DNA from: a virus
Virus record (IMG/VR): IMGVR_UViG_3300020027_000014
Coordinates: 1-47,260 of that record
DNA length: 47,260 nucleotides
Reading direction: 5' to 3' (one strand)
Both the position numbers and the translations under genes were made by a program. Every line of letters begins with the position of its first letter. Position 1 is the first letter of the stretch. Below are positions 1 through 47,260 of the stretch, piece after piece. Below the pieces are notes generated by a model. The model was not told where the DNA came from. It saw nothing but the letters and a program-made list of their open reading frames with translations, and ran no database searches.

Positions 1-60
1 AAAAAGGGGTTTATTATTTTAAAATAAAAAAAAAAAAAAAAAATAAAAAGGAACCACTAC
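1..60. repeat. A-rich left tip of the sequence
   Basis: The tip is almost pure A/T and includes 18 consecutive A at 26-43. An AGGGGTTTATTATTTTAAAATAAAA stretch near its start loosely resembles AGGGGTTAATATTATTAGATTAAAA before the right-hand A run. No gene is visible. It may be a genuine terminus, or an assembly stop at a homopolymer; the sequence alone cannot tell. Confidence 0.6.
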
Positions 61-87
61 GAAAAGCACCCTCTACAACGTTTGTAG

Positions 88-147
88 CCTATAGTGGACA
101 CTCAAATGGTGGGGATGGTAGGGGGGAGGGAGGGAGAGACTGATATA
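88..147 (+). repeat. G-rich block, left copy of an imperfect end-inverted repeat
   Basis: The top strand reads CCTATAGTGGACAC, then GGTGGGG, then G runs of 6, 3 and 3 separated by single A, and ends GATAT. The reverse complement of 47131-47192 has the same order of elements. The four G runs (111-114, 121-126, 128-130, 132-134) fit the G-quadruplex consensus with loops of 6, 1 and 1. Similarity between the copies is partly driven by base composition, so homology is plausible, not proven. Confidence 0.5.
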
Positions 148-190
148 ATCCCAATATGTCCTACAAAGTCATCTTAATATTACATTCTTT

Positions 191-285
191 ATATGGTCAA
201 ATACATGATATATAATATTAATGGTCAAATGAGCGTCAAATACATCAAATACATGATAATAATGGTAATGATTATAATATTATTA
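191..285. repeat. AT-rich short-repeat cluster (possible origin or iterons)
   Basis: GTCAAAT occurs at 196-202, 223-229 and 235-241, and CAAATACATGATA occurs at 198-210 and again at 246-258. They are embedded in long A/T stretches with several ATTATAATATTA-like segments. No coding sequence crosses it. AT-rich repeats in an intergenic region next to the genome end could be a melting region or initiator binding site; this role is inference only. Confidence 0.45.
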
Positions 286-399
286 ACATAGATACCGCGC
301 ATTCGTTATGTAACTTCATTAGGCAGAGTTCGGATTACAGCCACACTATCAAAAATAATAGTAGGCATGTCGCTATTTGATTGTTTTTACAATATTACG

Positions 400-435
400 T
401 CTGGTATACTGACGATGTTTTGCCAGTATACCAGA
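400..435 (-). terminator. Perfect 12-bp hairpin after the left-end gene
   Basis: TCTGGTATACTG (400-411) and CAGTATACCAGA (424-435) are perfect inverted repeats around a 12-base loop. The hairpin begins 8 bases past the stop of the leftward gene at 444-794, as expected of its terminator. In the rightward reading it is followed by TTTT, so it could also stop transcription entering from the left tip. The leftward reading lacks a clear U tract. Confidence 0.7.
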
Positions 436-443
436 TTTTGTCG

Positions 444-794
444 TTACTGTGCGTTACCAGATGCGGCGAGAAGTGCCTCAACCTGCTTACGGGCGGTATC
501 TTCCGGAATACCCAGACGGATGTAATCACGAACCATACGTTCCTTGATTTCCTCCGGGGTAACTTCCGACGGACGATACGGAAGCAATGCAGCCTGATAC
601 GCATTGCTACGCGCATTAGCCTTGAGAACGTCATTAACCATTGCAATAACGTTCCATTTCTTTTCTGTGATTACCTGTGATGCTTCCTCGGCAGTCTCAA
701 CGACCTTGTAATCGAATGCCTTTTCGATTTTGTCGCCTGCCTGCGCGTGACCTTCCGGAATTGCGAAACTGAACTTGCCGACTAGTGACTTCAT
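444..794 (-). CDS. Hypothetical protein, isolated leftward gene at the left end
   Basis: A 116-residue product I do not recognise. The open frame extends back to an ATG at 923, but the ATG at 794 is preceded by CGGAG at good spacing, while the upstream one has no ribosome site in front, so I choose 794. The C-terminal half is charged and helical (EVTPEEIKERMVRDYIRLGI, then EDTARKQVEALLAASG). By eye its base composition is richer in G/C and its codons end more often in C or G than most neighbours, like the capsid gene at 11482, which suggests strong expression. It is the only leftward gene at this end. A dyad shared with the early promoter lies upstream at 966-990 and a hairpin lies downstream. 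It may be an early, highly made host-interaction protein; that is inference. Confidence 0.75.
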   Translation of the reverse strand: MKSLVGKFSFAIPEGHAQAGDKIEKAFDYKVVETAEEASQVITEKKWNVIAMVNDVLKANARSNAYQAALLPYRPSEVTPEEIKERMVRDYIRLGIPEDTARKQVEALLAASGNAQ

Positions 795-965
795 GGGGTT
801 TCTCCGAGTGTTGGCCGGATCATTCCGGTTAACCATATATAATGCATTAGCCGTGCCAATGTCTACGCGCCTACTCTCATAGGCAGGACTTCCGAAAGTG
901 TCCAAAGAGTCAGTTCTCCCCATTACATAATCGAGGACGAACTTACAAGTCTGTCCGACACCTCC

Positions 966-990
966 TAAGTCATTGATAACAAAGGACTTA
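966..990 (-). promoter_or_regulatory. Dyad TAAGTC-N13-GACTTA, copy 2
   Basis: Inverted arms TAAGTC (966-971) and GACTTA (985-990) with a 13-base spacer. Read on the minus strand, CGTAAGTCCTTTGTT is identical for 15 bases to the copy at 47006-47030 and the similarity continues through the second arm. It lies upstream of the leftward gene at 444-794. A protein-binding site (operator or activator site) is the simplest reading. Confidence 0.65.
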
Positions 991-1100
991 CGAGTGTCGT
1001 TAGAGTCATATCAAACTACAATTGTAACTGACCCGGTGGCATGAGATTTGCTTGCTCATAATGTTGTAGAGTTTGCGAACGTTTGTTCCGGAATGATAGC

Positions 1101-1125
1101 TAAGTCCTTTAGATTCATAGGGATA
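1101..1125 (+). promoter_or_regulatory. Degenerate third copy of the dyad, facing the late arm
   Basis: TAAGTCCTTT (1101-1110) followed by TTCATAG matches the left half of the dyads at 966-990 and 47006-47030, but the second arm is GGGATA in place of GACTTA. It is oriented toward the rightward genes, about 220 bases before their promoter. It could be a half-site or chance; the 10-base identity in a control region favours a real relation. Confidence 0.45.
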
Positions 1126-1345
1126 CGGGTATACCCAAATTGTAAGGTACCATCATTACAAAAATGTAATCGGATAGCTAATATGCCTGTCTAAATAAGA
1201 ATTTGTATAACTCAAAGGATAATAAATTAGGGTCCCATATTCTAGTAACATATACCGGGGGTAGATACAATATAATATACACGTAGAAATTTGACTTTCA
1301 GTTTCCGATATGATAGTCTGATCTTACAGGTAGGACTCTGAACTA

Positions 1346-1374
1346 TTGGACAATATTATAATTGTCTATATAAT
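1346..1374 (+). promoter_or_regulatory. Sigma-70-type promoter of the rightward arm, with internal inverted repeat
   Basis: TTGGAC (1346-1351), 17-base spacer, TATAAT (1369-1374). A transcript would begin near 1381, about 30 bases before the ATG at 1414 with its AGGAG site. GACAAT (1349-1354) and ATTGTC (1361-1366) form a perfect 6-bp inverted repeat that overlaps the -35 box and spacer, so a repressor bound there would block RNA polymerase. Confidence 0.75.
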
Positions 1375-1413
1375 TCAGGGTTAACATATCTAGCATATAT
1401 CAGGAGATTGGTA

Positions 1414-1974
1414 ATGACTACACCTAACGTAGAGTTCGATCCGGCTACAGGATTAATTAAGACTCCGAGCGGTCCCACTTCTGTAGTTGGATCATCCCAT
1501 AATGATGTGTCAAGTGCGAAGTCACATACATTAGTTGAAAATACACTTGGTGATGCTGGTAAGGTAGAGAGAATTCCAGATACACCAGTTACTAATATTC
1601 CTCCTACTGTTATTCCAGGTGCAACAGGGTCCACTAATCCACGTAATAATGATCCTGTTACTGGTAATGCAGATCACACATTAGTTACAGACGTTGCTCC
1701 TACTAATGTAGTGATTAAGAAAGAACCTGAATCTCCCAATCCTCCGACAGCTTCTACTAGAACTTCTACAACTGTAGAACCTGCTGTTGCAACACACACC
1801 GTTAAAGGTGAATCCTTCCAGCTTTCTAATTCCTCAGAAAAGCGACTCAACAGACAGCAGAAGTTATATGTTGAGATTCAGGAAGTGTTGAAAGAATACG
1901 GCAATCTCGAATCCAACATTCCAGTGACGCACAATTACTGGGCGCTCTTAAACGAATACCGCTCACTGAGGTAA
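1414..1974 (+). CDS. Hypothetical protein, first gene of the rightward arm
   Basis: A 186-residue protein with no family I recognise. Residues 1 to about 125 are rich in Thr, Pro, Val and Asn and look disordered. The last 50 residues are charged and helical (KRLNRQQKLYVEIQEVLKEY). The ATG at 1414 has AGGAG seven bases upstream; a TTG at 1408 is in frame but too close to that site. It is the first gene behind the promoter at 1346-1374. The disordered-then-helical plan resembles minor virion or adaptor proteins, but no function can be assigned. Confidence 0.75.
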   Translation: MTTPNVEFDPATGLIKTPSGPTSVVGSSHNDVSSAKSHTLVENTLGDAGKVERIPDTPVTNIPPTVIPGATGSTNPRNNDPVTGNADHTLVTDVAPTNVVIKKEPESPNPPTASTRTSTTVEPAVATHTVKGESFQLSNSSEKRLNRQQKLYVEIQEVLKEYGNLESNIPVTHNYWALLNEYRSLR

Positions 1975-1978
1975 TAAG

Positions 1979-2200
1979 ATGCCATCTGGAAAACTTACTA
2001 TTACTGCGCCTACAGGACCGGGATCATCTGTTACTGCATTAGTTCTTAATAATGTGCGTAACCTTAACTTTGATACACAGCGTGCAGTATTAGCTGTTAC
2101 AAAGGAAGATGATTCTGTGGCTTCGTTTGATCTTAATGCAACAGCTACAATCACAGCTACTGCATCTGCTGGCGTATTTGCATTCGTGGTGAGTCAGTAA
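1979..2200 (+). CDS. Small beta-rich protein, paralogue of the product at 2389-2604
   Basis: A 73-residue protein made of alternating short hydrophobic and Thr/Ala-rich segments, typical of a small beta sandwich. It aligns end to end with the 71-residue product two genes downstream: an N-terminal TGxG segment, a central phenylalanine-aspartate/asparagine motif, then a Thr/Ala-rich end with TATA or TFTW strands. Small decoration or head-fibre subunits look like this, but the assignment is open. Its stop overlaps the next ATG (TAATG). Confidence 0.75.
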   Translation: MPSGKLTITAPTGPGSSVTALVLNNVRNLNFDTQRAVLAVTKEDDSVASFDLNATATITATASAGVFAFVVSQ

Positions 2201-2388
2201 TGAGTCTCATCGGATTAGTCATCACTCTAATTGTAGTAGGACTTTTACTATGGTTAATTAACACATACATTCCAATGGATGCGAAGATTAAGAATATTCT
2301 CAACATTGTTGTGGTTATCTTCGTAATCATTTGGTTGTTACAAGTCTTTGGTGTATTTGGTAGTCTCGGAAATGTGAGGATTAGGTAG
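2200..2388 (+). CDS. Small one-helix membrane protein
   Basis: 62 residues, mostly hydrophobic: residues about 3-20 (IGLVITLIVVGLLLWLIN) and 34-51 (LNIVVVIFVIIWLLQVFG) are two likely membrane helices joined by a short charged loop (DAKIKN). A class II holin-like topology would fit, but it lies among small structural-type genes and far from the endolysin gene at 22923. Its start overlaps the preceding stop and it abuts the next gene with no gap. Confidence 0.7.
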   Translation: MSLIGLVITLIVVGLLLWLINTYIPMDAKIKNILNIVVVIFVIIWLLQVFGVFGSLGNVRIR

Positions 2389-2604
2389 ATGCCTATTACA
2401 GCAGTAGTTACTGGTAAAACTGGTGCAGGTCTTACCATGACTGCATCTTCATTTCCGGATATCGCATCATTTGAATTCAACGCTGATAGTAAGATGTTGA
2501 GTCTACGTGATGCGAGTGGACACATTACTCAGGTTTCTGTTGCCGCAGCTGCCACGTTTACGTGGACGCTTGTTGGTTCTACCTACACTGTTACTATTTC
2601 ATAG
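2389..2604 (+). CDS. Small beta-rich protein, paralogue of the product at 1979-2200
   Basis: 71 residues with the same pattern as the product at 1979-2200: TGKTGAG near the start, SFEFNADSKMLSLRD in the middle, and a strand-rich end (ATFTWTLVGSTYTVTIS). The pair is separated only by the membrane protein gene, so a local duplication is likely. Extracellular or capsid-surface function is possible; not recognised. Confidence 0.75.
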   Translation: MPITAVVTGKTGAGLTMTASSFPDIASFEFNADSKMLSLRDASGHITQVSVAAAATFTWTLVGSTYTVTIS

Positions 2605-2611
2605 GTGACTT

Positions 2612-3862
2612 ATGCCATTAGTAGGAAACGGCTTTACTACAACTGATTCAGTCACAGGTAAAAGAATTAGTTGTAATGTCCAAATGTTCCAACCCTGGCC
2701 TCAACCAGATGGTGTTGGACTAAATAGCCGTTTCGCTACTGAGGTTCCCGGTCCTAATGTCGGCAATTCTACAAGTGATGTAGGATTTGCATTTGCAAAT
2801 TGTGGAGATGGACCGGGACACATAATCATTTCAAAAGATGGTTATGAAACTCTGGAAATGGACGTTACATTTCCCATTCCTACCAACATTAACTACAAAT
2901 TAATCCTAAAATCTAATCCCGTCATCGTTAAGCCACTCAGTATTGACGGGAAGTTCTTTCGACAGGGTGGAGAACGTCAGACTATTATTGAGTGTTCTGA
3001 TTTTAGTGCATTCAAATACTTCACACAAGGTAAAAATATTCGTCCTGTAGTTGAACAACGTCGAAAGATTGGTTTCAATACAGGTAGAGTGTGGCTACTC
3101 AATACTAGTGTCATTCCTGATGGTGGTCTTACGAGGAATGATTACCCAGAATGCTACAAATTCATCAAGCCATTCTGTAATTTGTATGGCGAATATGACA
3201 TGAATGTGGAGTTTACTATTTTTACTCAAGCTCCAGAGTTAATACCTAATCGTAATGACCAGCAAAATCATCTAAATAGGTCTACAGATGAAGGACGTGG
3301 ATTAGGTAATGTAATCTTTGAACAAGTTAATGAAAATGACCACGGTGGAAACATCAATACCATTTTCCTAGACTTAGTTCGTCCTACTGGTGTTATTTTA
3401 TCTAGAGGAAGTAATGGCGCAGACGCATATCCTGTTCAGCATGATGATCCTTGGGATTATGAGGAATATCATACTAATGGATTGCCTGAATTTCAACGTA
3501 AAGTTGGTCATAATGCGATGGAATTATCAGGAGAATCTGGTAAACCTTGCATTGCCAACGAAAATACACGATTTATTGATGATGAATCAAGCAAGACACG
3601 CGCTTATGATGCCGCGATGGGTGGCGCATTACTATGTGCGGGTTCATGCTATCATTCTCAGAATGGTAAACTTTCTCTGTTATATGAAGGATTGGAATTG
3701 GAATGTGCTCAGGAATGGGCAAGAGGCGCATTAAGTGTGCCATTAGAATTCCAAGCTGGTTCTTACCAACATAGAACAGAATTTGAAGGTCCTGGTATTA
3801 TTCGTGCCTACTCGCGAACATTATCAGATGGCCGCGAACATCTTATTAGAATAAGAGCATAA
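2612..3862 (+). CDS. Glycoside hydrolase-like protein with N-terminal beta domain
   Basis: 416 residues. Residues 1-105 look like a beta-sandwich (carboxypeptidase-regulatory-like: GHIIISKDGYETLEMDV). Residues about 108-416 read like a TIM-barrel glycosidase of clan GH-A: SIDGKFFRQGG at the barrel start, an NE pair at N240-E241 (FEQVNEND) in the usual acid/base position, and KPCIANENTRF with E317 in the usual nucleophile position. The likely substrate is a polysaccharide on the host surface, so a depolymerase or receptor-binding part of the virion is a reasonable role. It sits upstream of the terminase genes, apart from the tail cluster. The catalytic residues are inferred from pattern alone. 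Confidence 0.6.
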   Translation: MPLVGNGFTTTDSVTGKRISCNVQMFQPWPQPDGVGLNSRFATEVPGPNVGNSTSDVGFAFANCGDGPGHIIISKDGYETLEMDVTFPIPTNINYKLILKSNPVIVKPLSIDGKFFRQGGERQTIIECSDFSAFKYFTQGKNIRPVVEQRRKIGFNTGRVWLLNTSVIPDGGLTRNDYPECYKFIKPFCNLYGEYDMNVEFTIFTQAPELIPNRNDQQNHLNRSTDEGRGLGNVIFEQVNENDHGGNINTIFLDLVRPTGVILSRGSNGADAYPVQHDDPWDYEEYHTNGLPEFQRKVGHNAMELSGESGKPCIANENTRFIDDESSKTRAYDAAMGGALLCAGSCYHSQNGKLSLLYEGLELECAQEWARGALSVPLEFQAGSYQHRTEFEGPGIIRAYSRTLSDGREHLIRIRA

Positions 3863-3963
3863 TGGTTTTTGGTTTTGGTTGTTTGATCGGTGGTGTTGCG
3901 GGTTTGTGCAAGGCTGCGAGGAAGCAACCAGATATAAGCGGGGTTTTGGGGTTATGCCTTTAG
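3862..3963 (+). CDS. Very small hydrophobic protein (33 residues)
   Basis: The ATG overlaps the stop of the preceding gene (TAATG), as is usual in this genome, and the frame runs 33 codons to TAG inside the next gene's start. The N-terminal half (MVFGFGCLIGGVAGLC) is hydrophobic and glycine-rich; the rest is basic (KAARKQ). It could be a small membrane peptide. Support is mainly positional. Confidence 0.45.
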   Translation: MVFGFGCLIGGVAGLCKAARKQPDISGVLGLCL

Positions 3964-4502
3964 GAATAGTATCAGATAAAGATTTTGAAGCTGAATTAGA
4001 TAATTCAAAGCCAAAGTCTACGGCTGACATTATTCCTATGCCTACTCCCGGTCGTAAGGAGGGAGATAATAATGTTCCTGATTCCTTACGTAAAATAATT
4101 GGTGAAACTTCTCAAATAGATGGACGCAAAGAGGCATTAGCCCTAGCATCTCACTTTGGAATTTCACCATCTTCTGTATCCGCTTATGCTAATGGTAGCA
4201 CTTCTACTGATAGTATGGATAAGCGGCCAAATCTGCCACATATTAATAATGCCAAGGCGCAAATTGCGAAGCAGGCAAGAAATACACTACGAAATGCTTT
4301 ACGTAATATCACATCTGAAAAATTAGTAGATGCAAAGGCAGTTGATCTTGCGACTATTGCACGTTCAATGTCAGGTATCGTCAAAGAGATGGAACCTGAA
4401 GATGAAGGTGAAAAGAAGAAGGATGGTCCTGCCTTTGTAATCTATGCTCCATCATTCAAACAAGAGAATCATTACGATACTATTGTGTCGAGGGAACAGT
4501 AA
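3954..4502 (+). CDS. terS: Probable terminase small subunit
   Basis: 182 residues from the ATG at 3954; an in-frame ATG at 3879 would overlap the small gene at 3862-3963 and has no ribosome site. The centre contains a helix-turn-helix-like segment (ALALASHFGISPSSVSAYAN), followed by a basic helical region (IAKQARNTLRNALRNI) and an acidic, lysine-rich tail before a beta end, the common plan of small terminases that bind the packaging site and form a ring. It lies four genes before the large subunit. Family similarity is not certain, so the call rests on plan and position. Confidence 0.6.
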   Translation: MPLGIVSDKDFEAELDNSKPKSTADIIPMPTPGRKEGDNNVPDSLRKIIGETSQIDGRKEALALASHFGISPSSVSAYANGSTSTDSMDKRPNLPHINNAKAQIAKQARNTLRNALRNITSEKLVDAKAVDLATIARSMSGIVKEMEPEDEGEKKKDGPAFVIYAPSFKQENHYDTIVSREQ

Positions 4503-4765
4503 TGACTTCTCCAATAATGGACCCTCCTGCTCCCGCTACAACTACTTCTGAGGAAGATTTACATAGTGCGAGTCAACGCAAGGTAAATCTAATCTGGGAA
4601 TTCACACAGGCTTTCATTGCAACAAGTATTACTCTTGCATTTATTTTTTCTAAAATGAAAATGATAGATGCAGCAGCTTTAGATAATACATTCTTTATGG
4701 TTGTAGGTTTCTACTTTGGTAGAACCAACCATCAAAAAATTGGCGGCGTAACGTTAGGGAGATAA
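4502..4765 (+). CDS. Small membrane protein, holin candidate
   Basis: 87 residues. A proline-rich acidic N terminus is followed by two hydrophobic segments, about residues 31-49 (WEFTQAFIATSITLAFIFS) and 58-72, ending in FYFGRTNHQKIGG. Two-helix proteins of this type with a GFYFxRTNHQK end are common small membrane proteins in environmental phages and are often guessed to be holins. It overlaps the preceding stop. The other holin candidate is at 28653-28913. Confidence 0.6.
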   Translation: MTSPIMDPPAPATTTSEEDLHSASQRKVNLIWEFTQAFIATSITLAFIFSKMKMIDAAALDNTFFMVVGFYFGRTNHQKIGGVTLGR

Positions 4766-4768
4766 GTA

Positions 4769-4996
4769 ATGCCTACACCAGCATTTATGTCAGGTGTTCC
4801 AACGGTAGTTGCACAAACTACAGCATATGCGTTGCCACCAGTTCTTTGTTTCATTCAGTCTACTGTTGCATTAGAAGTTTCTGTTGATGGAACTACTTAT
4901 GCCGTATTAGCTGGATCTACTACGGGAACTAATACAGCAGCAACATTTGCACGCTGCACAACTTCAACCGCTACCGTTATTGTCAAGAGGTATTAA
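4769..4996 (+). CDS. Small beta-rich protein
   Basis: 75 residues rich in Thr, Ala and Val with strand-like segments (VALEVSVDGTTYAVLAG, STATVIVKRY). It resembles the small beta proteins at 1979 and 2389 in size and composition, though I cannot align it convincingly. Likely a minor structural or surface protein. Unrecognised. Confidence 0.7.
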   Translation: MPTPAFMSGVPTVVAQTTAYALPPVLCFIQSTVALEVSVDGTTYAVLAGSTTGTNTAATFARCTTSTATVIVKRY

Positions 4997-4997
4997 G

Positions 4998-5309
4998 ATG
5001 AAGATTGATTGGAAATCACTAGTTCGTGTAATCGCCACAACTGTTCTTCCGATTGCATATCCTAAACTTGCTCCTGCTGTTCCCTATATCATTCATGGTA
5101 TTGAGGAAGCAGAAAAGATTAAGGGTGCAACTGGTAAACAGAAATTAGAGACAGCTATTGAAATTGCTAATTCAGGTGCAAAAGCTGCCAACACTATCAC
5201 TGGTAAAGAACACATTGATATTGACGCGATGAACGCTACTATCGCTGCTGGTATTAGTGCTGTTGTTAATGGTGCTAATGTTGTTCGTAAGGATGCACCA
5301 GAACAGTAG
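4998..5309 (+). CDS. Hypothetical protein with amphipathic N terminus
   Basis: 103 residues from the ATG at 4998, which has GAGG eight bases upstream; an in-frame ATG at 4947 lies inside the previous gene. Residues 4-28 are hydrophobic and proline-containing (VRVIATTVLPIAYPKLAPAV), followed by a charged helix (EEAEKIKGATGKQKLETAIE) and an alanine-rich helical region. It may be membrane-associated. It directly precedes the large terminase gene. No function assigned. Confidence 0.7.
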   Translation: MKIDWKSLVRVIATTVLPIAYPKLAPAVPYIIHGIEEAEKIKGATGKQKLETAIEIANSGAKAANTITGKEHIDIDAMNATIAAGISAVVNGANVVRKDAPEQ

Positions 5310-5311
5310 TA

Positions 5312-6985
5312 ATGGGTTTTCAGAAGAATTTTTGGAAACCTAATAGGAAACAAGCTGAATTCCTGAGTTTGCCTACCACTATTAAAGAGGCAATGTTTGG
5401 TGGTGGAGCAGGCTCAGGAAAATCAGACGTATTACTAATGTATGGAATAGTTCACAAGTGGCATGAAAATCCTGTATTCAAACAGGTGTTTATGCGACGA
5501 ACTTATCCTGACTTGAAGAAAGAAATTGTAGGTAGAACAAGGGAGATTTATCCTAAGTTTGGAGCTACCTATAATGGAACTGATATGATCTGGACGTTTC
5601 CGCGTATGGATCAATTTGGTAGTGGTGCTCGTAATGCGGGTGCTCAAATATTCTTAGGACATTGTGAACAAGATAAGGATGTTCATAATTATGACTCGAT
5701 GGAAATTACATTATTTACTCCTGATGAGTTAACTAACTGCACTGAATATATTTATCTCTATATTGCATTTGAAAGAAATCGTGCTCCTAGAGATAGTGGA
5801 TTAGTTGCAATTACTAGATGTGCAGGAATGCCGGGTGGTGTAGGACATACTTTTGTTAAGAAAAGATTTGTAGATCCTGCTCCGGAAGGTGGAAAGATTA
5901 TTGTAGGGCGTGGGGGTAATAAAAGAATTTACATTCACGCAACACAAGAGGATAATGAAGATAATATTGATCCAACATATGCACAATCGTTAGCTGGTAG
6001 ACCAGAAGCTGAAAAGAAAGCAAAGTTATTTGGTGATTGGTCGGCATATCAGGGACAAGTATTTGATGAGTTCAGGGATAAAAAGTATCCTGATGAACCT
6101 GAGAATGCATTACATGTAATTCCACCATTTGAAATTCCAGATTGGTGGCCAAAGATGGTAATAGGTGATTGGGGCTATGTGGCAATGTGCTACATTGGTT
6201 ACTATGCAATATCACCTGCTGGTAGAGTTTACTTGTATAGGGAACAGTCCTTTTACAAGACAAAGATTGAGATTTGGGCACCAGAAGTTAAGAGTTATAT
6301 CGACAGGGAACATCCACGAACTGTAAAATTTTGTAGGAGTGCAAAACAGAATAGAGGTCAGGAACATACAATTCAAGAACAGATTGAAACTGCATTAAAA
6401 ATGCCCATTGAATTGTCTGATAACGTAGCAGGTAGTAGAGTAGCTGGCAAGATGCTGATCCATGAATATTTACGTTGGAAGCAAAAGCCATATATTCCTC
6501 CTGATGAGTTACCAGTATATGACGAAGCATACTTTATGTGGCTTCAACGTAATAAAGGACCGGAGGATTTGAAGAATTACTTAATGTTGTTTGAACCTCC
6601 AGAACTTGAAACTAATATTCCTCGATTTCAGATTATGCAATGTGGGGAAGAATTTCACGAAGGACACGCAAATTGCTGTCCTATTATGATTGAAACTATT
6701 AAGGCATGTAACTATGCTAAACCAGAAGGTGATAAACCAGCCGAAGATGTTGCGGAATGGGATGGTGATGATCCTTACGATGATTTGAGATATGCATTAG
6801 ATTCAGCAGAAGCATATTTCAAAGATGCTGGTAAAGAATTTTCAAGAATACAGAAACAGGAAAAACTAATGCAAGCATTAGCGAATACAAATGATTGGAC
6901 TGCTCACTATAGAAATATGAGAACTCTTGAATCGAAATCTAAGGGGATGCAAGTAGTTAATCGCTACCATCATCGGAGACGATAA
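5312..6985 (+). CDS. terL: Terminase large subunit (packaging ATPase and nuclease)
   Basis: 557 residues, the usual length. It drives DNA into the prohead and cuts the concatemer. The Walker A motif is GGGAGSGKS at residues 30-38, preceded by the adenine-binding Q14 (NRKQAEF). The Walker B region is around ITLFTPDEL with the D-E pair. The C-terminal RNase H-like nuclease starts near VIGDWGYVAMC, where the Asp is the likely first metal ligand, and ends at DDPYDDLRYAL with later acidic ligands. The gene follows small terminase and precedes portal with three small genes between. Subfamily cannot be fixed by eye, so the packaging mode (cos, pac or terminal repeats) is unknown. Confidence 0.95.
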   Translation: MGFQKNFWKPNRKQAEFLSLPTTIKEAMFGGGAGSGKSDVLLMYGIVHKWHENPVFKQVFMRRTYPDLKKEIVGRTREIYPKFGATYNGTDMIWTFPRMDQFGSGARNAGAQIFLGHCEQDKDVHNYDSMEITLFTPDELTNCTEYIYLYIAFERNRAPRDSGLVAITRCAGMPGGVGHTFVKKRFVDPAPEGGKIIVGRGGNKRIYIHATQEDNEDNIDPTYAQSLAGRPEAEKKAKLFGDWSAYQGQVFDEFRDKKYPDEPENALHVIPPFEIPDWWPKMVIGDWGYVAMCYIGYYAISPAGRVYLYREQSFYKTKIEIWAPEVKSYIDREHPRTVKFCRSAKQNRGQEHTIQEQIETALKMPIELSDNVAGSRVAGKMLIHEYLRWKQKPYIPPDELPVYDEAYFMWLQRNKGPEDLKNYLMLFEPPELETNIPRFQIMQCGEEFHEGHANCCPIMIETIKACNYAKPEGDKPAEDVAEWDGDDPYDDLRYALDSAEAYFKDAGKEFSRIQKQEKLMQALANTNDWTAHYRNMRTLESKSKGMQVVNRYHHRRR

Positions 6986-7086
6986 TGAATCGACAAGACT
7001 TAACTCTGCGAAACTTACGAGCATTAAAGAAAGAATTTACAAAGCTCAAGGCTCGTGTTAAGAAATTAGAAATGAGAAAGAAATGA
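6985..7086 (+). CDS. Tiny basic helical protein (33 residues)
   Basis: The ATG overlaps the terminase stop (TAATG) and the TGA overlaps the next ATG (ATGA), so the frame fits exactly between its neighbours. The product is a strongly basic single helix or coiled coil (LRALKKEFTKLKARVKKLEM). It could bind nucleic acid or act in packaging. Exact coupling on both sides supports a real gene. Confidence 0.6.
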   Translation: MNRQDLTLRNLRALKKEFTKLKARVKKLEMRKK

Positions 7087-7457
7087 ATAACTTTTTTCAT
7101 AGATTATTTAATCCTCATTGCCCAGAATGCAGAGAAGAACTGCGTGAAAAAGCTATTAATCCAGTTGAAGAAGCATTGAAACTGGAAAATGCAAGAATGC
7201 AAGAAATGATTGATAGACTCTTCGATAGACTGCTGGAAAAACCGGAAGCAGTTGTTGAAGAACCTAGACCTGCTAGTGTTGCTAAACCTACATTTGTTCC
7301 GTGGAGAGTTAGACAGCAAATGTTACAGGATCAAGATAGAGTTACTGCAAAATTAATGCGTGAAGCTCCTAAGCCTGATGCTAAAACTACGGAAGATATA
7401 AAAAATTTAGAAGTTGATCTTGGTGTAGAAGAAACTAAAGAACAGGTGGCATCATAA
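7083..7457 (+). CDS. Hypothetical protein between terminase and portal
   Basis: 124 residues. It starts with FNPHCPECREELR, a single CPxC pair, then a charged helix (about 22-60) and an acidic tail. Proteins with an N-terminal CPxC and a long helix are often found next to portal genes in environmental phages; their role is unknown. One CPxC could complete a zinc site in a dimer. Both ends overlap neighbours (ATGA and TAATG). Confidence 0.75.
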   Translation: MNNFFHRLFNPHCPECREELREKAINPVEEALKLENARMQEMIDRLFDRLLEKPEAVVEEPRPASVAKPTFVPWRVRQQMLQDQDRVTAKLMREAPKPDAKTTEDIKNLEVDLGVEETKEQVAS

Positions 7458-7822
7458 TGTTTAACTTTCAACCTTCACCAGAATTAATGAAACAGCTATT
7501 AGGTGGTATGCCTCAACAGCAAATGCCACCGCAAGGTATGTCTCCTATGGGTGGTGGTGGTATTGACACTGGTATGTCACATACAATGCCTATGCCACCT
7601 ATGCCAATGGGTAGACCTATGGTTCAACCACAAATGGGGCCGCCTGTTAATATGAATGCTGCCGGTAATTCTCCTTTTGGAATGCCATCACATCCACCAA
7701 TGCCTACACAGCCTATTCGTAAACCCCCTACTGCTATTCGTCCACAACCAGCAGAAAAACCTGGGATTATGAAACAGTATGCATCAACTAATCGTGGCGC
7801 AACACAACGAAAAGCATACTAA
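7457..7822 (+). CDS. Met/Pro/Gly-rich hypothetical protein
   Basis: 121 residues, largely low complexity: repeats of MPxP, MPM and QMPPQ between residues 14 and 85, then a proline-rich basic end. It is predicted to be disordered. It overlaps the portal start (TAATG). Its position suggests a head or packaging accessory role. The unusual methionine and proline content is discussed as a finding. Confidence 0.7.
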   Translation: MFNFQPSPELMKQLLGGMPQQQMPPQGMSPMGGGGIDTGMSHTMPMPPMPMGRPMVQPQMGPPVNMNAAGNSPFGMPSHPPMPTQPIRKPPTAIRPQPAEKPGIMKQYASTNRGATQRKAY

Positions 7823-10140
7823 TGGCGCTTCCTTCTGAGACTACACAGGATCTATTAAAAAGAGTTGTCGATCATTTCGACAAAGAGGATAGGTCTGTGC
7901 GTGAACGCCAAATACTAACTTGGCGTAAACTTAAATTGTTTTGGGAGGGATTTCAGCAGACTTGGTATAGTGAAGTTGCACATGATTGGCGAATCTGGGA
8001 CGAATCTACTTCTGATGATGATACGGGTCAGTCGTATTACGATAAACCAGTTAATGTTTTCCGTGCATATCTGGAATCTATTATCGCTGCTCTCTCGGTA
8101 ACTGTTCCACCTGTTAAATGTTACCCCGATGATGCCGATGATACATTAGATTTAACTACTGCTAAAGCTGGCGATAAAATTTCTAATCTTTTATATCGCC
8201 ACAATGATGTTCCACTTCTCTGGTTACATTCTCTCTTTATTTTTATGACTGAGGGAATGGTTGGATGCTATTGCTATCCTAAAGAAGATAAATCATATGG
8301 TGAATACGATAAAAAGGAATATCAGGATATTGATGAACAGCATCGTTCTGTTCAGTGTCCGGAATGTGGATATCAAATGTCCGAAGAAACTGTCGGACAA
8401 GATGAAGCATTTCTTGCAAAAGGTGAACAGATACAAGATAAGTTCATGCCTGATGCTGATGATGTTCCTGTTTTAGACTACATGAATAATACATCAGAAC
8501 AGGAACTCTGTCCTGCATGTATGGCAATGATTGATCCAATGATTGTTGAAGAAACTCTCATTGTCACAAGATTAGTTGGTGAAACTAAAGAAGCTAAGAC
8601 TCGCATTTGTATGGAAGCATACGGCGGTCTGAATATCAAAGTTCCTAACTACGCACGTAATCAAAAGGATTGTCCTTATCTTAGATTCTCGTATGAGACT
8701 AACGTTGTTAATGCGTTAGAAAAATATGAAGAATTGGATAAGAATAAACTCAAGAGAAATATCATTACTAGTGGTGAAGGTCCACGCGATCCTTATGAAG
8801 AATGGGGACGTTTAAGCCCACAGTATAATGGTGAGTATCCTGAGAATGTTGTTACAGTTCGTAGCTTCTGGTTACGTCCTGCTGCCTTTAATGTTCTTAG
8901 TAAAGAAGAACGTAATGTATTAAAGAAGAAATATCCAAGTGGTTGCAAGGTCGTCTTAGTTAATGACGAATTTGCAGAAGCATGTAATGAAGCATTAGAT
9001 GATTGTTGGACATTAACCTACAATCCTCTGTCAGATCATATTCATGCTGATCCTCTTGGATTATTGTTAGTTAGCATTCAGGAGTTAACTAACGATCTCA
9101 TTAGCTTAATTGTTCAGACTATTGAACATGGTATTCCACAAACATTTGCTGATCCTGGTGTATTGAATTTTGATGCATACAGACAGTTAGAAGCAAATCC
9201 CGGTGGAGTATATGAAGCTACGCCTAAATCTGGTAAGTCATTAGGAGATGGATTCCACGAAGTTAAAACTGCTTCACTTAGTGGAGAAGTCCTTCCATTT
9301 CTTAATCAATTACAATCTCTTGCCCAGTTAGTTTCTGGTGCATTACCTAGTCTGTTTGGTGGACAGGTAGAAGGTTCTGGAACTGCTAGTGAATATAGCA
9401 TGTCTAGAGCACAGGCATTACAGCGTCTACAGAATACTTGGAAGATGCTAACTAGTTGGTGGAAGCAAATCTTCGGTAAAGCTATTCCTATGTTTATCGA
9501 AGAAGTTCAAGAAGATATTCGTGATGTTCAAAGAAAGTCAGATGGACACTTCATGAATGTCTTTATTCGTAAAGCCGAACTAGAAGGAAAAATCGGCAAA
9601 GTCGAACTAGAAGCTAATGAGAATTTACCGATTACGTGGAATCAGCGTAAGGATGTAATTATGCAACTCCTTAATGCTGGTAATCCTGAAATACTTGCAA
9701 TGCTCGGAACTCCAGAGAATTTACCTATTATCCGTGAAGCTATCGGATTAGATAATTTCTTTGTCCCTGGTGAGGCTGATCGTGACAAGCAACTAGATGA
9801 AATTAAATTGTTGCTCAATTCTGAGCCTATCCTAAACCCTGAGACTGGCGAAGAAATGCCGTCAGTAGAAGTAGACCCTGATTATGACGATCATAGTGTG
9901 GAGTTTGCTGTAGTTAAAGGCTGGGTTGTTAGTGAAGCTGGTAGACAAGCAAAAACTGACAACTCAGTCGGTTATAAGAATGTCTTGTTACATGGTAAGA
10001 TGCACCTAATGTTTATTCAGCAAGCTGCAATGGCAGAACAAATGGCTGCACAGGGTAATGATGGTTCCAATCCTGAGAAGCCCAATAAAGACACTAAGGA
10101 ACCCATAAAAGGTGAAAACGATGTTCCCTCTGTTGCATAA
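7822..10140 (+). CDS. Portal protein
   Basis: 772 residues, in the range of large podovirus-type portals. It forms the dodecameric ring at the head vertex through which DNA passes. The N-terminal third is acidic, with WxxWDE segments; the centre has a wing region (YNPLSDHIHADPLGLL and the helical IQELTNDLISLIVQTIEHGI), then a Gly/Ser-rich loop with GTASEYSMSRAQALQRLQ, typical of the portal stem and crown boundary. An insertion holds two CPxC pairs (CPECGY and CPACMA), a likely zinc ribbon. The position between terminase and scaffold supports the call. Confidence 0.9.
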   Translation: MALPSETTQDLLKRVVDHFDKEDRSVRERQILTWRKLKLFWEGFQQTWYSEVAHDWRIWDESTSDDDTGQSYYDKPVNVFRAYLESIIAALSVTVPPVKCYPDDADDTLDLTTAKAGDKISNLLYRHNDVPLLWLHSLFIFMTEGMVGCYCYPKEDKSYGEYDKKEYQDIDEQHRSVQCPECGYQMSEETVGQDEAFLAKGEQIQDKFMPDADDVPVLDYMNNTSEQELCPACMAMIDPMIVEETLIVTRLVGETKEAKTRICMEAYGGLNIKVPNYARNQKDCPYLRFSYETNVVNALEKYEELDKNKLKRNIITSGEGPRDPYEEWGRLSPQYNGEYPENVVTVRSFWLRPAAFNVLSKEERNVLKKKYPSGCKVVLVNDEFAEACNEALDDCWTLTYNPLSDHIHADPLGLLLVSIQELTNDLISLIVQTIEHGIPQTFADPGVLNFDAYRQLEANPGGVYEATPKSGKSLGDGFHEVKTASLSGEVLPFLNQLQSLAQLVSGALPSLFGGQVEGSGTASEYSMSRAQALQRLQNTWKMLTSWWKQIFGKAIPMFIEEVQEDIRDVQRKSDGHFMNVFIRKAELEGKIGKVELEANENLPITWNQRKDVIMQLLNAGNPEILAMLGTPENLPIIREAIGLDNFFVPGEADRDKQLDEIKLLLNSEPILNPETGEEMPSVEVDPDYDDHSVEFAVVKGWVVSEAGRQAKTDNSVGYKNVLLHGKMHLMFIQQAAMAEQMAAQGNDGSNPEKPNKDTKEPIKGENDVPSVA

Positions 10141-11455
10141 GTTTCAACTATTTCTTGCTCCTACTGATAAACCTGCTGGCGGAGGTGATGGTAGCACTAC
10201 AACTGTGCCTGTCGCTGGTGACAAAGATGATGATATCAAATTCCTATCTGGTGAAGATGAGCCAGAAGGTGAAGATATCCTAAAAGAAGATAAAACTACT
10301 AAGAAAGACGAAAAGAAAGATAAGAAAGATACTAAAGAACAATTAGACGAAAAAGACGAAAAAGATGACGATGATGATGAAGATGAAGAAAAAGATGATG
10401 ACGACGAAGATGAATTAGAATCTTTAGTCGAAGATTTAGAAGAACCTGACGAAGAAAAGTTAGAGTTAACTACTCCTGTTCGTCGTCGTGAGATTCTAAA
10501 AAAGTATCCTAATCTCTTTAAGGATTTTCCTTATTTAGAAAAGGCATACTATAGAGAACAACAGTTTACAGAGATTTTGCCTACTATTGATGATGCTAAA
10601 CAGGCCGTCGAAAAGGCAGAAACTCTTGATAAGTTTGAAACTGACTTAATGAGTGGTAATACGGAAACAATTCTTAAAACTGTAAGAGACACTGATCCTA
10701 ACAGTTTCTATAAGATTGTTGATGATTACCTTCCTGCTCTTGCGCGTGTTGATGAGAAGGCTTATCAGCATGTATTATCCAATGTTAGTAAACATACTAT
10801 CATTGCGATGGTGCAAGAAGGTCGTCGTAGTCAGAATGAAGCTTTATTATCTGCTGCTCAGTTACTTAATCAGTTTGTATTTGGAACTAGTGAGTTTACT
10901 CAGCCGGATAAACTTAGTAAGGATGCACCAAAAAATGATGATGCATCTACTAAGTTAGAGCGTGATAGACAGGAATTCACACGTCAGAAGTTTGAATCTA
11001 CGCGTGGAGACTTGAATACTAAGCTAAATAATTCATTGAAATCTACGATTGAGGCAAATATTGATCCACGTAGCTCAATGAGTTCATACGTGAAAAACAA
11101 TGCAATTCGTGATGCAAATGAGCAATTAAATACTTTAATCACTGGTGATAAGCGTTTTGGTATCATAATTGATAGACTTTGGAAGAATGCTTTCGAGCAT
11201 GACTTTAATAAGGAATCAGTAGATAGAATTCGCTCAGCTTACCTATCCAAAGCTAAGACACTGTTGCCATCAGTCATTAAAAAGGCCAGAATTGAAGCAT
11301 TAAAGGGTATGGGTAAACGAGTGAAAGAAAATGAGAACGATGATTCTGACAAGAATCCTATTAAAAAAGAGAAGTCACGCTCCAACAATAGTGACAAGAG
11401 TGATAAAATGGCTAGTAAGGGAAAATCAACGCTAGAATTCCTGATGGATGACTAG
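10121..11455 (+). CDS. Capsid scaffold protein
   Basis: 444 residues from the ATG at 10121, with AAGGTGA upstream. Residues about 35-115 are an extreme run of Asp, Glu and Lys; the centre is helical and the C-terminal 60 residues are basic (KARIEALKGMGKRVKENEND). Acidic-to-basic, coiled, disordered proteins just upstream of the capsid gene are typical internal scaffolds that guide prohead assembly and then exit. It overlaps the end of the portal gene by 20 bases. No protease domain is visible. Confidence 0.85.
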   Translation: MFPLLHKFQLFLAPTDKPAGGGDGSTTTVPVAGDKDDDIKFLSGEDEPEGEDILKEDKTTKKDEKKDKKDTKEQLDEKDEKDDDDDEDEEKDDDDEDELESLVEDLEEPDEEKLELTTPVRRREILKKYPNLFKDFPYLEKAYYREQQFTEILPTIDDAKQAVEKAETLDKFETDLMSGNTETILKTVRDTDPNSFYKIVDDYLPALARVDEKAYQHVLSNVSKHTIIAMVQEGRRSQNEALLSAAQLLNQFVFGTSEFTQPDKLSKDAPKNDDASTKLERDRQEFTRQKFESTRGDLNTKLNNSLKSTIEANIDPRSSMSSYVKNNAIRDANEQLNTLITGDKRFGIIIDRLWKNAFEHDFNKESVDRIRSAYLSKAKTLLPSVIKKARIEALKGMGKRVKENENDDSDKNPIKKEKSRSNNSDKSDKMASKGKSTLEFLMDD

Positions 11456-11481
11456 CTTAGCTATAACTAGGAGTTAAAACA

Positions 11482-12732
11482 ATGGCAGTTGCTGAGGCAC
11501 AGGTAGCAGCTCTAGAATTAGAGCGTGTTATTCCGAAAATTCGAGTCCTGTTTGAACGGGATGATAAGTTCTACGCCAATATTAAGAAGCGTGACGTAGA
11601 AAAAATCTCAAACAGACTTATGAGAATCCCACTGGAATTGCGTCCCGGCGGAGCATTCCAGTATTTTAACCCAGACGGCGGAGATTTAGGTCGTGGTGGT
11701 GGTCCGACTTTTGACAAGGCTACGTTACAGGCGGTATTCGTTAGTGAGAATATCGAATATACGAAGCTGACTCAGTGGGCTACTGACGATGATCGAAAGT
11801 CTATCGTTAATGGTGTGCGTCGTCTTACTGCAACTGCATTAGATGAGTTGCGTCGTCAGATTGATGCTCAGTTAATGCAGCCGGGAACTGGTGTTATTGG
11901 CACCGTTACGTCTGATACACCTGCTGGTGGTTCTAACGTTATTTCTCTTGCTACGGATGGTTTCGGCGCAAGGTTAATGCGTTATGGACAGACTGTGCAG
12001 GTTTTCGATAGCACCCTTGCTACTAATCGTGGTAGTGGTATTATTACACAGTGGGACGTGGAAAATAAGTCTGTTTCCATTACTCCCGCTATTGCAGGTG
12101 TGACTGGTGGTGATTTAATCGTCACTAACGGTATTTCTACTCCTACTGCCCTTCCTGCGTTATATGGTGTGCCTTATCATCATAGTAATGCATCGACTGG
12201 CACATGGTTAGGATTTCCGCGATCCACCACGCCAGAAATTCGTGCTAATCGTGTTAATGCTGGTAATGCGGCACTCAGTTTATCGTTACCGCGACTTGCT
12301 ATTAACAAGATTGGAAACCGCGTAGGTATTGACAATACTTTCAAACCTAGCGCGTGGATGCATCCTGCTCAGCAACAGGCATACGAAGAAATTGGACAGC
12401 TTTCTATTGTTATTCAGAAAACTGCCAAAGACGAATCCCTCGATATGTATTTTGGTGACAATATGCAGATGGCCGGTGCGAGAGTTAAGACGTCCTACAA
12501 TTGGGATCGTACTCGTATCGACTTTATTGTGGATGAAGTTTGGGGTAGGGGTGAAATCCTTCCAATCGGATTCTACAAGACTGACGGCCGCAATATCTTC
12601 GAGATTCGCGGCGCGTCTGGTGGTGTTGCTACGGCGGATATCTTCTATATGGTGTGTGGTATGCAGACGTTTGTTACAAACCCTGCCGCATGTGCATATA
12701 TTGATAATCTGGCCGTTCCTTCGGGATACTAA
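11482..12732 (+). CDS. Major capsid protein
   Basis: 416 residues with an HK97-fold type pattern: an N-terminal helical arm (VAALELERVIPKIRVLFERD), a Gly-rich loop (GGDLGRGGGPT) and a long helix with DDRKSIVNGVRRLTATALDE, then beta-rich A-domain segments. It follows the scaffold gene with an AGGAG site. Its codons end in C or G more often than most of the genome by eye, as expected for the most abundant virion protein. An inverted repeat GGATAC/GTATCC spans the gap to the next gene and encloses its ribosome site, perhaps tuning expression. Confidence 0.92.
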   Translation: MAVAEAQVAALELERVIPKIRVLFERDDKFYANIKKRDVEKISNRLMRIPLELRPGGAFQYFNPDGGDLGRGGGPTFDKATLQAVFVSENIEYTKLTQWATDDDRKSIVNGVRRLTATALDELRRQIDAQLMQPGTGVIGTVTSDTPAGGSNVISLATDGFGARLMRYGQTVQVFDSTLATNRGSGIITQWDVENKSVSITPAIAGVTGGDLIVTNGISTPTALPALYGVPYHHSNASTGTWLGFPRSTTPEIRANRVNAGNAALSLSLPRLAINKIGNRVGIDNTFKPSAWMHPAQQQAYEEIGQLSIVIQKTAKDESLDMYFGDNMQMAGARVKTSYNWDRTRIDFIVDEVWGRGEILPIGFYKTDGRNIFEIRGASGGVATADIFYMVCGMQTFVTNPAACAYIDNLAVPSGY

Positions 12733-12747
12733 CCTAGGAGACACATC

Positions 12748-13044
12748 ATGTATCCTGGGTTAACAACGAAGGTATCGGAGGTTACAGTTGCTCTGGCTAC
12801 TACTATCTATCCTAAGACGGATCTGATTCGTATCACTGATACCACAGCTACAACGGTATTAACTACGATCAGCCCCGCTTATGGTGGGTTTGGTGGATTC
12901 TTAGTAATTGCTAATCAGAGTGGCGCGAATATTACTACGGTTACTACTGGTAATATTCTAGCTGTTACTACCATTGCCGACAAAACTGCTGTGATGTTTA
13001 TTTACAGCAAGGGTGCTGGTAAATGGATTCCCGGCGCAGTTTAA
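12748..13044 (+). CDS. Small head protein, paralogue of the next gene
   Basis: 98 residues, beta-rich (Thr/Val/Ile). It shares TTGNILA and a closing pattern Phe-x-Tyr-x-x-x-x-GK-(W/Y)-x-P with the product of the next gene, so the two are tandem paralogues. Position right behind the capsid gene and similar G/C-rich codons suggest an abundant decoration or cement protein. The AGGAG site lies in the possible hairpin between this gene and the capsid gene. Confidence 0.75.
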   Translation: MYPGLTTKVSEVTVALATTIYPKTDLIRITDTTATTVLTTISPAYGGFGGFLVIANQSGANITTVTTGNILAVTTIADKTAVMFIYSKGAGKWIPGAV

Positions 13045-13057
13045 TAGGAGTAGTGAA

Positions 13058-13396
13058 ATGAGTGACCTGAACTTTCAGAATATCTCAACGGTGCAGAATA
13101 ACATTCAGCCCGCACCAGTTACGGTTACGGCTGCTGCTACTATTGCACCTACCACGTTCTTGACGATTGTGTCAGGAACTACTGCTGTTGCTACCATTAC
13201 GCCCCCGGTTACGGGTCAGCATATGTTAGCAATTGTTGCTGCGACAACTAATTTCGGTGGTTTCGTTACCACTGGTAATATCTTAGTTGCCTCACTCACC
13301 AATTCAACGGTGTGGAACAACCGCGTTAGTTTATTTGTCTACAATCCGTTGACGGGTAAATACTATCCCAACTTCGCAACGTGGACCACTAACTAA
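13058..13396 (+). CDS. Small head protein, second paralogue
   Basis: 112 residues from the ATG at 13058, which is preceded by AGGAG; the in-frame start at 13013 lies inside the preceding gene. The core (TIAPTTFLTIVSGTTAVATI, then FVTTGNILVAS and FVYNPLTGKYYP) parallels the previous protein. It carries about 15 extra N-terminal residues. Capsid decoration is the best guess. Confidence 0.75.
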   Translation: MSDLNFQNISTVQNNIQPAPVTVTAAATIAPTTFLTIVSGTTAVATITPPVTGQHMLAIVAATTNFGGFVTTGNILVASLTNSTVWNNRVSLFVYNPLTGKYYPNFATWTTN

Positions 13397-13397
13397 C

Positions 13398-13922
13398 ATG
13401 AATATGATTCTGGATCGGGCCGCTAGTATTACCGGATGGATGTCCGGTCCAGAATTACTCTATTTAGCGGAAACTGCTAGTAAATCAAAAGTAATTGTAG
13501 AAGCTGGATCATTCCAAGGTAAATCTACTAGAGCGATGGCGGATAATACACAAGGTGTTATCCATGCTGTTGATCCCTGGAAACCAATTACTTTGTTAGA
13601 AGGCGTTGGAGTAGATACTACAACATATACTAGATTCTGTTTGAATCTGGACAAACATCTTAGAAGTGGGCGAGTTATACCCCACGCTATGAAATTTGTG
13701 GACTTTAAGTTAGCAGAGGAACCAGATTTTATCTTTATAGATGCAATGCATGATTACTATTCAATTAAAAGAGATATTGAACATGCATTAACTCTGACTA
13801 CTAAAGGAATAATTGCTGGTCACGATTACAGCACTAAGTTTGAAGGGGTAATGAGAGCCGTCGATGAATTTTTTGGAACATCAATCAAAAAAATAGACAC
13901 TATTTGGACATTGGAGATATAA
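13398..13922 (+). CDS. Class I SAM-dependent methyltransferase
   Basis: 174 residues. The SAM-binding motif I reads VIVEAGSFQGKSTRAM (about 32-47), motif II is HAVDPW with its Asp, and PDFIFIDAMHDY (about 109-120) corresponds to the motif IV/post-IV region of the Methyltransf_24-type family. These enzymes methylate sugars or small molecules and often sit beside glycosyltransferases. The glycosyltransferase is the next gene, so the two may decorate virion proteins or cell-surface sugar. The substrate is unknown. Confidence 0.85.
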   Translation: MNMILDRAASITGWMSGPELLYLAETASKSKVIVEAGSFQGKSTRAMADNTQGVIHAVDPWKPITLLEGVGVDTTTYTRFCLNLDKHLRSGRVIPHAMKFVDFKLAEEPDFIFIDAMHDYYSIKRDIEHALTLTTKGIIAGHDYSTKFEGVMRAVDEFFGTSIKKIDTIWTLEI

Positions 13923-13923
13923 A

Positions 13924-14640
13924 ATGACAAAGGTAATGGTAGCCGTTCCAACACAAGAGTTTGCAAGACGCGCGGATTTCTACGACTATTTTAATCAATT
14001 ACAAAGGCCGGAAGGGACTTTATGCACATTTGCACATGGTCAATCTCCTGCTAAAAATCGTAATATCATGATTAAATTAGCATTAGAGAATGATTGCACT
14101 CATGTTCTCTTTATTGACGATGACATGGCATTTCCTGCCGATTCATTAATGAGATTACTAGCGCATGATAAGGATATTGTTTCTGGATTGTATCTTCTCC
14201 GAAACTATCCTCATTTTCCTGTAATGTTTGATGAATGGTATCCTGATGGACGATGCCGTTATGCTTTCTTGACTCCTGATAAAAAAGGTTTACAGAAAGT
14301 TGTAAACATTGGACTCGGATTCTCTCTCATCAAAATTGATGTATTCAAGAAATTAGAAGATCCTTGGGTTACATTAGGAGAATATGAAAAAGACAATTGG
14401 TGTGATGATATTCACTTCTTTAACAAGTGCAGAGAAGCTGGATATGAAATGTTTGTTGATACTGATGTGAGATGTGGTCACATGTTATCAGCAATTATCA
14501 CTCCATATCAAGATCCAAATACAGGTCAGTGGGTTACACAATATAACACTGGTGCTGTGGAAATGTTTCATGTTCCGCAAGTTATTCCTACACCTGAACA
14601 GATTGAAGAAGGTGTTAAAGCTGCGGGAGCGGTAAAATAA
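13924..14640 (+). CDS. Family 2-type (GT-A) glycosyltransferase
   Basis: 238 residues. An N-terminal Rossmann-like strand (VMVAVPTQEF), SPAKNRNIMIKLAL, and a DDD motif at D65-D67 (HVLFIDDDMAF) that binds the metal and nucleotide sugar. GLGFSLIKIDVFKKL and WCDDIHFFNKCREAG match the later acceptor-side motifs with the catalytic-base region. It transfers a sugar from a nucleotide donor; within the structural operon, glycosylation of a capsid or tail protein is likely. It follows the methyltransferase gene with one base between. Confidence 0.87.
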   Translation: MTKVMVAVPTQEFARRADFYDYFNQLQRPEGTLCTFAHGQSPAKNRNIMIKLALENDCTHVLFIDDDMAFPADSLMRLLAHDKDIVSGLYLLRNYPHFPVMFDEWYPDGRCRYAFLTPDKKGLQKVVNIGLGFSLIKIDVFKKLEDPWVTLGEYEKDNWCDDIHFFNKCREAGYEMFVDTDVRCGHMLSAIITPYQDPNTGQWVTQYNTGAVEMFHVPQVIPTPEQIEEGVKAAGAVK

Positions 14641-15191
14641 TGGAACTTGCTGAGAGAATTGCTACTATAAATAGACAGTTATTGGAACATTACGGTATGG
14701 AATCATCCGTTAATGAACCTATGTTTAGAGTAGTATTTTCAGACGATCAGCGTGAAATGCGATTAGGAGACTATAACGATTTTACTCCATCTGGTATGTT
14801 TATTAGGAGCGTAAGAGAAGTTCGTGAAGTTCCTAAATATCAGTGGATTAAAGCTCGTTGGGTCTTAGAACATTTATGTGTAGTGCCAGAAGTTAACATG
14901 ATTGAACTTCCCACTACTAAACTGTCATACGAACCACTTTGGATATTTGAAAATCAGAGTGGAGACTATTTACCGCCACGTTACGATGCTGCAAAAATAA
15001 TCATCGAAACTATGCTTGCGGTAAAAGGAAAATCATCGTTAAAGAAATACGTTGATCCAGATACTAGCGAAAGTAGAGAATTAAATATTAAAAAAATACA
15101 TGAAGAACTGTTTGGTAATGAAACACCTGCAACCGATGCATTAGCACACAGAACGGGCGTGGTTGTGCCCCATAGTTATGGAGATAAATAA
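14640..15191 (+). CDS. Hypothetical protein in the head/tail region
   Basis: 183 residues, no motif I recognise. The N-terminal half is mixed alpha/beta with FRVVFSDDQREMRLGDYN and VREVPKYQWIKARWVLE. It ends basic. It overlaps both neighbours (TAATG). Conserved proteins of this kind accompany structural genes in environmental phages. Confidence 0.7.
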   Translation: MELAERIATINRQLLEHYGMESSVNEPMFRVVFSDDQREMRLGDYNDFTPSGMFIRSVREVREVPKYQWIKARWVLEHLCVVPEVNMIELPTTKLSYEPLWIFENQSGDYLPPRYDAAKIIIETMLAVKGKSSLKKYVDPDTSESRELNIKKIHEELFGNETPATDALAHRTGVVVPHSYGDK

Positions 15192-15883
15192 TGAGTGTCG
15201 TTGGTCAGTTTCCAGGAATTAACGTTCACCGTAGAGTTGTAAGAGCACCTACTAATCCTCTTGACAAGTCTACAGTTGTGTCAATCTTTCCAAAAGAGAT
15301 TGATGAAGTTAAACATACTATTCAGCCGGGTAGATTTTTGGTTCCTGCTGGATCAGTTGAAAAACCTGCAATTCTAGTTGTTGGTCCTTCGTCATGGTGG
15401 CGTGAAATTGATGAGGATCAGCCTATGCTTGAAATTCCACAGTCAAGCATTCAGATTGCAGATTCAATTGTTAAAGATTACAGTGTGGGATTACTAGGAT
15501 ATAACGTAGGAGAAACTGGACCCGGTTTATTCTATGTTCCTGGTGAATTCACTGTTCCACAGATTCAAAAGAACTTTAGTAGTGAATTAGTTAAAGCCGA
15601 AGCGCGTCAGCGTAATTGGTATCAACTATTACTAAAGTTAGGTGATGGTCTGTGGGCGAGAAGTAATGGTAATCCATTAGCTATCAGTGATGATATGCGA
15701 ATGGCTGCTAGAGAGTTAGGTCAAACTACTAAAGATTGGATGAAGGACTTTAGTATGGTTGAAATGACTCGTTGCATTGCATGTGGTTCGCTACGTAATC
15801 CTACGTATCCTATCTGTGCAACTTGCAAGCATGTGGATGAAACACATCCATTAGCTAAATCGCTCAAGTTCGTGCAACAGTAG
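15191..15883 (+). CDS. Hypothetical protein with C-terminal zinc ribbon
   Basis: 230 residues. The C-terminal 45 residues contain CIACGSLRNPTYPICATCKH, a four-cysteine zinc ribbon with a His nearby. The rest is mixed and includes FLVPAGSVEKPAILVVGPSS and a Trp-rich stretch. Position between the glycosyltransferase and the adaptor suggests a structural or assembly role. Function unknown. Confidence 0.72.
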   Translation: MSVVGQFPGINVHRRVVRAPTNPLDKSTVVSIFPKEIDEVKHTIQPGRFLVPAGSVEKPAILVVGPSSWWREIDEDQPMLEIPQSSIQIADSIVKDYSVGLLGYNVGETGPGLFYVPGEFTVPQIQKNFSSELVKAEARQRNWYQLLLKLGDGLWARSNGNPLAISDDMRMAARELGQTTKDWMKDFSMVEMTRCIACGSLRNPTYPICATCKHVDETHPLAKSLKFVQQ

Positions 15884-15891
15884 AGGTAAAT

Positions 15892-16593
15892 ATGGCAACA
15901 ATAGATTTGGTAGCTTCGACAGTAATGAATCAAATGGCAAGTTTGATGAACGATACTGCTCGGACTAACTATACCTATACAGCAATGTTGCCATACTTAC
16001 AAATGGCGTTAGATGAGTTACAGGAAGATTTTGAATTAAATGGTATTTCTGTAACTGAAACAACTTCTGCTGTCATTGAGGTAGATGCTGGAATTTCCGA
16101 GATTGTTTTTAATGGTGTCGGAGTTCCAGCACTACCTGATGATTTAGTTGAACCTCAACAGTTATGGGAACGTAATCGTGGCATTGATCCATTTGTTCCT
16201 ATGAGTAAGAGGGAATATCTTCCTCATAATTTGGAAGGTGTTGAAGTTGGAATGTTTGGCATCTATGTTTGGCAGGATCAGAAAATTAAACTAGTTGCTT
16301 CTAATAATGATAATGATATCAAAATTGATTACTTGAAGCAATTATTTACTCCTTTAGTTGATGAAAATTCACAAATCAACTTAATTAATGCTAAATCTTT
16401 TCTACAGTATCGTGGCGCTGGATTGTTGGCAGAATTCATTGAGAGAAATCTTGCAAGTGCAAATTCTCTTAATGCAAATGCAATTCTCTCAATTGATCGA
16501 GCGCGTGGCATCAGTGTAAAAGGTAAACAGGCTATTAATACACGTCGTCGTCCATTTCGTGCTGGCTTTAAGCGTAGAGGTGGGTTCCGCTAA
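15892..16593 (+). CDS. Probable head-tail adaptor protein
   Basis: 233 residues, with a helical N-terminal half (MLPYLQMALDELQEDFELN) and LPDDLVEPQQLWER, typical of the adaptor ring that attaches to the portal. The end is very basic (INTRRRPFRAGFKRRGGFR). Gene order, after the capsid and before the tail proteins, matches podovirus adaptors (T7 gp11-type position). Sequence similarity alone is not decisive. Confidence 0.6.
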   Translation: MATIDLVASTVMNQMASLMNDTARTNYTYTAMLPYLQMALDELQEDFELNGISVTETTSAVIEVDAGISEIVFNGVGVPALPDDLVEPQQLWERNRGIDPFVPMSKREYLPHNLEGVEVGMFGIYVWQDQKIKLVASNNDNDIKIDYLKQLFTPLVDENSQINLINAKSFLQYRGAGLLAEFIERNLASANSLNANAILSIDRARGISVKGKQAINTRRRPFRAGFKRRGGFR

Positions 16594-18092
16594 TGCGTGA
16601 ACATGAACCTATAGTCTTAGATAAGTTTAATGGCCTCTGGTCAAGAGGTAATACAGAAGAAACGCCATTAGATCATTTCTCTGACTGTAACAATTTGAAG
16701 TATAGTGGTTCCGCTACTTTCGCTACACGCGATGGTATTGGACGGCATCAGGATGTTGCTGTGCCTTTAGGCAGCATTCTAAGAATGTATAACTATCCTA
16801 CTACAGATAAAAATACCCTCTTAGTCCTTATCAAAGATGGTAAAATTTATCATGTAGTTAGTTCTACAAGTGTTTTTGGACCAATTCTAACTATTGCAAC
16901 AATGACGGATTTTGGTTTTGCTCCCTATGCAGGTAGAGCATACATTACACCGTTTGGAACTGAGCTAGTTGGTCAATTAAATCGTGAACGGGGATTAAAT
17001 AATGAGTTCTTATACGTATACTTGGGGGATGGAACTGCTGCTAGAAAAGCTGGTGGTGCCGCTCCTACTGTTAACATTACCCCCGCGAATGGCGCTGCTG
17101 GTCATACTGATGCTGGTGTGCATATATTCGGTTATGTGTATGAGACTGATACTGGGTATCTTACCGCACCAGCAGGATTAGTTTCGTTCACTACAGGTGC
17201 TGCATTATCAGTAAGTTTCTCAACTGTAGCTAACTCACCCAGTGGAACAGTAGTTAAGAAGCATATCGTAGCTAGTAAGATCATCCAAGACTACAATGGT
17301 GACGTTACCGGGTATGATCTATTCTTCATTCCCGGTGCAACTATTCCAAATAACGTTACTACAACACTGAGTAATATTTCATTCTACGATGCTGATTTAC
17401 TTGATGATGCTACTCACCTTTTAGATAATTTTGCTGAAATTAAAGCAGGTGTGGGACTTTGCATTTATCACAATAGATTAGTGTTGTATACCCAATACGA
17501 TAACATTTCACTTGTTCGTGTCAGTTTTGCAGGTGAACCGGAAGCATTTAGTCAAATTACAGGATTACTAGAAGTTACACCTGATGGTAATCCTATCACT
17601 AATGCTGCTGAACTGCGAGATGTTCTATATATATTCAAAAGAGCTAGAACTGTTTCATTCGTAGATAATGGCGATGAACCTACTTCATGGCCGCAATCTA
17701 CAGTTGATAATGCTGTCGGATGTGGTGTTCATGGAATTGCAACAGTATTGGATAGTGGATCATCTAATATTGATTACCTTATCGTTGGATCTTACAAGGG
17801 AATCATACTGTTCAATGGCACTTATATTCTTCCGGAATTAACTTGGAAAGTTCAGACTCTTTGGGCATCACAAGATTTCAAAACAAAGAATCGTGTTATT
17901 CAAATACTTAACGATTCAGTAAAACAAGTTATCTATTGTGTTTTAACTGATAGAACAATGCTTTATGGTGACTATAGTAATGGATTTGATCCAAAATCTA
18001 TTCGTTGGTCGCCGTGGAGTTTTGCCGTCCATGTAAACACAATAGCTTTGATTAACATTAGCGAACTTCTTTTGGGCTGTGACCAGGTGTAA
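16593..18092 (+). CDS. Tail tube/stabilisation-type protein, beta-propeller-like
   Basis: 499 residues, almost all beta. The start (MREHEPIVLDKFNGLWSRGN, then ETPLDHFSDCNNLKYSGSA) is typical of large podovirus tail (nozzle or stabilisation) proteins with a beta-propeller. Repeated blades of the form DGKIYHV, AGRAYITPFG and YLIVGSYKGIILFNGTYIL are visible. It follows the adaptor with a TAATG overlap. The likely role is the short-tail tubular part. Confidence 0.7.
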   Translation: MREHEPIVLDKFNGLWSRGNTEETPLDHFSDCNNLKYSGSATFATRDGIGRHQDVAVPLGSILRMYNYPTTDKNTLLVLIKDGKIYHVVSSTSVFGPILTIATMTDFGFAPYAGRAYITPFGTELVGQLNRERGLNNEFLYVYLGDGTAARKAGGAAPTVNITPANGAAGHTDAGVHIFGYVYETDTGYLTAPAGLVSFTTGAALSVSFSTVANSPSGTVVKKHIVASKIIQDYNGDVTGYDLFFIPGATIPNNVTTTLSNISFYDADLLDDATHLLDNFAEIKAGVGLCIYHNRLVLYTQYDNISLVRVSFAGEPEAFSQITGLLEVTPDGNPITNAAELRDVLYIFKRARTVSFVDNGDEPTSWPQSTVDNAVGCGVHGIATVLDSGSSNIDYLIVGSYKGIILFNGTYILPELTWKVQTLWASQDFKTKNRVIQILNDSVKQVIYCVLTDRTMLYGDYSNGFDPKSIRWSPWSFAVHVNTIALINISELLLGCDQV

Positions 18093-18094
18093 CG

Positions 18095-18502
18095 ATGGCA
18101 TTAATTGTCCCTGATTCCGTAGAAGTTATTACCTTAAACAATCTTCTTTCCAGTCCTTTGAAGATTAGATTGTATGGTAATAATGTCACTCCTTCTGGTA
18201 GTAGCTCTACTGCTGCATTCAATGAAATTGCAGGTGGTGGATATGCTAATGTTGCCTTATTACTTGCTGATTGGGATATTACATCTGGTATTAGTCAAGC
18301 TATCTACAATACTATTTTAACTTGGACATTTACTGGTCCTGTTGATTCTCCTGGTTCTATCTATGGTTACTATGTAACTAGAGATTCGGACAATCAATTA
18401 ATGTGGGCACAGAGATTTCCACCAGCTAATGTTCCATTTGCTCCTATCAACGGTAGCGTGATTAAAGTTCAACCGCGAATTGCTGTGTCGAGTCAATTCT
18501 AA
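18095..18502 (+). CDS. Small beta-rich tail protein
   Basis: 135 residues, strand-rich, with LKIRLYGNNVTPSGSSST and a YYVTRDSDNQLMWAQRFPPA segment, similar in feel to small tail or base proteins. No known family seen. It lies between the propeller-type tail protein and the giant tail protein and overlaps the latter's ATG. Confidence 0.7.
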   Translation: MALIVPDSVEVITLNNLLSSPLKIRLYGNNVTPSGSSSTAAFNEIAGGGYANVALLLADWDITSGISQAIYNTILTWTFTGPVDSPGSIYGYYVTRDSDNQLMWAQRFPPANVPFAPINGSVIKVQPRIAVSSQF

Positions 18503-21360
18503 TGGCCGATTACTTTAGCGCATTTGCATCTTATACTATCTACTTTGATGATCCAGATGAGTATAACTTTGCTGTGTCAATTGCGGGTGGAACACAGTTA
18601 TGGACTAATCCACAAAATGCTGCTGGTATGTTCGATATTGCGTGGCCTCCTGCTACTGTTTATACTGGTGCTAAAGGTATATTTGCTGGATCAGATGATT
18701 TTTCGATAATTTCACCCGGTTCAGAGATTAAAAATCCTGCTCCTAGTGGACTATTCATGGACCCAGGAGTAGATTCTGTAGAAGTTCCATCACAGATTCC
18801 TAATCCTGATCCACAAATTCCAAATGATAGTAAACCTACTATCTTCTTTTGGTCTGGATTTATTGCAATGGGAGGAAATGCTGATATTGATAATCCTCCT
18901 GATGGCATGTCATTCATTCCAAGACGTAGATGGGCTGCTGGATTTGAATATTTTGACCAAGCAGAAGGTGAAACAGATAGCTTAAAGTGTATTCGTGATG
19001 CCTCTAGAACTGTAGAAGGTTTTGGTGGAATACTACGAAATGACTTTAATAAACAGTGGACAAAGACTGTAGCTAAGTTTAGACCTGCATATACTCCTGC
19101 TACGGCTACTGAACGTTTTTACCTACGTATTCGTATGGTAGGGACTGAACCTTTAGATATTTGGAGAAATGCAGGAACAGTTAACGGTGGAACTAGAATT
19201 TACATTGATAATGCGACCTTACTTGTCAAAATTTACAATGTAACTAATCTAGGTGTTGAAACTCAAATGGGTGAATCTACTTTTTCACTCGTAACTGACT
19301 CTTGGTATCAATTTCTAATGGCATTCACATTCAATACATCCGCAGTTGGTGGAGCGGGTGCATATGGATTGAATATGGTTGGATTTGATGTTCCTGATAG
19401 ATTTAACGAAGTATGCGATTATGATGTTCCTGCTGCTTCTGGTGGACAGGGAGCTAATAGTCAGCGTCACGTTAGTTCTACATTAGGAACATCTATTGCT
19501 GGTCTTAATAATGGCTGGGAAATAGATTTTGATGACTGGATTGGAATGGACTATCCTAATAATGGTAGTATTGATACTCCTACCAGTTTGGATTTCATTT
19601 CAGGAAGTCATGTTAAATCTGTTCGTGTAGTTGCTGCTGGTCCATTAGAAATTGGATGGGCTGGTGAAGTAGATTACATGAATCAGATGCTTAATCCTAC
19701 TGCTGTAGCTGCATCATCACAGCTTACTAGTATAACTCCATTAGCTACATTAGATGGTGTTACTAATGCTGATAATGGTGGCGCATCAGATATGACTGGT
19801 ATCAATTATGGTGCTGTCTGTGCAATTATCTCTAAATATGGACAGCGATTAATTGGAACCAATGATGGTCAATTAGGTTACAGTGTAGCGGGTGGAGCTG
19901 CGGTATTAACTCCTATCGTTGAATCTACTTCATTGATTTATAATGAAGTTGCCTATTTACCATCAGGCGTTAAAGTTCCTACTCCAATTGCACCATTTGA
20001 TGTAATTCATGAAAAAGGAAATTCTACTGATACGGCTAGAGTAAATGCTTTATCAGCAGTAATTGAATACATCGGTGTATGGGGTCCAGAAGATGACCAG
20101 TTTGGTAGGTCAGAAGTTAAGCCTATTAACTATCATAACTGTTTTTATCCTAGTATTGCTGCTGCTGCACAGACTCCTGATCCATCTGCACCTGTTGCTG
20201 GTATTGGTGGAACTTATGTAGGTAATGGAACGACTACAGTAATCCAAATAGATTTACCAGCACATTGGATTATGATTCGTCCATTAACTAATAATGATGG
20301 TGGTGCTATCTGGATGGCTACTGGTGTTGGTGGTCATAAAATGGGTCAAGAGGGTGTTTTACCTCCCCATATGGTGCGAGTGGTAGAAGAAGGTGGGGCA
20401 ATATTCATTGTAATTACTAGCGCACTTGCTGCTATTAATGCTCTTGGTGTTACGTATCAGTTCACAGCTTTTTGTGATCCTACGATGCGTTACAATCTGT
20501 GTGCATCATTATGCCATGATTCTTCTATTGTAACTGCTGACTATCCATTAATTATTGAAGAATGGGAACCAGAAGGAGCATTTTTCCAATTTGAGTTACA
20601 AGGAACTTCTACTCTTACCAAATTCATCTTTAAGGGTATTGGTAGTAGTGGAAATACTGGAACTCAAGTTGATGGAACTGCTAAATCTAACGTAGGATCA
20701 TTCGATACTGGTGTGTTAACTACACGCGCTGATGTTCATAGACAAGGTATTCAAACTACTTTTAGTCTCTGGCGTCATGATGACTGTAGTGGATTTGCAA
20801 TGATTCAATTGCATACCTATACAGGTAATGGTAGTGCAAGTCGTGTAATTACATTACCCGATGAAACTGGCTGTTATCCACTATTTGTATATATCCAACC
20901 ACACAATGCAAAAGGATGGTTCCGTGATCCTTCACATACTGGCGCACATGCATCTGATATGCTTACTGCGGCAGATTCTGTTAATGCAATTATTGCTGGC
21001 GGAGTAGATTCAATTACTGTCGGTATTGATTGTAATGCAAATGTCGTTGATTACGAAGTATTTGTAATCATGGGCGATACTGCTGGTTGGAATAATGGAA
21101 TATTTTATGCTCCTACAATTCCTTGTGACTGGTTCATTGATCCTCCCACAGTAGTTCCCGGTGATATTAATGTTCTCGGTGAAGGTGGATTAATGATTGG
21201 TGGCAATCCAGCTATCATTGCATTACAGGATGTATCTGGTATTTACACCTTAACTGCTAACAAAACTAATGATACATTATATGATCGTCAGACAGGTCAA
21301 ACGAATGTAGATGTAAAGATTCCTGATCCTAAGTGGAAAACGGGGTATATCGGTGGCTAA
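18502..21360 (+). CDS. Large tail spike or fibre protein with lectin-like and repeated domains
   Basis: 952 residues. The N-terminal part is rich in Tyr, Pro and Asp. Residues about 190-300 (RFYLRIRMVGTEPLDIW, FSLVTDSWYQFLMAFTF) look like a jelly-roll lectin domain. In the C-terminal half two segments match: YVGNGTTTVIQIDLPAHWIM with FVIVIT-type strands, and YTGNGSASRVITLPDE with DYEVFVIMGDTAG, a duplicated beta module. The protein is a likely receptor-recognition component. It overlaps the next gene by 8 bases. Confidence 0.75.
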   Translation: MADYFSAFASYTIYFDDPDEYNFAVSIAGGTQLWTNPQNAAGMFDIAWPPATVYTGAKGIFAGSDDFSIISPGSEIKNPAPSGLFMDPGVDSVEVPSQIPNPDPQIPNDSKPTIFFWSGFIAMGGNADIDNPPDGMSFIPRRRWAAGFEYFDQAEGETDSLKCIRDASRTVEGFGGILRNDFNKQWTKTVAKFRPAYTPATATERFYLRIRMVGTEPLDIWRNAGTVNGGTRIYIDNATLLVKIYNVTNLGVETQMGESTFSLVTDSWYQFLMAFTFNTSAVGGAGAYGLNMVGFDVPDRFNEVCDYDVPAASGGQGANSQRHVSSTLGTSIAGLNNGWEIDFDDWIGMDYPNNGSIDTPTSLDFISGSHVKSVRVVAAGPLEIGWAGEVDYMNQMLNPTAVAASSQLTSITPLATLDGVTNADNGGASDMTGINYGAVCAIISKYGQRLIGTNDGQLGYSVAGGAAVLTPIVESTSLIYNEVAYLPSGVKVPTPIAPFDVIHEKGNSTDTARVNALSAVIEYIGVWGPEDDQFGRSEVKPINYHNCFYPSIAAAAQTPDPSAPVAGIGGTYVGNGTTTVIQIDLPAHWIMIRPLTNNDGGAIWMATGVGGHKMGQEGVLPPHMVRVVEEGGAIFIVITSALAAINALGVTYQFTAFCDPTMRYNLCASLCHDSSIVTADYPLIIEEWEPEGAFFQFELQGTSTLTKFIFKGIGSSGNTGTQVDGTAKSNVGSFDTGVLTTRADVHRQGIQTTFSLWRHDDCSGFAMIQLHTYTGNGSASRVITLPDETGCYPLFVYIQPHNAKGWFRDPSHTGAHASDMLTAADSVNAIIAGGVDSITVGIDCNANVVDYEVFVIMGDTAGWNNGIFYAPTIPCDWFIDPPTVVPGDINVLGEGGLMIGGNPAIIALQDVSGIYTLTANKTNDTLYDRQTGQTNVDVKIPDPKWKTGYIGG

Positions 21361-21646
21361 AAGAGGTGGTGGAGCAGAGTCTGAACATCATGTTGTAGCA
21401 GTCAGGCTGCGAGTCCTAGGTTCAGGTAATTTGAAATTGGCATTAACAGATTTGAGCCAAATTCAGACACTTAACTTAGTTGATCTTCCCATGTCTGTTG
21501 CAACACGAATTGAACCTACTCGTTTAGCTAATTTTCAATCCCAAAGAATTAGATTAGAGGGACAAACTACTGAGATTAATGAAACATTTGTTATCAGCAG
21601 AGTTATCATTTTCGCTAAAGCAGTAGCAGTTGAGTATCCGATGTAA
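21353..21646 (+). CDS. Small tail-associated protein
   Basis: 97 residues, starting with GTG at 21353 inside the end of the previous gene. Strand-rich with RLRVLGSGNLKLALTDLSQI and a central MSVATRIEPTRLANFQSQR. No motif known to me. It sits between two large fibre genes and is likely structural. Confidence 0.65.
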   Translation: MAKRGGGAESEHHVVAVRLRVLGSGNLKLALTDLSQIQTLNLVDLPMSVATRIEPTRLANFQSQRIRLEGQTTEINETFVISRVIIFAKAVAVEYPM

Positions 21647-21648
21647 TT

Positions 21649-22923
21649 ATGTCTGATAAACAGTTAGATAGACTTAAAGGACAATTATTGACTTCTGGTA
21701 TGGCCCAGAAGAATAATGCCCTGTATCAAGTCATTGACCAGTTAATAGGTTCTGTTCAAAAGATCAATAATGATCTTGCTAACTTAAACATTGATATTCC
21801 TCCTGCTGCTGGACCTGATGAAACTTTCTTAACTTCTACTGATGAATCTGTTGATTTACCTAATAGTCGTGAATTATTAGCAGGAACTGGTATTGCATTC
21901 AGTGATGCCGTTGCTAATAAGAGAACTGTTAGTTCAACTATTCCTGATTTGTCTGGTAAGCATTTTGCTACGGTAACAGATGAATCAGCTTCATTAACTA
22001 ACAGTAGACAGTTACTTGCTGGTGTGGGTGTATCATTTGATGATTCTGTTGCAAATGCAAGAACTATGTCAATTGCATCTGGATCAGGATTTTTAACTGG
22101 AACTGTTAATCCACAAGGAGTTCAAGCTGCTGGTGTAGGAACTTGGTATATTAACACTGTTACTGGATATGCCTACCAGAAATGTGGTGGTGGATCTACT
22201 ACATATGGTTGGTATTTAGTTCCTCCTGCTGGATTTCCTGGTCCTATTATGTGGGACGGATTTGCTCCCCTGGCTGGTAATGCTGGTGGTAGTATTCTTA
22301 CTAGTGATGGTCATGGTCAATTTGCTGTTACTTCACCAACTGCACCAACTACACCTACTAGGACAATTATTGCGGGTAAGACATTTGCCCAAATTGCTAC
22401 TTCTGCAACAACAGGTTCAGTAGCTAGTGTTAATACTCCAACGACTAGTTTTAATTGTTTGGACGATGATATTGATACATTTATTCATATCAATATTGGA
22501 GCAGTAGTTAGTAATGTTAGATTTTGGTTTGCAGTAACTGGCGCATCTAGCCCTGATACAGATACATTAGGTTCTGGTGGTAATGGTGCATTAGGTATTA
22601 GATTCTCGACTGTTACTAGTGATGTTGGATTTCGAGGATATAGTTCTATTACTGGTGCTGGTAATCAGAGTCTTACTGCAAATACCGGATCTGCATTAGG
22701 TGCATTTGCAGCAAATACTCAGTATAGACTTAGAATTCGATTTGTTAGACAGGGTGGCACTCCTACTGCATACTTTAGTGTAAATGACGGAACTGAACAA
22801 TCTCTTACTACGAATATTCCTGTAACTGGTAATCCTTTCTTTTTAATGTGGGGCGCTGCTACTAGAGCTAATGCGGCATTCACATGGGCATATCGTTCTG
22901 TTAGAGCGATAGTAGGTTCATAA
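21649..22923 (+). CDS. Tail fibre protein
   Basis: 424 residues. A short coiled N terminus (about 1-45) precedes two near-identical repeats, each containing DES-(V/A)-(D/S)-L-x-NSR-(E/Q)-LLAG and a GISF/GVSFDDSVAN segment (about 60-142). This LPNSRxLLAG repeat is a hallmark of phage tail fibres. The rest is Gly/Thr-rich and beta, with a probable lectin-like domain (LRIRFVRQGGTPTAYFSVND). It directly precedes the endolysin gene. Confidence 0.82.
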   Translation: MSDKQLDRLKGQLLTSGMAQKNNALYQVIDQLIGSVQKINNDLANLNIDIPPAAGPDETFLTSTDESVDLPNSRELLAGTGIAFSDAVANKRTVSSTIPDLSGKHFATVTDESASLTNSRQLLAGVGVSFDDSVANARTMSIASGSGFLTGTVNPQGVQAAGVGTWYINTVTGYAYQKCGGGSTTYGWYLVPPAGFPGPIMWDGFAPLAGNAGGSILTSDGHGQFAVTSPTAPTTPTRTIIAGKTFAQIATSATTGSVASVNTPTTSFNCLDDDIDTFIHINIGAVVSNVRFWFAVTGASSPDTDTLGSGGNGALGIRFSTVTSDVGFRGYSSITGAGNQSLTANTGSALGAFAANTQYRLRIRFVRQGGTPTAYFSVNDGTEQSLTTNIPVTGNPFFLMWGAATRANAAFTWAYRSVRAIVGS

Positions 22924-23402
22924 TGACATTCGATCTAATGTTTGATCGGTTAATAGATCATGAAGGTGGTTATGTTAATAATCCCGATGATCCTGGGGGT
23001 GAAACTAAGTGGGGTATATCTAAACGATCATATCCTAATTTAATCATCAGTAAATTAACTAGAAATCAAGCAAAAGATATTTACAAAAAAGATTTCTGGG
23101 AAAGGATTAATGCAGACAGATTACCAGATGGAGTAGCATTTCAGTTATTTGATTTTGCTGTTAATTCTGGTATTGAAACTGCTGTTAGATACTTACAACG
23201 TGCCCTAAGTGTAGCAGATGATGGTCATTGGGGACCAATTAGTCAAAAGGCTGCTGATAATACCTCTGAATCTGACATGATTATGATGTTATGTGCAGAG
23301 AGATTAGATTTTATGACTAGATTAAGTAACTGGTCTAATGCTGGTAAAGGTTGGGCTAGAAGAATTGCACAAAACTTAAAATATGGAGCGTTAGACTCAT
23401 GA
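22923..23402 (+). CDS. Endolysin, GH108 N-acetylmuramidase
   Basis: 159 residues. The N-terminal DHEGGYVNNPDDPGGETKWG holds catalytic Glu14 of the EGGY motif; the middle has FWERINADRLPDGVAFQLFD, and the C-terminal half (RYLQRALSVADDGHWGPISQ) is the peptidoglycan-binding region of this family. It cuts the sugar backbone of peptidoglycan to lyse the host. No signal peptide, so release through a holin is expected. The gene overlaps both neighbours. Confidence 0.93.
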   Translation: MTFDLMFDRLIDHEGGYVNNPDDPGGETKWGISKRSYPNLIISKLTRNQAKDIYKKDFWERINADRLPDGVAFQLFDFAVNSGIETAVRYLQRALSVADDGHWGPISQKAADNTSESDMIMMLCAERLDFMTRLSNWSNAGKGWARRIAQNLKYGALDS

Positions 23403-23785
23403 AAATCAGAGGTATTACTCCTGAGGATGTCGTTAAATTAAACGATCTTCACGATAAATACTTTGGGGATCAGTTTGAAAAAACTGATTTTACTAGGAAT
23501 TTCTTGAGTTCATTTGTAATAACTGATGACTACGATAGACTGGTTATGGGTGGAGGGATTCGACCTATAGCCGAAGCGATTATAGTAACAGATAAGGAAG
23601 CTAATCCCCATTTGATAGGTGATGCGCTGCTTGAGGCACTACAATTTAGCCGGTATACGTGTAATAAGAGTGGAGTTGAATTCTTACACGCCTTTGTTAA
23701 GGATAAGGTTTACGCGCGACACCTTATTAAACACGGCTTTAGTCCTCGCTGTCAAGCCTTATACATGGATGTGACAAATGGGTAA
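23399..23785 (+). CDS. GNAT-fold protein, T7 gp13-like internal virion protein
   Basis: 128 residues. The pattern is that of the N-acetyltransferase fold: IRGITPEDVVKLNDLHDKYF at the start, a central LVMGGGIRPIAEAIIVTD, and a HLIKHGFSPRC end (the Gly-Phe step before the last strand). Podophages carry a GNAT-like gp13 protein next to their internal core proteins, and the next genes here are of that kind. Catalytic activity is uncertain. Confidence 0.75.
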   Translation: MKIRGITPEDVVKLNDLHDKYFGDQFEKTDFTRNFLSSFVITDDYDRLVMGGGIRPIAEAIIVTDKEANPHLIGDALLEALQFSRYTCNKSGVEFLHAFVKDKVYARHLIKHGFSPRCQALYMDVTNG

Positions 23786-24764
23786 TGATGCTAAGAAAAA
23801 GGCAGAACAACAGAAACAACAGAACTTAGATTTGACTAGTCGTATGATGAGTCAATCTCAAGTGCCATCTGCTGCGGAAAATCAACTTGCACAGTTTAAT
23901 CAAGGTCAAGTTGGTAACTATAATCAAGCTGTAGGTCAGAATATGGCTGATTATACAAGTATGATGGGTAATTTCGATAATCTTTACAAACAAGTTTCCG
24001 CTAGACAGCCTACTACATTTAAGGCTACTAGACCCGGTGAACTTAATGAGGCTTATAGTAATTTAAGATCAGCCGGTAAAGGTTATCAGGAATTTGCTGA
24101 TACAGGTGGCTATTCTGAAAAGGATCAGCAGGAATTAAGAGCGCGTGGTATCAGTCCCATTAGAGCTGCCTATGGTAATGCTACTCGTGAATTAGATAGA
24201 TCGAGAGCATTAGGTGGTAATGGTGGTTCTGCTAACTATATCGCTGCTGCTAGTAAGATGCAACGTGAATTACCGGGTCAATTAGCTGATGCTACTACCA
24301 ATGTTAATGCTGGATTAGCTGATGCAATTCGACAGGGTAAACTTGCTGGACTTGGTGGACTTAATAGTGTTGGTGGAGCTATGGGTTCATTATCTAGTGA
24401 GGAAGCTAACCGTATCTTACAGGCACAAGGTATGACTGAAAATTCATATCAGAATGGCATTGGTAATCAATTAGGTGCCCTTAATGGTATGGGTAATCTC
24501 TATGGAACTACACCTGGTTTAAGTTCTATGTTTGGTAATCAGGCTGCTAATTCCTTTGGACAGAGATTAGGTGCCGAAGGTAATCGACAGAATTATGGAT
24601 TGAATTTAATTCAGTCTAGTATGCAGCAGATGCAAGATCCTTACTATAACCAGAAACCTTGGTGGCAAAAAGGATTAGGTATTGCTGGTAAGTTAGCACC
24701 TTATGCTGCTATGGCATTCGGTGGTCCACCTGCCGCCGCTGCTACTAAATTTACACTTCAATAG
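23778..24764 (+). CDS. Putative internal virion protein (Gln/Asn/Gly-rich, helical)
   Basis: 328 residues. The N terminus is charged (DAKKKAEQQKQQNLDLTSRM), the middle is rich in Gln, Asn, Gly and Met, and the C terminus has a hydrophobic, proline-containing stretch (GKLAPYAAMAFGGPPAAAAT). Such proteins lie next to gp13-like genes and form the ejected core of podophages. It overlaps the GNAT gene by 8 bases. Confidence 0.65.
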   Translation: MGNDAKKKAEQQKQQNLDLTSRMMSQSQVPSAAENQLAQFNQGQVGNYNQAVGQNMADYTSMMGNFDNLYKQVSARQPTTFKATRPGELNEAYSNLRSAGKGYQEFADTGGYSEKDQQELRARGISPIRAAYGNATRELDRSRALGGNGGSANYIAAASKMQRELPGQLADATTNVNAGLADAIRQGKLAGLGGLNSVGGAMGSLSSEEANRILQAQGMTENSYQNGIGNQLGALNGMGNLYGTTPGLSSMFGNQAANSFGQRLGAEGNRQNYGLNLIQSSMQQMQDPYYNQKPWWQKGLGIAGKLAPYAAMAFGGPPAAAATKFTLQ

Positions 24765-24772
24765 GAGATTAT

Positions 24773-26023
24773 ATGGACCTGAATTTTTTACGTAATCTTC
24801 GATTGAAGAATATCTTTGATCCTATGGCTATGGGACAGGAACAAACACCTACATTTCCACAACCGGGTGTTATGCCTGTTCCACCTATGGCTGATCCTAA
24901 TATGCCACAGATGCCTCCACAGGGACCAGGATTGTATAACATTGCTCAGAGAATGGCAGAGTTATATACTCCCGAAACTGCTGCTACTGATCGCTTTAAT
25001 CAGATGGCTAATAACTTTCCAACTCAGGCACCTTCTAGTGGTAAACGTAAATTAGGTGCTGTTGCGTTAGCTGGACTATCTGATGTTACAGGTAATAATA
25101 ATGGTAAGTTTATTTTTGATGAACTTACTGGTAAGAACAAATTAAGAGATGATGTTACTAACTGGAAAACTCAGATTACTCCTATTCAGCAAGCTGCTGA
25201 TAATGAACGTTCAACTAACTCTAATGAGAGAACTATGGCTCATCAGCAGATTGCAGATGAATTAAGACAGCAAGCTCAGGCTGCTACTGCTGCAAAAAAT
25301 GAAGTTGATGCGAAAATTAAACAACAACGTGCTGATGTATATGAATTCAAGGCACGTAATCCTAACATGAAAATTATCGCTGTTAAGGGCGGTAATATCA
25401 TGGCTATTAATCCTATTACTGCTCAGAAGATGGATACTGGTATTCCATCTGGATCATTAAGTGACGCTGACCGTATTGCGTTAGAACAAGATAATGCAAT
25501 GGAACGTATTGCTGGTCAGGGCGATCAAACTAGACAGACACAAGGTGTTCGCCATGAAGATACTATGGAAGAAATTGGAGCGCGGGGTGATGAATCACGT
25601 AAAACTAAAGCAGTTCCATCTGCTACTACCACTACTAATAAACCAGAAACTGAGGCTGCCATTAGAACAGGTAGAATTAACAAGGCTACTCAGTTAATAA
25701 ATACCAGACCAGAATTACGTAAATGGATTCAGGTTAATGGTAATGATATTAGAGTTACTCCGCCTTCTAATGGTGGATATTTTAGTAGTGGTCCAACTAA
25801 GCAGGAATTTGATGAAATCAATAATGCTATCTATGGAACTTCAACTGCAAAACCTGCTGATAATGCGGCTGCTCCACGCGATCGCGGTGCTGGACCCGGA
25901 CCTACTACACCAAACAACACCAAAACCGCACCTTTAACTAAACAGATGCGTAATAAGAATACTGGTGAAGTAGCTACTGTTATTTCTACTGATGGGGGTA
26001 AAACGTGGCACAGACAGCAGTAA
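24773..26023 (+). CDS. Putative internal virion protein with disordered regions
   Basis: 416 residues. The start is proline-rich (TFPQPGVMPVPPMADPNMPQ), the middle is a long helical region (about 130-190, QAADNERSTNSNERTMAHQQ) and the end has a low-complexity, threonine-rich segment. A KRKLGAVALAGL segment may be a membrane-interacting helix. It ends 19 bases inside the next gene, on another frame. The likely role is in the ejectosome. Confidence 0.62.
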   Translation: MDLNFLRNLRLKNIFDPMAMGQEQTPTFPQPGVMPVPPMADPNMPQMPPQGPGLYNIAQRMAELYTPETAATDRFNQMANNFPTQAPSSGKRKLGAVALAGLSDVTGNNNGKFIFDELTGKNKLRDDVTNWKTQITPIQQAADNERSTNSNERTMAHQQIADELRQQAQAATAAKNEVDAKIKQQRADVYEFKARNPNMKIIAVKGGNIMAINPITAQKMDTGIPSGSLSDADRIALEQDNAMERIAGQGDQTRQTQGVRHEDTMEEIGARGDESRKTKAVPSATTTTNKPETEAAIRTGRINKATQLINTRPELRKWIQVNGNDIRVTPPSNGGYFSSGPTKQEFDEINNAIYGTSTAKPADNAAAPRDRGAGPGPTTPNNTKTAPLTKQMRNKNTGEVATVISTDGGKTWHRQQ

Positions 26024-28653
26024 AACAAAAGCCAATTGACCCTAATGAGTGGGAAGATATTAACAGTGATTGGGAGGATGTTACTCCGCCTACACCTGTA
26101 ACTACTGCGCCTGAACAGGGATTCTTTAGTAAAGCATGGCATATGTTAGCTGATCCTATTGCTCCTGTAGTTAATGCTGCGAGGGCAAAAGGACAGGAAT
26201 GGACTAATAGTGCTACTGGTAAAGATCCTTGGTTAGATAGTATTAAAGGTTTTGGTGCTGGGGCTTTGGAGGGTGCCGCTGATTTGGTGACTCCTTTGAA
26301 CTTAGCAACAGCAGCTTTTGGTGGTGCTGAGTTTGCGGCAGGGAAAGCAGGATTAGGTAGTATTGCAAGATTAGCATCAGTAGGAAATAAAGTATCAGGT
26401 ATTCCAACTGCTATTCATGGTGCATCACAAGTTCTTGACCCAGAAGCTAGTTTTGGTGATAGAGCTATAGGTGTAGCTGAGGCTGTAGGGGGAACTTTAC
26501 CATTTTTACATACTCCTAAACCTACTATCAATCCTAATATTGCAGAATCTGTATTAGGTGATTTACCATTGCATGAACCTAATATTATGCCAGAATTCCA
26601 AAAGAGTCAAGGATTTGACCCCCTCCAGAACGCTCCAGAATCCCCTAGGACGGGTTCGTTTTTTGACCCCACTCAGACTGCGCCAAATGCCCAGACTCTC
26701 CCTGTAGCCACGGCTACGCCGAAATTTGAGGCACCTAGTGAGCTTGACGAACTAACAAAATCCCTAAATATTGACCCAAACTCACTAGAAATAAAAGATC
26801 CTAATATTAATGCTATTAATGGCTCAGGAGAATCTTCTGCATCATTAGAAGCTATTAATAGAGTTAATGGAATGAAATCTAATGGGCAACAGTATGTTGT
26901 CTATGATAAAGCAGGTAACAGGAAACCTATTATTGGCGTTGATGCTGTGGATTATCATGCTCAGCCAGGTGAAACCTATGGTATTGAAGGACCAAATGGA
27001 TTCCAGTTATTAGAAGATAATGGTGGTTTACATCCTGATAGGATTAAGGCAAAAATTGCTGCAATTCAGAAGAATGTAACTGCTAAAGGTAGTGCATCAG
27101 AATCTACTACTAAGTTGCTTGATGATTTACATAGTAAATTAGGAATTGAATCTACTACTAATCAAGCTACTGGAAAACCAATAGAAGTTAAACAGTCTAG
27201 TAATGATCCTACTGCCGTATGGATAAAGAATCCTGATCCTGCTGTAATTAAGCAAGTAATGCAGCGTGGTTATGTATTCGATTCATTACGTGATGATGGT
27301 GCATTTAAGATGGTTAAAAGTGACAAGCCTGTCAACTTACCTATCTTAGAACAAGAAGTAGGATTATCTAGACCTACACCTGCTAAGGCTGCACGTATGG
27401 CTGGTGGTAATGAGCCTCCTTCTATTCCACCTGAACAACGTATGTCTGATGGTGGAAATGAACCTATTCCACCTGTAGGTAAACATGCTCCCACTAAATT
27501 AATGGAAGCATTCAATTTTCCACGCGCTGTTATGGCATCAATGGATTTCTCTGCACCATTACGTCAGGGATTACCATTAATCCATAAGAAACAATTCTGG
27601 ACCTCACTTGATGATATGTTCAAGGCATGGGGATCTGAAAAAGCATTCAAAGCTATTCAGCAGGATATCCTTGATAAACCACTCTTTAGGGCGCGAGCTA
27701 CTCCTACTGGAACTGCAATTAAATCGTTTGCAGAGGATGCAGGTCTTAAACTTACTGATCTTAATAGTTTATCCGGACGTGAAGAACATATCATGTCTAC
27801 ATGGGCGGAGAAAATTCCTGGTGTGCGTCGCTCTAATCGCGCATATACTGCGTTCCTTAATAAACTCCGTGCCGATACGTTTGAGGATCTTATTAAGCAG
27901 AGTAAGGTATTAGGTGCTGATGGTAATACTAATTTACCCCTCGCACGCGCTCTAGCAGATTTCGTTAATACTGCTTCTGGTCGTGGATCATTAGGTAAAT
28001 TAGAGAAATCAGCAGTTGCACTTAATACTGCGCTATTCAGTCCACGATTAATAGCATCTAGACTTAAGATGCTTAATCCTGCTTACTACATTATGGCTGA
28101 TCCTACAGTTCGTAAAGAAGCTCTTAAATCCCTACTTGCTGTAGCGGCTGCGGGTAGCACAGTAACTCAGTTAGGTAAGATGGCTGGTGGAACTGTTGAA
28201 TCTGATCCTACTAATTCAGACTTTGGTAAGTTAAAGATTGGTAATGTCAGATTAGATCCTAATGGTGGATTTCAACAGTATGTTGTAGCTGCCTCTAGAC
28301 TCTTATCTGGTAAATCTACTAGTTCTAGTTCTGGTAAAGAATATGACCTGTGGAATAAGAAGGGTCCATTTGACCCAACTAGTTTTGATGTAATTAAGAA
28401 TTTTGGAGTATCTAAATTACATCCAGTATTTGGGTTTGCATATGCCTTACTTAACGGACAGAAAGAAATGACGGGCCAGAAAATGAATTTTACTACTACT
28501 AATCCTATGGATAATGCTGTTGCACAACGATTCATCCCCATTGTTGTTCAGGACATTTACCAATTGATGCAAGAAGATCCAACGTTACTACCGTTGTTAG
28601 GTCCGTTAACTAGTTTGGGTATGTCAACACAGATTTATGGGGGTAAGAAATAA
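26005..28653 (+). CDS. Large ejection/polyvalent-type virion protein
   Basis: 882 residues, GTG start at 26005 with GGGGG upstream. A WEDINSDWEDV start is followed by hydrophobic helical segments (GAGALEGAADLVTPLNLATA), a disordered proline-rich part, and a conserved C-terminal block (about 510-882). Features of that block include NFPRAVMASMDFSAPLRQ and ALFSPRLIASRLKMLNPAYY, which resemble the large polyvalent protein-associated C-terminal domains found in podophage and prophage internal proteins. It is likely the biggest protein injected with the DNA. Confidence 0.7.
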   Translation: MAQTAVKQKPIDPNEWEDINSDWEDVTPPTPVTTAPEQGFFSKAWHMLADPIAPVVNAARAKGQEWTNSATGKDPWLDSIKGFGAGALEGAADLVTPLNLATAAFGGAEFAAGKAGLGSIARLASVGNKVSGIPTAIHGASQVLDPEASFGDRAIGVAEAVGGTLPFLHTPKPTINPNIAESVLGDLPLHEPNIMPEFQKSQGFDPLQNAPESPRTGSFFDPTQTAPNAQTLPVATATPKFEAPSELDELTKSLNIDPNSLEIKDPNINAINGSGESSASLEAINRVNGMKSNGQQYVVYDKAGNRKPIIGVDAVDYHAQPGETYGIEGPNGFQLLEDNGGLHPDRIKAKIAAIQKNVTAKGSASESTTKLLDDLHSKLGIESTTNQATGKPIEVKQSSNDPTAVWIKNPDPAVIKQVMQRGYVFDSLRDDGAFKMVKSDKPVNLPILEQEVGLSRPTPAKAARMAGGNEPPSIPPEQRMSDGGNEPIPPVGKHAPTKLMEAFNFPRAVMASMDFSAPLRQGLPLIHKKQFWTSLDDMFKAWGSEKAFKAIQQDILDKPLFRARATPTGTAIKSFAEDAGLKLTDLNSLSGREEHIMSTWAEKIPGVRRSNRAYTAFLNKLRADTFEDLIKQSKVLGADGNTNLPLARALADFVNTASGRGSLGKLEKSAVALNTALFSPRLIASRLKMLNPAYYIMADPTVRKEALKSLLAVAAAGSTVTQLGKMAGGTVESDPTNSDFGKLKIGNVRLDPNGGFQQYVVAASRLLSGKSTSSSSGKEYDLWNKKGPFDPTSFDVIKNFGVSKLHPVFGFAYALLNGQKEMTGQKMNFTTTNPMDNAVAQRFIPIVVQDIYQLMQEDPTLLPLLGPLTSLGMSTQIYGGKK

Positions 28654-28913
28654 TGGATGGGGAATTTGCCAAATGGCTCGCTACGTTAGGTGTTGGTGGT
28701 ACATTAGCTGCATTTATCTTTATGTTTTATCGTAAAGATATGAAGATGTATAGCCAACTTTGGCAGGATAACACGTCTATACTGGTAGGATTAGTTAAAG
28801 ATCAGATAGCCACTAATACTAGATTAATTGCTGCTGTGGAAGCCCTACATCATAGATTAGATGATGAGGGCTATCCCCCAGGACAAAAAAGACACGACGA
28901 TAAAACCATTTAA
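28653..28913 (+). CDS. Small membrane protein, second holin candidate
   Basis: 86 residues, last gene of the rightward arm. One membrane helix (about 7-26, WLATLGVGGTLAAFIFMFYR) with a short N-terminal segment outside, then a charged, helical C terminus and a KRHDDKT tail. One-helix proteins with such a coiled C-terminal domain often serve as holins or their regulators. It overlaps the previous stop. Confidence 0.65.
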   Translation: MDGEFAKWLATLGVGGTLAAFIFMFYRKDMKMYSQLWQDNTSILVGLVKDQIATNTRLIAAVEALHHRLDDEGYPPGQKRHDDKTI

Positions 28914-28922
28914 GAGTAGTTA

Positions 28923-28957
28923 ATGTAATCAGAGTTTCAAGATTCTCTGAATTACAT
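28923..28957. terminator. Hairpin at the convergent junction of the two arms
   Basis: ATGTAATCAGAG (28923-28934) pairs with CTCTGAATTACAT (28945-28957) with a single bulged base, around a 10-base loop. It covers the 3' end of the leftward gene at 28929 and follows the rightward arm's last stop by 10 bases. It is likely a two-way transcription stop. There is no strong U tract on either side, so part of its action may depend on other factors. Confidence 0.7.
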
Positions 28958-29357
28958 CGTCAGATGTATAACCATCATAAGGTGGTGCCTTCGGAAGCTC
29001 GATTACGTTTGCCATGTTCCAATATTTAACAGGAAGATGGTAACTAATGTCCCACTTTTCCGGATCAGCACCATCTACAAATGATGGTTTTGTCACTGTC
29101 ATACCTAGAAGAAACCATCCTTCATAGGTAGATCCATCATCATGTGTGCGTGACTTCCAACACTTTACTCTACAGTTCAGTGGAGTAATGTAATTATCGT
29201 AATGTTTCACTAAAGCTAAGTATAGTGCGTGGCGGTGTTCATACAGTTCATTCATTGTATGATAGCCGTCACTCACATCACTACCTTTTACGAATAAATC
29301 ATTTCGTTCTAGGTGTATTACTTTATATGTCTTATCTTTGGGAGATTCTTGGTTCAC
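28929..29357 (-). CDS. Hypothetical protein, end of the leftward arm
   Basis: 142 residues starting with GTG at 29357, which has AGGAGG upstream. Mixed alpha/beta protein with LERNDLFVKGSDVSDG, RHALYLALVKHYDNY and HLPVKYWNMANVIELPK. No known family. It overlaps the 5' neighbour (29332-29586) by 26 bases in a different frame. Confidence 0.7.
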   Translation of the reverse strand: MNQESPKDKTYKVIHLERNDLFVKGSDVSDGYHTMNELYEHRHALYLALVKHYDNYITPLNCRVKCWKSRTHDDGSTYEGWFLLGMTVTKPSFVDGADPEKWDISYHLPVKYWNMANVIELPKAPPYDGYTSDDVIQRILKL

Positions 29358-29586
29358 TAATATCCTCCTTATCAGTATTGCAGTTCATTGGATGTTTAGT
29401 CTTTTCTCCGATTGCGAAGAAATACATCTCTCCTGATTTATTCATCATTTCAATTCTATAATCTACAGCTCCTTGTTGCTGAACTGCAATTAAGGAATTG
29501 ACTGCAATTTGAAGGACTCCACTAAAATCAATTTGCGAGTGAGTCATGAATAGTTCGGGACCACGCCACACATCTACTTTCCACAT
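29332..29586 (-). CDS. Hypothetical protein
   Basis: 84 residues: a beta-rich N terminus (KVDVWRGPELFMTHSQIDFS), a helix (LQIAVNSLIAVQQQGA) and a conserved-looking EMYFFAIGEKTKHPMNC. Ribosome site AGGAGGATA before the ATG. Unrecognised. Confidence 0.65.
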   Translation of the reverse strand: MWKVDVWRGPELFMTHSQIDFSGVLQIAVNSLIAVQQQGAVDYRIEMMNKSGEMYFFAIGEKTKHPMNCNTDKEDISEPRISQR

Positions 29587-29598
29587 ATTATCCTCCTG

Positions 29599-29910
29599 TT
29601 ATTTAGTTAAGTAAGATTCACCTAGTTTTTTGATAGCTCCCGTATCCTTTGATTTAGCTGCTTCAACAATTTCCCCAAATACATCTGGTTTGAAACATGC
29701 TAAACATCCAACCTCACTAATTCTTTCTAGATTACCTCCTACCTTCTTGTGAAAGTTAGGGTCTGTTGTTGATGCTTGGAATAATGCAATTTGAGACATT
29801 ATAACCAATGCACGCCAAGGATCACTTTCTTTATATCCTGCTTGATGCACCAATAATGATTGATGCTTCTGGCACATATCAAGAACTTCGATTCTAGGAT
29901 TATCTGTCAT
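29599..29910 (-). CDS. Hypothetical protein
   Basis: 103 residues, helical. A PRIEVLDMCQKHQSLLVH start, a middle with LVIMSQIALFQ, then GCLACFKPDVFGEIVEAAKS, whose CxxC is single. It overlaps the HNH gene (ATGA). No function visible. Confidence 0.65.
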   Translation of the reverse strand: MTDNPRIEVLDMCQKHQSLLVHQAGYKESDPWRALVIMSQIALFQASTTDPNFHKKVGGNLERISEVGCLACFKPDVFGEIVEAAKSKDTGAIKKLGESYLTK

Positions 29911-30203
29911 TGTTTTTTCCGTGAGTGAATACGTCTATGTTTTAGTTTAGTTAATTCTTCTAAGTGGAAAGGATTCACACATGCTCTTATCTTGCATTTG
30001 TGATGAACTTCTTTTGAGTAGTAATCCCTTCCAGTAAAAAGAAACCAAACGAACCTACTTGCTATCCAGTTTTTATTATATCTATTGATTATTGGATATC
30101 CCTCGTCCCAATATGCAGGACCAGAGTATATCCAACAATCATCAAAGTTAATTACATCATTTGCAAAATGAATAACTTTATTTAATACAGTTACCTGTAT
30201 TAT
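29907..30203 (-). CDS. HNH homing-type endonuclease, normal start codon missing
   Basis: About 98 codons from the end of the tRNA gene to the stop. The product carries the HNH motif of intron/homing-type nucleases: a DDCWIYSGP start, GYPIINRY, WIASRFVWFLFTGRD and HHKCKIRACVNPFHLEEL, where the HH, Cys pair, N and final H form the metal site. Between the tRNA and the conserved region the frame has no ATG, GTG or TTG; only ATA, ATT and similar codons. The only ATG in frame lies in the tRNA acceptor stem (30284). It may use a rare start, be translated from the tRNA ATG, or be broken at its 5' end. Neighbouring tRNA-Leu is a plausible landing place. Confidence 0.7.
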   Translation of the reverse strand: MIQVTVLNKVIHFANDVINFDDCWIYSGPAYWDEGYPIINRYNKNWIASRFVWFLFTGRDYYSKEVHHKCKIRACVNPFHLEELTKLKHRRIHSRKKQ

Positions 30204-30290
30204 GGTGCGGGGAGGGGGAATCGAACCCCCACGTCTTATTAGGACTTCGGATTTTAAGTCCGATGCGTCTGCCAATTCCGCCATCCCCGC
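30203..30290 (-). tRNA. tRNA-Leu (anticodon UAA)
   Basis: 88 bases including an encoded CCA at 30203-30205. Acceptor arms GCGGGGA and TCCCCGC pair fully, with A as discriminator. The anticodon stem GGACT/AGTCC-type arm encloses TTAAAAT with TAA as the anticodon; a long variable arm and a TTCGATTC T loop are present, all typical of tRNA-Leu. UUA codons are very common in this A/T-rich genome, so the gene would help translation. It lies between the HNH gene and the Acb2-like gene. Confidence 0.96.
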
Positions 30291-30296
30291 TAGTTA

Positions 30297-30518
30297 TTAA
30301 TCTTGCACTTCTGAATCAGGATCATTAGACACTACTGACTTAATGGCCCACATTGCAGCCTGTTCTAAGTTAGTAAGTGCAATAGACTTTTCCCTTGAAT
30401 TGGGACAGTTAAGATTAACAACTTCTAGCAATGCAGAAAACTCTGCACGAAGTTCGTTAACCCTACGCATTCCTGCGTCTTTAGGTTTGTGATATGCGAA
30501 GGTCTTGTCGATTGGCAT
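30297..30518 (-). CDS. Acb2-like anti-CBASS candidate
   Basis: 73 residues. The layout matches the helical-hairpin domain of the phage Acb2/Tad1 proteins (DUF7681-type): a TFAYHKPK start, a helix MRRVNELRAEFSALLEVV, and the signature CPNSREKSIALTNLEQAAMW with the RExSxAxTxLExAxxW pattern (about 38-57). Acb2 forms hexamers that sequester cyclic nucleotides made by CBASS and thereby protect the phage. This assignment is from remembered family patterns only. The gene lies between tRNA and a small gene, at the end of the early arm. Confidence 0.7.
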   Translation of the reverse strand: MPIDKTFAYHKPKDAGMRRVNELRAEFSALLEVVNLNCPNSREKSIALTNLEQAAMWAIKSVVSNDPDSEVQD

Positions 30519-30676
30519 TAGTTACCCCCTTTAGCAGTAACCAACACATTTAACAAAGCCTTAGCAACTTTCTGTGTTTCCTCATACTTAGTCGGATCTT
30601 TGAAATCTTCCGGCTCAGAAATGAGTAGCATTGCTAAGTCCATAGGAATTTCGATTGTTGTTCTCTTTTTCGGCAT
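30518..30676 (-). CDS. Small hypothetical protein (52 residues)
   Basis: The ATG at 30676 has AGGAG upstream and the stop overlaps the next ATG (TAATG). The product begins MPKKRTTIEIPMDLAMLLIS, a basic then mildly hydrophobic start that recalls ribbon-helix-helix DNA-binding proteins (KKRTTIEIP strand, then helix), followed by DPTKYEETQKVAKALLNVL. A small transcription regulator is possible. Too short for confident assignment. Confidence 0.6.
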   Translation of the reverse strand: MPKKRTTIEIPMDLAMLLISEPEDFKDPTKYEETQKVAKALLNVLVTAKGGN

Positions 30677-30677
30677 G

Positions 30678-30893
30678 TTATTCTCCTGTTATTGTGACGT
30701 TTTCAGCGCGTGGTCCTTTAGGTGATTCTACTTTGTCGAACTCTACACTTACCTGTTTACCGCTGTTAAATTCGTGAGTTAAAGATTTCCAATCACCCAC
30801 GAAATTCTCTCTGTGAAAGAATATATCTTTGGCTCCAACTTGAATGAAACCAAAATTCTTTCCTTCTGGCATACTACGGACGATTCCAGTCAT
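30678..30893 (-). CDS. Cold-shock-domain nucleic-acid binding protein
   Basis: 71 residues from the ATG at 30893, which has AGGGGAAAAG upstream; the 10-residue upstream extension is less likely. The two RNP motifs of the CSD fold are present: KNFGFIQV (RNP1-type) and DIFFHRENF (RNP2-type), with surface aromatics for base stacking. Cold-shock proteins bind single-stranded RNA or DNA and unfold mRNA secondary structure. A second CSD protein is encoded at 36336-36602. It overlaps the preceding gene (ATGA). Confidence 0.88.
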   Translation of the reverse strand: MTGIVRSMPEGKNFGFIQVGAKDIFFHRENFVGDWKSLTHEFNSGKQVSVEFDKVESPKGPRAENVTITGE

Positions 30894-31039
30894 TTCTTTT
30901 CCCCTATTGTGATTAGAAAGCATAGTAGAATTATATCTGCTCTACCTTCATCAAACATGAATGCTAATCCGAATGTAGAGAAGGATAATCCAATGTCAAT
31001 TTTCTTAGTTTTGAATAGTTGGTAATACCAAATAGTCAT
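30890..31039 (-). CDS. Small membrane protein (49 residues)
   Basis: The ATG at 31039 overlaps the stop of the preceding gene (ATGA) and the stop overlaps the next start. The product has two short hydrophobic stretches, GLSFSTFGLAFMFD and IILLCFLITIG, around an EGRAD turn, so a two-helix membrane protein is likely. No family known. Exact coupling on both sides argues for a real gene. Confidence 0.6.
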   Translation of the reverse strand: MTIWYYQLFKTKKIDIGLSFSTFGLAFMFDEGRADIILLCFLITIGEKK

Positions 31040-32319
31040 CGTGATTTTCCTGACATGAATTTCTTTAGTTCCGATACCTGAGAGTCAGGCATGGTATATA
31101 GTATTTGATTACCTACACTACTTGTGGATATCATTCCAGCTTGATCGAATGACAGCATTAAACTATCGAATTCTTCCATCTTCTCGTAATGCATCCACAA
31201 TTTCTTCATTAGAACTGTTCGTGTTACTTGATGATTTTCTCTATTGAGCAACTCCATGATGATAAGAGATTTCAATAGAGCAGAATTACTAATGCCCTGC
31301 TTACCCATTGTAGTGCGCCGAACGTTACCAATCAGTTTCTCACAGTCAAGAATAGTTTGACTCATTACTTGTGGGGTAATCACTAATTCTGGCTTATCAC
31401 ACAATGCCATAAGCATAGCTACTTTAAGAACAGAATCGCCAAAACGATTAAGGGTTCCTGTTTCATCCTTAATCTCTTGTTCTTTAATCATCTTCTTAAA
31501 GTTGTCATACCAGTCATCGTAAATTATACCAGTCTCATTGAAGTATATGTCTCTCAATCGACCATTTACTTCTTTTACTTTTACAAATCTATATTCGTTG
31601 TCCTTTTCTACCTGTGCAAGATCCTGAAACTTACCAGTTAACTTTGAAATCTCGTAAAGGTATTCACTACTTTTTATATAGTTAGGTGGATTCTCAAGAG
31701 GATAGATTAACGAATTAGAGTTAACTCCCTCCTTCTCATAGATAATGAAAGTGCGTGCGAAGTATCCACCTTGTATAGCAGATTTAGTAAAGAAATCTTC
31801 TGACATAGCCTCATTAGTGGCTGTCAACATTGTGATTGTAGGATCTTTTAATTGGAATGTCTCCATCTTCAAAAGAGACTGCCATTGTCCTACATTATAT
31901 TGCCTATCGTATAAATCGGTTAGAATAGTTGTCGCTACCTTATCCTCTACGATACTTGATGAAAGCTCGGAGGAACAAATAAAGGCGACAGAATTAGTTT
32001 GAACTTTACCACCTGGTTGTGTTTGTGCTGATCCTAACTCTTTAAGAATACCCTGAATAGAACTCCGTCCTGAGATGATTTTAGTCACCTTTAATGGAGC
32101 TACTAACTGTTTAGCCATGCTAATAGGCGGACCCTTTTTCATACCGGATTCCGCATGTAACATGACATATATATTCGGATAAAGATTGTAAATCTGCCTA
32201 TGCATCCATATTTTATCCTTTACTACTGCCGACATAGCTGCTAATGCTGCCCATCGCCAGAATGATTGTGGTGACTCTAATTCTGCATGTTGAGCTACAA
32301 TCTCATCCAGCCAATTCAT
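31036..32319 (-). CDS. DUF3987-type replication ATPase/helicase
   Basis: 427 residues. The P-loop is degenerate: AESGMKKGPP at about 56-65 after YVMLH, as in DUF3987-type phage helicases/primase-associated ATPases. A later acidic motif is FICSSELSSS with the Glu, followed by TILTDLYDRQYNVGQW, and an arginine-containing GGYFARTFII segment. The C-terminal 80 residues form a winged-helix-type domain (VTRTVLMKKLWMHYEKM). It would be the replicative helicase partner of the polymerase; I see no DnaB-like or primase gene in the window. Confidence 0.7.
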   Translation of the reverse strand: MNWLDEIVAQHAELESPQSFWRWAALAAMSAVVKDKIWMHRQIYNLYPNIYVMLHAESGMKKGPPISMAKQLVAPLKVTKIISGRSSIQGILKELGSAQTQPGGKVQTNSVAFICSSELSSSIVEDKVATTILTDLYDRQYNVGQWQSLLKMETFQLKDPTITMLTATNEAMSEDFFTKSAIQGGYFARTFIIYEKEGVNSNSLIYPLENPPNYIKSSEYLYEISKLTGKFQDLAQVEKDNEYRFVKVKEVNGRLRDIYFNETGIIYDDWYDNFKKMIKEQEIKDETGTLNRFGDSVLKVAMLMALCDKPELVITPQVMSQTILDCEKLIGNVRRTTMGKQGISNSALLKSLIIMELLNRENHQVTRTVLMKKLWMHYEKMEEFDSLMLSFDQAGMISTSSVGNQILYTMPDSQVSELKKFMSGKSR

Positions 32320-32518
32320 TTTCCGACTTTCTCACTAAGGGCACGATTAAATATGAATGACATGCTTTGCATCGTGGACCCGCTAGGTTAGTTACTATGC
32401 AGTAATGGCAAATTGGACAACAAACTTCTCTTGGTTTAATATTGAGTTCTTCAGTAGCCTCACTGTATGCTCCTGGAATATCACCATCAGGTAAGGTTTC
32501 AGAAGGGAATGTCGTCAT
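32303..32518 (-). CDS. Small zinc-ribbon protein
   Basis: 71 residues. CCPICHYCIVTNLAGPRCKA includes CPxC and CKAC pairs, a complete zinc ribbon. Ends overlap the ATPase gene start. It may regulate or bridge replication proteins; no known function. Confidence 0.72.
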   Translation of the reverse strand: MTTFPSETLPDGDIPGAYSEATEELNIKPREVCCPICHYCIVTNLAGPRCKACHSYLIVPLVRKSENELAG

Positions 32519-32696
32519 CGTGATCCTTTAGAAATCTTTCTCTCATCTCGTCATCTTTAATAGTCTTGTTTATTACATGACTCATTAAGAGAAATCGAGC
32601 TACTAATTCCACCATAGTATCAGCTTCAATCTGCTCAATAATATGGCTCTTAGTTTCCTCATTTCTATAGGCTAGAGTTAGGGCTAGTCTTTTCAT
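32499..32696 (-). CDS. Hypothetical protein
   Basis: 65 residues: LTLAYRNEETKSHIIEQIEA followed by helical VELVARFLLMSHVI and an acidic DDDIPF end, which resembles the C-terminal tail of single-strand DNA-binding proteins (acidic tip ending in Pro-Phe). Here it may bind a replication partner. It lies between the polymerase and zinc-ribbon genes. Confidence 0.6.
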   Translation of the reverse strand: MKRLALTLAYRNEETKSHIIEQIEADTMVELVARFLLMSHVINKTIKDDEMRERFLKDHDDDIPF

Positions 32697-35305
32697 CGTT
32701 TATCCATTTGATGTTGATAGATTAAGTCTGTTAGTCTGCTATCTTTAGGTAAATCAACTACAGTGAATTGTTCTTGAATACTCTTAGCTGGCATTACAGG
32801 TTCTATTGCTGGCAATGCAATGATGGGGATATCCTTAAATTTCTTGAGATCACAGTAATTAACCCCGGTTTCAATATCACAAGGAATGGACAAAGCCCTT
32901 CTGGGAATTGAACATCTTGAGAAATCAATAGGTCTTTCAAACTCTTGTTTGATAATTGGAACCCACTCGGGAAGTCTCCACTTAGGTATACAGAAAAGTA
33001 ATGCATCGTGAGCCTCCATTACTATCTTAATACCAGGGCATCGTTGCCTAATGCGAAGTCCTGCCGCTTTGGTATTATCCGTAACAGTGCGCTGTGGTAA
33101 ATAACTAAATGCCTGTCTATTTAGTTCCTCACTCCAACGCTCAAAAAATGTCCTACGTCCACCAAACTCCACATCCAAACCATATGGAATAGGTGCTATT
33201 AACGTCCTATTTTTCTTGAGACATTCAATAACACTATTCTGGAATACAGATTGAATTTTTGGCTGTTTACTATGGAAAATCTTTAATGCTCTCTCAGCTA
33301 TTTGTTCCGAGATATGGATTGGAATCTTATATTTCCTAGCTTGTGTATTAACTTCAATTGACGCTCTGCGTTTACCTGCACCAAGGTGTCCTGCGTGTCT
33401 AAGAGTTTTACCTGCAAAGCGAATTGGATGTTCATATCCCAATATCTTCTTAGAGTAATCTTTCTCAGTTCCCCCAAAGAACCAAGTAGCAGTCGCAGCA
33501 TGATAATCAATTTCATCCACCAGTTTTAAGGCTTCTTCATCATCAGCTAATAGCCATACAACTCTAGCCTCAGCTTGACTACTATCAGCCTGAACAAATA
33601 CTTCTTCTAATAGCTCCTGTGGTATATCATTAATGGGAGTAGGATCATCAGGCACATACATTTCACGAATATCAGCACCAATGTCACCATGCTTAGTCAT
33701 CGTCTGAAATGCAACGCCTAATACTTTCTTTTTCTTTTTTCCATTCTCGTCATATACTTCTATTTCAGGTCTAATAGGAGGATCTTGCTGACCCGTCGAA
33801 CTACGACCTGTATCAAGACATGGAAAGTATGTAGTCCTCATTCTGCCATCAAAATCTGGCATTGCCATGAGGTATGTAGAAATAGATTTTCTTACTCGTC
33901 TATCTTCAAGAATAAGTTCAAGGCATTCCCTGACATTGTCATTTTTAATAGCTGTCGGAGAGTTAAGTAATTCGGTAATTGCTTCCTCTCCTGTGGATGC
34001 CTTTCTAGGTAAGCCGAAATTATCCCACAATAGAATCGAAATCTGTTTGGGGGAATTGACATTAATTTCTGTTCCGGTAAGTTGAAATAACCTGTATCTG
34101 AGACGCTCATCCCACTCAACATATTTATAAAGCAATCTATCTCTTGCAATAGAGTCAACTTTGAAACCCTGCCTCTCTATATCCCAATACATATTAGGTA
34201 ACTGCATGAGATAGTTATGATAAAATGATTCTTGATGTATTTCTTTTAAGTCCGCATCCATTGCCTCGTCAATTTCTTTCGTGACGCAAGCATCCCTAGC
34301 GCAACCTTTGAGTAAATCTTCGATTGAACCTTCATACATTCCTTCGTCTTTGTAGAATGGTTCTTCCGTATAGATTGATGTATTAAAGCCCAATCCCTTC
34401 GGAAGTTCTGGATTAATCGCGAAGGCTTTATACATGGTGTCGGATATGAGCCGCTTGATAATAAATCCGAGACGTAGTATTTTATCTCTATCGTAGTTAA
34501 AGTTCTGTCCGATAATATCGGTGGTGGCAAGAATATCAGCAAGGATTATCCAACATTGAATTAGATCACTATCCGGTATAGTAGATATACCATCTGTGTT
34601 CCACAATGGAACAGTCATGCCATGACCTTTGGTGTAGGCCAATCCTATACAGATAGGAAGTCCATTGCCACCAGATTCAATATCGACTGATACTGATTTG
34701 AAATCTTTATACCGATTCCTAAATTCGGATAAGTGATGTGAGTTCCTACAGATTTCTAAAGTCCTATGTGGTAGTATTAGTTCTGGGAATTTGGATTGCG
34801 TTAACGCTCTCTTAAAATCAAAGAGCATAATCTGTCTATTCCAATATCCTTTTATTTCACTAGCACTACCACTGGAATTGAATGATAGATCCCTAGGATT
34901 ATATGTTGGGACAAACTTAACTCCCATACCATGTAATATAGAGCCTCTATTCTGACTGATCTTTCTATCTTTACCTGCTAATGCCCATAGCGCAGGTCCA
35001 CCAAGCGCAAGTATGCAATTAGGCTTGATAGAATTAACTTCATTCTGCAAGTCATCTAATTGCTCTACAAGATCAATACCCTGTCTATTAGCTCTGATAG
35101 AGAATGGTATTTTATCCTTATCAGAATCAGGCCATACAGGATATTTAGATACAGTAGACAGCCAGCAGTCACCTCTATATATACCGGAGTCTTTAAGTAA
35201 TCTATCTAACTCACGATGATAGGTTTTCAAGTCATAGGGAGAGTCACCAAGTATCATTAACTTGGCACCTATTGGACCTGATGCTGGATGATATTCTTTA
35301 CTCAT
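32693..35305 (-). CDS. polA-like: UDG-like domain fused to family A DNA polymerase with proofreading domain
   Basis: 870 residues, three parts. Residues 1-165 look like a uracil-DNA glycosylase fold (GAKLMILGDSPYD, PNCILALGGPALWALAG, FVPTYNPRDLSF). Residues about 200-345 form a 3'-5' exonuclease with D208/E210 (VSVDIES), N268-D272 (GQNFNYDRD) and D338 (CARDACVT). Residues about 480-800 are PolA: motif A DSSQAEARVV (D574), fingers RFAGKTLRHAGHLGAGK with R629 and K633, motif C EAHDALLF (D767). Equivalents of Escherichia coli PolI F762 and Y766 read His637 and Leu641, and the residue after the motif C Asp is Ala in place of Glu. SPO1-type phage polymerases also carry a UDG fusion. It is the replicative polymerase. 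Confidence 0.9.
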   Translation of the reverse strand: MSKEYHPASGPIGAKLMILGDSPYDLKTYHRELDRLLKDSGIYRGDCWLSTVSKYPVWPDSDKDKIPFSIRANRQGIDLVEQLDDLQNEVNSIKPNCILALGGPALWALAGKDRKISQNRGSILHGMGVKFVPTYNPRDLSFNSSGSASEIKGYWNRQIMLFDFKRALTQSKFPELILPHRTLEICRNSHHLSEFRNRYKDFKSVSVDIESGGNGLPICIGLAYTKGHGMTVPLWNTDGISTIPDSDLIQCWIILADILATTDIIGQNFNYDRDKILRLGFIIKRLISDTMYKAFAINPELPKGLGFNTSIYTEEPFYKDEGMYEGSIEDLLKGCARDACVTKEIDEAMDADLKEIHQESFYHNYLMQLPNMYWDIERQGFKVDSIARDRLLYKYVEWDERLRYRLFQLTGTEINVNSPKQISILLWDNFGLPRKASTGEEAITELLNSPTAIKNDNVRECLELILEDRRVRKSISTYLMAMPDFDGRMRTTYFPCLDTGRSSTGQQDPPIRPEIEVYDENGKKKKKVLGVAFQTMTKHGDIGADIREMYVPDDPTPINDIPQELLEEVFVQADSSQAEARVVWLLADDEEALKLVDEIDYHAATATWFFGGTEKDYSKKILGYEHPIRFAGKTLRHAGHLGAGKRRASIEVNTQARKYKIPIHISEQIAERALKIFHSKQPKIQSVFQNSVIECLKKNRTLIAPIPYGLDVEFGGRRTFFERWSEELNRQAFSYLPQRTVTDNTKAAGLRIRQRCPGIKIVMEAHDALLFCIPKWRLPEWVPIIKQEFERPIDFSRCSIPRRALSIPCDIETGVNYCDLKKFKDIPIIALPAIEPVMPAKSIQEQFTVVDLPKDSRLTDLIYQHQMDKR

Positions 35306-35484
35306 TTATCGCTCTGCTTCAATACTTTTAATGTCTTAGTGTCCAAGATACGAATTGGATTGAGAACTGTATGTTCCTTTTCCTCAATCAATTCATATAG
35401 TGTTTCCATGTATCTAAGTGCATTACTAGACGCTTGATCGCACCATTCATCTGCTGGAAAATATCTTTGCAGTAAATATCTCAT
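35302..35484 (-). CDS. Small hypothetical protein
   Basis: 60 residues, helical: RYLLQRYFPADEWCDQASSN, then RYMETLYELIEEKEH and a basic end. It overlaps the polymerase gene start. Unrecognised. Confidence 0.6.
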   Translation of the reverse strand: MRYLLQRYFPADEWCDQASSNALRYMETLYELIEEKEHTVLNPIRILDTKTLKVLKQSDK

Positions 35485-35723
35485 TAGTGTTTAATCCCAG
35501 GATCAGGGCCAGTATGTTTAAATTCTTTACTCATAATCATCTGCAAGATGATATCAGCCGCACAAGCTGGACAGCCTACACCATTGTATTCAATATCCTT
35601 CTTATCCTCGTCATAAAGGAGGACCATGAAACATTGGTTATCTTCTAACTTCTCAGCCAATGCCTCTAGTTGTTTCTTAAATTCTTCTCTTGTTATTTTG
35701 ATAACAGTGTTTTCGTCAGTCAT
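35484..35723 (-). CDS. Small hypothetical protein with CPxC
   Basis: 79 residues with an acidic helix (ITREEFKKQLEALAEKLEDN), then MVLLYDEDKKDIEYNGVGCPACAADIIL. One CPxC is present, and the single pair might bind zinc in a dimer. Coupled to both neighbours. Confidence 0.65.
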   Translation of the reverse strand: MTDENTVIKITREEFKKQLEALAEKLEDNQCFMVLLYDEDKKDIEYNGVGCPACAADIILQMIMSKEFKHTGPDPGIKH

Positions 35724-35920
35724 TTAGTTTTCTCCGCATAGATAGCCTCAAGTTTTTCTTCCTGAGATTGTGTTAGTGGACGACTTAAATCTAGACGTTT
35801 CTGAATATCATCAATGAATGTAGTTTCCCATTCAGTGAGTTTATCAGAAGCTTCAAATAGAATAGTTTCAACCCAGTGTCTAAGAGTTGTTGACTGTTTC
35901 GGTTGCCACATTTTTGCCAC
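35720..35920 (-). CDS. Small hypothetical phage protein
   Basis: 66 residues starting with GTG at 35920, an ATG three codons later is possible. WETTFIDDIQKRLDLSRPLT followed by QSQEEKLEAIYAEK is a common phage pattern (a helix, then R-LT-xQ-xx-LxxIY), found in small early proteins of unknown role. Confidence 0.65.
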   Translation of the reverse strand: MAKMWQPKQSTTLRHWVETILFEASDKLTEWETTFIDDIQKRLDLSRPLTQSQEEKLEAIYAEKTK

Positions 35921-36098
35921 TTGTCACCCCGTTATTTTTCAGTATACGCAGGACTTCTTCTACACCATCGACACATTTCTTGCACGTTACATTAGCTAAT
36001 GATGTAGTAGTCTCTTGCTCATCATCGCGCAGTAACTGAAATACTAATTGATTACACATCGTCCTATCCGAATGCGTAGTCTTAACTAAATGAGTCAT
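35880..36098 (-). CDS. Small hypothetical protein with CxxC
   Basis: 72 residues. A C-terminal half with VTCKKCVDGVEEVLRILKNN includes a CxxC and a helix. It overlaps the downstream gene by about 40 bases in another frame, more than usual here, and has no strong ribosome site, so the gene is less certain. Confidence 0.5.
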   Translation of the reverse strand: MTHLVKTTHSDRTMCNQLVFQLLRDDEQETTTSLANVTCKKCVDGVEEVLRILKNNGVTSGKNVATETVNNS

Positions 36099-36334
36099 AG
36101 TTTTTTAAGGGCCTCTACCCTTGATCTATTGTTAATGAATTTTGGATCAGTATCTAGTTTTTTAGCTAGTCTTATGTTCTCACTTACGAGTCCTATGCTG
36201 CACTCAAAAAAGGAAGCGGTATCCTGTAGTGTCCATGTCTTTTCTTTTTGACACATGACCATATGATAGATGCTCATTACAAGCACCTTGCCATACCAAG
36301 TATCTTCGTTATTATACCGCTCGATAAAGGTCAT
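36095..36334 (-). CDS. Small helix-turn-helix protein
   Basis: 79 residues. WTLQDTASFFECSIGLVSEN (about 34-53) has the spacing of a helix-turn-helix, followed by IRLAKKLDTDP. A DNA-binding regulator is likely; it is one of few visible candidates that could read the dyads at the genome ends. Good ribosome site (AGAGGAATAGA). Confidence 0.65.
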   Translation of the reverse strand: MTFIERYNNEDTWYGKVLVMSIYHMVMCQKEKTWTLQDTASFFECSIGLVSENIRLAKKLDTDPKFINNRSRVEALKKL

Positions 36335-36335
36335 T

Positions 36336-36602
36336 CTATTCCTCTACTTTAATCTTAATAGCTCTATAACCTTTATCTTCCACTTCAAATGCCACAAACG
36401 ATACTTTCATTCCAGAACGTAGCTCTTGGAATTTGAGAGTATCTAGTTTAAGCGAAGTCCAGTGGAAAAAGACTCTTGTGAATGGAATATCCTTAGTGCT
36501 GATAAATCCATATCCATCAGACGAAATCTTAATGATCCGTCCTTGAATTCTCTTTTCGTCTTTTACTTCTTTTACTGTATCAGTTGTATTAGTCTCAGAC
36601 AT
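36336..36602 (-). CDS. Cold-shock-domain protein with structured leader
   Basis: 88 residues. After a charged N-terminal extension, RIQGRIIKISSDGYGFISTK carries the first CSD strands and RNP1-like GYGFIST; VFFHWTSL is RNP2-like. A VSFVAFEVEDKGYRAIKI end closes the barrel. It is a second, divergent CSD protein of this phage. The long leader at 36603-36784 holds a strong hairpin just before its ribosome site. Confidence 0.82.
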   Translation of the reverse strand: MSETNTTDTVKEVKDEKRIQGRIIKISSDGYGFISTKDIPFTRVFFHWTSLKLDTLKFQELRSGMKVSFVAFEVEDKGYRAIKIKVEE

Positions 36603-36784
36603 TTCGTTCTCCTAGTTGTGATAAGGCGGGGACACCCACGTATACGGTTTATACCGATGTTGTGAGTGCCCCCTATCACCGTGTATTTCTAGCCTATCTA
36701 CTCTGTATACCCAGCATCCTTATCAGGAAAGATGTATACGTTTGGAGTAAACTAGAAGATACTCAGTGAATGTTGTATTAACTG
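36603..36784 (-). promoter_or_regulatory. Structured non-coding leader upstream of the cold-shock gene
   Basis: A 182-base gap in the otherwise packed early arm. GTGATA (36618-36623) pairs with TATCAC (36674-36679), and the stem continues with G-run to C-run and CAC to GTG pairing; an inner CGGT-TTAT-ACCG hairpin lies at 36645-36656. The AGGAG site of the downstream cold-shock gene begins five bases after the stem. The structure may end transcription from the upstream acidic gene, or control the cold-shock gene as an RNA thermometer-like leader. Confidence 0.55.
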
Positions 36785-37006
36785 TTATTCGGTCTTATCT
36801 GTAGGAACTTCCTCAGTTTCATTCTCGACAGACTCATCATCGGCGATGTCAGTATCTTCATCGTCGTCATCGTCTGATTCGTCAGAAACTTCCTCAGAAC
36901 CTTCCACAACATCTTTCGATGCTTCGTCCATGTCTACCACTTCATCCGTGGCGGGAACTTTCGTCTTAGTTTCGTCGTTCTTAACTTCGTTGTTCTGGTC
37001 GTTCAT
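36785..37006 (-). CDS. Very acidic hypothetical protein
   Basis: 73 residues from the ATG at 37006, which has GAGGTGA upstream; an in-frame GTG at 37048 has weaker support. Almost half the residues are Asp or Glu (ESDDDDDEDTDIADDESVEN), so the protein is disordered and highly negative, possibly a DNA mimic or a chaperone-like partner. It follows the SSB-like gene. Confidence 0.65.
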   Translation of the reverse strand: MNDQNNEVKNDETKTKVPATDEVVDMDEASKDVVEGSEEVSDESDDDDDEDTDIADDESVENETEEVPTDKTE

Positions 37007-37098
37007 CTCATTCACCTCAGTTAGTTGTTGGTTAAGATACCAAACCACCCTAATGTTCGTTTACATGACAATACAGGTATGGCCCAGTATCAGTTTTA

Positions 37099-37515
37099 TT
37101 ACGCTACAGCAGTAACTTCCGGCTTAATAGCGCGATACTTATGGTTCACGCGATTAACCAGACGATTCTGCCATGTGTCGTTTTCCACGAAAACGTCCAC
37201 TTCCTTACCCTCAGAACTCTTGAGATCAAAACGAGTTCCGGCCTTAACATCAACACCAAATGCTTGTAGGTATCCAATTGCAAATCCCACAGCCTTAGAG
37301 TTGAAGTTCCAATCCAATGGCGAACCCTTAAACTCAGTGCTGCCATTATCACCATTGAAAAGAATAGTCCCTTCAACGGGATAGTTTGTGGATGGACCCT
37401 TATCAGAAACCTTTGCAGGGGTTTCACCCACACTGTCAATACGGACGCGATACCATCCCGGTGTAATGATTTTGCCTTTGAGAAGATCGCGCTCACTGAA
37501 AGTAATTACTGGCAT
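37099..37515 (-). CDS. SSB-like single-strand DNA binding protein (DUF669-type plan)
   Basis: 138 residues with AAGGAG before the ATG. GWYRVRIDSV, then NYPVEGTILFNGD and LDWNFNSKAVGFAIGYL form the beta-rich pattern of phage SSB-like proteins that accompany Sak4 recombinases. It lies directly next to the Sak4 gene. OB-fold role in protecting single-stranded DNA during replication and recombination is likely. Confidence 0.7.
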   Translation of the reverse strand: MPVITFSERDLLKGKIITPGWYRVRIDSVGETPAKVSDKGPSTNYPVEGTILFNGDNGSTEFKGSPLDWNFNSKAVGFAIGYLQAFGVDVKAGTRFDLKSSEGKEVDVFVENDTWQNRLVNRVNHKYRAIKPEVTAVA

Positions 37516-37566
37516 TTGTTGCTCCTTGTGTATGGTTGTGTGTTTGTTTGATTGGTGGCGATATTT

Positions 37567-38427
37567 CTATACAGTGAATCCTCCGGTATTAGCAGGAGTA
37601 TTAGTAGGAGCAGATCCAATCCTAACTGTTGGTGCAGTTTTCATCTGCAAATCAATAGCAGGTTGAATCCACTTTTCAAATAGAGGTTCATTATCAAAAG
37701 TAATCTTACGAGCCAATGGCAATGACGTTCGTGCATAGTCATTGCCAGTGTGTGAAGTATACAATCCATAATGACCTTCCGCATCAGCATTGAAATCACT
37801 CTCAATGTTGAAGTGATATGCCTCCGTGCAATACGAGGCAATCTTTGCACTAATCTGTGCTGCACCTGTTACGATGATACGAGAATGATGTGTTTTGCTA
37901 TTACCCTCATCATCCTTACGCTGACCAATAACATGAGCAATCAGAATAATGTGAACTTTGTGGAACTTGTGAATGTCCTTTAACTTGCTGATAAGATCCT
38001 TAAAGGCACCTGACTCAGCGTTAAATTCCTCTAAACCTGATACGGATATGCCTCCGATAGTTTTACCTTTACCACTACCATCGTCACCCTTACCAGATTT
38101 CTTCATCTTACGAACCTGATTAGTCATACAATCACCAATAGATGTAATGCTATCCACGATGATTGTTTTGAATGGACAGTTAACTTGTAACTGTTCCAAT
38201 TTAGCATCAGGTTGCTGCCAATCAGTGTAATCATCATAATGAATATCCTTCATATTGATGCCCCACCTTTTAGCAGGTAACTGTAATGCTTCCATCTTTT
38301 GATCGGTCGATATCCAATATTGTGGTGTAGGATATGATAAGGCACACGTTGATTTGCGAGTCCCCGGCTCACCCTTGAACATAGTGAATAGACCGTCGTT
38401 AAGATTGACTGTTTCCAGTGTCGCCAC
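37567..38427 (-). CDS. Sak4-like RecA-family recombinase ATPase
   Basis: 286 residues, GTG start at 38427 with GAGGT upstream. Walker A is GEPGTRKST (about 19-27) after LFTMFK; Walker B is KTIIVDSITSIGD. A HKVHIILIAHVIG segment is the usual next strand. This is the Sak4 family, single-strand annealing or RecA-like ATPases of lytic phages. SSB-like and Cas4-like nuclease genes are in the same arm, forming a probable recombination set. Confidence 0.88.
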   Translation of the reverse strand: MATLETVNLNDGLFTMFKGEPGTRKSTCALSYPTPQYWISTDQKMEALQLPAKRWGINMKDIHYDDYTDWQQPDAKLEQLQVNCPFKTIIVDSITSIGDCMTNQVRKMKKSGKGDDGSGKGKTIGGISVSGLEEFNAESGAFKDLISKLKDIHKFHKVHIILIAHVIGQRKDDEGNSKTHHSRIIVTGAAQISAKIASYCTEAYHFNIESDFNADAEGHYGLYTSHTGNDYARTSLPLARKITFDNEPLFEKWIQPAIDLQMKTAPTVRIGSAPTNTPANTGGFTV

Positions 38428-38668
38428 TTAGCTTACCTCGTAAGTTATATGTTGCTGCTTTTAGATCAGGTGACAATGTGACGACATACCACATTGCTAT
38501 TCCAGAATGCTTACTACGGCGCATACGCCAAAATCTTCCACAAGCAGGGCAATACTTACATGCCCTAGACCAAGAATCTGGTATTAGTCCTCCATGTTGA
38601 GGACAGTTATGCTTGTGATGTTCCCTAATCCATTCCATTGAGTATGGGACAAAGCTAGTTGACAACAT
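38399..38668 (-). CDS. Small zinc-finger protein
   Basis: 89 residues. CPQHGGLIPDSWSRACKYCP and ACGRFWRMRR give a Cys/His pattern for a zinc ribbon. Good ribosome site (GGGAG). It overlaps the start of the Sak4 gene by 29 bases. Function unknown. Confidence 0.68.
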   Translation of the reverse strand: MLSTSFVPYSMEWIREHHKHNCPQHGGLIPDSWSRACKYCPACGRFWRMRRSKHSGIAMWYVVTLSPDLKAATYNLRGKLSGDTGNSQS

Positions 38669-38942
38669 TGGATTTCTCCCTTAAATGTGCCAACTTTAGA
38701 ATAACTTCTGTCCTTGTATCTCCTACTTTTTTATCTGTGAATACTCTTTTACCATACCTTTTTTCAGATATGCAATACCAAAATCTTACTCTGCTATCAA
38801 ACTCATGATGGATTTTATAGGATACTTTTACTATGTATCCATAGTGGAGTCTGTTCTTATCCACAGCCCATCGTTCTATTTCACCCATCTTAGGATGAAC
38901 TCTTTGAATCACGTAACCTTTAACAGTAGTTTTCATTATCAT
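38655..38942 (-). CDS. Hypothetical protein
   Basis: 95 residues, basic, beta-rich (VKGYVIQRVHPKMGEIERWA, VRFWYCISEKRYGKRVF). ATG at 38942 with a distant GAGG; an ATG two codons later is also possible. It overlaps its downstream neighbour. No family seen. Confidence 0.6.
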   Translation of the reverse strand: MIMKTTVKGYVIQRVHPKMGEIERWAVDKNRLHYGYIVKVSYKIHHEFDSRVRFWYCISEKRYGKRVFTDKKVGDTRTEVILKLAHLREKSNVVN

Positions 38943-39025
38943 TTATTTATTTATCCTCAAAGACTACAGTTTTAACGACTCTCACAATACGCATCTTGTA
39001 GTTGTCACCTACGTGTGTTTTTCAG

Positions 39026-39217
39026 TCATTTGGTCATCCTAGTTCTGATTAGATATGCAATCCAGCGCACTGGTGCATATTCCCAACAAGTGCAGGACTG
39101 ATTAGAGCAGACACATGGACCCATCGAATTGCGTAGTTTCCATATGTAATTACTAAAGGCACCTGCGATACCTCTAGCTGCTCCTATTTCTGCTGCAAAT
39201 ACTTTATTCATCTTCAT
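39026..39217 (-). CDS. Small hypothetical protein with Cys motif
   Basis: 63 residues. GPCVCSNQSCTCWEYAPVRW contains four cysteines in CxC-x4-CxC form, unusual and possibly metal binding. A helical start (FAAEIGAARGIAGAF) precedes it. It overlaps the upstream gene (ATGA). After it, 38943-39025 contains only short reading frames. Confidence 0.6.
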   Translation of the reverse strand: MKMNKVFAAEIGAARGIAGAFSNYIWKLRNSMGPCVCSNQSCTCWEYAPVRWIAYLIRTRMTK

Positions 39218-39381
39218 CGTTCTAATCTCTCGTATTTTCCACTTTCTTTACACTCACTTTTAGGATGTGGATGATTAGGTTCCCAAACCATTTCACATAC
39301 TAAACATTTATGATGAGGTCTAATTCCTTTATCCCTATCACCATAAACTCTTATAATATTATCTGATCTATTCATCTTCAT
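39214..39381 (-). CDS. Small zinc-finger protein
   Basis: 55 residues from the ATG at 39381 (an ATG at 39375 is equally possible). PHHKCLVCEMVWEPNHPHPK with CxxC, then HPH and KSEC gives a CxxC-x-H/C zinc-binding pattern. It overlaps the end of the Cas4-like gene. Unknown function. Confidence 0.6.
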   Translation of the reverse strand: MKMNRSDNIIRVYGDRDKGIRPHHKCLVCEMVWEPNHPHPKSECKESGKYERLER

Positions 39382-40378
39382 TGGTAGGATTCCATTCTGG
39401 TCCAACAATAAAGTTGAGTTTTAATTCTTCCTCACGCATACCGGGATCAGACTCACACACTCCCTTAAATGGGCAAGGACCATACTTACCTTCACAGTTA
39501 CTATAATTAGGTGGAAAATGCTCCATCTCATTATACATTAACAACATCCTTGCATAGAATGGCAGAGTTTCACTAGCCCATTCCATTAATCTTGGTGCTG
39601 AGTATGAAATGATGTTTCTTTGGAACTTTTCTTCTGGCTTGAGAGTAGTTTGAAATCCAATCTTATTGATAACCATATTACGTGTATTCATAATATGGCA
39701 TTGACCAATAAACTGGTTATTCAATCCACTAGTGGGACGATTCTGTTTCATCGTCTTATGATCTATTGGAAGGATAGACTGATTAGTGTCGGCTGTTAAG
39801 TCTAATTTAGCCTTCCACATAATGCGAAGATCATCATCTTCATACAGAACTTTACCTTTAACGATCTCTACTTCTAATGGAACCCAATGATCGTTCTTGT
39901 AAAATTCTGCATATTGTTCACAGGTAGTTAATGCCCACTTCCAACCTGTTTTATGACCATCATTATCTGGTGCTGTCTGTCTTACACCGGGATAATCATT
40001 AGGTCTATGTCCACATGTTGGTTTAGGTAATTCTGGTGTAGCAATGAAATCAGTGCAATCAGGACAACCACGAATATACAATTCAGCGGCTGTCATTCCG
40101 AATGCGAGGGACTTAGTTTTATCTAATCCCTTTACTAGAGATTTATAGTAAGTTTCCATGAATGTATGGACAATTGATCCACATTCTAATGAATTAGACT
40201 TACCTTTATTCGATTGGAGACTCATATTAAATCTAAAGTCTGCCATTCGAGGACAGGTCATTAATGCAGTCAATACCTGACTGTCCATAATGACATTCTT
40301 TTTACCACCTGCTACAACCTCTACTAAATCTTGAGGCTGAACGTCGATGATATCACCTGGCATTGTATTATCAGTCAT
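39368..40378 (-). CDS. Cas4/AddB-like PD-(D/E)XK nuclease with iron-sulfur type cysteines
   Basis: 336 residues. Pattern: QVLTALMTCPRMADF with C42 as first cluster cysteine, ECGSIVHTFMET with its His, a core with KAKLDLTADTNQ (Asp) and ILPIDHKTMK (Asp-x-Lys), and a final CEGKYGPCPFKGVCES with three cysteines. This combination is typical of Cas4- or AddB-type exonucleases with a 4Fe-4S cluster. It also has an extra CPDC/CGH insertion (about 105-128). It likely processes DNA ends for Sak4 recombination. Confidence 0.85.
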   Translation of the reverse strand: MTDNTMPGDIIDVQPQDLVEVVAGGKKNVIMDSQVLTALMTCPRMADFRFNMSLQSNKGKSNSLECGSIVHTFMETYYKSLVKGLDKTKSLAFGMTAAELYIRGCPDCTDFIATPELPKPTCGHRPNDYPGVRQTAPDNDGHKTGWKWALTTCEQYAEFYKNDHWVPLEVEIVKGKVLYEDDDLRIMWKAKLDLTADTNQSILPIDHKTMKQNRPTSGLNNQFIGQCHIMNTRNMVINKIGFQTTLKPEEKFQRNIISYSAPRLMEWASETLPFYARMLLMYNEMEHFPPNYSNCEGKYGPCPFKGVCESDPGMREEELKLNFIVGPEWNPTNEDE

Positions 40379-40656
40379 AATTTATCCATTGAGAAAATTA
40401 AATCTGTTTCAAAGGGAATACCACTACCTAGACTATCAAAATATCTGATAAAAAGATCTACTACAGGTGATGTATCCCTTAGGAAATAATCATATCCATT
40501 ATTTGTATGGATAGTAATATCACCCTCATTTACAGCAACTTGTTCTGCCATTGGAAAACAGCGCATTAATGCTAATGCAATAGGGCAATCGCATTCGCTA
40601 CCCGGTTCTCCATCATCAATATCTTTTTGAGTTACGATTAAATGAATTTTAGTCAT
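40375..40656 (-). CDS. Hypothetical protein
   Basis: 93 residues, acidic, with LIVTQKDIDDGEPGSECDCP and ALALMRCFPMAEQVAVNEGD. This start (ITxxDI-x-G-x-CPIALAL) recalls small phage proteins of unknown function. It overlaps the nuclease start. GGAG ribosome site. Confidence 0.68.
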   Translation of the reverse strand: MTKIHLIVTQKDIDDGEPGSECDCPIALALMRCFPMAEQVAVNEGDITIHTNNGYDYFLRDTSPVVDLFIRYFDSLGSGIPFETDLIFSMDKL

Positions 40657-40847
40657 TGTATTGTCTCCGTCATTATGGCTAGTCTATCTTCTTCATACAC
40701 CAGATTATACCAACCTGATTCAAGTTTATCACCATTCATCTTATATAGTTCAGGTGCAGTCATACCATAATCAGTTTCAAACATCCAACCAAAACCAATC
40801 TGGACGCCATCAAGATACACCTTAACAGAAGTCATGAGAACTGTCAT
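40653..40847 (-). CDS. Small hypothetical protein
   Basis: 64 residues from the ATG at 40847, which has AGGGA upstream; longer starts lack a ribosome site. A single beta domain (VKVYLDGVQIGFGWMFETDY). Overlaps the next gene. Not recognised. Confidence 0.62.
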   Translation of the reverse strand: MTVLMTSVKVYLDGVQIGFGWMFETDYGMTAPELYKMNGDKLESGWYNLVYEEDRLAIMTETIQ

Positions 40848-40902
40848 TTGAGTTCCCTTCTTAGTTTTATTCATACTTACATCCATTCTCATAGTTTTAT
40901 AG

Positions 40903-40922
40903 TCCGGTTATACGATACCGGA
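40903..40922 (-). terminator. Short hairpin in an early intergenic gap
   Basis: TCCGGT and ACCGGA pair perfectly (6 bp) around an 8-base loop, in the gap between the genes ending at 40964 and starting at 40847. The leftward reading goes on with CTATAAAACT, so a weak terminator or RNA processing site is possible. Confidence 0.4.
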
Positions 40923-40963
40923 AAACGTCTGCCTCGTTGGTCACTAAGCGAAAAAACAGATAC

Positions 40964-41203
40964 CTATCGTTTCACCTTAGTAACTTTAATCGGCAATTCA
41001 GTGCGTGTAACAATATGAGTAATTTCCACAATAGCTACACACTGTTTACGTGAATCTCCTGCAAGCAATTCCCTTGCATGTTTAACAGCATCATCGAACG
41101 TTTTGCGTGTCCAATTTGCATTGTTACCATTTGCAATCGGAGCACTAATGTTATCTGATGCCACATAAAATCGGTTGATGTCTTTTGCGTTGAGCACTGT
41201 CAT
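40964..41203 (-). CDS. Small hypothetical protein
   Basis: 79 residues. AKDINRFYVASDNISAPIAN, then TFDDAVKHARELLAGDSRKQ and CVAIVEITHIVTRTELPI: a helix followed by strands, which resembles small phage proteins of unknown function. AGGAG site. Confidence 0.68.
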   Translation of the reverse strand: MTVLNAKDINRFYVASDNISAPIANGNNANWTRKTFDDAVKHARELLAGDSRKQCVAIVEITHIVTRTELPIKVTKVKR

Positions 41204-41210
41204 TCTCCTG

Positions 41211-41360
41211 TTAGTTAGCGTTAATTATCTTTATTTCACTACCATCATCACTTACTTCAAGTATTACATTCTTATTCGTTTCATTCTTTAATGTTACTTT
41301 TCCGAACTTACTAGCTGATTTTAACCAGCCATTCTTGGGTAATAGTATGAAGGTAATCAT
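41211..41360 (-). CDS. Small beta-rich protein (49 residues)
   Basis: The ATG at 41360 has ATAGGA upstream and the frame fills the gap between neighbours. MITFILLPKNGWLKSASKFG then KVTLKNETNKNVILEVSDDG is a run of strands. No family known. The frame ends at TAA just before the next gene's AGGAG. Confidence 0.6.
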   Translation of the reverse strand: MITFILLPKNGWLKSASKFGKVTLKNETNKNVILEVSDDGSEIKIINAN

Positions 41361-41361
41361 A

Positions 41362-41688
41362 CTAATTCCTATGAAATTTAGTTAGACCTACCTTGTTAGG
41401 ATCTTTTTTGATCTGATTCTTATACTTACGCCACCGTTGTTTCTTTGTCAGAAATCTATCGGCTTCTGTCTTTACTTTCACAACTTTATGGTCATCAACT
41501 TCAACGTATTTTGATTTAATATCATTACTAAGATTCTCAGCCATCTCAGTAATGCTATCAAATACAACTGTTTTTTCAACAGTTTCACCAGTAATAGGTG
41601 TCTTATTCTGCAAGAGTGCAATTCCCTCATCACAGAATAAACCTGATTGACAACCTGTGCAATATTCTTTATGTAGTTTGAATGTCAT
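41362..41688 (-). CDS. Hypothetical protein with CxxC
   Basis: 108 residues from the ATG at 41688, which has GGGAGG upstream. CTGCQSGLFCDEG near the start carries three cysteines, a possible metal site; the middle is helical (SITEMAENLSNDIKSKYVEV) and the end is very basic (KKQRWRKYKNQIKKDPNK), suited to nucleic-acid contact. Confidence 0.68.
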   Translation of the reverse strand: MTFKLHKEYCTGCQSGLFCDEGIALLQNKTPITGETVEKTVVFDSITEMAENLSNDIKSKYVEVDDHKVVKVKTEADRFLTKKQRWRKYKNQIKKDPNKVGLTKFHRN

Positions 41689-41867
41689 TATTTTTCCTCC
41701 CTGATACCATAACGGTATTTCCAACCGTAGGCAGGACCGAAATATTTACGTGTTAGTCCACAAATTCCACAATTTTGAGTTGGAAGAATACTCAAATGTC
41801 CAGTATAGGGTTCAATGGAATCTTCCCACTTGTGAATGTGAAACAATCTTTTAATCCAGTTAATCAT
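41688..41867 (-). CDS. Small protein with CxxC (59 residues)
   Basis: The ATG at 41867 has TAGGAG upstream and the stop overlaps the next ATG (TAATG). MINWIKRLFHIHKWEDSIEP opens the product, followed by NCGICGLTRKYFG and an aromatic GWKYRYG segment. The CxxC with a His nearby may bind zinc. Confidence 0.62.
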   Translation of the reverse strand: MINWIKRLFHIHKWEDSIEPYTGHLSILPTQNCGICGLTRKYFGPAYGWKYRYGIREEK

Positions 41868-41877
41868 AATTATACTC

Positions 41878-44001
41878 CTAAAATAGTGACTGTGAAACTG
41901 GTTTATTCATTGACAGAGACTTACCTTTAATCGTAAGATTATCTTTACCCTTATTCTTTTCTTTGTGTTTACGAACAATTGTTTCTGCGAGTTCTTTTGC
42001 GAAGTCTCCCTCATTCCATACAGGAGCCTCACCTTTATTCATTACATCATGGAAGGCTTTACGCTTAGTTTCCACAATTGCGCCAATATGCTGGTCAATT
42101 GTATCGTCAGCCTCAGTGAATGTAATATTAACAGACTTAGCTTTTTGACCAATTCTACGAAATCTTCCCGGCGCAGCTTGATCTTCATTCTGTGGATTCC
42201 ACTGTCTTTCATGTAATACACAGTCTGCACAAGTCTGTAGATTTAATCCCTCTCCTGATGCCAAAGTGGAAGCGATCATAAAAGCGCGTGGAGCCTTATT
42301 GAAATTCTCAGACATTTCAAAACGTAATGCGTCACCATCTGGACCTGCAATAGCTTTAAGATGAAATAATGGAATTCCTGCTTCTTTACACATAGGCAGG
42401 ATTTCATTATAGAGTAGATCACTTACATCTTTATGATGGACAAAGATTACCAGTTTTCTATCCGTATCTTCGATGAATTCTTCGACGAATCCAACCGTAG
42501 CAGGAATTTTAGCAAGACCAGTAATATGACGCATCCGAGACATCTTACCAAGCAACTCAATACCTGATAGCTTTTCTTCCATGCCATCAATAAGTGCTTG
42601 GTTATACCACTTAACGAATTCACTAACTTCATCATCATATGTAGATTGTGATAGTTCGTCAAGTTGCACATTTAGTTTCATTCTATTAATTTCGGGGAAT
42701 TCATCCATTACTTCTTCATATTCTCTACGAATTAGAATGTCTTGGACATATTCCCTAAACTTAGTAGGATTCTTAATGCCACCCTGTTTACGTGTATTAC
42801 CATGCATGTAGAAGTCCACCCATCTATCAAGATATGCTTGATGTGAGTGAAACTTAGTCGGAGAGATCATATTAAGAACAGGGAAGAATTCTCCACCACG
42901 ATTCTTCCACGGTGTGCCACTGAGAGGTAATACTTTTATTTCTACTGACGCTCCCACTATTTTTCTGACTTCTTGTGTTCTTGTTGAATCAGGATTTTTA
43001 ATCTGCTGACATTCATCAAGAACTACTAGTTTAATTCCAAGTGCTGCAATCTTTTCTCTTGGAAATCTTCGGAGTAAATCATATGAGATGATATATGATT
43101 TAAGACCGGGAAATACGAAGTCTTTCGATGTAGAGATAATCTGTGGCATGTGCGAGGGAGAGAGCCACTTGATAATCTCTTTGAAGAACTGGAATTTAAG
43201 TGCTGATTTCACAATGAATAATGTAGGACTATACTCAGAGTGAAATTTAATGATAGCTAAGGCTTGGACAGTTTTACCCAATCCCATATCATCAAAGATA
43301 CCGAATCCTTTTTGTATAGATAATCCAGATTCGGCAGCTTTACAGCCATCTACTTGAAATGTATATAGCTTAGTTTCGCCACAACGTTTACATACTGTCT
43401 TATCCCAATCATGTAAACATGAGGCTACTTCTGGTTTCCACCAATTACTTACTAGCTTGTGAAATTCAGTTCCTTTAGGAATGATCTTCTTGATAATATG
43501 GAAACATTCCAGTGTAATAAGACGGACAATGTTTCCTTCCTTATCAATAGATTCGATATTGAATCTTTCAATAGCTACCTTGCCACATTCAGGACATTTA
43601 TCCTGCAAGCGAGTAACTTTGTATTTAGGTATCTTGATTGTGTCAAAAGTCATTTCGACATTCTGACCACTCCTGATAGCATCAAGAACATGCTCAGGGA
43701 CATTAAACTCTGCACACATTGTAGTTCTTGCGCCTAATTCTTCTGCCTTTGCAGCCCACTCTAAACCATGATGATGATCGTTAGGAGTAAGTGCGTGGGC
43801 TACTTCATGTTTAATAGTGTCAATAACTTCATCGTCAGGATGGATATCAATAGCCAATGCATTTAAAATGATTGACTGTGTTTTCCAGTCACAACGACCT
43901 AGAAATGGAGTATTATCTAAGTTTAGGATAACTTTCCATCCACTTAGATTATACTTATCTAGATATTCACGACACGTTTTTGATGCTATTTGTCTATCCA
44001 T
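41878..44001 (-). CDS. SprT-like metalloprotease fused to SNF2-family helicase
   Basis: 707 residues. Residues 1-100 are a SprT-type zincin: HEVAH at 65-69 and a third His near 77-78 followed by Trp82. Residues about 130-210 have CPEC and CKRC pairs (C136, C139, C204, C207), a zinc ribbon. From 230 a SNF2 ATPase begins: Walker A DDMGLGKT (237-244), DECQ at 329-332, and the C-terminal lobe ends with QAAPGRFRRIGQ (motif VI, arginine fingers). It would remodel or strip proteins from DNA, and the protease might cut DNA-bound proteins. Such a fusion in one phage protein is unusual. It overlaps the upstream gene by 8 bases. Confidence 0.9.
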   Translation of the reverse strand: MDRQIASKTCREYLDKYNLSGWKVILNLDNTPFLGRCDWKTQSIILNALAIDIHPDDEVIDTIKHEVAHALTPNDHHHGLEWAAKAEELGARTTMCAEFNVPEHVLDAIRSGQNVEMTFDTIKIPKYKVTRLQDKCPECGKVAIERFNIESIDKEGNIVRLITLECFHIIKKIIPKGTEFHKLVSNWWKPEVASCLHDWDKTVCKRCGETKLYTFQVDGCKAAESGLSIQKGFGIFDDMGLGKTVQALAIIKFHSEYSPTLFIVKSALKFQFFKEIIKWLSPSHMPQIISTSKDFVFPGLKSYIISYDLLRRFPREKIAALGIKLVVLDECQQIKNPDSTRTQEVRKIVGASVEIKVLPLSGTPWKNRGGEFFPVLNMISPTKFHSHQAYLDRWVDFYMHGNTRKQGGIKNPTKFREYVQDILIRREYEEVMDEFPEINRMKLNVQLDELSQSTYDDEVSEFVKWYNQALIDGMEEKLSGIELLGKMSRMRHITGLAKIPATVGFVEEFIEDTDRKLVIFVHHKDVSDLLYNEILPMCKEAGIPLFHLKAIAGPDGDALRFEMSENFNKAPRAFMIASTLASGEGLNLQTCADCVLHERQWNPQNEDQAAPGRFRRIGQKAKSVNITFTEADDTIDQHIGAIVETKRKAFHDVMNKGEAPVWNEGDFAKELAETIVRKHKEKNKGKDNLTIKGKSLSMNKPVSQSLF

Positions 44002-44281
44002 TGTTGTTTCTCAAGTATTTGGGAACTAGATCACCTAATGCTACAAATTCTTCTTTGTAGAACTTAAGATTTAACTTAGTCATAGTTCTCCGGAGCAAGT
44101 ATGCTCTACCTGAGACTACGTTTAGAATTTTAATAGTGTTGTTAGGCAAAAGTTCTGCTACTTCAACAACACCTGAATTTGTCCATTGTATCAATGCCTT
44201 TTGATCTTGTTGCACTCTCAGAATTTCACGAAACTTCTGAAATGGCATTGGTTTCATTGTTGGGATATTTAGTTTATCCAT
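43994..44281 (-). CDS. Small hypothetical protein
   Basis: 95 residues, beta-rich with basic patches (FREILRVQQDQKALIQWTNS, YLLRRTMTKLNLKFYKEEF). It ends within the helicase gene start. Unrecognised. Confidence 0.65.
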   Translation of the reverse strand: MDKLNIPTMKPMPFQKFREILRVQQDQKALIQWTNSGVVEVAELLPNNTIKILNVVSGRAYLLRRTMTKLNLKFYKEEFVALGDLVPKYLRNNNG

Positions 44282-44597
44282 TATAGGTTCCAGTCATCAC
44301 TTCATATACAAGTGATTCATCATATTCATCTTCACAATCAGACCAGAATTCATTCCATTCTTTAATAGCTTGAATGAAATCATCTAATTCTTCCTGCAAT
44401 TGTTCCTGAATTTCTTGTTTAATAAGTTGACGTTCAACATGCTTAACATATCGTCTCGATCTTTTGATACGATTGATCCCATGATGAACTTTGCAATACT
44501 TAGAACGTTCAATTCGGCCAAACTTATTACCACAGCATGAAAATCCACATACTGCCGGTTTCTTAGTTTTGGCACTTAGTTGAAAATTAGTTATCAT
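44274..44597 (-). CDS. Small zinc-binding, coiled-coil protein
   Basis: 107 residues. CGFSCCGNKFGRIERSKYCK then VHHG gives Cys/His ligands for zinc. A basic segment RIKRSRRYVKHVE leads to a long acidic helix (QEIQEQLQEELDDFIQAIKE). Suited to nucleic-acid or protein contact. AGG ribosome site. Confidence 0.68.
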   Translation of the reverse strand: MITNFQLSAKTKKPAVCGFSCCGNKFGRIERSKYCKVHHGINRIKRSRRYVKHVERQLIKQEIQEQLQEELDDFIQAIKEWNEFWSDCEDEYDESLVYEVMTGTYNG

Positions 44598-44607
44598 GAT
44601 TACCTCA

Positions 44608-44811
44608 CTAATAAACTTTAATGATTACATGTTTGAAATGATCCAAGTTAATATCTTTTAGCACAGCTTCCCATGTGCCATAGATACTTCTGTGAGATAC
44701 ACCATCTCTCACAATAGTATGTTCTTTCGAGAATACTGCCAATACTAGCGTCTTATTACTCGCTAAAGTATTGTGAATATAACGACGTTGTTCTGCCATT
44801 GATGCAAACAT
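44608..44811 (-). CDS. Small hypothetical protein
   Basis: 67 residues, with RRYIHNTLASNKTLVLAVFS and HRSIYGTWEAVLKDINLDHF. A mixed alpha/beta minimal fold. Not recognised. Confidence 0.6.
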   Translation of the reverse strand: MFASMAEQRRYIHNTLASNKTLVLAVFSKEHTIVRDGVSHRSIYGTWEAVLKDINLDHFKHVIIKVY

Positions 44812-44813
44812 GA

Positions 44814-45194
44814 TTATCCAACCTTTTCAAAGTAAACAGATTCACTGTAATAGCCATTAGACTCACCATACCATCTAATAACTACTGTTCCTTTGATTGT
44901 GATAATTCGATAGAATGTCCAAGTAAAGGAATCTTGATAACTTGGAATTTCTGCACCTTCCGGATTTTCATTACTTTCAGATTCTTCTGCTGATAAAATT
45001 GGAGTATTAAGTAAATCCTCAATATTTCCATTGATATCTTCAATAGTAACTGATTCACAACAATCTTGTGAATGAAACATGTTATATATTGAATCATCAT
45101 TAAAAATGAATTGGATTAATTCACTACCTTTTTCCAATCCTTCAATTTTAACTAAAGTTTTTCCAACAATATCTCCGAATTTAGTGGTATCCAT
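44814..45194 (-). CDS. Hypothetical protein
   Basis: 126 residues from the ATG at 45194, which has AAGGA upstream; an in-frame start at 45209 is less well placed. GDIVGKTLVKIEGLEKGSEL and LIQFIFNDDSIYNMFHSQDC, then TFYRIITIKGTVVIRWYGES: a beta-sheet protein of the type often labelled hypothetical in phages. Confidence 0.68.
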   Translation of the reverse strand: MDTTKFGDIVGKTLVKIEGLEKGSELIQFIFNDDSIYNMFHSQDCCESVTIEDINGNIEDLLNTPILSAEESESNENPEGAEIPSYQDSFTWTFYRIITIKGTVVIRWYGESNGYYSESVYFEKVG

Positions 45195-45211
45195 ATAATT
45201 CCTTCTCATGA

Positions 45212-45961
45212 TTAAACCTGCTCCGGATTAGCAACGATAGGAATTTCAGCCTTAGCAGCTTCGATAGATTTTTTCAGCAGATTATATCCTTCCTCTGCTG
45301 ATAGATTCTTTTGCACGCAGATCATCTGCAATGTGAATTCTGGCATCATTAGCAGAGCCGCATACTTACGAACTTCTGCCTTATCCAGCTTTTTCTTAGC
45401 AACCTTAATATTACTAGTCGCTGTAGATATCTTACGACCTGATACTGGAGAAACCTGATAGTTTATATCATTAATCTTGAGTTTCTCACGTTCATCAGCA
45501 CGAAGCTGATTAGCAAGATTATTGAGATAAACTTGGATAGCTTTTTGTTTATTGGATTCTTCCATGATCTTTTCATTAAGTTCAAAGATCACAGTCTTAT
45601 ACTTGCCATATCTCTCCTGTAATGCTACAGCTAGAGCATATGGTTTATTGGTAATTGTTTCATCTTCGTCAATAGCCTTTTTCATATCAACGATAGATAC
45701 AGTTTCCGCATTGAATAAATCAGTGCGAATCTGTATACGCGCATCAACGTCACGCGATTTAGTTAATACTTCGTTGATATTGATAGGTCCATCATTGGCA
45801 GGAGTAGTCACAGATTTAACCCTAACTCCTTTTAGGAGACAATCATTGCAGATTGTGTCGTTACCAATGATTTTGAGATTAGAGAACGTCTTAGTGACGC
45901 CATTCTCAATAACCTCTCTTTTAATCTCTTTAGTGTCGCAGTAATCGCATTCATTAGCCAT
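45212..45961 (-). CDS. Hypothetical protein with zinc finger, long helical body
   Basis: 249 residues. CDYCDTKEIKREVIENGVTK at the start with ICNDC about 30 residues later forms a four-cysteine zinc site. The rest is helical and charged. It carries VALQERYGKYKTVIFELNEK and LNNLANQLRADEREKLKIND. The ribosome site is GGGGAG. Possibly a DNA-binding early protein; no family recognised. Confidence 0.7.
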   Translation of the reverse strand: MANECDYCDTKEIKREVIENGVTKTFSNLKIIGNDTICNDCLLKGVRVKSVTTPANDGPININEVLTKSRDVDARIQIRTDLFNAETVSIVDMKKAIDEDETITNKPYALAVALQERYGKYKTVIFELNEKIMEESNKQKAIQVYLNNLANQLRADEREKLKINDINYQVSPVSGRKISTATSNIKVAKKKLDKAEVRKYAALLMMPEFTLQMICVQKNLSAEEGYNLLKKSIEAAKAEIPIVANPEQV

Positions 45962-46080
45962 TATTTTACTCCCCAGTAGATTAGCACTTTGCCTAGTTTA
46001 ATGGCTGATACAATATTACGGCCTACTCTCACCGTCCTATTGATATACCATTCTGAATATTTAGCTAGTGTTATCGTCAT
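45961..46080 (-). CDS. Very small basic protein (39 residues)
   Basis: The ATG at 46080 leads to a 39-codon frame whose stop overlaps the next ATG (TAATG). MTITLAKYSEWYINRTVRVG then RNIVSAIKLGKVLIYWGVK, basic and amphipathic. The ribosome site is weak, so support is mostly the overlap. Upstream to 46159 I see small inverted repeats (AATTCTC/GAGAATT) and no gene. Confidence 0.45.
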   Translation of the reverse strand: MTITLAKYSEWYINRTVRVGRNIVSAIKLGKVLIYWGVK

Positions 46081-46159
46081 AATATTAATGTCCAAAAAAG
46101 AGGACAATCTCTACCTGTGGAGTATGCAAGGACCATGCCACTCTCGAATTCTCAAAGTA

Positions 46160-46369
46160 TTAAGACTTATTAATGAGAATTAACTCTGTCCCCTTATAGA
46201 CAATATGACCATTACGGGCATACAGTTCGATCTTCTGCGTGCCTTCTTTATCTTCATCGTAATGATATGTAGTCATCTTCTGGACTACAGCCGCGAATAG
46301 TTCAGCATCTACATCTATTGTTTGATGCTTGCTACCCATCAATAAATTTGTGAGTTCTTCAACAGTCAT
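46160..46369 (-). CDS. Small hypothetical protein
   Basis: 69 residues: an N-terminal helix (VEELTNLLMGSKHQTIDVDA), then ELFAAVVQKMTTYHYDEDKE and KIELYARNGHIVYKG. A small alpha/beta early protein. Coupled to the upstream gene. Confidence 0.65.
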   Translation of the reverse strand: MTVEELTNLLMGSKHQTIDVDAELFAAVVQKMTTYHYDEDKEGTQKIELYARNGHIVYKGTELILINKS

Positions 46370-46635
46370 TATAGACCTTTTTCTCTCAATAATTCTAACA
46401 AGATTCTAGAGCCTTCGTCATCGCAGTTAAAACATTTCGGCTTTTCATTCTTCATATTGTTATCATCAAGAATGAATTCATTCCCACAATCCCAACAAAT
46501 GGAATTCTTGCCGACAACATTATCAGCGACGTTCTTAGGCATGAAGTGAGTGCAATTTGCGAGGGCACACATCCAAATACCATTAACATTATGATACTTG
46601 TGAGTGTGTCGCTTACTACCAGTGCTTTTACTCAT
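46369..46635 (-). CDS. Small zinc-ribbon protein
   Basis: 88 residues. HKYHNVNGIWMCALANCTHF then ICWDCGNEFILDDNN and KCFNCDDEG: Cys/His clusters of two zinc sites. GAGGAAC ribosome site. Such double-ribbon proteins are common in phage early regions. It is the second gene of the arm. Confidence 0.7.
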   Translation of the reverse strand: MSKSTGSKRHTHKYHNVNGIWMCALANCTHFMPKNVADNVVGKNSICWDCGNEFILDDNNMKNEKPKCFNCDDEGSRILLELLREKGL

Positions 46636-46744
46636 TAGTTCCTCGATTATATGACGCCGATTTTTAGGGCTACCTCGGCCAACAGTAGATGGCGTGTTAT
46701 GTCTGATATCATGTGAGCACTTAACACAATATCAGTTTCATCCC

Positions 46745-46945
46745 CTATAGCTCTTTAATGATCTTTCCATCTTTATCATATACTTGGATCTTCAATTCAT
46801 CACAAGCTAAGACAAAGAATTCAACGTAGAAGTTAAAACTAAGAAAATGCTTCCAATTATAGAATCTAACACAGTTATAAGTGGAAGTAGCAGTAATTTC
46901 ATCACTGTAGTCATAACATGCTATTGTATTAATAGTTTTGAACAT
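46745..46945 (-). CDS. First gene of the leftward arm, small hypothetical
   Basis: 66 residues from the ATG at 46945, with GGGAGA upstream; longer starts would run into the promoter at 46970-46998. YDYSDEITATSTYNCVRFYN and HFLSFNFYVEFFVLACDELK, Tyr/Phe-rich and beta. It follows the promoter by about 20 bases of leader and is likely an immediate-early protein. The gap 46636-46744 shows no gene. Confidence 0.7.
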   Translation of the reverse strand: MFKTINTIACYDYSDEITATSTYNCVRFYNWKHFLSFNFYVEFFVLACDELKIQVYDKDGKIIKEL

Positions 46946-46969
46946 TAATATTCTCCCAATTTGAATTTC

Positions 46970-46998
46970 AGTATAGCACATCGGGGGGAGAGAGTCAA
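46970..46998 (-). promoter_or_regulatory. Sigma-70-type promoter of the leftward early arm
   Basis: On the minus strand: TTGACT (46993-46998), 17-base spacer, TATACT (46970-46975), near-consensus and with ideal spacing. A start near 46963 gives a leader of about 18 bases to the ATG at 46945. The dyad at 47006-47030 ends 7 bases upstream of the -35 box, a typical activator position. Confidence 0.8.
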
Positions 46999-47005
46999 GG
47001 GCACC

Positions 47006-47030
47006 TAAGTCTATGAAAACAAAGGACTTA
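47006..47030 (-). promoter_or_regulatory. Dyad TAAGTC-N13-GACTTA, copy 1
   Basis: TAAGTC (47006-47011) and GACTTA (47025-47030), 13-base spacer. On the minus strand CGTAAGTCCTTTGTT is identical to the copy at 966-990. Location just upstream of the early -35 box suggests an activator or repressor binding site of the early promoter. Confidence 0.68.
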
Positions 47031-47130
47031 CGGCGATTGAGTCTACTGTCCTCAGATTACTACACTATTATTAATGAGTATAGTTATAATAGTATTCACT
47101 TCCATTATTCGTCAAACCTGAGTCCCCTAG

Positions 47131-47192
47131 TGATATAGACTCCCTCCCCCTCCCCCTAGGGTATCCACCTAGTTAGCTGTCTCCTTTATAGG
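47131..47192 (-). repeat. G-rich block, right copy of an imperfect end-inverted repeat
   Basis: The minus strand reads CCTATAAAGGAGACA, AGGTGGATAC, then G runs of 5, 5 and 3 separated by single A, and ends TATAT, parallel to 88-147 on the plus strand. The sequence is non-coding. It may serve packaging or replication, or be two composition-like tracts. Confidence 0.5.
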
Positions 47193-47223
47193 ACATAGTG
47201 TATATAGGGGTTAATATTATTAG

Positions 47224-47260
<37 letters not shown>

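Follow-up and report, generated by a model that had tools for sequence, protein, structure and literature searches.

What would a phage gain from a SprT-like protease joined to a SNF2 motor in one polypeptide? The question is raised by a gene in IMG/VR record IMGVR_UViG_3300020027_000014, whose full stretch of 47,260 bases was analyzed here (the window). An earlier note, made from the sequence, took the gene to be of phage origin; since the record also encodes a terminase large subunit (PHROGs) and a major head protein, we assign it to a tailed phage. The same note placed the gene at 41878-44001, coordinates that we confirmed, and gave no strand, which is minus: a single ATG-started frame of 707 amino acids runs from 44001 to 41878, and the plus strand of this span contains many stops. 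Its claim that this frame holds both a HEVAH zincin and a complete SNF2 ATPase was likewise supported by the frame check and by Pfam.

Architecture and conservation of the fused protein

The gene and its parts are as follows.

41878..44001, minus strand: whole gene, 707 aa (SprT-like zincin, two zinc segments, and SNF2 ATPase)
43666..44001, minus strand: SprT-like metallopeptidase domain, residues 1-112 (Pfam PF10263, AlphaFold2, Foldseek)
43795..43809, minus strand: HEVAH, residues 65-69, two predicted zinc ligands and general base; H65, E66, and H69 invariant in 96/96 relatives
43768..43770, minus strand: H78, probable third zinc ligand by analogy with the SprT family; invariant in 96/96
43615..43665, minus strand: linker between protease and zinc segments, residues 113-129; mean pairwise identity, 0.53; SprT-less relatives start at its end
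43462..43614, minus strand: predicted zinc-binding segment 1, residues 130-180; C136, C139, C166, and H168 invariant in 96/96; kept in SprT-less relatives
43366..43461, minus strand: predicted zinc-binding segment 2, residues 181-212; C195, H197, C204, and C207 conserved in 95/96
42022..43365, minus strand: SNF2 ATPase, both lobes, residues 213-660 (Pfam PF00176 and PF00271, phrog_62, Foldseek, PDB 1z63)
43270..43287, minus strand: Walker A MGLGKT, residues 239-244; K243 invariant in 96/96
43006..43017, minus strand: Walker B DECQ, residues 329-332; D329, E330, and Q332 invariant in 96/96
42145..42180, minus strand: motif VI QAAPGRFRRIGQ, residues 608-619; Q608, R613, and R616 invariant in 96/96

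Residues 1-110 had been read as SprT-like in the earlier note, and both profile searches (Pfam, PHROGs) and fold comparison (Foldseek) agreed. The Pfam SprT-like model (PF10263; cut-off, 25.6 bits) spanned residues 11-92 at 39.2 bits in the full protein and scored 42.5 bits (E=6.7e-11) against residues 1-134 alone; in PHROGs the N terminus corresponds to phrog_1006. The AlphaFold2 model of residues 1-214, built from an alignment with 60 relatives, reached a mean pLDDT of 89.3, with values mostly >90 across residues 1-112. When this model was compared with the PDB by Foldseek, the minigluzincins selecase and jannalysin (4qhi, 4jix) and human SPRTN (6mdx) were returned with a probability of 1.00 and E values of ∼5e-4 to 6e-4, and Schizosaccharomyces pombe Wss1 ranked lower in the same search (E=0.3). 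Among viral models, the matches were annotated SprT proteins of Gordonia, Mycobacterium, Yersinia, Cronobacter, and Serratia phages. The predicted structure is thus that of a SprT/minigluzincin fold. A direct PDB sequence search with residues 1-134 gave no match, and a profile of residues 1-214 reached SPRTN at just E=0.037.

Catalytic residues of the SprT-like family, HExxH followed by a third histidine, are intact. The earlier note had expected the histidine ligands to be conserved in orthologs, and H65, E66, H69, and H78 were indeed the same in every one of the 96 fused relatives, which disfavors a degenerate domain. H78 is the probable third zinc ligand of the predicted site, because it is invariant and the adjacent H76 and H77 vary. 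Two further cysteines of this domain are nearly invariant: C37 (43891-43893) was kept in 90/96 relatives and C96 (43714-43716) in 95/96, the latter within a loop that the full-length prediction models with low confidence. A cysteine switch has been described for Wss1 (PMC4559962); that C37 or C96 could act as one is a guess.

The C-terminal motor matched two Pfam models above their curated cut-offs, SNF2-rel_dom (PF00176) at residues 235-462 (92.4 bits) and Helicase_C (PF00271) at residues 508-618 (25.0 bits; cut-off, 23.5), and the Walker A, DExx, and motif VI residues of the SNF2 ATPase family are present. It corresponds to the DNA helicase family phrog_62 in PHROGs, and its best PDB sequence match was the Sulfolobus SNF2 protein 1z63 (E=1.1e-22). 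The full-length AlphaFold2 model (mean pLDDT, 83.3) retrieved the SNF2 remodelers CHD4, ISW1, and Ino80 by Foldseek, as well as the Zorya protein ZorD. PADLOC matches to defense components (ZorD, DpdE, DrmD) were confined to the SNF2 part and were set aside as reflecting a common motor family. In one fused relative (L043, 5968-9138), an intein-like insert occupies residues ∼252-585, inside the Walker A motif; it matches LAGLIDADG homing endonuclease (Pfam E=1.6e-8) and, weakly, Hint.

Between the two domains, the earlier note had seen zinc ribbons. Two conserved clusters that may bind zinc are present, but neither matched a Pfam ribbon above cut-off, and no SPRTN-type zinc ribbon was detected by Pfam in the window protein. 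SPRTN-type crosslink proteases have a zinc-binding subdomain that is part of their SprT domain and binds single-stranded DNA. In the window protein, the CCCH cluster after the SprT domain matches no SprT zinc ribbon in Pfam and is retained with the motor in relatives that lack the protease. Assignment of the zinc segments, like that of the third ligand, is a prediction from conservation and family analogy.

Relatives were collected in three IMG/VR scans (the second confirmed 206 and the third 232, with 80 kept from each) and were mostly ∼47 to 63% identical to the window protein. In a non-redundant census of those retrieved, a single frame encoded SprT, zinc segments, and the SNF2 motor in at least 96 distinct relatives. 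SprT was missing from the frame in nine uncut genes, and another 16 genes, truncated 5' where the contig stops, had no visible SprT domain, for that reason or another. All of these relatives come from metagenomic assemblies, in which contig ends and frameshifts may mislead. One of the nine (L050, 5992-8078) has SprT and motor in two overlapping frames and is either truly split or the product of an assembly frameshift. For 16 close pairs, dN/dS was 0.035 to 0.17 in the SprT part and 0.045 to 0.087 in the motor. Mean pairwise identity between relatives was 0.61 for SprT, 0.56 to 0.60 for the motor, and 0.53 for the linker. The SprT domain is under strong purifying selection, as is the motor. These low dN/dS values, together with 96 one-frame relatives at such divergence, rule out chance or a frame artifact. 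The fusion is a feature of a large family of uncultured phages rather than an accident of one genome. A scan of genome contigs for a host or prophage yielded only distant SNF2 proteins (23 to 25% identity) in Acidobacteriota and Treponema metagenome-assembled genomes.

Probable loss of the protease at a fixed locus

At least eight relatives (L027, L032, L039, L040, L045, L062, L131, and L179) consist of zinc segments and motor, start near residue 129, and lack SprT. No separate SprT gene was found elsewhere on the contigs of seven of these (three contigs being 44.6, 46.6, and 47.7 kb long), and no decayed SprT remnant was found upstream of the SprT-less genes, which speaks against a moved or decayed SprT at these loci. 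In the motor tree, whose root rests on long outgroup branches, the seven SprT-less members then known required at least five state changes, and a single clade of these seven was rejected (AU test, P=2.9e-9). Because the SprT-less relatives do not form one clade and are nested among fused ones, the domain has probably been lost several times; repeated gain is the formally admissible alternative. Two relatives without SprT (L179 and L180) are 73% identical across the motor to a fused relative (L147) and probably represent a further event. That SprT-less relatives exist indicates that the protease is an accessory, neither the core function of the protein nor essential to the role of the motor. 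We conclude that it is probably a selected yet dispensable accessory to a DNA translocase.

The surroundings of the gene are the same with and without the protease. In all 16 loci compared, SprT-bearing and SprT-less, the order was F1, motor gene, PD-(D/E)XK nuclease; a Sak4-like gene and then F5 came next in the 14 loci with enough flank. The corresponding window genes, with two others mentioned below, are as follows.

45212..45961, minus strand: F1, conserved upstream neighbor, 249 aa; upstream of the motor gene in 16/16 loci
39368..40378, minus strand: F3, downstream neighbor, PD-(D/E)XK (Cas4/RecB-like) exonuclease (PF12705, E=1.5e-5; phrog_1218, exonuclease); 16/16 loci
37567..38427, minus strand: F4, Sak4-like single-stranded DNA annealing/AAA_24 ATPase (phrog_124, E=1.2e-15; Pfam AAA_24); present in the 14 of 16 loci with enough flank
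36336-36602: cold-shock-domain protein
32693..35305, minus strand: family A DNA polymerase (PolA), same replication block (PF00476, E=1.4e-17)

Neither F1, which has cysteine pairs near its N terminus, nor F5 had a usable family match in PHROGs, Pfam, or NCBIfam. The nuclease and Sak4-like neighbors, joined in the window by the cold-shock protein and PolA, point to replication or recombination. A viral metagenome study has also reported PolA genes adjoining SNF2 proteins without an assigned function (PMC9069017). The window PolA carries an N-terminal uracil-DNA-glycosylase-like domain (residues 9-151; PF03167, E=1.2e-7) with a weak UdgX match. Elsewhere in the window, a tRNA-Leu (TAA) called by ARAGORN at 30203-30290 (minus strand) overlaps the start of an open reading frame with an HNH-endonuclease match (29907-30284), so the start of that frame or one of the two calls may be wrong.

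Comparison with known proteases and motors

SPRTN/Spartan, the eukaryotic DNA-protein crosslink protease, acts in the context of DNA and resembles the window protein, by sequence and predicted fold, in having a SprT-type zincin with HExxH and a downstream histidine (Foldseek 6mdx, E=6e-4). However, SPRTN has no fused motor and is recruited through PCNA, p97, and ubiquitin motifs, with separate unfolding enzymes (PMC12279946), whereas the window protein has a SNF2 ATPase in the same chain. The best relatives of the N-terminal domain are stand-alone phage SprT proteins (phrog_1006; 35 to 42% identity) from Gordonia phages Emalyn and Amok and Mycobacterium phage Myrna. Stand-alone SprT-like matches abound in phages (978 records); unlike the fusion, these relatives are short separate proteins without an ATPase; in Emalyn, SprT shares a genome region with PolA, Cas4-family exonuclease, and RecA-like genes. 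Conversely, the phage SNF2 "DNA helicases" of Rhodothermus phage RM378 and Thermus phage phiLo (phrog_62) resemble the motor half at ∼25 to 28% identity and have no SprT domain.

Zincins joined to SNF2-type ATPases are already known in other forms. Polyvalent proteins likewise combine a zincin-like MPTase with a SWI2/SNF2 ATPase in one phage-encoded chain, but they are large, with many other domains, and their MPTase clades are not specifically related to other zincins and have glutamate as third ligand (PMC5512222). The window protein instead has a SprT-family zincin with an invariant H78 in the third-ligand position, is limited in its 707 amino acids to protease, zinc segments, and motor, and lies in a replication block; we therefore do not count it among the polyvalent proteins. 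In a search of 297 Acidobacteriota genomes for a cellular SprT fusion, two long frames were inspected, one HsdR-like with YgjP and one BlaR1-type M56, and neither was the fusion described here. The former (L176, 2647-5124, minus strand) resembles the window protein in that it encodes a zincin and a SWI2/SNF2-type ATPase in one 825-amino-acid frame (HsdR-like SWI2/SNF2 ATPase, type I R domain, and C-terminal YgjP metallopeptidase); it differs in its type I restriction motor, its YgjP family, its reversed domain order, and its origin in a cellular genome. A 1,440-residue BFVD model from Podoviridae sp. ctQyH19 (A0A8S5UR37_3) has a 71-column stretch like SprT (30% identity; Foldseek E=0.053) and is possibly another large SprT-containing protein.

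The earlier note had proposed a search for the same fusion in other phages. The fusion recurred in IMG/VR, but among 50,697 GenBank phages no place covered 80% of the protein by tblastn, a search that a diverged SprT half could escape. Nor did any place among 72,556 plasmids, and we found no description of a SprT-SNF2 fusion in open-license PMC papers. As far as we found, SprT fused to SNF2 is new; given the stand-alone phage SprT proteins and the other zincin-SNF2 fusions, we regard it only as a novel variant.

Possible roles of the fusion

Since the catalytic residues of both domains are conserved, both halves probably work. That the protein has protease activity, that this is coupled to the motor, and that the substrate is a protein bound to phage DNA, we infer. 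In animal reconstitutions, a protein crosslinked to DNA is unfolded by translocating FANCJ, which enables cleavage by SPRTN (PMC12279946); the active site of SPRTN becomes exposed when the protease binds DNA (PMC7782752). The window protein may be a one-chain counterpart of this pair, a motor that dislodges or unfolds proteins bound to DNA and also cleaves them, a proposal that we consider evenly balanced between right and wrong. The SNF2 motor, helped by the two zinc segments, would track along phage double-stranded DNA while the genome is replicated or recombined; where a protein is tightly bound or crosslinked, the motor would displace or unfold it; the N-terminal Spartan-like protease, held near the motor by the linker, would cut the exposed chain; and polymerase, nuclease, and annealing protein could then pass. 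Fusion would provide motor-protease coupling without recruitment. In favor of this reading are the SprT family and fold, the complete active site and SNF2 motifs, the low dN/dS of the SprT part, and the fixed neighborhood; against it, we count the relatives that manage without SprT and the lack of a Pfam match to a SPRTN-type zinc ribbon. Clearing proteins from phage DNA, for which the earlier note named host proteins, crosslinks, and defense complexes as possible targets, fits the domain anatomy and the replication/recombination neighborhood, although the neighborhood would be identical were the protease serving another purpose. More tentative, and somewhat doubtful as a whole, is the fuller proposal that a widespread phage family uses a single-chain ATP-driven protease, with unfolding translocase and SPRTN-type protease in one polypeptide, against DNA roadblocks and DNA-protein crosslinks in genome replication or recombination.

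Another purpose could be attack on the host or its defenses. The motor would scan DNA, and SprT would destroy host nucleoid proteins, RNA polymerase, or restriction and other defense complexes, with a target that varies by host. Patchy presence at one locus suits such a conditional, host-dependent function, and the stand-alone SprT copies of jumbo phages have been suggested, given their limited distribution, to cleave host proteins (PMC7824862). Repeated loss, which marks the protease as accessory, suits this proposal and a conditionally needed repair role alike. However, the gene sits in a replication/recombination block rather than among visibly variable early genes, and a SprT domain as conserved as the motor, with low dN/dS, is unlike a fast-changing arms-race effector. 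We consider a host- or defense-directed role unlikely on these grounds.

Self-processing, in which the zincin would cut the linker (residues ∼113-129) to free the zinc-segment/SNF2 motor or to inactivate the protease, seems less probable still. Because SprT-less relatives start near residue 129, the motor can evidently work as a protein of its own; moreover, polyvalent-protein MPTases have been suggested to cleave the chains that carry them (PMC5512222), and both Wss1 and SPRTN cleave themselves in trans when DNA is present (PMC7782752). Yet the linker is not especially conserved and has no recognizable cleavage site, and a motor-only gene would suffice if release were the sole purpose, whereas 96 relatives keep an intact protease. 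Finally, we give very little credence to a catalytically idle SprT domain that merely binds DNA or docks the motor: its dispensability in some relatives and the report of SNF2-type genes beside viral PolA with no mention of a protease (PMC9069017) would suit this, but an idle domain is expected to lose some of its general base and three likely zinc ligands, all of which are invariant.

The fusion offers a self-contained system for testing motor-coupled proteolysis on DNA; in the animal reconstitution, this step requires both FANCJ and SPRTN and is enhanced by ubiquitin. Natural SprT-less relatives can serve as controls. The fusion would also point to a role for phage SprT domains, which are common but annotated just as "protease" or "unknown function."
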